This document shows, piece after piece, positions 1-38,444 of a stretch of 38,444 nucleotides of DNA; positions within the stretch are counted from its first letter, which is position 1; each line of letters begins with the position of its first letter. Both the position numbers and the translations under genes were made by a program. The stretch is from Candidatus Nanopelagicaceae bacterium (GTDB lineage: Bacteria > Actinomycetota > Actinomycetes > Nanopelagicales > Nanopelagicaceae), in NCBI GenBank assembly GCA_018882885.1, contig VERG01000016.1, positions 1 to 38,444 on the forward strand. The letters run 5' to 3'. Below the pieces are notes generated by a model. That model saw nothing but the letters and a program-made list of their open reading frames with translations, searched no databases and had not been told where the DNA came from.

Positions 1-82
1 CACACCCATTAGAGCGGGCCTACCCTTGCTGCCTTCCAGCCCTGGGGGAGTTCGGCACGGTAATGCCGCACGGAGGATCTGC
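1..82 (-). ncRNA. ffs: Bacterial small SRP RNA (4.5S RNA), partial
   Basis: On the minus strand the segment contains the conserved SRP RNA apical region: the CAGGGCTGGAAGGCAGCAAGG stretch has the GGAA tetraloop and the asymmetric loop that binds Ffh. Actinobacterial SRP RNAs share the flanking GTGCCGAAC...CCC and the GGGTA / GCTCT elements seen here. The 3' end lies beyond base 1, so the gene is cut by the window edge. The 5' end is set at about 82 because a good -10 box (TATGAT, 93-88 on the minus strand) lies just upstream. It forms the signal recognition particle with Ffh for co-translational membrane targeting. Confidence 0.85.
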
Positions 83-157
83 GGTGAATCATAGTTTGAA
101 GCACCGATAGAGTTCTCCCCTTGCTTCATTGAGGCTCATCTCAATCGCGCAGGCTCG

Positions 158-242
158 GGAGGATTCGCATAGCGGCCGAGTGCGCACGCTTGGAAAGCGT
201 GTATAGGGAAACCTATCGAGGGTTCAAATCCCTCATCCTCCG
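158..242 (+). tRNA. tRNA-Ser (anticodon GGA)
   Basis: A full class II tRNA cloverleaf can be folded. The acceptor arms GGAGGAT (158-164) and ATCCTCC (235-241) pair. The anticodon stem encloses the loop TTGGAAA with anticodon GGA, reading UCC and UCU. There is a long variable arm typical of tRNA-Ser, and the T-arm holds GGTTCAAATCC. CCA is not encoded. It lies about 75 bp from the SRP RNA gene on the opposite strand, an arrangement common in Actinobacteria. Confidence 0.95.
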
Positions 243-316
243 CGGTACGCATTTCCCTGGAACTAATCACTCGACCAGCCCTTTAAAGGTGAACTCCGAG
301 TAATCTCACTTTTCAT

Positions 317-322
317 TACCTT
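317..322 (+). promoter_or_regulatory. -10 box of a leaderless promoter for the unknown gene at 329
   Basis: TACCTT occupies positions -12 to -7 relative to the ATG at 329, so transcription would start at or next to the start codon. No Shine-Dalgarno sequence is visible. The same spacing recurs in front of several other genes of the window. Confidence 0.5.
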
Positions 323-328
323 GTACGT

Positions 329-898
329 ATGCGTAATAGAGATTTGCAAGATGATAGTGAATATGAAGCTCCGAAATATGGACCTGGATGGTCTGCATAT
401 CAAAGCATTCCTGAGGGGTTTGATCTTGAGGAGTGGGAAGATTTAACTTTCAAACACCCTACCCTGAACATACGACAAAAACTAAAATACTATTTAATAG
501 AGCGTTTCCGGTACAACGCTTCAAATCCTACGGAACACGACTTCGAAAATTCGGAGTATATTCAAGATCTCGAGTTTGAGGAGAATGAAGATGATGATCA
601 TTTTTCTAAGGTTATTGATCTACTTTTTGAACTCCATGAGTTGAATTATGAGCGATACAAGATTCAAGCCAAATCTCTAATCAAAACCAAACGCCTGTCA
701 TATCGAATTGGGCAAGCGAGTATTTCCTACAGGTTAACCAGAAATTACTGTCGTTACAAAATTGAATTTGACTCCGATGATGTAGTGCAAGTCGAAGGAG
801 ATGCTAGAACAAAACGCCGTAAAAGACAGAGGATTGAGGAGCTCACAACTATTTTTGCCCAGTGTGAGGCACACGCTCAAACTCCGCAAAAGCACTAA
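329..898 (+). CDS. Hypothetical protein, 189 aa
   Basis: I do not recognise the family. The protein is soluble, has no signal peptide or membrane segment, and is highly charged. It has an acidic N-terminal half (runs such as EEWEDL and EFEENEDDDH around residues 34-92) and a basic C-terminal part (KTKRLSYR near 120 and TKRRKRQR near 160). The KRRKRQR stretch suggests nucleic-acid or membrane-surface contact, but that is only a guess. The ATG is chosen because a TACCTT -10 box sits exactly at leaderless spacing. The gene is AT-rich compared with most of the window, lies 87 bp after tRNA-Ser(GGA), and is convergent with the ATP-grasp gene 24 bp away. Together they look like a small acquired module. 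Confidence 0.6.
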   Translation: MRNRDLQDDSEYEAPKYGPGWSAYQSIPEGFDLEEWEDLTFKHPTLNIRQKLKYYLIERFRYNASNPTEHDFENSEYIQDLEFEENEDDDHFSKVIDLLFELHELNYERYKIQAKSLIKTKRLSYRIGQASISYRLTRNYCRYKIEFDSDDVVQVEGDARTKRRKRQRIEELTTIFAQCEAHAQTPQKH

Positions 899-921
899 TT
901 TTGATTGAGGTGTAACTCCTC

Positions 922-2187
922 TTAGTTCAAAATTCTTAACAATATTCTCTTGAATTTAGATCGATCGATAAACTCTCGCTGAGTTTGTGGCAATCTAGAC
1001 TTGACTCCAATTAACTTATTTAGGATCTTCTGACGAAACGGATAAATTGGAGCTAAGAGGATTTTAATCCAGCCTCTCAATCCACTATTTTCAAATACGA
1101 ATTCTGTGGCAAGCGGAGCGCCAAAGCGCGGTGATGTATTCCCTTTCATCGCTGTAATCGCCTCAGATATTTGACCTTTCTCTAGAGACCAGTTAAACAA
1201 TCTCAAAGGGTCATAAAGATTGGTGGCCTTGATTCTAGGTTTGCTTATTGCCTCTCCTCGATTGGCCCAAATCTCTTTCAGAGGAATCCCCAATTCAAAG
1301 AAGACTCCATGCCAAATATTGGGTCTGGTATCAAACTCAATCAAATATAGTTCCTCGCCATGTCTACCAATTCTGAATGTGACGTTAACAAACCCATTTA
1401 CTTCCATTTCATGTCCCAGAATCTTAAGAGTATTCACTGCTTCCATAGGGCAATCCTCTAGATATCGCCTGGCGACTGATGGACCAAATTTTTTGGTTTC
1501 TGCCAAAGTTTCAGAGGCCAGAGCTAATGCCAACTCTCCATCCCGGAAATAAGCCTCAACCATTAGATCTCTGCCCGAAATGAATTCTTGAACACTAATA
1601 GGAAACCAATTTCGGTCAATTTTCGTTAAGTTCACTTGGTCAACCATCGGGAATTCTTGGATGAAAGCCCCTCCGCCTGAGGAATTGCCTTTAATCAATA
1701 CTCTGGAATCCGTATGCCAATCTTTTCTTATTGAACGAGTTGCATTTTCATAAATCAAAGTTTTCGGTTGCTTAATTCCGAGAGATGAAAATGCTTCCGA
1801 TTGAGCAGCCTTTGAGTCAAAAATCCCCCAGAACTTTGAATTTCTAACCGGCAATATATTCTTCTTACAATCAAAATCTAAATCAGATTCGGCCACAACT
1901 TTCATAATTTCGTCCGAGCTCCATAGCACACAAGCACTCAATCCCTTGAGATAAGTTTCAATGCGCTTCAAATTGGAGACGAATTCAAAGGTTGACAATC
2001 CGTCAATCTCAATAACCGCATTCAAATGCTTATTGCTACTCAACGTGGACTGTTTTGGAGCAAAACCGAGAACTTTGAAACCTGACAAATTTAAGGAAAG
2101 CGGCAGATTTCTTAAGACATTTTCGGCATTGCCAATTAATACGAAATCGAACTGATTGTCTTCCTGCAAAAATGATTCATCACTCAT
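922..2187 (-). CDS. ATP-grasp family ligase (carbamoyl-phosphate-synthase-like)
   Basis: The protein of about 421 aa has the ATP-grasp layout. An N-terminal pre-ATP-grasp region comes first (about 15-110, starting FDFVLIGNAENVL). The central fold then shows a lysine plus the glycine-rich loop GNSSGGGAF, the hinge-type VQEFISGRDLMVEAYF, and the Mg-binding end LIEFDTRPN, where Glu, Asp and Asn are expected ligands. Such enzymes join a carboxylate, activated as acyl phosphate, to an amine or thiol; the substrate cannot be told. The last ~100 residues (YDPLRLF... and GWIKILLAPIYPF) are an extra tail with one hydrophobic, possibly amphipathic segment. ATG at 2187 is preferred over a TTG at 2199. 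It lies 28 bp after the aldehyde dehydrogenase gene on the same strand, but its AT-rich composition suggests a different origin. Confidence 0.8.
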   Translation of the reverse strand: MSDESFLQEDNQFDFVLIGNAENVLRNLPLSLNLSGFKVLGFAPKQSTLSSNKHLNAVIEIDGLSTFEFVSNLKRIETYLKGLSACVLWSSDEIMKVVAESDLDFDCKKNILPVRNSKFWGIFDSKAAQSEAFSSLGIKQPKTLIYENATRSIRKDWHTDSRVLIKGNSSGGGAFIQEFPMVDQVNLTKIDRNWFPISVQEFISGRDLMVEAYFRDGELALALASETLAETKKFGPSVARRYLEDCPMEAVNTLKILGHEMEVNGFVNVTFRIGRHGEELYLIEFDTRPNIWHGVFFELGIPLKEIWANRGEAISKPRIKATNLYDPLRLFNWSLEKGQISEAITAMKGNTSPRFGAPLATEFVFENSGLRGWIKILLAPIYPFRQKILNKLIGVKSRLPQTQREFIDRSKFKRILLRILN

Positions 2188-2215
2188 TGCAGAAAGCAAG
2201 CTAGTCGCAACAATG

Positions 2216-3640
2216 TTAAATATCTACGCCGATGTACTTGGTTTGAAGGAACTCATGAATTCCATCAAAGCCACCCTCGCGACCAAGTCCTGATTGCTTA
2301 TTGCCACCAAATGGTGCTGCGGGATCTGAGATCATGCCGCGGTTGATGGCAACCATGCCAGAGTCAATCGCTTCAGCAACACGGATTGCCCGACCCAATT
2401 CGCCGGAGTAGACGTAGCTAATTAATCCGAAATCTGAATCATTAGCCAGCTCGATTGCCTCATCATCGTTTTCAAATGTGACGATTGGAGCAACCGGTCC
2501 AAATACTTCGTACTTCAAGATCTCATTTGATTTATCAACGGTCAATACGGTTGGAGGATAGAAAGCACCTGGTCCATCTGGCATTACGCCGCCAGTCTCA
2601 ACCTTTGCGCCGCCCTTAACTGAGAGCTCAACAAGTTGTGCGATTTTGTCCCGTTCCTTAATGGAGACGCTGGCACCGAGTTGGGCGCCGGCTTCTCGTC
2701 CTGGCGCCATCTTTAACTCTGACATAGCCTTTGCAAACTTATTTGTGAACTCATCTGCAATTTTCTTATGAACATAGATGCGATTTGCAGCGGTGCAAGC
2801 TGCGCCGCCATTGCGCATTTTTGCCAGCATCAGACCTTTTACCGCTTCATCAATATTGGCATCATCCAAAACTACAAATGGCGCATTGCCACCAAGCTCC
2901 ATAGAGCAGCGAATTACGCGGTCTGCCGCCTCTTTAATAAGTACTCGGCCAACTTCAGTAGAACCGGTGAAGGAAAGGTTCATAACCCTTGCATCATGCA
3001 ACATTCTGCTGACCATGGGTCCGGCAGGGGTTGGGGTTACAAGATTTACAACACCTTTTGGCACACCAGCGCGCTCCAAAATATCAACGATCGCCATCGC
3101 AGTTAATGGGGTTTCAATTGCGGGCTTAAGAATTACCGTGCAACCTGCTGCGATTGCCGGACCGATTTTGCGGGTCGCCATTCCAGCTGGAAAGTTCCAA
3201 GGAGTAATCAACAATGAAACACCGATTGGTTGGTGGGTTACCAAAATTCTCTTGTCGCCACTTGGAGATTTACGAAAATCACCTTGCACTCTTACCGTTT
3301 CTTCAGAGAACCAACGGAAAAACTCGGCGGCGTAAAGGATTTCACCTTTTGCATCGGTTATGACTTTGCCATTTTCTTTTGAAACTAACTCGGCTAGAAA
3401 ATCTGCTTCTGCAACCATGATTTCAAATGCTTTGCGCAAAATTTCGGCGCGATAACGCGGTGCAGTTTTTGCCCACTCTGGGAAGGCGCGATAAGCAGCA
3501 TCTACCGCTGCATCACACTCTTTCTCACCTGCGGTCTGAATCTCGGCAATAACGCTGCCATCGCTAGGGTCATAAACTGGAACAGAGCCAATACCTTTGA
3601 CCCACTTGCCATCAATGTAAAGATCGGTTTTTAGCTGCAT
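2216..3640 (-). CDS. NAD(P)-dependent aldehyde dehydrogenase, succinate-semialdehyde dehydrogenase-like
   Basis: A 474-aa member of the aldehyde dehydrogenase superfamily, normal length. Visible signatures are the N-terminal LYIDGKWV, the cofactor-site stretch TPWNFPAG, the SFTGSTEVGR glycine motif, the general-base glutamate in MELGGNAPFVV, and the nucleophile Cys in GGAACTAANRIYV. The C-terminal EVFGPVAPI and PFGGNKQSGLGREGG are also classic. It oxidises an aldehyde to the acid; the closest look is to the GabD/succinate-semialdehyde group, but substrate is not proven. The second Met (3640) is taken as start because it matches the usual family N-terminus and has a TATGCT -10 box at -13 to -8; the upstream ATG at 3652 has no support. 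It is divergent from the APC permease. Confidence 0.88.
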   Translation of the reverse strand: MQLKTDLYIDGKWVKGIGSVPVYDPSDGSVIAEIQTAGEKECDAAVDAAYRAFPEWAKTAPRYRAEILRKAFEIMVAEADFLAELVSKENGKVITDAKGEILYAAEFFRWFSEETVRVQGDFRKSPSGDKRILVTHQPIGVSLLITPWNFPAGMATRKIGPAIAAGCTVILKPAIETPLTAMAIVDILERAGVPKGVVNLVTPTPAGPMVSRMLHDARVMNLSFTGSTEVGRVLIKEAADRVIRCSMELGGNAPFVVLDDANIDEAVKGLMLAKMRNGGAACTAANRIYVHKKIADEFTNKFAKAMSELKMAPGREAGAQLGASVSIKERDKIAQLVELSVKGGAKVETGGVMPDGPGAFYPPTVLTVDKSNEILKYEVFGPVAPIVTFENDDEAIELANDSDFGLISYVYSGELGRAIRVAEAIDSGMVAINRGMISDPAAPFGGNKQSGLGREGGFDGIHEFLQTKYIGVDI

Positions 3641-3647
3641 GAGGCAG

Positions 3648-3653
3648 AGCATA
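3648..3653 (-). promoter_or_regulatory. -10 box of a leaderless promoter for the aldehyde dehydrogenase
   Basis: TATGCT on the minus strand lies 13 to 8 bases before the ATG at 3640. It overlaps the alternative ATG at 3652, which argues that 3640 is the true start. Confidence 0.45.
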
Positions 3654-3671
3654 CGCGTGAAAATGAGGGCG

Positions 3672-3677
3672 TAGAAT
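3672..3677 (+). promoter_or_regulatory. Putative -10 box for the APC permease operon
   Basis: TAGAAT ends 11 bases before the GTG start at 3689, which would give a leader of only a few bases. It lies 18 bp from the divergent -10 box of the aldehyde dehydrogenase gene. Confidence 0.4.
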
Positions 3678-3688
3678 GACCAATTACT

Positions 3689-6028
3689 GTGGCTAAATCA
3701 TGGACCGATGGTGCGCCGACCCCCAAGGCGCTGCAGGATCACGCACATCTGCGGGACCCATTTTCATACCGTCTTAAGAAGTTCTTATTAGGAAACCCAC
3801 TTAATCGCCACACCCTCAGCCACCAGAGATTAAAAAAGCGCTATGCCCTCGGCATTCTCTCCTCTGATTGCATTTCATCATCGGCATATGGCTCAGAGCA
3901 GATTTTGGTTGCTCTGCTTCCGGCATTTGGATTGGCGGCATTCACTTTATTGATGCCGATGACCTTTGTGGTGTTGGCGATTTTGACCATTATTACTTTG
4001 TCTTATCGAAATGTGATCTCGGTTTATACCCAGTTTGGTGGAGCGTACATAGTTTCGAGAGATAACTTCGGACCGGTCGTAGCGCAGATCGCAGCGGTGG
4101 CTCTAATTTTGGATTACATCGTTACTTTGGCGATTCAAACCGCTGCTGGTGTTGCTGCGATTATCTCGACTTTCCCAGAGCTGGCCCCATGGAAAATTGA
4201 AATGTGTTTCATCGTAATTGCCTTGTTGTCCTATGGAAATCTGCGCGGCGTTAAAGAGGCTGGAAAGGCATTTGCTTTACCTACTTATCTCTTTGTATTT
4301 TCTATGTTCACGGTTTTTGGAATTGGAATTTTCCGTGAACTCACAACAGGACTACCTCAATTAGATCCAAGAGTTCCAGGTGCAATCGAAATAGGAACAG
4401 AGCAAGGTTTGCTCTCTGCAGCAGCTATCTTTATTTTGTTACGTGCCTTCGCCAACGGCGGTTCATCACTCACCGGCTTAGAGGCGATTGCAGATGGAGT
4501 GGGCTTGTTCCGTTCCCCAGAGTCGGTAAACGCCAAAAAGACGCTAGTAATGATGTCTTTGATTTTAGGTTCGTTAGTGCTTGGTGTTTCTTACTTTGCT
4601 CATCGCATCTTGGCGGTGCCATATGAGGATGAAACCCCAACCGTAATTTCACAGGTAGCACACACGATTTTAGGTGATGGTGCTTTTGGTTCCGCCTTCT
4701 TTATCGTGGTTCAGGCCTCAACAATGTTGATTCTTTTTGCTGGAGCTAACACCACATTTAGCGCCTTCCCGATTGTGGTTAATTACGCAGCTGCGGATGG
4801 ATATCTGCCCAAGTGGTTAACCAAGCGCGGCCACAAACTCAACTTCTCAAACGGCATATTTGTTTTGTCCGGCGCAGCTTTGTTATTGGTGATTGCCACG
4901 CAAGGTTCAGTTTCTTATCTAGTTGCGTTTTATGCTTTAGGGGTATTTACCGCATTCACATTGTCTGGACTTGGAATGGCCAAACTAAACTTTGCAAAAC
5001 GTGAAGGGAACTGGAAGTTCAAGTTTGTTATCAATGGAATCGCGGGCACTCTTTCTTTAGTTATCGTCATAATCTTTGGCATCGTTAAATTTACTGAGGG
5101 CGCCTGGGTAGTACTTGTGGTTGCACCCATCCTGGTTTTTTCCTTCCTCCGCCTACGTAAGAGATATGACGCCGAGTCCAATGCCTTGGTAATTCGAAAA
5201 GAACAAGAGCGCGCGCTTTCAATAACCCGTCATGATGTAACGGTATTAGTTGATTCCGTTGATCTAGCCACCGTTGGCACCGTGCGTTATGCCCGCTCCT
5301 TGAATCCACGCTCACTTCACGCAGTTCACTTTGTCTTGGATGATCGACGTGCAGAAGAGATTAAGAAGCAATGGATGTCCAATCATGGCGTTGATGATGT
5401 GCCAATTGAATTTATCGATTGCCCTGATCGTCGCCTGCCAAATGCGGCGGTGGATTACGCAATTCGGGCTACTCAAAAGCCTGATGTAGAGCTAACTTTG
5501 TTACTGCCGCGCCGTGCTTATCGCGGTTTCTTGGGTCGTTTGCTACATGACCAGACTGCGGAAGAAATCGCACGTCCTATTTCTCAATTGCCTCGTGTTG
5601 TTGCAACCATTGTTCCCTTTGACATCAACAAGATGATCTCCGGTAATCATCATGCCCAGCACGCCCCTGAAGTTGCAGCGGCTGAACTAAAACCTGAAGT
5701 TCCACAACGGGCACAAAGCAACTGGTCACAAGCAACCGGAACAATTAGCCATTACGAAGAAAAAGTTACCTCGATTGGAAAAATCTCTTGGCGCAAGCGC
5801 GCTCATGTCACAGGACGTGTGACTGCAATCCGTCCAGCTGCAATGGACTCAGCCCCGACCTTAGAGGTAGAGATTTGGGATGAAACCGGTGGGGTAACTC
5901 TGCAATTCTTGGGCCGCCGCGAAATCGCCGGTCTCGAAGTTGGTTCAGTAATGATTGCGGAAGGAATGGTGGGCGAACAAAATGGCGCACTTACCATCCT
6001 CAACCCTTCTTACGAGATCCGAGTTTGA
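3689..6028 (+). CDS. APC-superfamily permease fused to a C-terminal OB-fold domain
   Basis: This 779-aa protein has three parts. Residues about 55-490 are a multi-spanning APC-type transporter (about 12 hydrophobic segments; SSDCISSSAYGSEQ, then the gly-rich LRAFANGGSSLTGLEAIADGV). Residues about 500-670 are a soluble domain (LVDSVDLATVGTVRYARSLNPRSLHAVHFVLDD...), as in long actinobacterial APC permeases. Residues about 700-779 are an OB-fold (HVTGRVTAIRP ... LQFLGRREIAGLEVG ... NPSYEI). From memory this last part matches the small stand-alone OB-fold nucleic-acid-binding protein of Actinobacteria, which is often encoded near an APC permease, so a fusion is inferred. The substrate (amino acid or cation) is unknown. 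Start is GTG. Downstream GtrA and glycosyltransferase genes follow closely. Confidence 0.85.
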   Translation: MAKSWTDGAPTPKALQDHAHLRDPFSYRLKKFLLGNPLNRHTLSHQRLKKRYALGILSSDCISSSAYGSEQILVALLPAFGLAAFTLLMPMTFVVLAILTIITLSYRNVISVYTQFGGAYIVSRDNFGPVVAQIAAVALILDYIVTLAIQTAAGVAAIISTFPELAPWKIEMCFIVIALLSYGNLRGVKEAGKAFALPTYLFVFSMFTVFGIGIFRELTTGLPQLDPRVPGAIEIGTEQGLLSAAAIFILLRAFANGGSSLTGLEAIADGVGLFRSPESVNAKKTLVMMSLILGSLVLGVSYFAHRILAVPYEDETPTVISQVAHTILGDGAFGSAFFIVVQASTMLILFAGANTTFSAFPIVVNYAAADGYLPKWLTKRGHKLNFSNGIFVLSGAALLLVIATQGSVSYLVAFYALGVFTAFTLSGLGMAKLNFAKREGNWKFKFVINGIAGTLSLVIVIIFGIVKFTEGAWVVLVVAPILVFSFLRLRKRYDAESNALVIRKEQERALSITRHDVTVLVDSVDLATVGTVRYARSLNPRSLHAVHFVLDDRRAEEIKKQWMSNHGVDDVPIEFIDCPDRRLPNAAVDYAIRATQKPDVELTLLLPRRAYRGFLGRLLHDQTAEEIARPISQLPRVVATIVPFDINKMISGNHHAQHAPEVAAAELKPEVPQRAQSNWSQATGTISHYEEKVTSIGKISWRKRAHVTGRVTAIRPAAMDSAPTLEVEIWDETGGVTLQFLGRREIAGLEVGSVMIAEGMVGEQNGALTILNPSYEIRV

Positions 6029-6029
6029 T

Positions 6030-6425
6030 TTGTTTAAGAAATTTCTAAAATTGAGCGCAGCGCGCTGGTTTGTTGTGGGTACTGCGACATTTGTAATCGA
6101 CACTTCTCTCTTCCTACTCGCATTTAGCCTTACGGAGATAGCAGTGATTTCAAATCTTTTTTCCGGCACAATCGCCACAACCTTTAATTACTTCTCACAT
6201 TACAAATGGTCCTTTGCTAGCGATCGCAGCCACAAGCAATCTACTTTGATTTATCTTTTCTTTTTCTTTGTCTTTCTTTTCCTAGGTACTTCGCTAGTTT
6301 CCTTCTTTATTCACTCTGGATTGCATCCAGTTCCAGCCAAAGTGGGTACCGCAGCAATTACAGCGCCCATTAGCTTCTTCATAATGAAGTTTGTAACCTT
6401 CCGCAGAACCGCCAATGAAGCGTAG
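6030..6425 (+). CDS. GtrA-like small membrane protein
   Basis: A protein of about 131 aa with four predicted transmembrane segments (WFVVGTATFVIDTSLFLLAF, AVISNLFSGTIATTFNYF, the Phe-rich LIYLFFFFVFLFLGTSLVSFF, and the last near KVGTAAITAPISFFI). The pattern FNYFSHYKWSF and the ending MKFVTFRR are typical of GtrA/DPMS_synth family proteins, thought to help flip or present polyprenyl-phosphate sugars. TTG at 6030 directly after the permease stop is taken as start because it fits the family N-terminus; an in-frame ATG at 5982, overlapping the permease gene, is the alternative. The end overlaps the glycosyltransferase start by 11 bp, so the two are translationally linked and probably work together. 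Confidence 0.8.
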   Translation: MFKKFLKLSAARWFVVGTATFVIDTSLFLLAFSLTEIAVISNLFSGTIATTFNYFSHYKWSFASDRSHKQSTLIYLFFFFVFLFLGTSLVSFFIHSGLHPVPAKVGTAAITAPISFFIMKFVTFRRTANEA

Positions 6426-7140
6426 ATTGGTAGTAATCCCGACCTACAACGAAGCCAGCAATATCGTCTCTTTGCTAGAGCAGATATTTACCGCGGTTTA
6501 TGGTTGTGAAGTTTTAATAGTTGATGATGGCTCTCCTGACTCCACCGCTGCGGTTTGCCGGGCACTTCAGGATCGGTTTCCACATTTGCATGTAATCGAA
6601 CGTCATCACAAATCTGGAATCGGCAGCGCTTACCGAGCAGGTTTTGCTTGGGGTCTAGAGCGCGGTTTTAACGAGATTATCGAAATGGATGCCGATGGTT
6701 CACATCAAGTTACAGATTTAGTAAGAATGATTGATTTTAAATCGGAGAATCCAAATATCGGTTTAGTAATTGGCAGTCGCTGGGTTAGAGGTGGAGCAAC
6801 AGAAAACTGGTCCATTAATCGGATTATGTTGTCCCGTTTTGCCAATCGATATGTGCGATTCATGTTGGGCATGGGGGTACATGATGCAACCTCAGGTTTT
6901 CGTATTTATTCAGCTGATGCGCTCCGCACCGTAGATCTAAATCGAATTCGCAGCGAGGGTTACTCTTTTCAAATAGAGATGACCAGATTGATGCACCGCT
7001 CTGGATTTGGAATTGTGGAGCTGCCAATTACTTTCAAGGAGAGAGAAAATGGCGTATCCAAGATGTCCAAAGCTATTGTTCGCGAGGCGATGTTTTTGGT
7101 AACCGCATGGGGAGTTAAGCGCATACTGCGCATTAGTTAG
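6415..7140 (+). CDS. Family 2 glycosyltransferase, polyprenol-phosphate mannose synthase-like (Dpm1 type)
   Basis: A 241-aa GT-A enzyme. It starts with VVIPTYNEASNI, followed by VLIVDDGSPDST, the catalytic metal-site motif EMDADGSHQ, and the GSRWVRGG and ATSGFRIYSADAL stretches characteristic of Dpm1-like polyprenol-phosphate hexosyltransferases. It should move a hexose from a nucleotide sugar (GDP-mannose in the best-known cases) onto a polyprenyl phosphate at the inner face of the membrane. It lacks C-terminal transmembrane helices; the GtrA-like protein encoded just upstream with an 11-bp overlap could supply the membrane part. It probably serves cell-envelope glycan or protein mannosylation. 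Confidence 0.87.
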   Translation: MKRRLVVIPTYNEASNIVSLLEQIFTAVYGCEVLIVDDGSPDSTAAVCRALQDRFPHLHVIERHHKSGIGSAYRAGFAWGLERGFNEIIEMDADGSHQVTDLVRMIDFKSENPNIGLVIGSRWVRGGATENWSINRIMLSRFANRYVRFMLGMGVHDATSGFRIYSADALRTVDLNRIRSEGYSFQIEMTRLMHRSGFGIVELPITFKERENGVSKMSKAIVREAMFLVTAWGVKRILRIS

Positions 7141-7156
7141 AGCTGAAATTAATTGG

Positions 7157-7243
7157 CGGTGGCGGTGGGATTTGAACCCACGGTTGAGTTTCCCCAACAC
7201 GCGCTTTCGAGGCGCGCTCCTTAGGCCGCTCGGACACGCCACC
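7157..7243 (-). tRNA. tRNA-Ser (anticodon CGA)
   Basis: On the minus strand the acceptor arms GGTGGCG and CGCCACC pair. The anticodon stem CGCGC/GCGCG encloses CTCGAAA with anticodon CGA (reads UCG). A long variable arm (TGTTGGGGAAACTCAACC) marks it as class II serine. The T-loop contains GGTTCAAATCC. CCA is not encoded. It sits between the glycosyltransferase and tadA. Confidence 0.95.
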
Positions 7244-7264
7244 GTGGGCGACTATACGCGAGGG

Positions 7265-7717
7265 TTACCGTTGCTTAGAAAAGAAATCTTTTAATACGCC
7301 TGCGCACTCTGATTCAAGAACTCCAGTAATAACCTCAACTTTGTGCAAAGCCCTTGGATCGCGCAATAAATCCCACATCGAGCCAGCGGCTCCAGCTTTT
7401 TCATCCCATGCACCAAAAACTACTCGGGGAATTCTGGCCTGCATGATGGCACCAGCACACATCGCACATGGTTCTAGGGTCACGACCAATGTGCACTCTT
7501 CTAGCCGCCAAGAACCTATTGATCGTGATGCGGATTTAATTGCAACTATTTCCGCATGGGCCAAAGGATCCTTAAGCAATTCTCTCTGGTTGTTGCCCAT
7601 AGAAATTATGGCGCCATCTTTATTTAGCATTACCGCGCCGACCGGCACATCGCCGCTGGCTAATTCACCGAATTTTGCGCGCTCTAAAGCTACGCGCATT
7701 GCTTTTTCATAATCCAT
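7265..7717 (-). CDS. tadA: tRNA-specific adenosine deaminase TadA
   Basis: A 150-aa cytidine-deaminase-fold enzyme that converts A34 to inosine in tRNA-Arg(ACG). The zinc site is complete: HAE in PLAHAEIVAI (His ligand and proton-shuttling Glu) and the two cysteines of PCAMCAGA. The downstream ARIPRVVFGAWDEKAGA matches TadA rather than free-nucleoside deaminases. It follows its partner gene with no gap (the partner stop ends at 7718 and this ATG is at 7717), so they form one transcript. The arrangement next to a tRNA-Ser gene is common in Actinobacteria. Confidence 0.94.
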   Translation of the reverse strand: MDYEKAMRVALERAKFGELASGDVPVGAVMLNKDGAIISMGNNQRELLKDPLAHAEIVAIKSASRSIGSWRLEECTLVVTLEPCAMCAGAIMQARIPRVVFGAWDEKAGAAGSMWDLLRDPRALHKVEVITGVLESECAGVLKDFFSKQR

Positions 7718-8191
7718 TTATAACTTATCAATCAATTCTGCGAACTGGTCACCAAATCCGACTCGACGAGCGATGACCTCAAGTTGCTCATCAGGGAACA
7801 TTTCATCATCATCGCAGATAAATTGCAGCTCCATCGCATCTAGACCTAAATCTGAAAAGATATTTAAATCCCCTGCCGGTTCATCAGCATCATCTTCCTC
7901 TGGCAACTCCAAATCTAACAACTCGAGAACCTCGGCCGCGATTTCATAATCTAATGCCGATATGACATCACTTAACACCATCTGCATACGAGCACCAATT
8001 TGTCTGATCAAAATAAAGAATTGATCATCAACCGCCAACATTGCAATCGCTCCGCCATCAACCTGTTGCGCGCGCAACGCATCTAATGCGACTCCGATAT
8101 CTGTGGTTGCATCATCAGAAAGTTGTGAGGCCCGCCATTGGCCATCATCACGCCAGGCAAGAAATGCGAACTCCATGGATTCGTTCTCCAT
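7718..8191 (-). CDS. tRNA adenosine deaminase-associated protein
   Basis: A 157-aa acidic protein with no membrane segments. It begins FAFLAWRDDGQWRASQLSDD and contains ALRAQQVDGGAIAMLAVDDQFFILIR, the layout of the actinobacterial family named for its gene position upstream of tadA. The region LELPEEDDADEPAGDL (about 95-110) is a flexible acidic linker, and the C-terminal part (MFPDEQLEVIARRVGFGDQFAELID) looks helical. The biochemical role is not known. GGAAGG sits 7 bases before the ATG at 8191, a clear ribosome binding site. It is first in a two-gene operon with tadA and divergent from upp. Confidence 0.8.
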   Translation of the reverse strand: MENESMEFAFLAWRDDGQWRASQLSDDATTDIGVALDALRAQQVDGGAIAMLAVDDQFFILIRQIGARMQMVLSDVISALDYEIAAEVLELLDLELPEEDDADEPAGDLNIFSDLGLDAMELQFICDDDEMFPDEQLEVIARRVGFGDQFAELIDKL

Positions 8192-8262
8192 CTCACACCT
8201 TCCTCACTTAAGCCCGGGTCGAAAAATGCAATGCCTCATGGTTCCACCGTTGTGCTTGGTAG

Positions 8263-8268
8263 TAAAGT
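8263..8268 (+). promoter_or_regulatory. -10 box of a leaderless promoter for upp
   Basis: TAAAGT occupies -12 to -7 relative to the upp ATG at 8275, and no ribosome binding site is seen. The TG upstream (TGGTAGTAAAGT) could act as an extended -10. Confidence 0.5.
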
Positions 8269-8274
8269 GCCGCC

Positions 8275-8913
8275 ATGAAAGTACACGTCGTAAATCATCC
8301 ACTTGTTACCCATAAATTGACGGTACTGCGCGATAAAAAAACCAACTCCCAAGTTTTTAGACACCTAGTCGAAGAGCTTGTGACCCTGTTGGCTTATGAG
8401 GCCACTCGTGAAGTAAAGATCGAACCGGTTCAGATTGAAACACCGGTTGCCACTACAAAAGGTGCGATGCTCTCTACTCCACGTCCCGTAGTTGTTCCAA
8501 TCTTGCGCGCTGGACTGGGCATGCTCGAAGGCATGATGCGGGTATTACCTAGTGCCGAAGTTGGTTTCCTTGGCATGGTGCGTGATGAAAAAACATTACA
8601 GGCCTCCACTTACGCCAATCGTCTACCAGAGGATTTAAGTGGCAGACAGTGCTACATCTTGGATCCAATGTTGGCAACAGGTGGCACATTGGTTGCAGCG
8701 ATGAATTATCTGATTGAGCGCGGCGCGAAAGACATCACAGCAATCTGCTTGTTGTCCGCTCCAGAGGGTGCAAAAACTTTAGAGCGCGCCTTTGAAAACT
8801 CAAACTTCCCGATCACTGTTGTAACTGGTGCGATGGATGAAAAGTTAAATGAGCATGGTTACATCGTTCCAGGATTGGGAGATGCAGGAGATCGACTTTA
8901 CGGAGTCGTCTAA
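8275..8913 (+). CDS. upp: Uracil phosphoribosyltransferase
   Basis: A 212-aa cytosolic enzyme of pyrimidine salvage that makes UMP from uracil and PRPP. The PRPP-binding loop is [11 protein letters not shown] (about residues 127-137), the N-terminal [16 protein letters not shown] and the [13 protein letters not shown] stretch are typical, and the uracil-binding C-terminus [10 protein letters not shown] is intact. Length is normal for the family. The next gene (malic enzyme) begins at the base after its stop codon, so the two are translationally linked, an unusual pairing of functions that probably reflects genome compaction. Confidence 0.95.
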
Positions 8914-10290
8914 ATGGCAAACACATCCCCTGGTTATGGCATCACAATCCGCGTAGAGGGACGTCCCGAATTTCAACCAGTTGCTGAGATAACCACAATC
9001 ATTACCCGTGAAGGAGCGATGATTACCGCACTTGATGTTGCGGATTCACAATTAGATTCAGTAGTCATAGATGTGACCTGTGATGCGATTGATGCGGCCC
9101 ACGCAGAGAGAATTACTACCGCGTTAAGTGCCTCTCCAATTTTAAAAGTTCGCAAAGTTTCTGATCGCACCTTCTTGCTACATCTTGGTGGCAAACTTGA
9201 AGTGCAATCAAAGGTGCCGCTAAAAACCCGTGATGATTTATCCCGCGCCTACACACCAGGTGTGGCCCGTATCTGTCAGGCCATCGCAAAGGATCCAACT
9301 GATGCCCGGCGCCTCACAATTAAGCGCAATACCGTGGCGGTAGTTACCGATGGTTCAGCGGTACTTGGACTGGGAAACCTCGGCCCGGCTGCCGCTCTGC
9401 CGGTTATGGAGGGTAAGGCGGCGTTGTTCAAGCGGTTTGCTGATGTGGATGCCTGGCCGGTCTGTCTTGATACTCAGGATGTCGATGAAATCGTACGCAC
9501 CGTTCAATTAATCGCACCGGTTTATGGCGGCATAAATCTGGAGGATATCTCAGCCCCAAGATGTTTTGAGGTCGAAGCTAGGTTGCGCGAACTATTAGAT
9601 ATTCCAGTTTTTCATGATGATCAACATGGCACAGCGGTTGTTGTATTGGCCGCACTTCGTAACGCCTTGAAATTAGTAAAGAAAGATTTGAGTAAAACCA
9701 AGATTATTTTGAGTGGAGCAGGTGCGGCCGGTACTGCAATTGCACGTCTGCTTGTTCTTGCTGGTGCCACCAACATCATCGGCTTTGATGACAAGGGGGT
9801 CATTAATAAAGATAGCGCAGCTCCAAATGAGATGCGTAAATGGTTTATAGAAAACTGCAACCCTTCACAGTTCTCTGGATCATTGAGCGAAGCCATCAAA
9901 GGCGCAGATATCTTCATCGGAGTAAGCGCGCCCAATGTTTTAACTGAATCTGATGTTCAATCTATGGCCAAGGATGCGATTGTCTTTGCCCTTGCCAATC
10001 CTGATCCTGAAATTGATCCCACCGTGGCGCGTAAACATGTAGCGGTAGTAGCAACCGGTCGTAGCGATCAACCCAATCAAATCAACAATGTTCTGGCCTT
10101 CCCTGGAATCTTCCGTGGTTTATTAGATGCCGGCGCCACCAAAATTACAGATAAGTTGTTGTTGGCCTGTGCTGATGCGATTGCCTCTTGTGTCTCACCC
10201 CAACAACTCAACGCCTCATTTATTGTGCCAAGTGTTTTTGATCCCAATGTTGTTAAATCTGTAGCCGATGCGGTTAAAGGTCAGGCGTAA
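8914..10290 (+). CDS. NAD-dependent malic enzyme with N-terminal ACT-like domain
   Basis: A 458-aa protein. Residues about 1-80 form an ACT-type regulatory domain ([13 protein letters not shown]... [15 protein letters not shown]). The catalytic part then shows the substrate-site Tyr of [30 protein letters not shown], the metal-binding [15 protein letters not shown], and [11 protein letters not shown]. The NAD-binding Rossmann motif is [14 protein letters not shown]. The enzyme decarboxylates malate to pyruvate, linking the TCA cycle to pyruvate; the ACT domain suggests allosteric control. It begins immediately after the upp stop and ends immediately before the TTG of the DedA gene. Confidence 0.92.
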
Positions 10291-10896
10291 TTGTCTATTG
10301 CAGATTGGCTAGAGCAATCAGTTGGTGCCGGAGCTCCTTTTTTTATTTACCTTGCTTTCGGCGCAATAGTCTTCATTGAGACCGGCATCCTCATCGCATT
10401 CTTTTTGCCGGGAGATTCGATTCTCTTTGCAGCGGGGTTGATCGCTGGCACCCGCAATGACATCAATATTGTTTTGTTAATCGCCGTGATTTTTATGGCC
10501 GCCTTCATCGGTGATCAAGTGGGTTATGTTTTAGGGCGTAAATTCGGCAGGGCTTATTTACAAAAACACTCCTCGCCCCGCATCGAAAAGATGATTGCCA
10601 GGGCTGAGGATTTCTACGCCAAATATGGTTGGAGTGCGGTTATTTTGGCCCGCTTCTATCCCTGGATCCGCACCTTTATGCCACCGATAGCAGGTATTGG
10701 AAAGATGAATTACTACAAATTCTTAGCGGCAAATGCCCTGGGTGCTTTGTTGTGGGGCGTAGGAATTACTTTGCTTGGCTATTACGCGGTAGCAATTCCT
10801 GCCTTAAAAGACTCGTCACGCGGTATCGCCATATTTTTTGTGGTCTTGACTATTGCACTTACCTTGAAAAACTACTTACGAGCCAAGCGGGATTGA
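10291..10896 (+). CDS. DedA family membrane protein
   Basis: A 201-aa membrane protein of the DedA/SNARE-associated family, whose members are implicated in undecaprenyl-phosphate or phospholipid flipping. It shows the diagnostic FLPGDSILFAAGLIAG, the membrane-embedded GDQVGYVLGRKFG, and the conserved ARFYPWIRTFMPPIAGIGKMNYYKF (split here by family convention around the conserved Arg residues). About five hydrophobic segments are seen. The start is a TTG directly after the malic enzyme stop. The 3' end overlaps the convergent YdcZ-type transporter gene by 25 bp. Confidence 0.88.
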   Translation: MSIADWLEQSVGAGAPFFIYLAFGAIVFIETGILIAFFLPGDSILFAAGLIAGTRNDINIVLLIAVIFMAAFIGDQVGYVLGRKFGRAYLQKHSSPRIEKMIARAEDFYAKYGWSAVILARFYPWIRTFMPPIAGIGKMNYYKFLAANALGALLWGVGITLLGYYAVAIPALKDSSRGIAIFFVVLTIALTLKNYLRAKRD

Positions 10897-11828
10897 CGAA
10901 CCCCTCCCACAACCACTCCAACGTAGGTCATAGCGATCCCGCTAACCAAGAACCAACTAACACTTACCCCTTCACTTGGTGCATAAAGATCAAGTAACAA
11001 TGAACCAAATAATTGGCCACCAACGCTAAATAAGGTAAAGGTCAGAACTCCAAGGTGTTGCACAATTAAAGAGGTGGCAGCGATATAAACAACTCCGATT
11101 ACCCCGCCGGTGTAAATCCACCATGGCCCACTTGGCAAAGGTTGCAGTTCGATTTTTCCCATCATTACCAGTAGTAAGACAAAGATTAATAAGAATGTCG
11201 TGCCATTAATGAAGTTAAGTAATGAAGTGGCGTAACTGTTGTCGGTATATTCATTAATTTGTCCATTTAATGCGCGCTGTACTCCGACTAAAGCACCAGC
11301 AATTACGGCAAATGTCACTGCAAGAAATGAAAAGGAGTGCGCCTCAATCTTGTCCGCTACAGAAACCAATACCGCAAGCACAGTAATCAGCGCCGCACCA
11401 ACTCTTCTGCGAGAGATTAACTTTGGTCCGCCACCTGTAAAACCAACTCGATCCACCAACAGAGAGGTGGCTGTTTGCCCAGCAATTGAAGCAACCGAAT
11501 ACACCGCCACACCAATTAAGGGCACAACCGTGGTTTGAATCGCTACAAAACTGCCGCCCAGGGCACCGGCGAACAACCGCCAAAGCGGAATCTGACCTGA
11601 TGCAACCGCGGCGCGGAGTCTTTTAACCCCAGCCTTTATCTGAGTACTAAAGAGGGCGTAAATAGCAACAAATACCAGACCGGAAGAGAATGAAACTAAC
11701 GCGGCTTGTGGTGCATTATCTAACCGATGTGAAAGTTCGCCATTAGCACGGGCTTGGAGTGCGATCAAAACACCGGAAAGTGCAGCTAAAGCATCTAAGC
11801 GAACATGGTTATTGGTTGATTTGTTCAC
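10872..11828 (-). CDS. YdcZ/DUF606 family DMT-type transporter
   Basis: A 318-aa protein with about ten hydrophobic segments arranged as two homologous five-helix halves: LSGVLIALQARANGELSH starts the first, and VIAGALVGVQRALNGQINEY starts the second. The paired Q-A/R-x-N-G motif is the family mark. The family belongs to the drug/metabolite transporter superfamily; the substrate is unknown. The start is GTG at 11828 with GGAG 5 bases upstream. It overlaps the end of the ABC-F gene by 20 bp on the same strand and is convergent with the DedA gene. Confidence 0.85.
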   Translation of the reverse strand: MNKSTNNHVRLDALAALSGVLIALQARANGELSHRLDNAPQAALVSFSSGLVFVAIYALFSTQIKAGVKRLRAAVASGQIPLWRLFAGALGGSFVAIQTTVVPLIGVAVYSVASIAGQTATSLLVDRVGFTGGGPKLISRRRVGAALITVLAVLVSVADKIEAHSFSFLAVTFAVIAGALVGVQRALNGQINEYTDNSYATSLLNFINGTTFLLIFVLLLVMMGKIELQPLPSGPWWIYTGGVIGVVYIAATSLIVQHLGVLTFTLFSVGGQLFGSLLLDLYAPSEGVSVSWFLVSGIAMTYVGVVVGGVRQSRLARK

Positions 11829-13578
11829 TTAGCTCCAGCCATTCATTTTCTAAACTCTGACGCAGTAATTGTACCTCTTGCAATTGCTGACCTACTTCAA
11901 TCAAACGCTGGTGATCAAAGGCGGCCGCCTCTTGTTGTTGCTGTAAAGATTGTTCTTCCTCGCTAACTTTCGCAATTTGTTTTTCTAGTCGCGCAATCTC
12001 CTTCTTAATTAATCGCACCTGTGCCGCATCAGAGATTGTTTTCTTAGGCGCTGTTGCAACTGATGATGCAATTTTCCGAGCGCGCAACTCTAAATACTGT
12101 TCTACCCCTCCTGCTAAATCCCGCAAAGCTTCATCACCAAGCAATCCAACAAAGCGATCGCAGACCCGCTCTAGGAAATAACGATCATGTGAGATGACAA
12201 TTAGAGTTCCAGCATAGGTATCAAGTAGATCTTCCAGTGCGGTCAAAGTCTCAACATCAAAATCATTTGTCGGCTCATCAAGCAGTAAAACATTGGGCGA
12301 ATCCATCAACAGTCGCGTGAGTTGCAATCTTCGTCTCTCGCCGCCAGAAAGATCTCGCACCATGCGCTGTTGTCCCTCATAATCAAAACCCAAACGTTCA
12401 CAGAGCTGGGAAGCTGAGATTTCTCGACCACCACCTAACTCAACATGAAGCGCTACTTTTTCTACCGCCTCCAGAACCCGCCAGGAAGGATCCAACTCCT
12501 GTAAGTGTTGGGAGAGAAACGCGGCCTTTACGGTGATTCCGGTCTGCATCTTCCCGGCCGAGAAGCGATACTGACCCGCCAAAGTGCGCATCAAAGTGGT
12601 CTTTCCCGAGCCATTAACGCCCACAATTCCGATGCGATCACCAGGGCCGATATTCCAATTTAAATCATCAATCAAAGTACTTTCACCTATCGCCAGTCGA
12701 GCATGGTGAATTTCATAAACCGTATTCCCTAAGCGATTAGCGGCAAAATTCAGTAGTTCAGCGGAGTTACGTGGCGCGGGCTCTGTTGCAATCAATTGAT
12801 TTGCTGCATCGACTCTGAATTTTGGTTTAGAGGTACGTGCTGGTGCGCCTCGTCTAAGCCATGCCAACTCTTTCCTTATCAAGTTGTTGCGGCGCGCATC
12901 CTCAGCAGCCTGTTGTCTTGCCCGTTCTGCTTTTGCTAATACATAAGCAGAGTAGCCACCGTCATACTCTTCAACCTTTCCTTCAACTACCTCCCACATT
13001 TTGTCGGAGACCTCATCTAAAAACCAACGATCGTGGGTAATCACGACAACCGCTAACTCGCGGCGTTTTCTAATGTGCTCGGCTAGCCAGGCAACACCTT
13101 CAACATCTAAATGATTGGTTGGCTCATCAAGCAAAATAATGTCGAGCGGTTCAATCAATAACTTTGCAATTCCAACTCGGCGTTTTTCTCCCCCCGATAA
13201 AGAACCAAAGGGGCGATCCATTAACTCTGAGTTATATCCGCCAAAAAGACCAGCAAATATTTCACGGACTCCGGCATCGCTGGCCCATTCATGGGTTTTC
13301 TTGCTACCAACCACAACATCTCTAACTGTGGCTCCAGCCTCAGCCGAATCAACCTGATTCAACATTCCCAAACGGGCCCAATTGGCTTTAGTTACTCGAC
13401 CCTCATCTGGTGGTTCTAACTCCGCTAATACTTTAAGCAGGGTTGATTTACCGCCGCCATTTCTTCCAACAATTCCGATGCGCTCACCCTCTGACACCCC
13501 TAGAGAAACATTGCTCAAAAGTGGGCGAATATCAAAGGCTTTTGAGACCCCTTCGATATTGATGATATTGCGCGCCAT
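11809..13578 (-). CDS. ABC-F family ATP-binding protein (Uup-like ribosome-associated ATPase)
   Basis: A soluble protein of about 589 aa with two ABC domains in tandem and no membrane part. Domain 1 has Walker A GRNGGGKST, signature LSGGEKRR and Walker B IILLDEPTNHLD. Domain 2 has GVNGSGKTT, LSGGERRR and VLLLDEPTNDFD. Between them is the ABC-F linker (LAKAERARQQAAEDARRNN and AWLRRGAPARTSKPK), and the last ~70 residues are a charged coiled coil as in Uup. These proteins act on the ribosome, for example in rescue or antibiotic protection. The start is the Met at 13578 (MARNIINIEG), which fits the family. Confidence 0.9.
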   Translation of the reverse strand: MARNIINIEGVSKAFDIRPLLSNVSLGVSEGERIGIVGRNGGGKSTLLKVLAELEPPDEGRVTKANWARLGMLNQVDSAEAGATVRDVVVGSKKTHEWASDAGVREIFAGLFGGYNSELMDRPFGSLSGGEKRRVGIAKLLIEPLDIILLDEPTNHLDVEGVAWLAEHIRKRRELAVVVITHDRWFLDEVSDKMWEVVEGKVEEYDGGYSAYVLAKAERARQQAAEDARRNNLIRKELAWLRRGAPARTSKPKFRVDAANQLIATEPAPRNSAELLNFAANRLGNTVYEIHHARLAIGESTLIDDLNWNIGPGDRIGIVGVNGSGKTTLMRTLAGQYRFSAGKMQTGITVKAAFLSQHLQELDPSWRVLEAVEKVALHVELGGGREISASQLCERLGFDYEGQQRMVRDLSGGERRRLQLTRLLMDSPNVLLLDEPTNDFDVETLTALEDLLDTYAGTLIVISHDRYFLERVCDRFVGLLGDEALRDLAGGVEQYLELRARKIASSVATAPKKTISDAAQVRLIKKEIARLEKQIAKVSEEEQSLQQQQEAAAFDHQRLIEVGQQLQEVQLLRQSLENEWLELSEQINQ

Positions 13579-13615
13579 AAGGAGATAAGAGTATTCCAGA
13601 GTCAACTCCACTCAT

Positions 13616-13621
13616 TACAGT
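13616..13621 (+). promoter_or_regulatory. -10 box of a leaderless promoter for the FAD oxidase
   Basis: TACAGT lies at -12 to -7 relative to the GTG at 13628, the exact spacing seen for other leaderless genes in the window. No ribosome binding site is visible. Confidence 0.5.
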
Positions 13622-13627
13622 AAGCCA

Positions 13628-14980
13628 GTGAGTATTGCTGAGGAGCTACGCAAGGTTCTTGGTGACCAGGCCACCATAATTACCGATACAGCGGTATTGC
13701 CTTCTTATTCTCGAGATCAATCACAGATTGCAAAAAACGGTACTCCAGCTGCTGTACTACTTGCCAAAAACGAGTCAGAGATTGCCGCTGCTTTGAAATT
13801 TGCTCACGCCAACGCAATTCCAGTTGTAGCGCGTGGAGCTGGTAGCGGTTTATCAGGCGGCGCAAATGCGGTCGATGGCTCAATCGTAATTTCACTTGAA
13901 AAAATGAATCGAATTATTGAAATTGATCCAACAAATCTAATTGCGAGAGTAGAGCCGGGTGTAATTAATCTCGAATTAGACAAAGAGGTTTCGCAATTTT
14001 CTTTAGCATATCTTCCAGACCCAGCGAGCCGAGAGTGGTCAACGATTGGTGGGAATGTTGCTACCAACGCGGGCGGCATGTGCTGTGTTAAATATGGAGT
14101 CACTTCTCATCATGTACGCGCCATTCGAATGGTTACCGCTGACGGAAATGTTGTTGCTTTGGGTTCTGCGTTAAAGAAATCAGTAACAAACCTTGATTTG
14201 CTGCATTTGATTGTGGGCTCTGAAGGAACCTTAGGGATCATCACGGAGATAACAGTTGCTCTTGCGGTTCGTCCAAAACCGGCCACTACATTGATCGCAA
14301 CCTTTGCCTCAATTGAAGAGGCTATGAGGGCGGTTCCAGAGTTAGTCGCATTGGCTCCTTCGATGTTGGAGGTAGTTGATGCAACAACATTGCGGGCGGT
14401 AGAAGAGTGGAAGCCATTGGGTTTTGAAGGTGTTGGAACCGTCCTACTAATGCAAAGCGATGAATCACCAGATATCTGTGCCAAAGGGGTGCAGATTGCT
14501 GAAAAACATGGAGCGATTGATGCTACCTACTCAGATGACCCTAAAGACAGTGCAGATTTAATTCAGGTCAGAAAGCTGGCTTATCCCGCACTAGAACGCA
14601 AGGGGGCGGCGTTACTTGATGATGTCTGCGTACCAATCTCACAGATTTCAAATTTGGTAACCGCGGTTGAGAAAATCGCCTCAGAATCCGGTTTATTAAT
14701 TGGAATCTTTGGTCATGCCGGAGATGGCAATATGCATCCAACTATTGTCTATGACCACGGTGATGCTGATGCAGAATTTAAAGCGGTTGCTGCTTTTAAT
14801 CAGATAATTAAAGTGGCGCAGGATTTAGGTGGTACCGCATCAGGAGAGCATGGAATTGGCTCAATCAAGGTCGAATCAGCTCTTCGTGAATCTGGCGAAA
14901 AGATTATTGAATTACAACGGGCTATAAAGAAGGTATTTGATCCAAAGGGCATTCTTAACCCGGGAAAGAAAATTCCTTAA
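13628..14980 (+). CDS. FAD-linked oxidase, GlcD/D-lactate dehydrogenase-like
   Basis: A 450-aa flavoprotein. The PCMH-type FAD domain (about 35-215) shows ARGAGSGLSGGANAVDGSIVIS, AGGMCCVKYG, and GSEGTLGIITEITVAL. The C-terminal cap/FAD-oxidase domain ends with GIFGHAGDGNMHPTIVYD and GTASGEHGIGSIK, whose histidines are typical of D-2-hydroxyacid oxidation. The family includes glycolate oxidase GlcD and D-lactate dehydrogenase. Its position beside a MurNAc-6-P etherase pathway, which releases D-lactate, makes D-lactate the favoured substrate, but this is inference. No GlcE/GlcF partner is present in the window. The 3' end overlaps the convergent serine hydrolase gene by 26 bp. Confidence 0.85.
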   Translation: MSIAEELRKVLGDQATIITDTAVLPSYSRDQSQIAKNGTPAAVLLAKNESEIAAALKFAHANAIPVVARGAGSGLSGGANAVDGSIVISLEKMNRIIEIDPTNLIARVEPGVINLELDKEVSQFSLAYLPDPASREWSTIGGNVATNAGGMCCVKYGVTSHHVRAIRMVTADGNVVALGSALKKSVTNLDLLHLIVGSEGTLGIITEITVALAVRPKPATTLIATFASIEEAMRAVPELVALAPSMLEVVDATTLRAVEEWKPLGFEGVGTVLLMQSDESPDICAKGVQIAEKHGAIDATYSDDPKDSADLIQVRKLAYPALERKGAALLDDVCVPISQISNLVTAVEKIASESGLLIGIFGHAGDGNMHPTIVYDHGDADAEFKAVAAFNQIIKVAQDLGGTASGEHGIGSIKVESALRESGEKIIELQRAIKKVFDPKGILNPGKKIP

Positions 14981-15983
14981 ACTCTTCTGACCAAATCTCA
15001 TTCATTGTCTTATATTCTCCTTTGGTATGAATTCGATTGCTCAAATAAACCCATCCTTTTTTGCTCTCTAAATCAACAGCAAATCCTGTTCCGGTAAATC
15101 CAAAATGCCCAATTGCGAAACCTCCTTGTGCCAATGGAAATCTTCTAAAACCAATCCCTTGTACTGGGTTATTACGAGGTTTCGAGAACTGTTGCAACCT
15201 CTCAATTGGTAGGAAGCCGTCCAACAATCCCAAAACAAACTTATTCAAATCTGACAGGCTTGAGAACAATCCAGCATGCCCGGATTCACCATTGAATATG
15301 TGAAAAGCATTGCCATCATTTATCTCCCCGGAGAGTATGTAATCCCGCCAGCCGGCGAAATCCTCAACTTTTTCAGGCACGGGGTAGGGCTGTTTGGACT
15401 CCACCATCTTCTTTTCAATGCTGTCTCCAATCGAGGTTGCAACAACATTTTTTGGATCCGCCGGGCGAGAAAAAACAGTATTTTCCAAGGCTAGTGGGGT
15501 AGCTACCCGAGCTGCGAAAATCTGATTTAGATCAGCGTCATACAACTTTCTAAGCAAGATTCCCAAGGTAATAAAGTTCAAATCGCTGTAATGGAACTCT
15601 TTTTGCTTTGGGTACTTCAATGGCAAGTTAGCAATCTTTTGGTTAACCTGCTCGGGAGTTGAGCAGGATATATAAAACGGACGCCATTCTTCAGTACCTG
15701 ATTCATGACGTAGCAGATCTTCGACAGTCAGATCTTTTTTATCTTCAACTTTCCACTCTGGTAGATATCGAGAAATCGGATCATCAAGCTTTAGGAGTTT
15801 TTCTTCAATGGCGCACATAACTAAGGTGGTCGTGCAAAGAACTTTTGTGATTGAAGCTAAATCAAAACTACTCACTTCATTAATGGGTGTGGGATCTGCA
15901 ACCCCAAATTCAGAGGTAAAACCCCGTACCTGAGAAGCCACATTTCCTGCCGATATTTGGGAAATCGCCACCGCAGATGTCAT
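14955..15983 (-). CDS. Cytosolic beta-lactamase-fold serine hydrolase (possible AmiE-like muropeptide amidase)
   Basis: A 342-aa serine hydrolase of the beta-lactamase/PBP4-type fold. The nucleophile motif SxxK is S44-ITK47 in FDLASITKVLC; the second motif is YSD in FHYSDLNFITLG; the third is HFGFTGTGFAVD. No signal peptide is seen, so it should act in the cytosol, unlike true beta-lactamases and PBPs. In Bacillus subtilis a protein of this fold (AmiE/YbbE) removes peptides from MurNAc and is encoded with murQ-murR. Here the gene overlaps the dipeptide epimerase by 4 bp (ATGA) next to a MurNAc pathway. A similar amidase or peptidase role is therefore plausible but unproven; an esterase is the alternative. 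Confidence 0.75.
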   Translation of the reverse strand: MTSAVAISQISAGNVASQVRGFTSEFGVADPTPINEVSSFDLASITKVLCTTTLVMCAIEEKLLKLDDPISRYLPEWKVEDKKDLTVEDLLRHESGTEEWRPFYISCSTPEQVNQKIANLPLKYPKQKEFHYSDLNFITLGILLRKLYDADLNQIFAARVATPLALENTVFSRPADPKNVVATSIGDSIEKKMVESKQPYPVPEKVEDFAGWRDYILSGEINDGNAFHIFNGESGHAGLFSSLSDLNKFVLGLLDGFLPIERLQQFSKPRNNPVQGIGFRRFPLAQGGFAIGHFGFTGTGFAVDLESKKGWVYLSNRIHTKGEYKTMNEIWSEEFKEFSFPG

Positions 15984-16945
15984 GAATGCACAATACTTCC
16001 CTGATAACTGATTGGACTCTCTTCAAACCACCATGCAGCATCCAAATCATGGGTTGCCTCAGGATCCAATTGGTGAGCTAAATAGCTGGCGGCCTTAATC
16101 CCTAGAACCCCTTCCATCATGGAGCCGATTGAAACCTTTAGGCCAGAGTTAATTGCCTGATTAGCTAGTTGCAAGGCCGGTGTGACCCCTCCGGCTTTCA
16201 AGATCTTTACATTGAGGTACTGAAAGGCCTGTGTTTCAACTACCTTTTCTAAATCCGTCTGTGAAAAACAGGATTCATCAGCCATGAGTGGAATATTGCA
16301 CTCTTGCGCCAGAGCGGCATGGCCCAATAAATCAGCTTTGGGCAATGGTTGCTCCAAATACTCAATATTGGCGCCACATTTAGCTATCTCTCGAGCAGCC
16401 GATATTGCATATTCCAAGCTCCAAGCTTGATTGGGATCAATTCTAATTATGGCGTTCTGACCTGCTTCCTGCCTAATAATCTCTATACGTTGCAGTAGAT
16501 CTGATATCTCCTCTTGTTTTACCTTTAACTTAAAGGTGTCAAAGCCTGCGGTTACCCTTTCCCTTACAATCGCTTTCAAATCCGCCAACTCTGCAATGGG
16601 TACCGTGACATCAGTAGCTACAGAGCAACTCGGATGTTTCTCGGTATTCCAAAGCGCCATATCAAGTGCAGCCTTAGCGCTGGGGAAGATCTCCAGTTTT
16701 GAAATTATCTCTGGACTTATTTCTCTCAAACCTTGAACCGCCGGTGAGTGGAGTTGTCGCAAAATAGCCTCATGCGAGTCCCCTGATATTTGTGGCGTGG
16801 CGACGCACTCTCCTACACCGAAGCGACCATCGATTAATTCAATCACCACCTGTATTACTGGATAAGCGCTAACACTTCGCAAGGCAGTGACAAAAGACTC
16901 TCTCAGCCTTATGGATTTTTCAGTAACCGTGATACTTTTAATCAT
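15980..16945 (-). CDS. Dipeptide epimerase, L-Ala-D/L-Glu type (enolase superfamily)
   Basis: A 321-aa muconate-lactonizing-type enolase superfamily enzyme. The catalytic lysines sit in FKLKVKQ and on the other side in LNVKILKAGG. The Mg ligands are Asp in IRIDPNQAW, Glu in EYLEQPLP, and Asp in LMADESCF. Near the C-terminus HDLDAAWW carries the DxD motif that dipeptide epimerases use to hold the substrate amino group. It would convert murein-derived L-Ala-D-Glu to L-Ala-L-Glu for hydrolysis and reuse. Its ATG touches the ATG of the divergent GNAT gene with no spacer. It forms a pair with the downstream serine hydrolase. Substrate preference is predicted from motif and context. Confidence 0.88.
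   Translation of the reverse strand: MIKSITVTEKSIRLRESFVTALRSVSAYPVIQVVIELIDGRFGVGECVATPQISGDSHEAILRQLHSPAVQGLREISPEIISKLEIFPSAKAALDMALWNTEKHPSCSVATDVTVPIAELADLKAIVRERVTAGFDTFKLKVKQEEISDLLQRIEIIRQEAGQNAIIRIDPNQAWSLEYAISAAREIAKCGANIEYLEQPLPKADLLGHAALAQECNIPLMADESCFSQTDLEKVVETQAFQYLNVKILKAGGVTPALQLANQAINSGLKVSIGSMMEGVLGIKAASYLAHQLDPEATHDLDAAWWFEESPISYQGSIVHS
16933..16938 (+). promoter_or_regulatory. -10 box for the GNAT gene inside the epimerase coding region
   Basis: TACTTT lies at -13 to -8 from the ATG at 16946. Because the two divergent start codons abut, this promoter lies within the first codons of the epimerase gene. Confidence 0.4.
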
Positions 16946-17440
16946 ATGGAGTTTCGCACCGCTTCTCTATCTGATTTAAGCGATATCGCCGCGTTGTTCC
17001 ATGCCTGTTGGCATATCTCGTATAAAGATCTGCTTTCCGCCGAAGTGCGCTCGGAGATGACCTTAGATAACTCTGCTGATTTATGGCGACCATCTCTGAT
17101 TGATCCCAAAGGTAAAGAGACCGTAGTTGGAATTTTGGATTCCAAGATCGCTTCGGTATTTAGAATTGGTGAAGATAAAGATGACTCGACCTTAGGCCAC
17201 TTGTTCTCGCTATATGTTGATCCAAAAGTTGCTGGAAAGGGATTAGGTAAAGCCTCTTTAAACATGGCTGCTGAAAAACTGGCTGAAAAAGGCTTCAAAT
17301 CAATGAGTTTATGGGTATTTGAGAAAAATGCTATCGCCCGTAACTTGTACCAAGGTTTCGGCTTCCAGCTCACTGGAGAATCAAGGGTTGATGAACGCTG
17401 GAAGGAAAATGAGGTCAAGATGCGCAAGGAGTTTACCTAA
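16946..17440 (+). CDS. GNAT family N-acetyltransferase
   Basis: A 164-aa GNAT protein. The acetyl-CoA site is in LFSLYVDPKVAGKGLGKASLN (about residues 89-109), where the family has Q/R-x-x-G-x-G/A; here it reads KVAGKGLG. The end of the fold shows LWVFEKNAIARNLYQGFGFQLTGE, the usual N-x-x-A-x-x-x-Y-x-x-x-G-F element. It transfers acetyl from acetyl-CoA to an amine; the acceptor is unknown. It is the only plus-strand gene inside the minus-strand peptidoglycan cluster and ends with an 8-bp overlap of anmK, so its link to the pathway is uncertain. Confidence 0.85.
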   Translation: MEFRTASLSDLSDIAALFHACWHISYKDLLSAEVRSEMTLDNSADLWRPSLIDPKGKETVVGILDSKIASVFRIGEDKDDSTLGHLFSLYVDPKVAGKGLGKASLNMAAEKLAEKGFKSMSLWVFEKNAIARNLYQGFGFQLTGESRVDERWKENEVKMRKEFT

Positions 17441-18590
17441 TAACTACTCGGTAATTTCCTTCTGGTTTTGGTTCAGGCAACTGTAGTGGTTTTGCTCCAG
17501 GAGTAAATGATCCTAGAACTCGATTGCCACTAGCGCCGGTGCATGATGGAATCGCGCCAGGAAGTCCAAACCAGGATAAATAACCAATTAATGCAAAGGT
17601 TGCCGCCTCTTTTTGTCTCGGATCCAAACCTAAAACCGACATGGGTTGCACTCTGCAATTTGGCAGGCGCTGGGAAAATCGCTGCATCATTAGTGGGTTT
17701 GCTGAACCTCCACCATGTACATACATATCTTTAAGCCCAAATCTTTCTACCTCAATCGCCACCGTCTCGACAGTTAACTCTAAGAGAGTGCGAATTACAT
17801 CTGCAATCTTCCAAGTAGAAACTTCACCAAAGTATTGTTTTATATAGGGCAGATGAAATAGCTCTTTACCCGTGGACTTTGGAGGTGGGGCTTGATAGTA
17901 AGGCTCTTGCAACATCTCCTTTAGAATTTTCTGATTTACCTCACCCTGTAAAGCAATTTGAGAGTCTCTATCGAATTTAATGGCTCCATCGGAATGGGCT
18001 TGTAAAGCCGCATCCATCAAACCATTTGCTGGTCCAATGTCATATGCAATCGGAACCATTCCTTTGCCGGTTACTGTGATATTTGAAATTCCACCTAAGT
18101 TCAAAGCTCCCACCGGTTCGGCATAATCACCAAACATCATCTGATCAATTAGGCTGACAAGAGGAGCGCCGTGGCCACCAGCTGCTACATCGCGGGATCT
18201 GATGTTAGAAAGTACTGGAATTCCGGTCTTTTCTGCGATCCAGGTTGGCTCTCCGAGCTGGAGGGTGCCTAAAGCATGGTTTGATTCAATCCAGTGATAG
18301 AGCGTCTGACCATGAGATGCGATTAGAGAAACATCATGTTGACCCATTAGCTCTTTAGCGGCGGAGGCAAAGGCCTGACCAATATAGGTATCTAATTTAC
18401 ATACCCGTTCCATGTCAACGGTGCGCGGCGGCATCGCAGCGGCTATTTCGCCGTGAAGTTCTTCGCTATAGGGAACGCTTTTAAAATCCAGAACCTGAAC
18501 TGTGATTTCTTTATCGCTTTCCTGAAAATCGCATAAAGCAACATCAATACCATCGTAAGAGGTTCCTGAAATCATTCCGATTATCTTCAT
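17433..18590 (-). CDS. anmK: Anhydro-N-acetylmuramic acid kinase
   Basis: A 385-aa sugar kinase of the AnmK family, slightly above the usual ~370 aa. The N-terminal GMISGTSYDGIDVAL is the ATP-binding signature; further conserved stretches are ASHGQTLYHW, LQLGEPTWIAEKTGIPV, NLGGISNITV, DIGPANGLMDA, and VHGGGSANPLMMQ. It opens the 1,6-anhydro ring and phosphorylates in one step to give MurNAc-6-phosphate, the MurQ substrate. It is the last gene of the long operon and overlaps oppF by 4 bp. Its presence shows that 1,6-anhydro sugars, made by lytic transglycosylases, are a substrate of this cluster. Confidence 0.95.
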   Translation of the reverse strand: MKIIGMISGTSYDGIDVALCDFQESDKEITVQVLDFKSVPYSEELHGEIAAAMPPRTVDMERVCKLDTYIGQAFASAAKELMGQHDVSLIASHGQTLYHWIESNHALGTLQLGEPTWIAEKTGIPVLSNIRSRDVAAGGHGAPLVSLIDQMMFGDYAEPVGALNLGGISNITVTGKGMVPIAYDIGPANGLMDAALQAHSDGAIKFDRDSQIALQGEVNQKILKEMLQEPYYQAPPPKSTGKELFHLPYIKQYFGEVSTWKIADVIRTLLELTVETVAIEVERFGLKDMYVHGGGSANPLMMQRFSQRLPNCRVQPMSVLGLDPRQKEAATFALIGYLSWFGLPGAIPSCTGASGNRVLGSFTPGAKPLQLPEPKPEGNYRVVIR

Positions 18591-19537
18591 TTCAAAACCT
18601 CCGGACAGGCTACTAGATGGGATTTGGTGGCATTTAATAACTCTGGAACCTTTAACTTACAACTTTCTACCGCTAATGGACAGCGCTGATGAAAGGCGCA
18701 GCCTTGTGGCAGATTGGCGGGATCTGGAACCTCTCCCTCCAATACATTTTCAAAATCAATGCCTCGAACATTGGTGTGTTCAGGAATCGATTCAATCAAA
18801 GCCTTTGTATATGGATGCTTTGGATTATTAAGCACTTCATCCCAGGTTCCATACTCAACAATTCGGCCCAAATACATAACCGCTATCTCATCGCTGATAT
18901 GTCGAACCATAGAAAGATCATGGCTAATAAATATATAAGTTAAATTAAACTTATTTTTGAGATCAACCAGTAGGTTCATTACATCGGCTCTGACCGAAAC
19001 ATCAAGAGCTGAAACTGGTTCATCCAATACCAACAACTCAGGTTCCGCTGCCAAGGCTCGTGCAATTGCAACACGTTGGCGTTGGCCACCGGAAAGTTGG
19101 TGCGGGAAGCGGGTTTGCATATCTGCCGCAATTCCTACCACCGCAAGTAATTCAATAACCCGGGCGCTGATTTCCGCATCGCCTCTTAATTTGTGAGTCT
19201 TCAATACTTCGGCGATACAAGCCCCGATGGTTTGTCTTGGGTTCAACGAGGAGTAAGGATCTTGGAATACCAATTGTGTTTTTGAATGCCTACTGCGAAA
19301 TGTGTTTTTAACCCCTTGACCAAGCGGTGATCCACTCCAAAGTAAAGAGCCTTCAGTTGGTGGCTCTAATCCCACAATAAGTCGTGCCAGGGTAGATTTT
19401 CCGCAACCACTCTCACCAACAATTCCTAGGGTTCTGCCCTTCTCCACTGAAAGAGTAATGCCATTTAGCGCATTAACAACGCTCTTGCGTGCTCGAATGC
19501 GGTATCGCTTCGTAACATTATTAATACTCAAACTCAT
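18587..19537 (-). CDS. oppF: Oligopeptide-type ABC transporter ATPase (OppF-like)
   Basis: A 316-aa ATPase. Walker A is GESGCGKST, the signature LSGGQRQRVAIARAL, Walker B LLVLDEPVSALD, and the switch His is in FISHDLSMV. The C-terminal PYTKALIESIPE and CAFHQRCPLA stretches are the oligopeptide/dipeptide ABC C-terminal domain. With OppD it powers the OppB/OppC channel. Overlaps with oppD and anmK are 4 bp each, placing it in the muropeptide operon. Confidence 0.92.
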   Translation of the reverse strand: MSLSINNVTKRYRIRARKSVVNALNGITLSVEKGRTLGIVGESGCGKSTLARLIVGLEPPTEGSLLWSGSPLGQGVKNTFRSRHSKTQLVFQDPYSSLNPRQTIGACIAEVLKTHKLRGDAEISARVIELLAVVGIAADMQTRFPHQLSGGQRQRVAIARALAAEPELLVLDEPVSALDVSVRADVMNLLVDLKNKFNLTYIFISHDLSMVRHISDEIAVMYLGRIVEYGTWDEVLNNPKHPYTKALIESIPEHTNVRGIDFENVLEGEVPDPANLPQGCAFHQRCPLAVESCKLKVPELLNATKSHLVACPEVLK

Positions 19538-20496
19538 TGCTTAACCCCCAACGGAAAGAAGCAAGCAACAGAACTTGATTCATTGCTAGTTAGCTCTGGA
19601 CGGTGGCTAGAGCAGATATCTCTGGCCTCTTTACAGCGCGGAGCAAAAGCACAGGTGTTAAGAACCTGCCATGGTTTGGGCGGTACACCAGGAATTGATT
19701 CCAATCTCTCTCTATCTCGACCAGCTGCCGGTAGTGAGGCTAGTAAGCCTGCGGTGTAGGGATGCTTTGGTGCTTTGAAAATTTCATCAACAGTTCCAGT
19801 TTCAACTACTCTTCCGGCATACATAACAATTACTCTGTCAACAAGATTGGCCACTACTCCTAAATCATGGGTGATCCAAAGCATCGACATATTGCGACGC
19901 TTTCTCTCTTTAGCTACCAGCGCCAGAATCTGTCTTTGAATAGTTACATCAAGGGCGGTAGTTGGCTCATCTGCTATCAATAGTTCGGGAGACAGCAACA
20001 ACGACATTGCGATCATCACTCTTTGTCGCATTCCGCCAGAAAACTCATGCGGGTAACTATCAAAAGCTCTATTCGGATCAGCGATTCCAACCGCAGCCAA
20101 ACCATTGAGAATATGGGTTTTCTGATCGGTAATTTGATGTTGGTGAGAGTCCAATACCTCCTGTAACTGCTCGCCAATCTTCATAACTGGGTTCAACGCG
20201 GTCATAGGATCCTGATAAATCATCGCTATTTCTTTACCGCGAATACTGCGCAAATCCTCAGCTGAACTCTTAAGTAGATCTGCTCCTTTGAATCTAATCT
20301 CGCCAGATTCAATCTTTAAACCCCTGGCTAGCAAACCAAGAATTGAAAGTGCGGATAAAGTTTTTCCAGAGCCGCTCTCGCCAACGACTCCAACAGCTTC
20401 TCCTGGCTTAATTTCAAAGCTGACATCATTAACTAAAACTCTCTTATCCTCTGAAATTACTACGGATAGATTCTTAATCTCGAGTAGGTTGGTCAT
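19534..20496 (-). CDS. oppD: Oligopeptide-type ABC transporter ATPase (OppD-like)
   Basis: A 320-aa ATPase. Walker A GESGSGKTLSALS, Q-loop region MIYQDPMTALNPV, signature FSGGMRQRVMIAMSL, Walker B LLIADEPTTALDV, and switch WITHDLGVV are all intact. The C-terminal domain PYTAGLLASLP and CAFAPRCKEA is the Opp-specific extension that in relatives carries a Cys cluster. It is the second ATPase of the transporter, overlapping oppC and oppF by 4 bp each. Confidence 0.92.
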   Translation of the reverse strand: MTNLLEIKNLSVVISEDKRVLVNDVSFEIKPGEAVGVVGESGSGKTLSALSILGLLARGLKIESGEIRFKGADLLKSSAEDLRSIRGKEIAMIYQDPMTALNPVMKIGEQLQEVLDSHQHQITDQKTHILNGLAAVGIADPNRAFDSYPHEFSGGMRQRVMIAMSLLLSPELLIADEPTTALDVTIQRQILALVAKERKRRNMSMLWITHDLGVVANLVDRVIVMYAGRVVETGTVDEIFKAPKHPYTAGLLASLPAAGRDRERLESIPGVPPKPWQVLNTCAFAPRCKEARDICSSHRPELTSNESSSVACFFPLGVKQ

Positions 20497-21350
20497 CCGC
20501 TACTCCTACGTGCTGGATCTAGGGCATCTCGCAAGCCATCTCCAACCAAATTTAAACCAACCACCACAACAGTGATAAAGAGCGAAGGGAATGCCAATGT
20601 CCACCAGGCAAATGAGGCTAAAGCTTGAGCTTCAGAAACCATTAAGCCAAGAGAGGCATCTGGTGGTTGAGTTCCTAAACCTAGGAAGGAAAGACCAGAC
20701 TCAGTCAGAATCGCCCAGGATAGTGAGAGTGCAATCTGCACCACGATAGGAGCCAAAACATTTGGCATGACATGTCTAATCAGAATCCGTGGTGTTGAAA
20801 AACCTAACACTCTTACCGATTTTACGTAATCCATCTCCTTAACGGTGAGGACCGGTCCTCGAGCGACTCGAATAAAGATTGGGGTGTAAACAATTGCAAT
20901 TGCAATAGAGGTATCAATCCAAGAGTTACCCAAGCTATTTACAATGGCAAGGGCCAACAAAATCGCAGGGAAAGCAAAGATCACATCACTAGCTCTTACA
21001 ACAAGATTGTCGAGCCAACCACCGAAAAACCCGCCAACAACGCCAAGAAATACCCCTACAACAGCGGCAAGTCCGACCGAAAGCAGAGCTACTGATAGCG
21101 AGCGGCTCATACCATCAATGGAGCGAGAAAAAATATCTCGACCAAATTGATCGGTACCAAACCAATAAGTACCACTCGGTCCCTGCAAAGCATCAATTGG
21201 GTTCTGCTCTAATGGATCAATGGGTGCCAGATTCAGTGCAGAGACAATAGAGAGAATAACCATAACCAAAACTAAAAATAAGCCAATAACTCCAGAGGTG
21301 CTCTTAAAGTAATAATGCACCCAATCTCTTCTACCGGTCGAGGTTTTCAT
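20493..21350 (-). CDS. oppC: Oligopeptide-type ABC transporter permease (OppC-like)
   Basis: A 285-aa inner-membrane permease. It begins with a short cytosolic stretch, a first helix (GVIGLFLVLVMVILSIVSAL), and a periplasmic-type segment YWFGTDQFGRDIFSRSIDGM that is the OppC/DppC mark. The EAA-type coupling loop is VRVLGFSTPRILIRHVMPNVLAPI. ATG at 21350 is chosen because it gives an ATGA overlap with oppB, as elsewhere in this operon; the longer reading from 21383 would overlap oppB by 37 bp. Confidence 0.92.
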   Translation of the reverse strand: MKTSTGRRDWVHYYFKSTSGVIGLFLVLVMVILSIVSALNLAPIDPLEQNPIDALQGPSGTYWFGTDQFGRDIFSRSIDGMSRSLSVALLSVGLAAVVGVFLGVVGGFFGGWLDNLVVRASDVIFAFPAILLALAIVNSLGNSWIDTSIAIAIVYTPIFIRVARGPVLTVKEMDYVKSVRVLGFSTPRILIRHVMPNVLAPIVVQIALSLSWAILTESGLSFLGLGTQPPDASLGLMVSEAQALASFAWWTLAFPSLFITVVVVGLNLVGDGLRDALDPARRSSG

Positions 21351-22291
21351 TTGATTCTTGGATCCACCTTTCGATAGACCCAATCAGTGATTAGGTTGAT
21401 AGTTACAAATAGGATCGCAAAAACCATGATGCTGCTTTGCACGGTCGCATACTCACGCTTATTAATGGCATCAAGAATCTGACGTCCCATTCCAGGCAAA
21501 GCAAAGATTTTCTCAACAATTACCGCTCCACCCAAAAGATAGCCAAATTGAATTCCCGTCATGGTAACGATTGGAATTAAAGAATTTCTTAAAACATGTC
21601 GTAATCTGACAATTCTTGGTTTTACGCCTTTGCCATATGCGGTTCGTACAAAGTCTTTATCTACCGTCTCCAACAAAGCAGATCTAGTTGTGCGCATGAT
21701 TGGTGCTGCTACCGCAATTCCTAGTACCAAGCTTGGGAAGAGCATCTGCTGTAAATTCATCGAAAGATCCTCAAATGGCGTCATGTATTCGTAGCCATTC
21801 GGAAAGTATTGAAACTTATTAGCCATCACAGTGACTATGGTTGTACTCAAAACAAAACCTGGAATTGCAAGGGCGAGCAAACCGAAAAATTGGCCGAGAA
21901 AATCACGGGCGCTGCCAGGCTTACGGGCGCTGAACATGCCTATTGAGATACCGATTAAAACCCCAAGAATTGTGCCAAATAAGGCTAACTGCATAGTTAC
22001 GAGCAGCGCTGACTTTGTTAAATCCCAAACTGGAGCACCTGTTGAGTATGAAAAGCCTAGATCTCCCGATAAAAAGCTAGCCATCCAGGATAGGTACTGT
22101 CCGACTAATGGTTTATCTATTCCGTAGTAGGCACGCAAAGTATCAATCTGCTCTGGCGTCAGTACTCCAGTCTCAATGCCCAAAGAACTGGTTATGGTGT
22201 CGCCTGGGATAACCCGCAATACAACAAAGACAAACACGGAAATTCCGAAAAGTGTGGTCAGTACTGAAGCTAAACGCTTAAGAAATCCCAT
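21347..22291 (-). CDS. oppB: Oligopeptide-type ABC transporter permease (OppB-like)
   Basis: A 314-aa permease starting with the typical helix LASVLTTLFGISVFVFVVLRVIPGD. The YGIDKPLVGQYLSWM and GDLGFSYSTGAPVWDL stretches and the EAA-type loop TAYGKGVKPRIVRLRHVLRNSLIPIV fit OppB/DppB. It pairs with OppC as the channel. A strong stem-loop (22338-22371) separates it from oppA upstream. Confidence 0.92.
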   Translation of the reverse strand: MGFLKRLASVLTTLFGISVFVFVVLRVIPGDTITSSLGIETGVLTPEQIDTLRAYYGIDKPLVGQYLSWMASFLSGDLGFSYSTGAPVWDLTKSALLVTMQLALFGTILGVLIGISIGMFSARKPGSARDFLGQFFGLLALAIPGFVLSTTIVTVMANKFQYFPNGYEYMTPFEDLSMNLQQMLFPSLVLGIAVAAPIMRTTRSALLETVDKDFVRTAYGKGVKPRIVRLRHVLRNSLIPIVTMTGIQFGYLLGGAVIVEKIFALPGMGRQILDAINKREYATVQSSIMVFAILFVTINLITDWVYRKVDPRIK

Positions 22292-22337
22292 TCACCTTTT
22301 CCTATTAATTTCTAGAATAAAAACTTTATTAAAAATG

Positions 22338-22371
22338 TGAGGCGTGTGGAGTTTCCCCCACACGCCTCACC
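22338..22371 (-). terminator. Stem-loop between oppA and oppB (attenuator/partial terminator)
   Basis: GTGAGGCGTGTGG (22338-22350) and CCACACGCCTCAC (22359-22371) form a perfect 13-bp stem with an 8-nt loop. On the transcribed strand it is followed by ATTTTTAATAAAG, giving a short U tract as in intrinsic terminators. It begins 10 bp after the oppA stop codon. Placed inside an operon after a binding-protein gene, it would protect the oppA message and reduce read-through into the permease genes. Confidence 0.8.
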
Positions 22372-22381
22372 TAACTACTTA

Positions 22382-23896
22382 CTATCCAAGTGTTGCGGAG
22401 CGAAGCTGTAGCAAAGATCCATTTGCTAAAGCTGAGAATCCACGAAGTTTCTTGGTAGCTACTCGATACTCATATGGAGTAGCAAGCCATACCCAAACCG
22501 CGTTGTCCTCCAACTCTTTGGAGATTGCGGTGTAGGCACCTTTACGTTCTGTCACTTTTCCGCTCGCCTTACCCTTGATGAAGTTTGCGTCAAGAGTTGC
22601 AGATGAGTAAGAGGCAACCTTGTTCAGGTTTCCAGTTGATGTGAAGTAACGGGTGTACATAGTGTCTGGATCGATACGACCACCATTGTTTGCCAATGTT
22701 GCAACGAAATCAGCAGCTAGCCAACGTGGAACATATGTTGCTTGCTCAACGATATCTAGCTCCATTGTGATGTTGGCCTTTGCTAATTGCGCCTTCAAGT
22801 TCTGCGCCATGGCAACTGATGTAGCCCATCCAGTGCTGGTTACCAATGTCTTGAAGGTAACGCCTGATGACTTACCTGCTGCTGCTAGGTACTCCTTGGC
22901 CTTTGCTAGATCCTGCTTAGGGCATGGACGAGCATTTACATCAGAGCGATAAGCCGGGCTTGTGATTGGACCGGTTACCTGCCCTTGACCGAGAAGCGCA
23001 GTATTGATGAGCTCTTGGCGATCAATTGCACATTGGAGCGCCAAGCGCACATTCTTATCATTGAAAGGTGCAACCTTGGTGTTGAACTGCAATGCGTAAT
23101 AACCCAACGCTGGTGTCTTGAACATCTTTAAATTGCTTTTTACCTGACGTGCGATTAGCGGATCGGTAACAATTCCCATTCCAATGGTTCCTGCGTTTAG
23201 GGCAGAGAGGATTGAGGCTTCGGTTGGGATTACGCGAATAGTTACATCTTTAATCTTTGGCTCACCCATGAAGTAATCAGCGTTGGCTGAAAGCTTCAAA
23301 GATTGGGTTGGCTCCCAAGAAACCCACTTATAAGGACCGGTTCCATTTGGCTTGTTGCTGCCGCCAATCTTTCCGGCATCGATATCAGCCTTGGAAAGCA
23401 TCGCCATGTTTACACCTTCCAACGCAGCAAGAATTGGTGCATTTGGAATCGACATGGTCAAAATCAACTTGCGGCCATCAGCCTTGATTGAAGTAATAGT
23501 CGCGATGTTTGCGCGAGCTGCAGCACCAGTCTTGGTATCAAGAATGCGCTCTAGAGATGCCTTTGCATCCTCAGCATCAAATGTTGAACCATCGTGGAAC
23601 TTAACACCTTCACGAAGATTTAAAGTAAGAGTTTTTCCATCTTTGGAAAAAATCCAAGAGGTTGCAAGACCGCCTTTGAGGGCGTTCTTTGCACCGATTT
23701 CAATCAAGCTGCCATATACCAAACCAAGACCACGCACTGTTGCGAAGTTTGTTGCAGTGTGTGGATCGGTCTTATCAATATCTAGGACGCTACCAATAAC
23801 TAGGCTGGTATCAGCAGCCTTTGCTGGTTGGGTTACGAGTACGCCGCCAAACATGGCTGCAATCGCAACGCCGGTCCATAATTTACGTAGTTTCAC
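22382..23896 (-). CDS. oppA: ABC transporter substrate-binding protein, family 5 (OppA-like)
   Basis: A 504-aa secreted solute-binding protein. The start is GTG at 23896, with AAAGGA 6 bases upstream and a standard signal peptide beginning at this codon (LRKLWTGVAIAAMFGGVLV, cleavage after AKA). An upstream ATG at 23965 overlaps the kinase stop but would put an odd 23-residue tail before the signal peptide. The mature part has the family core (DPHTATNF, SWIFSKDGKTLTLNLREGVKFHDGSTFDAEDAKASL). The operon context suggests it binds murein peptides or muropeptides, though general peptides are possible. There is no lipobox Cys after the signal peptide, unusual for a Gram-positive SBP. Confidence 0.9.
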   Translation of the reverse strand: MKLRKLWTGVAIAAMFGGVLVTQPAKAADTSLVIGSVLDIDKTDPHTATNFATVRGLGLVYGSLIEIGAKNALKGGLATSWIFSKDGKTLTLNLREGVKFHDGSTFDAEDAKASLERILDTKTGAAARANIATITSIKADGRKLILTMSIPNAPILAALEGVNMAMLSKADIDAGKIGGSNKPNGTGPYKWVSWEPTQSLKLSANADYFMGEPKIKDVTIRVIPTEASILSALNAGTIGMGIVTDPLIARQVKSNLKMFKTPALGYYALQFNTKVAPFNDKNVRLALQCAIDRQELINTALLGQGQVTGPITSPAYRSDVNARPCPKQDLAKAKEYLAAAGKSSGVTFKTLVTSTGWATSVAMAQNLKAQLAKANITMELDIVEQATYVPRWLAADFVATLANNGGRIDPDTMYTRYFTSTGNLNKVASYSSATLDANFIKGKASGKVTERKGAYTAISKELEDNAVWVWLATPYEYRVATKKLRGFSALANGSLLQLRSATLG

Positions 23897-23961
23897 TTGC
23901 TTTCCTTTCAAACGAGGGTTGTGATAATCCTTCTCTTTTATTTGCTGTAGGTCAAGGATGG

Positions 23962-24828
23962 TCATGACTTTGCACCAAATTTGGCAGCGGTTAATGCATG
24001 ATCTCCATTACTAGTTAAAACTGCGACTCCCAATTGACTCTCAACCAATTCACGCACTCCAACAACTTCTTCAGCTATACCGCCGCCAAATGCCAGCGGA
24101 ATACCCTCTTTATTAAGGGTTTTCTGCGCTCTTTTGATTAGCTCAACTAAGTGTTGTGCCGCACTTTCTAGAATTATTTTGGCACTAACTACACCTGACT
24201 TAGCGGCCTGCGATACCAAAGGCGTTAGAGCGGCTATGGCAGAGCGGTCTCTGCCATAAACATACTCACGGATCGAGCTCCAATCAGCCCCACCTACAGC
24301 CTCATTGATTCTTTGAGATAGGCCATCTAAATCCTGTGACTCTTCAATTTGAAATAACAAATGTCTCAAAGCTTCCCGGCCAATCCAATAACCAGCTCCT
24401 TCATCGCCAAGAAGATAGCCCCAGCCCCCAAAAGTTATTTCCTCTCCATCTTTTGTGATGTGCACCGCTACAGAGCCGGTTCCGGCATAAAGGTAAATTC
24501 CCTGACCTGGGGCAAACATTGAGTAGTAAGCCAATGCGATATCAGAGCTCAAATTAATCTTGGCCTTTGGAAATACTGTTTTTAACTCCTCTTCAATTAA
24601 TTTCGGTGCCCCAAATCCGGTTATTCCAATAGAGATAACATCAGGAGTTAAATCCCCTAACTCTCTTTTGATTGCCTCGGTAAAGCTGCGGAACTTTTCT
24701 AGAGAATCACTGCGGTATAGATGGCCATCGACTGGAGGCAAAGACCCTCGTTTTAAAACCTCTCCTGATTCATTTACTAAGCACCATTTAGCTGAGGAAG
24801 CACCGCCGTCGACTCCGAGACTCAACAT
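23962..24828 (-). CDS. BadF/BcrA-type sugar kinase, N-acetylglucosamine/N-acetylmuramic acid kinase-like
   Basis: A 288-aa kinase of the ASKHA fold in the BadF/BadG/BcrA group, which contains N-acetylglucosamine kinase and MurK. Phosphate loop 1 is LGVDGGASSAKWCL, the second LYAGTGSVAVHI, then WGYLLGDEGAGYWIGREALR, all hallmarks of amino-sugar kinases. Adenosine-site FGGGIAEEVV lies near the C-terminus. It would phosphorylate GlcNAc and/or MurNAc entering through the neighbouring sugar transporter. Its position between the permeases and oppA in a cluster with murQ makes MurNAc a strong candidate. It begins 4 bp after the permease gene, with GAAAGG as ribosome binding site. Confidence 0.88.
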   Translation of the reverse strand: MLSLGVDGGASSAKWCLVNESGEVLKRGSLPPVDGHLYRSDSLEKFRSFTEAIKRELGDLTPDVISIGITGFGAPKLIEEELKTVFPKAKINLSSDIALAYYSMFAPGQGIYLYAGTGSVAVHITKDGEEITFGGWGYLLGDEGAGYWIGREALRHLLFQIEESQDLDGLSQRINEAVGGADWSSIREYVYGRDRSAIAALTPLVSQAAKSGVVSAKIILESAAQHLVELIKRAQKTLNKEGIPLAFGGGIAEEVVGVRELVESQLGVAVLTSNGDHALTAAKFGAKS

Positions 24829-24832
24829 GACA

Positions 24833-25657
24833 TTAGCCTTTCACAGCACCAGCTGTGAGCCCCTTAATGAATTGCTCAGATAACACAAGGTAAAGAACTA
24901 CCAGAGGCAACGCTGCTAAGCAAAGGCCGGCAAAGAGAACCCCCCATTGAGAGGCGTACTGCCCAAAGAAAACCGTTAAGCCCTGCATCAAGGTTTTCTT
25001 CTCCGGAGTTTGTAAAAACACCAAAGGAAGAAAGAAATCATTCCAAATTGGAATTGCTGAATAAATAGCGACAATAGCCATTCCAGGGCGTACCAAAGGC
25101 ACTAAAACTCGTCGCAGAAGCACTATCTCACTAGCGCCATCGATGCGCGCTGCATTATCTAAATCATTGGGCAATGATCTAAAGAAACCACTCATTATGA
25201 ATACCGCGGCAGGTAATGCGGCAGAGGTGTAAACCAGAATTAATCCAAGACGAGAATCCAAGAGACCCATCCACTTCAATTGAATAAAGAGAGGCAGAAT
25301 CGCCAGTTTGGCTGGTACCAGCATGCCGGTCAAGATAAATCCAAATATCAAATTATTACCTTTGAATTGATAACGACCGAGAACAAACCCAGCACCAAGG
25401 GCCAAAATCAAAATCAATATAAGAGAGCCGCCTGTAATTATTAACGAGTTGAAAAAGTAAGAACCAAAAGAACCTTCGCTCCAAACCTTGGAATAGTTCT
25501 CCCAGTAAGGATCTCTGGCTAGCGCAAAGGGAGTGCTGGCAAAATCATTTGACTCTCGTAATGAAGAGTTGAGTAGAAAAAAGACCGGCAACAAAACCAT
25601 TATCGAGTTGATAATTAAAACACCTTGAAAGAAAATCTTAGAACGCAAGAGTTTCAT
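24833..25657 (-). CDS. Carbohydrate ABC transporter permease (MalG-like)
   Basis: A 274-aa permease with six hydrophobic helices. The coupling loop NAARIDGASEIVLLRRVLVPLVRPGM is the EAA motif of CUT1 sugar transporters. It starts with a TAATG overlap on the MalF-like gene. Together they form the membrane channel for the binding protein encoded upstream. No ATPase gene is in this cluster; Actinobacteria commonly use a shared MsiK ATPase encoded elsewhere, which is the likely solution here. Confidence 0.92.
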   Translation of the reverse strand: MKLLRSKIFFQGVLIINSIMVLLPVFFLLNSSLRESNDFASTPFALARDPYWENYSKVWSEGSFGSYFFNSLIITGGSLILILILALGAGFVLGRYQFKGNNLIFGFILTGMLVPAKLAILPLFIQLKWMGLLDSRLGLILVYTSAALPAAVFIMSGFFRSLPNDLDNAARIDGASEIVLLRRVLVPLVRPGMAIVAIYSAIPIWNDFFLPLVFLQTPEKKTLMQGLTVFFGQYASQWGVLFAGLCLAALPLVVLYLVLSEQFIKGLTAGAVKG

Positions 25658-26574
25658 TACTGCTCAACCTCGCGCTTTCTCAACATCTTTGATCCAAAGG
25701 CGGCACCCAAGCCAACCAAGGTAAAGATCAAGACCCCTAAGGCAGAACCGACGCCAACATTGTTAGCTCCGGAATCAATTGAGCCAAATGAGAGTCGATA
25801 GAACATCAAAGCTAATGTGTCGGTAGCCCCCGCAGGACTACCGTTTGAGCCACCCAGAACAAAGGGCAGGTCAAACCATTCATATGCACCGATAAAGGTA
25901 AGGACCGTAATTATTGTTAAAGAAGGTGCCAGAAGAGGGAAGATTATCCTGCGGAAAATTTGGCCTTCAGATGCACCATCGATGCGGGCCGCCTCAATAT
26001 ATTCAGTATTTATTGCGTTTAAACCAGCTAAGAAGACAATGGCTGGGAATCCGACCCAGCGCCACAAGTTAATGAACATCAAAGTTGGTAGCGCGGTTGC
26101 GGTATCACCCAACCAAGGCTTGGCAAACTCAGGTAAACCAATTCCGGTGATGATCTGATTAACCGGACCATAAAACGGATCCAATAACGCCTGCCATAAG
26201 TAACCAACAACAACAAGAGAGAAAATTACGGGAAGAAAAACTACAACTCTATAAAGACGCAGACCCCTTTTAATTCGAAACATGGCGTAGGCAAAGAGCA
26301 GGCCTAGAGAGGTCTGAAAGGTCATAATCACAACAAAGGCGATGGTGTTATGTTTTAGCGCTGCAAATAATTGATCTGAATAGGGATATGCAAATAGTTT
26401 TTGGAAGTTTTCTAAGCCATTAAAGCTGCCGCGTTGAAAACCATCCCAAGCGAAAAAGGCGTAGCTCAATGTCGTTAATGCTGGAATAGTTGTAAAGATA
26501 ATGATTACCAACAACGCAGGAATCAATAAAGCACCAGTAGTGCGATTTTGTTCTCTACGCAGCGCTGAGGACAT
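25657..26574 (-). CDS. Carbohydrate ABC transporter permease (MalF-like)
   Basis: A 305-aa permease with six helices and the coupling loop EAARIDGASEGQIFRRIIFPLLAPSL. The N-terminal LLIPALLVIIIFTTIPALTTLSYAFF and AYEWFDLPFVLGGSNGSPAGATDTLALMFYR stretches (the latter read in two parts) fit CUT1 family MalF-like proteins. AGGAG sits 5 bases before the ATG. Two hairpins separate it from the binding-protein gene upstream. Confidence 0.92.
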   Translation of the reverse strand: MSSALRREQNRTTGALLIPALLVIIIFTTIPALTTLSYAFFAWDGFQRGSFNGLENFQKLFAYPYSDQLFAALKHNTIAFVVIMTFQTSLGLLFAYAMFRIKRGLRLYRVVVFLPVIFSLVVVGYLWQALLDPFYGPVNQIITGIGLPEFAKPWLGDTATALPTLMFINLWRWVGFPAIVFLAGLNAINTEYIEAARIDGASEGQIFRRIIFPLLAPSLTIITVLTFIGAYEWFDLPFVLGGSNGSPAGATDTLALMFYRLSFGSIDSGANNVGVGSALGVLIFTLVGLGAAFGSKMLRKREVEQ

Positions 26575-26592
26575 TTGAGCTCCTGTTAGAAA

Positions 26593-26638
26593 TTCTCTAG
26601 ACAGAGAAATCTGGGCGCGGGGTTAACCGCGCCCAGAT
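26593..26638 (-). terminator. Double stem-loop between sugar-binding protein and permease genes
   Basis: ATCTGGGCGCGG (26609-26620) and CCGCGCCCAGAT (26627-26638) make a perfect 12-bp stem with a 6-nt loop. Directly next to it, TTCTCT (26593-26598) and AGAGAA (26603-26608) form a second, small hairpin. The stem is very GC-rich in an AT-rich genome. There is no clean U tract, so it more likely acts as an RNA-stability or attenuation element than as a full terminator. Confidence 0.75.
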
Positions 26639-26652
26639 ACTCCCTCGATTTC

Positions 26653-27927
26653 TTAGGACTTACCCTTTTGAGGTCCGTACCAAGAGGAGACAGCGGTCTG
26701 TACATCCTTAGCAAGTTGCTCAGGGGTTGTACCGCCGACAATCAGCTTCTGGAATCCAGGCTGAAGGATTGATGAGCTGGTTGGGTTCTCATAACGGAAG
26801 CCAACAACATTCAGGAACGGTGTTCCTAGAGTTGTACGCCAACGGTTGATTTCCTTAACAGCTGGATCGTTGATCTTTACATAAGGTGCGGTTGGGATGA
26901 ATGCAATTTCATCTACTAGCGCTTGCCCAAAATCCTTGGTGCCAAGGAAGTTGAGGAATTTGAGCGCTGCAGCCTTATTTGCGGTCTTTGCATTGATTGC
27001 ATAGGCGCCATCAGCCCAAGTTCCGACGTATCGCTTTGCGCCAGCGTTGGCCTTAGGAGCTGGGAACCAACCGATAGTGATTGATGGGTTCAAGGAACGG
27101 AAATAACCGATCTCATAGTTACCACCGATATAGAACGCAGCTTTCTCATTAGCGAAAAGTCCACGAGCAGTGTTGTAATCAATTCCTTGGTAGTTAGCAG
27201 GCATGTACTTAGCAAGATCTGCAACAGCCTTGAGGCTGGCTACATAACCTTTATCGGTAAATGTCTTCTTACCTGCAACAACATCATTAAAGAATGAGGT
27301 TCCACCATAGAAGGTTGGACCAACTGTGGCATGAAGCTGCTCAAGAGCAGGACCATTACCGCCAGCATTTCCAATTGGTAGGAATCCAGCTTTCTTTACC
27401 TTGTCAAAAGCAGCCAACATTTGAGACCAGGTTTGTGGCAAAGCACGCACTCCAGCCTTATCCAAAATCTCTGGGTTATACATAACTCCAAGAGCAGAAA
27501 CTGCGTAAGGCAATCCGTACTGCTTCTTATCCTTGTAACCCTGTGCACCAGCAAGAATTCCAGCAGGAAGTTTCTTTAGAGCTGGAACATCTGATGTTGA
27601 AAGTGCTAGGAAATTGCCAGCATCAGAAAGGTTTGCCATTCCGCCGTAAGGACGCATCTGAATGATGTCTGGTCCTTTTCCTGCGGTCAACGCGGTTGAA
27701 ACAATCGCGTTGTATTCAGTATTTAGATAAGGAGTGAACTTAACTGAGATACCAGGATTCTTAGCTTCGAAAAGCTTAATCTGGCTCTCGTAGAACGCCT
27801 TATCTTCGGTGCGCCAACTCCAGAATGTTAACTCTGTGTCAGCAGAAGCTACAGAAGCTCCAGGTGCAACCACGGTAGCTGCCGCAAAAAGTGCTGCGAC
27901 GAGACCGCGGAAACGTTTGATATTCAC
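26653..27927 (-). CDS. Carbohydrate ABC transporter substrate-binding protein, family 1
   Basis: A 424-aa secreted sugar-binding protein. The signal peptide (RFRGLVAALFAAATVVAPGA) ends near ASA-DTE, and the mature protein begins ELTFWSWRTEDKAFYE, typical of family 1 SBPs. The start is GTG at 27927 with a strong GAGGAGG site 7 bases upstream, lying in the last codons of the regulator gene. Conserved LPYAVSALGVMYNPEILDKAG and GTWADGAYAINAKTANKAAA are visible. The likely ligand is an amino sugar or a disaccharide of the cell wall (GlcNAc, MurNAc, or GlcNAc-MurNAc), from context. It lacks a lipobox Cys. Confidence 0.9.
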   Translation of the reverse strand: MNIKRFRGLVAALFAAATVVAPGASVASADTELTFWSWRTEDKAFYESQIKLFEAKNPGISVKFTPYLNTEYNAIVSTALTAGKGPDIIQMRPYGGMANLSDAGNFLALSTSDVPALKKLPAGILAGAQGYKDKKQYGLPYAVSALGVMYNPEILDKAGVRALPQTWSQMLAAFDKVKKAGFLPIGNAGGNGPALEQLHATVGPTFYGGTSFFNDVVAGKKTFTDKGYVASLKAVADLAKYMPANYQGIDYNTARGLFANEKAAFYIGGNYEIGYFRSLNPSITIGWFPAPKANAGAKRYVGTWADGAYAINAKTANKAAALKFLNFLGTKDFGQALVDEIAFIPTAPYVKINDPAVKEINRWRTTLGTPFLNVVGFRYENPTSSSILQPGFQKLIVGGTTPEQLAKDVQTAVSSWYGPQKGKS

Positions 27928-28857
27928 TTAATTTCCTCCTCGAGGGCGGTAGGTGTGGTTCTTTCCGGAGCGGATTGATACAGCTGCTCTTGAAAGATCT
28001 AGAGCGGATTTTGTACCACTCCAGTTTCTCTGTGCCAATGCGACGCAGAGACAGTCAACCACCGTTAATTGCGCAATGCGCGATGCGGTCGCGCCGCTGC
28101 GGAAGGTGGTTTCCCGCGCGGCGGTATTAATTACATAATCTGCTAAAGAAACCGCTGGACTTCTCATTGCGTTGGTTATCAAGACAATAGTTACACCGCG
28201 GTCCTTAAACTCTCTCATGGCATCAACTGTGTCTACAGTGGTGCCAGAGTGGGTAATGGCAACAAATACATCACCTTTTTCCAAAACTGCGATTGAGGTC
28301 ATTGCAGAGTGAAAATCAGTCCAGGCAATTGCTCTTTTAGAAAGACGATTGAGTTTTGATTGAAAATCCATCGCTACGAATCCACTAGAGACCAGACCAA
28401 AGAGTCCAATGATTTTGGCTTTTTCAAAAAGTTCAATTACTTTTTTAAAGGTCGCAATATCAATCTTCTCGGCCGTGGACTCGATGGCTCTTGCATCGGA
28501 GTAAGTTACTTTTTCAATAATGTCACTTAAGGAATCGGTTGGCGTAATTCCACCATCTAAGAACTCGGTATCAAATTGTTTGGCACTCTTCCAAGAAAGA
28601 TCTCCCACCAGCGCCATCTTGAATTCGGGATAACCTCGAAAACCCAGCGCTTTACTAAATCGCACCACAGATGAGACCGAGGTTTTGCTATGAGAAGCAA
28701 GCTGGGTGATATTCATCGTCGAGGTGCGTTTTGGATCCTTGAGAATTGAGTTTGCAATGGCGGTTTCACTCGCGTGAAATGTTCCTAATTGACTTTGGAT
28801 GAGCTCTAAGACATTGGAGTGCGGGGTATGTGCAACAACAGAAAGTTGCTTAGCCAT
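27928..28857 (-). CDS. murR: RpiR/MurR-family transcriptional regulator
   Basis: A 309-aa regulator. Residues about 15-90 are the RpiR helix-turn-helix (NILKDPKRTSTMNITQLASHSKTS... SSVVRFSKALGFRGYPEFK). The C-terminal half is a SIS domain (KIIGLFGLVSSGFVAMDFQSKL, FVAITHSGTTVDTVDAMREFKDRG) that binds phosphosugars. In MurR the ligand is MurNAc-6-P. ATG at 28857 is chosen because GGGGGAG precedes it. It is the first gene of the long operon, and a strong promoter with a perfect inverted repeat lies just upstream, suggesting self-regulation. The ligand could also be GlcNAc-6-P. Confidence 0.87.
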   Translation of the reverse strand: MAKQLSVVAHTPHSNVLELIQSQLGTFHASETAIANSILKDPKRTSTMNITQLASHSKTSVSSVVRFSKALGFRGYPEFKMALVGDLSWKSAKQFDTEFLDGGITPTDSLSDIIEKVTYSDARAIESTAEKIDIATFKKVIELFEKAKIIGLFGLVSSGFVAMDFQSKLNRLSKRAIAWTDFHSAMTSIAVLEKGDVFVAITHSGTTVDTVDAMREFKDRGVTIVLITNAMRSPAVSLADYVINTAARETTFRSGATASRIAQLTVVDCLCVALAQRNWSGTKSALDLSRAAVSIRSGKNHTYRPRGGN

Positions 28858-28879
28858 AATCTCCCCCGTGAAAAATCCT

Positions 28880-28895
28880 TTCAGCAAACGCTGAA
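28880..28895. promoter_or_regulatory. Candidate operator for the MurR-like regulator
   Basis: TTCAGC (28880-28885) and GCTGAA (28890-28895) form a perfect inverted repeat with a 4-bp spacer. It starts 8 bp downstream of the -10 box, covering the predicted transcription start. Such placement would let a bound repressor block the polymerase. Confidence 0.6.
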
Positions 28896-28903
28896 CTTGG
28901 TGA

Positions 28904-28932
28904 AAATTATCGCCTTACTCGCCTAAGGTCAA
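28904..28932 (-). promoter_or_regulatory. Sigma70-type promoter of the murR operon
   Basis: On the minus strand TTGACC (28932-28927) and TAATTT (28909-28904) are separated by exactly 17 bp, close to the housekeeping consensus. It lies between the murQ stop and murR, so murR and its followers can be transcribed independently of murQ. Confidence 0.75.
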
Positions 28933-28935
28933 GGG

Positions 28936-29853
28936 TTATTGCTGTGGTTTTAAAGCCTCTCGGACCCGGGAGTTGGCTGACTCCAATGCGGAAATCGCCT
29001 CGGTAGGGGTGACTTGTAACAACAACATAACAATTGCAACCTTCACCTGATTGTTTGCCGCCAACAAAGCCGCTTCGGCCCGCTTTGCATCTACCTGAGT
29101 AGCGGCTTGAATTATTCGGATTGCGCGATCTCTTAACTTCACATTGGTAACTTGGAGATCGACCATCAAATTACCAAAAGTCTTTCCTAAATTAATCATG
29201 GTTACAGTTGAGATCATATTTAAAACCAATTTTTGTGCTGTACCGGCTTTCATGCGAGTTGAGCCGGCAAGAATCTCAGGACCTGAATCAATCTCAATTG
29301 CAACATCTGCATACTTAGCCATCTCCGAGTTTGGATTACAGGTTAAAGCAACAGACAGCGCTCCTACACTCCTAGCAAACTCCATAGCACCGATTGCATA
29401 AGGAGTTCTTCCACTAGCTGCGATTCCAACTACGGTGTCTTGTTTGGATAAATCTAATTTTCGTAGCTCTGGAATTGCTCCATCACGATTATCTTCGGCT
29501 CCTTCAATTCCTTTTCTAAGAGCCGCATCGCCACCAGCAATCAGACCGATCACTACGCCATCTGGAATCGAAAATGTTGGAATACATTCAGAGGCATCCA
29601 GAACTCCTAAACGTCCAGATGTGCCTGCCCCCACATAAATTAATCTGCCGCCTTGAGACATGCGCTTGGTTATTTCCAAAATCGCTTGCTCAATCTGTGG
29701 CAAAACTTTTCCCACAGAAAGTGAGACGCCTTGATCATTTTCATTTATTAGCTTCAATAGCTCTGAAGTAGTTAAGAAATCTATCTGCGAATAGCGCGGA
29801 TCGATAGTCTCAGTGTTGAGCTGGCCTAAATTCTCTTTTTGGCTTTCAGTCAT
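28936..29853 (-). CDS. murQ: N-acetylmuramic acid 6-phosphate etherase
   Basis: A 305-aa SIS-domain lyase, normal length. Visible signatures are TETIDPRYSQIDFLTTSELL at the N-terminus, the phosphosugar-binding IYVGAGTSGRLGVLDASECIPTF (read in two parts), GAEDNRDGAIPEL with the catalytic-type Glu, GIAASGRTPYAIGA, CNPNSEMAKYADVAIEID, and LAGSTRMKAGTAQK. It cleaves the D-lactyl ether of MurNAc-6-P to give GlcNAc-6-P and D-lactate in the cytosol. It stands upstream of murR on the same strand, 78 bp away, and is divergent from the TspO gene with only 27 bp between starts. Confidence 0.96.
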   Translation of the reverse strand: MTESQKENLGQLNTETIDPRYSQIDFLTTSELLKLINENDQGVSLSVGKVLPQIEQAILEITKRMSQGGRLIYVGAGTSGRLGVLDASECIPTFSIPDGVVIGLIAGGDAALRKGIEGAEDNRDGAIPELRKLDLSKQDTVVGIAASGRTPYAIGAMEFARSVGALSVALTCNPNSEMAKYADVAIEIDSGPEILAGSTRMKAGTAQKLVLNMISTVTMINLGKTFGNLMVDLQVTNVKLRDRAIRIIQAATQVDAKRAEAALLAANNQVKVAIVMLLLQVTPTEAISALESANSRVREALKPQQ

Positions 29854-29861
29854 GATGTCTA

Positions 29862-29874
29862 ACCCTAGTAACCT
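29862..29874. promoter_or_regulatory. Back-to-back -10 boxes for murQ and tspO
   Basis: ACCCTA (29862-29867) reads TAGGGT toward murQ, 14 to 9 bases before its ATG. TAACCT (29869-29874) lies 12 to 7 bases before the TspO ATG at 29881. The two boxes are adjacent in a 27-bp gap, and both genes would be leaderless or nearly so. Confidence 0.45.
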
Positions 29875-29880
29875 TTACCC

Positions 29881-30348
29881 ATGGAAACCAAGTACTTATT
29901 GGCCGGAATCGGTATTTCCTTGGTTTTTGTCTATGCCATTGGCTCCGGAGTTTGGGTATCTAATGCGCCCGGCTGGTATTCGAGTTTGGTGCGACCACCC
30001 TGGCAGCCGCCAGATTACGTATTTGGCATTATCTGGCCATACAACTTTGTAATGCTAGGTATCGCCGCTTTCAATGTTGCCCAATCTCTTAATCGAACTC
30101 AGAGCATAACCTGGTTGATTTTCTTCGCGGCTAGTGTCGCTGCAGCCCTGACATGGGCATATCAGTTTTATGTGCCACACAACCTTTCGATCGCGGCGAT
30201 TGCTTTAGTTATTGCTGCGTTGTTGACCATTCCAGTCTTGTATTTGACCTTCAAAGCATCTTTATTAATTGGAGCTTTACTGCTGCCTTATCAAATCTGG
30301 GTAATCATCGCCAGCACTTTGGCTTGGGGCTATTCGACGAGAAATTAA
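29881..30348 (+). CDS. TspO/MBR family protein
   Basis: A 155-aa membrane protein with five predicted helices. The conserved TspO core is visible as WYSSLVRPPWQPPDYVFGII followed by WPYNFVMLGIAAFNV, and YQIWVIIASTLAWGY closes the protein. TspO proteins bind porphyrins and have been tied to oxidative stress and light-related regulation; the role here is unknown. Its promoter region is shared with murQ, and its last 4 bases overlap the convergent MFS gene. Confidence 0.88.
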   Translation: METKYLLAGIGISLVFVYAIGSGVWVSNAPGWYSSLVRPPWQPPDYVFGIIWPYNFVMLGIAAFNVAQSLNRTQSITWLIFFAASVAAALTWAYQFYVPHNLSIAAIALVIAALLTIPVLYLTFKASLLIGALLLPYQIWVIIASTLAWGYSTRN

Positions 30349-31514
30349 TTATCTTTATTTAGCTTAGTAATTGAAACAATCCCTGCAGAGGTAATCAAAG
30401 CTGACAAGCCTGCAAATACCGCACCGCTGCCAAATGGTGCTGCTAAAGCACCAGCTCCAAGTGGAACTAAGAATTGACCAAATCGATTTCCAAATAACCG
30501 AATGGATATTGCCATCGCGCGCTCTTCAATCGGTGTTTTTTTAGAAACGATAGACATAGTGAGTGGCTGGCCCATTCCCAGCAAGAATCCAATTAACGCC
30601 ATGGCTGTGCCGAGCGCCAAAGCCGAGGTGGCATAAACAGAGATAAATAAAAGTACCGCCGAAATTAAGATGCTGTAATTCATCACCCGAGCGCTACCAA
30701 ATCGCGCCGTTGATTTACCCAAAAAGAAACGTGAAATCATCGCCGCACCTGATCGGATGGAGAGAATCACACCAATAACCACCGGGCTGATGCCGTATTC
30801 GGTACCTACCAAGGGCAAAATCACTACCAAAACATCATTTGTAGCGGCCACCGAAAGCGAGGTCCAGATCGCGGGTTTTATACCTGGGCGACTCATTACA
30901 GCGCGGGCTTTTATAGAACCGGCAGCTTCGCGTTCTGCTTTGCTTTTTACCTCATGCAATCCTCTATAAAGTAAAAATGGAATTAGCGAAAGAGCTGCCA
31001 ATATCGCAGCAAATACAAATGCTGAGGTTGATGACTCAGGTAAAACACCTGATGATCCAGCGATAAAGCCACCGATTATCGGACCAAAGGTATGACCTAA
31101 CGAGGTTGAAAAGGAAAAGTATCCAAAGTTTTGATCTTGTAACGGAGCCGGGCTTCTGCTTGCCACCATAGCCTGGCTAGCCGCCACATTTGCCAGGTGT
31201 GCAACGCCTGCAACCGCCGTTGCAATTGCCAGTGCAATCACATCATTTAAAAATGCGAAAGCGATTCCAAGTGCAATAAAGGACACCGAACCTGCAATTA
31301 ATAATGGAATCTCTCCTAGGCGACCAACCCAACGGCCCATTGGAACCGCGACTATTAAGGGAAGTAGCGCATAGATTGAAGCGATTAATCCAATTTCAAA
31401 ACCTGAGGCACCATTTTCAATGGCCCGGTAAGTAATCATTGGCCGCATTACATAGATACTGGCCTGTGCAAAAGCTACATTAATTAATAATGCCCACAAC
31501 CAACTCTTTTTCAT
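30345..31514 (-). CDS. Major facilitator superfamily transporter
   Basis: A 389-aa protein with about twelve hydrophobic segments. The loop between helices 2 and 3 is PMGRWVGRLGEIPLLIAG, a version of the MFS G-x-x-x-D-R-x-G-R motif, and the second half has FLGKSTARFGSARVM at the equivalent place. It looks like a drug/sugar-type exporter but substrate cannot be read. It begins 2 bases after the tctA stop codon, so it is co-transcribed with the tripartite transporter. Confidence 0.88.
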   Translation of the reverse strand: MKKSWLWALLINVAFAQASIYVMRPMITYRAIENGASGFEIGLIASIYALLPLIVAVPMGRWVGRLGEIPLLIAGSVSFIALGIAFAFLNDVIALAIATAVAGVAHLANVAASQAMVASRSPAPLQDQNFGYFSFSTSLGHTFGPIIGGFIAGSSGVLPESSTSAFVFAAILAALSLIPFLLYRGLHEVKSKAEREAAGSIKARAVMSRPGIKPAIWTSLSVAATNDVLVVILPLVGTEYGISPVVIGVILSIRSGAAMISRFFLGKSTARFGSARVMNYSILISAVLLFISVYATSALALGTAMALIGFLLGMGQPLTMSIVSKKTPIEERAMAISIRLFGNRFGQFLVPLGAGALAAPFGSGAVFAGLSALITSAGIVSITKLNKDN

Positions 31515-31516
31515 TG

Positions 31517-33016
31517 TTATGGCTTTACAGCAGGGCGCTTCTTCACAACTTTCACAATATTAGGAGCGAAAATCAGTAAGAGCAAAGCAATATAAATAAG
31601 TTTGGGAAGTAATCCAGCATAAAGAATGGAGTAATCACCATTGCTTAATTGCAAAGCTTGGCGGAATTGAATCTCTAAGGTAGGGCCGAGAATAACGCCC
31701 AGAACCAACGGGGTATTGGGTACACCAAATCTTCTAAATAAATAGCCAATAAAGCCCAAAATTAGGGCTACTCGAAGATCAAATATTGAGTTATTTAAGG
31801 AGTACGCACCCAACAAGCCAAAGGTTGCGATTCCGGCATAAAGATAATGACGTGGAATCTGTAGCAATTGAATCCAGATGCGAATCAATGGCAGATTCAG
31901 AAGTAATAACAAGGTGTTTCCGACAAACAAACTGGCAATTAAAGTCCAAACCAATGGTCCATTCATTTCAAACAACATGGGCCCGGGTTGAATATTGAAG
32001 TTTCGAAGCGCTACTAACATGATTGCAGCGGTTGCGGAGGTTGGTAATCCAAGTGCCAATAGCGGCACCAAAACTCCCGCAGCGTTAGCGTTGTTGGCTG
32101 CTTCGGGACCGGCAACACCTTCAATAGCGCCCTCGCCAAACTCTTCTTTATGTTTGGAAAGGTTTCGTTCCACCGAATAACTTATGAAGGTAGGGACCTC
32201 TGAACCGCCAGCTGGGATTAATCCCATAGGAAATCCAATTGCGGTACCGCGCAGCCATGGTTTCCAGGATCTGCGGAAATCCTCTTTATCCATCCAAACT
32301 TTGCCTTTAACCGGCAAAACTTTCCAAGCATCATCCTTAAATCGACTCGCTAAATAAATAACTTCACCAATTGCGAAGAACGAGATGATTACGACGATGA
32401 TTTCAAAGCCATCCGTGGCTTCGGTAATTCCAAATGAGAGCCGGTTTATTCCGGTTTGTTGATCTGCGCCAACCAGTCCAATAATCAAACCGACAGAGAG
32501 TGAAACCAAACCTCTAGTACGAGAACTTCCCAGCAAAGTGCCGACCGCTGCAAAAGCAAAAACAATTAACGCAACATAACCAGCTGGTTGCACCTTTAAA
32601 GCCAGCTCGGCGAGTGTTGGCGCAGCTGCTGCTAAGAAGATTGTGGCGATTAGTCCCGCTACAAAAGAGCCAATGGCTGCGGTAGTTAAAGCCGCTCCAG
32701 CACGGCCTTTCTTGGCCATTTTGTGGCCTTCGACTGAGGTAATTACCGCGCCAGCTTCTCCAGGGGTGTTGAGCAGAATTGATGTGGTTGATCCGCCATA
32801 CATAGCGCCATAAAAAACCGCAGCAAACATAATTAATGCCGATGTTGGATCTACCGACAAGGTAACTGGCAATAAGAGAGCGATGGCGAGCGCTGGACCG
32901 ATGCCAGGCAAAACTCCAACTAAGGTTCCAAGGAAGGTACCCAACAATCCGTACATGAGGTTTTGCGCTGACAATGCGTTAGCGAAACCATCTAGAAGAA
33001 GATTTAAGTTCTCCAC
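31517..33016 (-). CDS. tctA: Tripartite tricarboxylate transporter, large permease TctA
   Basis: A 499-aa integral membrane protein of the TctA family. It begins [20 protein letters not shown], contains [21 protein letters not shown] (split around the Gly-rich loop), and later [15 protein letters not shown] and [21 protein letters not shown], all diagnostic. It imports carboxylates using a cation gradient, with TctB as small subunit and TctC as binding protein. It starts with GTG right after the TctB stop. The substrate (citrate-like or another organic acid) is not known. Confidence 0.95.
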
Positions 33017-33535
33017 TTAGCCTTCCACTTCTCTCGCTAAACCTAAAAGATTTTCAAAGATTCCATCGGGTAAGAAAATTCTTAAGCCTTTTGAAAAAAC
33101 AAAATAAACAGTGATGGCAAATGCAAATGAAATTGCAATGTCTTTAAGAAACTTGCGGGAGCCGAAAGCGAATGTGACTCCATAAAAAGTAAGTGCCGCC
33201 GCAGCTATATATCCAGCTGGTTCGAGTAAGAAAATGTGAAGCAGCAATGAGCCAATCACGATGGACATAGTTTTGATATCTGGCGGCAGGAATTTATCGC
33301 CGCGTTCTGTGCCTTCCGCGACACCATATTTACCGCGGACAACTTCACTGATTAAAACCAATCCAACAAAGGTTGCAAACCCTCCGATGATGTACTCGAA
33401 GGTTTTTGGGCTGACTACCGAGTAAACACCGGGCTCTTCTAGAGTGAAGGCGTCAAATAAAACAAATAACCCGAGCAGTAAAAAGCCTAAAGCGAATACG
33501 CCTTCTGCAATTACTGCTCGGGTTACTTTTGTCAT
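33017..33535 (-). CDS. tctB: Tripartite tricarboxylate transporter, small permease TctB
   Basis: A 172-aa membrane protein with four predicted helices: FALGFLLLGLFVLFDAF, TFEYIIGGFATFVGLVLISEV, a pair around IVIGSLLLHIFLLEPAGYIAAAAL, and DIAISFAFAITVYFVFSKGL. This is the TctB layout; the LEPAGYIAAA stretch is well conserved. It lies between tctC (9-bp gap) and tctA (no gap). Confidence 0.92.
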   Translation of the reverse strand: MTKVTRAVIAEGVFALGFLLLGLFVLFDAFTLEEPGVYSVVSPKTFEYIIGGFATFVGLVLISEVVRGKYGVAEGTERGDKFLPPDIKTMSIVIGSLLLHIFLLEPAGYIAAAALTFYGVTFAFGSRKFLKDIAISFAFAITVYFVFSKGLRIFLPDGIFENLLGLAREVEG

Positions 33536-33544
33536 CTATTTTTC

Positions 33545-34672
33545 TTATAGACCGATTTCAGCGATGAAAGCTTTGATCTCTGGAATATGGGTCTTCAAGA
33601 AGGCTGCGAAATCCTTGCCGCCTGCGAATTCGTCGTACCACTTGTTAGCGGCAAGAACTTCCTTCCAGGTAGCGGTATTACGCATAGTGTCCATAACTTT
33701 CACAAAGTTAAGGCGGTTTGCCTCGGTGATATCAGCTGGAGCCATGACTCCGCGCCAGTTTCCATATACCAAGTTGTAACCCTGTTGTACGAAGGTCTTT
33801 GCCTTTACGCCAGCGATTGGCTTTGGAGCAGAGATGCCGAGAATACGGAGCTTGCCATCTGCAACATAAGGTAGAACATCGGCAACACCAATTACACCAA
33901 CAGGTGCAGCACCGCTAAGAACCTTAGTCAATGGTTCTGATCCGGTACCAACAACATAGTTGAGTTTTGTAATTGGAACACCAGCAGTTTTCATCAACGC
34001 ACCAACGACTTGGTGATCGACACCTCCGACGTTTCCGCCGGAAACAGCAACTGCGCGGCCATTAGCCTTAACATCTTCAACAAACTGATTAAGTGTTTTG
34101 TACTTAGAGTTTGCTGGAACGAAGATTGCGTTGTACTCGCGCATCACCCGTGCGATTGGAGTTGATGCCAATAGGTCAGAGGTATTTTTATTTGCAACCT
34201 GTGCCATACCGCCGGTAAGAGCGATACCAATAATCAAGGCTGCGTTTTGCTTACCTTTGATGGTCTGGAAATGAGCCAAACCAGTTGTTCCGCCAGCGCC
34301 TGGCTTGAAATCTGTGGTTTGTGAGGTCAATAGACCTTCTTTAATAAGAGTTTTAGCAATTGCATCTGTTGTTGCAGAGTATCCGCCAGGACCTGCTGGA
34401 ACTGTCCAATCAATTGTTGTTAGCGGCTTTAGATCTGCATACCACCAGCGCAATTCACCGGCTGCGGTTCCGGTAGTTACCTTCAAGCAACGTAGATCTG
34501 TGCCTTCGACACCGCGACCCTTTGCTACTAATCCAGAACGTCCGCATTCATCGCCGGCCTTCGCCTTAGCTGAAGGAACCTTTGCAGCTGTTGCAGGAGT
34601 GGTTCCTGCGAAAACCAGAGCGAGTGAGGTTGCAACCGCACCTGCGCTGGTGAGTACTTTCTTCAAAGACAT
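33545..34672 (-). CDS. tctC: Tripartite tricarboxylate transporter substrate-binding protein TctC
   Basis: A 375-aa secreted binding protein of the Bug/TctC family. The signal peptide is KKVLTSAGAVATSLALVFAG with cleavage near ATAA. Residues about 40-85 are an added segment with two cysteines (GDECGRSGLVAKGRG...DLRCLKV) and a Trp pair, absent from proteobacterial TctC. The binding-protein body then begins with TIDWTVPAGPGGYSATTDAIA and includes PGAGGTTGLAHFQ and AVSGGNVGGVDHQVVG. AGGAG lies upstream of the ATG. It is the first gene of the operon and is divergent from nagA. Confidence 0.92.
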   Translation of the reverse strand: MSLKKVLTSAGAVATSLALVFAGTTPATAAKVPSAKAKAGDECGRSGLVAKGRGVEGTDLRCLKVTTGTAAGELRWWYADLKPLTTIDWTVPAGPGGYSATTDAIAKTLIKEGLLTSQTTDFKPGAGGTTGLAHFQTIKGKQNAALIIGIALTGGMAQVANKNTSDLLASTPIARVMREYNAIFVPANSKYKTLNQFVEDVKANGRAVAVSGGNVGGVDHQVVGALMKTAGVPITKLNYVVGTGSEPLTKVLSGAAPVGVIGVADVLPYVADGKLRILGISAPKPIAGVKAKTFVQQGYNLVYGNWRGVMAPADITEANRLNFVKVMDTMRNTATWKEVLAANKWYDEFAGGKDFAAFLKTHIPEIKAFIAEIGL

Positions 34673-34688
34673 ATGTCTCTCCTAGGTT

Positions 34689-34706
34689 TCTCTCGAGGGT
34701 GAGAGA
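34689..34706. repeat. Short inverted repeat in the tctC leader
   Basis: TCTCTC (34689-34694) and GAGAGA (34701-34706) are separated by 6 bp, just upstream of the tctC ribosome binding site. It could be an operator or a small RNA hairpin, or chance. Confidence 0.3.
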
Positions 34707-34770
34707 TTGGGCGCTAACGTATCGAGCCTAACCGTGATGGAAAAGTGATTATTGGTGTCAGATAGATAAC

Positions 34771-34785
34771 GTTTTTGTGAAAAAC
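34771..34785. repeat. Short inverted repeat upstream of nagA
   Basis: GTTTTT (34771-34776) and AAAAAC (34780-34785) flank GTG. It lies about 30 bp before the nagA ATG in the 141-bp divergent region between tctC and nagA, the longest control region on this side. It differs from the murR-type repeat, so a different regulator would be involved if it is real. Confidence 0.3.
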
Positions 34786-34813
34786 CCCGAGAAAGCCGTG
34801 AAATCATGGGGGT

Positions 34814-35896
34814 ATGAAGTTCTTTGCCCCTCAGATCATCACCGGCTCAGGGGTCCAGAAAGAGCGCACCATCCAGGTCGAAAATGGCCTAATTACCTCT
34901 ATCGATTTTGGTTCAGCGGCCGATGCCATAAATCTAAATGGTTCTGTAATTCCCGGATTTGTAGATATTCATTGTCACGGTGGTGGCGGATTTGATAGCT
35001 CCGTCGATCCAAGAGCTGGTGAGTTTCACCTCAAGACCGGAACCACAACTATGTTGGCTAGCTTTGTTTCCGAACCAATAAATTCAATTGTTGCCAAACT
35101 GGAGAAATTGGAGTTCGCCCGCAATGTTATTGGGGTTCATTTGGAAGGACCATATATTTCTCATGCACACTGTGGTGCACACAAAGCTGAGTATCTGACT
35201 AATCCAATAAAAAGTGATTTAGAAAAGTTTGTTGCAACCAAAAAAGTTAAACACATAACTATTGCCCCAGAGATTGAGGGCGCTTTAGATGCAATTAAGT
35301 ATCTCTCTCAAAATGAAGTACTAGTTGCAATCGGACACAGCGCCGCTAACTCAGATGTCGTCAATCTAGCAATTGATAATGGCGCCAAGATTGTCACCCA
35401 TCTCTACAACGGTATGAAGAAGGATTACTCTGATAAATCAACCCTGATTGGCAGTGCCCTGCATGATTCAAACCTTGGGTTGGAGTTAATCTTGGATGGA
35501 GTACATGTACCACTTCAAATCATTAAAGATATTATAGCTGCTGCCAACACTCGAATTATCGGAATTACCGATGCAGCCCCATTTGCTGGACAAGTAGATG
35601 GTGAGTATTTGTTGGGTGAACTACCAGTTCAAGTAGTTGATCAAGTTGCCCGACTAAAAACAGGTGGCGCACTTGCCGGCAGCACACTAACAATGGATAA
35701 GGCCTTTGCTACCGCGATTAATTTGCTAGGAATCAATCCAGTTGATGCCGTGCAGATGTACTGCACCCGACCCGCTTTTTACCTAGCGGCAAAAAATGTT
35801 GGTGATATCGCCATAGGCAAGAAGGCTAACTTCCTGGTTATGAATGATGAGTGGCAACTAAAACAGGTTTACTTCGAAGGAGAGCTAGTTTCCTAA
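34814..35896 (+). CDS. nagA: N-acetylglucosamine-6-phosphate deacetylase
   Basis: A 360-aa amidohydrolase. Metal and catalytic positions are visible: HxH in PGFVDIHCHGGGG, Glu in HLEGPYIS, His in AIGHSAANSD, His in THLYNGM, and the catalytic Asp in ITDAAPFAG. ALAGSTLTMDKAFA and the C-terminal IGKKANFLVMNDEW complete the family pattern. It turns GlcNAc-6-P into GlcN-6-P and acetate, the step after MurQ and the GlcNAc kinase. NagB is not in the window. The end overlaps the convergent GNAT gene by 12 bp. Confidence 0.93.
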   Translation: MKFFAPQIITGSGVQKERTIQVENGLITSIDFGSAADAINLNGSVIPGFVDIHCHGGGGFDSSVDPRAGEFHLKTGTTTMLASFVSEPINSIVAKLEKLEFARNVIGVHLEGPYISHAHCGAHKAEYLTNPIKSDLEKFVATKKVKHITIAPEIEGALDAIKYLSQNEVLVAIGHSAANSDVVNLAIDNGAKIVTHLYNGMKKDYSDKSTLIGSALHDSNLGLELILDGVHVPLQIIKDIIAAANTRIIGITDAAPFAGQVDGEYLLGELPVQVVDQVARLKTGGALAGSTLTMDKAFATAINLLGINPVDAVQMYCTRPAFYLAAKNVGDIAIGKKANFLVMNDEWQLKQVYFEGELVS

Positions 35897-36355
35897 CCGC
35901 TTTAAATCATCACCGGATACTCGAAAAACCGTCCACTCATCCATTGCGACCGCGCCGAGGCTGCGATAAAACTCGATGGCTGGCGAGTTCCAATCCAATA
36001 CCCACCATTGAAATCTGCCATAACCCTTTTGATTACAAACGCCGGCCAGGTGTTGTAACAAAGCTTTTCCATATCCCAAGCCGCGATACTCTGGCTTTAC
36101 AAATAAATCTTCTAGATAAATTCCATGCTTGCCCTGCCAGGTGGAATAGTTCAAAAACCAAATCGCCATTCCAGCGATATCTCCATCAACTTCAACTAAA
36201 TCGCAAAAAACTTTTGGATTTTCGTTGAAAATGGTAGCGATGATTTCCTTTTCAGTTGCCTCAACCTCGTGAGGTGCCTTTTCATATAAAGCTAGATCAT
36301 GAATTAGCTGCAAAATTATCCCAGCTTCATCCTTTCGGGCAGGACGAATAATCAT
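35885..36355 (-). CDS. GNAT family N-acetyltransferase, SSAT-like
   Basis: A 156-aa acetyltransferase. The start MIIRPARKDEAGIILQLIHDLALYEK and IYLEDLFVKPEYRGLGYGKALL (split around the RGLGYGK acetyl-CoA loop) closely follow the spermidine/spermine N1-acetyltransferase group, and WVLDWNSPAIEFYRSLGA is the C-terminal signature. A polyamine or other small amine is the probable acceptor. Its ATG overlaps the SDR stop by 1 base (TAATG), so the two are coupled. Confidence 0.88.
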   Translation of the reverse strand: MIIRPARKDEAGIILQLIHDLALYEKAPHEVEATEKEIIATIFNENPKVFCDLVEVDGDIAGMAIWFLNYSTWQGKHGIYLEDLFVKPEYRGLGYGKALLQHLAGVCNQKGYGRFQWWVLDWNSPAIEFYRSLGAVAMDEWTVFRVSGDDLKRLGN

Positions 36356-37149
36356 TAACGCTCCTCCATAATTGAATTGCCGCCATCTACAACTATCGCT
36401 TGACCAGTTATGTAAGAAGCTTCATCAGTGGCTAGCCAGGAAACCAATGAAGCGATTTCATCTGGCGTGCCGCCGCGACCCATAGGAACCTTTGCTCCAT
36501 TTGCTTTCTCTTCTTCCGAAATAGATTCGGTGGCAATCCAACCAGGCAATACCGCATTACAAGTAATTTTATTTTTAGCTTCATCTAATGCGATTGCTTT
36601 GGTTAAACCCACCATCCCCGCTTTTGCCGCTGCATAAACCGGTTGATTTTTCATCGCCATCACAGCTCCGGTAACACTGCTAACCATGATGATCCGGCCA
36701 TTTTTAGCCGCGCGTAGTTTTGGCAGCCCATGTTTTGTCACCAAGAAAGTTAGATCTAAATTGCGCGCCATGCCCAAGCGCCAACTTTCTAGGGAAACAT
36801 TTGAAATATCTGTTGCCTCATCGGAGGATGCAGGGGCGCTAACACTTGTCATCCCTGCGTTGTTTACCAAGATATCAAGCCGAGGAATTCTCGAAAACAG
36901 AGCTGATACCTCTGATTCATTGGTTAAATCCGCCGTAAAGGCAGATGCACCAATCTCAGTGCCGCGCTGCAAAACCCGTTCGCTGTTTGAGGTTATTACA
37001 ACCTCTGCACCTAACTCCCGCAACGCCTTTGCGCAGGCGATGCCAATGCCGTTTGCTGAACCAGCACCGGTCACCAGCGCGACTTTTCCATTTAAGGAGA
37101 ACACGGCAGACACTTTAGTGATTGCCGCTCTAGAATCGCCATAGTTCAT
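36355..37149 (-). CDS. Short-chain dehydrogenase/reductase
   Basis: An SDR of about 264 aa. The NAD(P) motif is VTGAGSANGIGIA (TGxxxGxG with an insertion), then NNAG in DILVNNAGMTS, the catalytic Ser in IIMVSSVTGAV, Tyr and Lys in YAAAKAGMVGLTKAIA, and PGWIATES followed by ITGQAIVVDGG. The acid-alcohol substrate is unknown. ATG at 37149 is used; a TTG at 37155 is possible. It is divergent from the beta-glucosidase gene with 19 bp between starts. Confidence 0.9.
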   Translation of the reverse strand: MNYGDSRAAITKVSAVFSLNGKVALVTGAGSANGIGIACAKALRELGAEVVITSNSERVLQRGTEIGASAFTADLTNESEVSALFSRIPRLDILVNNAGMTSVSAPASSDEATDISNVSLESWRLGMARNLDLTFLVTKHGLPKLRAAKNGRIIMVSSVTGAVMAMKNQPVYAAAKAGMVGLTKAIALDEAKNKITCNAVLPGWIATESISEEEKANGAKVPMGRGGTPDEIASLVSWLATDEASYITGQAIVVDGGNSIMEER

Positions 37150-37168
37150 CGCCAAGAATTGAGGGAAT

Positions 37169-38444
37169 ATGTTTACTTGGGGAGTCTCAACCTCTTCATA
37201 TCAAATTGAAGGTGCGGCAAATGAAGGTGGCCGTGGTCCATCAATTTGGGACACTTTTTCTCGCATTCCTGGAGCGGTTGCAAATGCAGACAACGGTGAT
37301 GTGGCATGCGATCACTATCATCGTTATGAAGAAGATTTAGATTTAATGAAATGGATGGGTGTTGATGCTTACCATTTTTCCATCGCCTGGCCCCGCGTGA
37401 TTCCAACCGCCAAGGGTGCGCTCAATCAAACTGGTTTAGATTTCTATGATCGATTAATTGATGGCGCGTTAGAGCGCGGAATTACACCGTGGCCCACTTT
37501 GTATCACTGGGATTTACCGCAGGCTGCGCAAGATTTAGGTGGCTGGAATAACCGTGATTGCGCGTACTGGTTTGCAGATTACGCCCATGCTATGGCAGAG
37601 AAATTTGGTGACAGAGTTAAAAACTGGATCACAATTAACGAGCCATTCTGCAGCGCATGGTTGGGACACTTAATGGGTGTTATGGCGCCCGGAATTAAAG
37701 ATTTACAAACCGGTATTAATGCATCCCACCACCTACTTCTCGGTCATGGCTTGGCTGTTGATGCTTTGCGCCAGGTTTCTTCAGATTTCAAGGTGGGAAT
37801 TACCCTTAATTTCACGCCGGCAATTGCCCTCGGAGATTCAGCAGAGGATTTGTTAGCGATTCAATATGCAGATGGATTTGATAACCGTTGGTTCGCCGAT
37901 CCTGTTTTTAAAGCTAGTTATCCGAAAGATATCGTTGCAGCGTTTGGTAAAGAGGTGCCGATTCAGGCAGGAGATATGGAGATTATCTCCAGGCCAGTTG
38001 ATTTCTTAGGACTGAATTACTACTTCCGCCAAACTGTTGAGTATGACGAGCATGCCAAACCTTTGCCCTACAAAATCATTAATCCACCGGGTGTGGAGCG
38101 GACCGGCATGGGCTGGGAGGTCCACGCCGAGACCTTTGCCAAATTACTAAAACATATGCATAAGGAATATGGAATTAAAGAGTTTTTTATTACTGAAAAT
38201 GGCTCAGCTTGGGATGATGTTGTTGTTGATGGAAAGGTAGATGATCCCAATCGAGTTAGCTACCTAGAGCGACATTTAGATGCCATGTTCAAAGCAAAGG
38301 CTGAAGGTGTGCCAATTAGTGGTTACTTTGCCTGGAGTTTGATTGATAATTTTGAGTGGGCGTATGGCTATGAAAAACGTTTTGGTCTGATCTATGTTGA
38401 TTATCAGACCCAAAAGCGGATTCCAAAATCCAGCGCTTATTACT
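37169..38444 (+). CDS. Glycoside hydrolase family 1 beta-glucosidase, truncated by window end
   Basis: The reading frame stays open from ATG at 37169 to the last base, giving about 425 residues of an expected ~450-470. The GH1 features are clear: [20 protein letters not shown] at the N-terminus, [27 protein letters not shown], the acid/base Glu in [21 protein letters not shown], the nucleophile Glu in [11 protein letters not shown], and [28 protein letters not shown] (as two adjacent motifs). It has no signal peptide, so it hydrolyses imported beta-glucosides in the cytosol. GAGGG a few bases before the ATG may be its ribosome site. Confidence 0.93.

Follow-up and report, generated by a model that had tools for sequence, protein, structure and literature searches.

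The gap between murQ and murR in a genome of the family Nanopelagicaceae raises the question of which DNA element controls the recycling genes that follow murR and which protein is likely to bind it. The analysis was centred on a stretch of 38,444 nucleotides (the window), where murR is read on the minus strand just behind murQ. Eleven genes had been assigned to the murR promoter in a preliminary description of this DNA; the count is 14 co-directional genes, from murR down to position 14955, which make up a near-complete peptidoglycan-salvage set. The genes concerned are:

28936..29853, minus strand: murQ, MurNAc-6-phosphate etherase (TIGR00274, 377.7 bits, cutoff 302), just upstream of murR
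27928..28857, minus strand: murR, RpiR-family regulator (Pfam HTH_6, 3e-19; SIS, 5.5e-20)
23962..27927, minus strand: sugar ABC transporter (substrate-binding protein, two permeases) and BadF-type sugar kinase (Pfam)
18587..23965, minus strand: oppABCDF, Opp-type peptide ABC transporter (Pfam)
14955..18590, minus strand: anmK, a 161-aa protein, an enolase-superfamily epimerase-like protein and a beta-lactamase-family protein (Pfam; no family for the 161-aa protein)

The window MurR contains the N-terminal HTH_6 domain and the C-terminal SIS phosphosugar domain of the RpiR/MurR family, and its solved relatives are 4ivn (a transcriptional regulator) and E. coli MurR (7en5). The E. coli MurR equivalog NF012026 returned 133 bits against a cutoff of 408, and the best match was PRK11337 (171.8 of 378); the regulator is MurR-like by context and not an E. 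coli MurR equivalog. Its recognition helix, TS[VIA]xxVVRF, is shared by the orthologs of the family. The 161-aa protein (16942-17427, minus strand), which matched no Pfam family, is encoded between anmK and the epimerase gene in the majority of the family's recycling operons, shows 35-40% identity among family members and is probably an uncharacterised peptidoglycan-salvage protein. Strong minus-strand hairpins were also observed directly 3' of the sugar-binding-protein gene sbp1 (26609-26638) and of oppA (22337-22370), with equivalents of different sequence and similar size and position in most relatives; they are likely attenuators or 3'-end stabilisers raising the levels of the binding proteins over those of the permeases.

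The murR promoter region was then described by the following features:

28927..28932, minus strand: -35 element TTGACC, from the sequence
28904..28911, minus strand: -10 region GATAATTT, from the sequence, conserved columns 6-13 of the element described below
28880..28895, minus strand: inverted repeat TTCAGC-GTTT-GCTGAA, lineage-specific, overlapping site 2 and the variable spacer of that element

On the minus strand, TTGACC (28932-28927) is followed after 17 nt by TAATTT (28909-28904) and then by the repeat TTCAGCGTTTGCTGAA (28895-28880), which ends 22 nt 5' of the murR ATG at 28857, itself preceded by a GGGGGAG ribosome-binding sequence. All three strings occur as originally reported, while the description of a near-consensus promoter, among the best of the window, was overstated, as TAATTT shares just 3 of 6 positions with TATAAT and the TTGACC-17-TAATTT pair is absent from the 13 sites scoring at least 9/12 in the window scan. 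The -10 region GATAATTT can be read in two ways, as GATAAT with a 15-nt spacer or as TAATTT with a 17-nt spacer, and GATAAT (28911-28906), two bases 5' of TAATTT, is the better -10 match. TTGAC at a spacer of 15 or 17 nt from the [GA]ATAAT position was found in 33 of 36 distinct copies of the element. The expected transcription start falls at 28897-28899, and the repeat, which had been placed over the start point, begins about 2-4 nt downstream of it.

Orthologs of murR, called at an E value of 1e-60 or better, were found in 35 of 296 family genomes (Nanopelagicales, acI actinobacteria), and their 33 distinct upstream regions were aligned. The orthologs share, in a conserved order, TTGAC, GGCGATAATTTTCACC, a variable stretch and TGAAA-N5-TTTCA, thus outlining a two-part element of 47-50 bp that overlaps the repeat and differs from it:

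28867..28916, minus strand: the conserved element as a whole, predicted to be a bipartite MurR operator (alignment A1, 50 columns)
28899..28914, minus strand: operator site 1, GGCGATAATTTTCACC, overlapping the -10 region (strongly conserved columns 3-18)
28869..28883, minus strand: operator site 2, TGAAAGGATTTTTCA, a TGAAA-N5-TTTCA palindrome in the leader (columns 34-48)

Spacing of the TTTTCA cores, read from the ungapped alignment, was 32 bp in 28 of the 33 distinct elements, 33 bp in three and 31 bp in one, the remaining element (L072) having no recognisable second site. Two 15-bp sites repeated at 32 bp, i.e. three helical turns, give an element of 15 + 17 + 15 = 47 bp. Most core columns hold 1.6-2.0 bits, compared with about 0.1-0.3 bits in most spacer columns. 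Site 1 consists of a single good half-site, the other half (GGCG) being degenerate, while the palindrome pairs of site 2 are formed in 92% of cells. The distance from site 2 to the start codon varies among orthologs, which argues against a translation signal, and in L035 (G121) a different gene lies upstream and yet the element is intact, so that its conservation is not a by-product of the coding end of murQ. A second conserved motif, CGTTA[CT], often arranged as TAACG-N4..6-CGTTA, was observed in other genera only (L016, L040, L042, L043, L045, L055, L057, L061, L062, L063 and L070), where it precedes the element at a fixed distance of 26 nt and the -35 element by about 10 nt; it is absent from the genus of the window. 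This motif is possibly an activator site, and certain genomes may have it partly within the end of the preceding coding sequence.

The distribution of the element was evaluated with a sequence-only model (R1) built from the murR upstream regions alone. The window genome gave a single strong match (E=8.5e-13), the next one being at 0.2. Sites at an E value of 1e-5 or better occurred in 32 family genomes, 30 of which have murR, so that strong copies are present in 30/35 genomes with murR vs 2/261 without it (Fisher p about 1e-33, in a test that counts related genomes as independent and whose model came from the murR upstream regions). The two site-bearing genomes lacking murR are 74% and 61% complete, and in both the site precedes oppA. 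The murR-upstream matrix also located the element before oppA in 14 genomes and before sbp1 in one; in these 15 gaps, all outside the training set of the matrix and with related genomes still counted as independent, the best score was higher than in any of the 500 shuffles, and every site lay on the coding strand with the 32-bp spacing. Gene maps showed that separate peptide-transporter or sugar-transporter operons each carry their own copy. In three genomes (L017/G026, L064/G329 and L065/G328) murR has no adjacent element, and in two of them murR is distal in an opp operon that has one. Since the out-of-sample sites score above all shuffles, the element tracks operons rather than the murR gene, and these sites are the strongest evidence that it would act as a regulatory site of the pathway. 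A sample of 395 genomes from the class yielded no copy outside the family at an E value of 0.001, and a scan of viral contigs with the exact pattern gave no match. In G171 (L125) the cluster is rearranged, with murQ-murR diverging from an opp-anmK operon; here the element faces oppA, between murQ and oppA, and none was found before murQ.

Conservation, regulon and geometry, as read from these genomes, strongly support a MurR operator at the murR promoter that would control the recycling operon. The element adjoins murR and the MurNAc-6-P genes, lies over the promoter and, in 28/33 orthologs, consists of two sites 17 bp apart and 47 bp in all, as in a MurR-type operator. An operator of another amino-sugar regulator, e.g. 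NagR or a LacI-type protein, is an alternative, and the additional CGTTA[CT] motif in several genera suggests a second regulator. However, the co-occurrence of element and murR (30/35 vs 2/261), the autoregulatory position, the RpiR-type motif and a geometry like that of E. coli MurR all favour MurR, and we regard a different regulator as improbable.

A MurR operator at this promoter, controlling the recycling operon, had already been proposed, and that part of the proposal was strengthened by the comparative evidence; the sequence chosen for it, the inverted repeat, was not, as it is not conserved. The element extends over 28867-28916, and much of site 2 lies outside the interval 28880-28932 originally indicated. 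The arms of the repeat are perfect at 28880-28895 and also in the closest sister genome, G018, but these are the only two of the 33 distinct upstream regions with a perfect repeat, and conservation before orthologous murR genes, suggested at the time as a check, is therefore absent. Across 21 representative aligned orthologs, the two arms match in 39.7% of cells, compared with 38.7% in shuffles, and the left arm sits in the variable spacer (columns 22-27, each under 0.35 bits). Conservation does extend over the right arm, GCTGAA, and the -10 region, but as pieces of a different element. One further copy of the exact pattern is present in the 1.29 Mb genome, and generic repeats (6-bp arms, 3-8 nt loops) number 77 in the window, about 2 per kb, so that the repeat by itself is unremarkable. 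The repeat was thus rejected as the operator, a role we consider highly unlikely, and on the alignment the hairpin first noticed is a coincidence overlying the real two-part element. A leader RNA signal, either a murQ terminator or an attenuator hairpin, is the least credible reading and was likewise rejected: although a scan flags TTCAGCGTTTGCTGAA followed by AGGATTTTTC as terminator-like, stem pairing in relatives is no better than in shuffles, so that no conserved GC-rich stem with a T tract was found, half of the conserved element lies over the -10 region and is not transcribed from the murR promoter, and the promoter is located between murQ and the hairpin.

The predicted MurR operator was compared with known systems. 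The RpiR family forms tetramers (preprint on pneumococcal NanR, PMC12713135), and E. coli MurR represses when MurNAc-6-P is absent (PMC5061867). For the E. coli MurR operator, which lies between murR and murQ, the same preprint summarises a proposed arrangement in which one tetramer joins two promoter-overlapping sites with 17 bp between them and a total length of 47 bp (PMC12713135). The window system resembles it in that the predicted operator of a MurNAc-use regulator of the RpiR family adjoins the regulator's own gene and comprises two sites of the same spacing and total length overlapping the promoter; for E. coli, repression by a tetramer has been proposed (PMC12713135). The site sequences differ, and inspection by eye of the E. 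coli DNA between murR and murQ did not reveal TGAAA-N5-TTTCA, which indicates a different sequence specificity. Moreover, the E. coli sites overlap the -35 and -10 elements, whereas those of the window overlap the -10 region and the leader, and in place of the PTS of E. coli the window operon carries genes for ABC transporters and for many recycling enzymes, with murQ outside. NanR of S. pneumoniae, a structurally solved RpiR regulator and dimer-tetramer protein, has the consensus TCTGAAACTACTTTCAAA, an RpiR-type near-palindrome close to site 2 of the window, CTGAAAGGATTTTTCA (PMC12713135); NanR, however, activates and uses single full sites, in contrast to the pair found here, which has a fixed spacing and lies over the -10 region. 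The B. subtilis murQ-murR-murP-amiE-nagZ-ybbC cluster also has murQ, then murR and recycling genes in one direction (PMC5061867), but it has one putative promoter in front, whereas in the window the predicted operator-promoter lies between murQ and murR and uptake is by ABC transporter.

Taken together, we consider it very probable that the locus is an autoregulated recycling-operon promoter with a bipartite operator for an RpiR-family MurR, bound as a tetramer and released by a sugar phosphate. By analogy with the RpiR/MurR family, from which binding, repression and effector are drawn, one MurR tetramer would occupy site 1, over the -10 region, and site 2, some 14-30 nt past the transcription start, with its two dimers on the same DNA face three helical turns apart. 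As site 1 covers the -10 region and site 2 lies in the early transcribed region, the occupied pair would block initiation, and the bound tetramer would keep RNA polymerase from the murR-ABC-kinase-opp-anmK-epimerase-beta-lactamase operon. Imported MurNAc or anhydro-MurNAc would be phosphorylated, and the resulting phosphosugar would bind the SIS domains and release repression; since AnmK and the kinase would make MurNAc-6-P, this is the most likely inducer. Four observations speak against the MurR model: one half of site 1 is degenerate, three genomes have murR with no element adjacent to it, the E. coli DNA between murR and murQ does not show the site 2 palindrome, and murQ, whose product consumes MurNAc-6-P, was not preceded by an element in the upstream regions inspected; murQ is probably expressed on its own. 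The starts of murQ and the divergent tspO are 27 bp apart (29854-29880), and the murQ message may be (nearly) leaderless, from a promoter overlapping tspO.

Among freshwater bacteria, the acI actinobacteria rank with the commonest (PMC5301498). They are hard to cultivate, and their regulation must therefore be read from sequence. The present results predict an operator and a regulon, both testable, through which these bacteria would regulate their use of cell-wall fragments, suggest that the site spacing set by the tetramer, more than the bases, is conserved between phyla, and tie the 161-aa protein to the peptidoglycan-salvage pathway. On balance we lean towards the view that a previously undescribed bipartite MurR operator defines the complete acI salvage regulon, with the 47-bp geometry of E. 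coli kept and both bases and uptake system changed. If true, this salvage regulon would comprise the sugar ABC transporter, the peptide ABC transporter, AnmK, the epimerase and the 161-aa protein in the streamlined acI bacteria.
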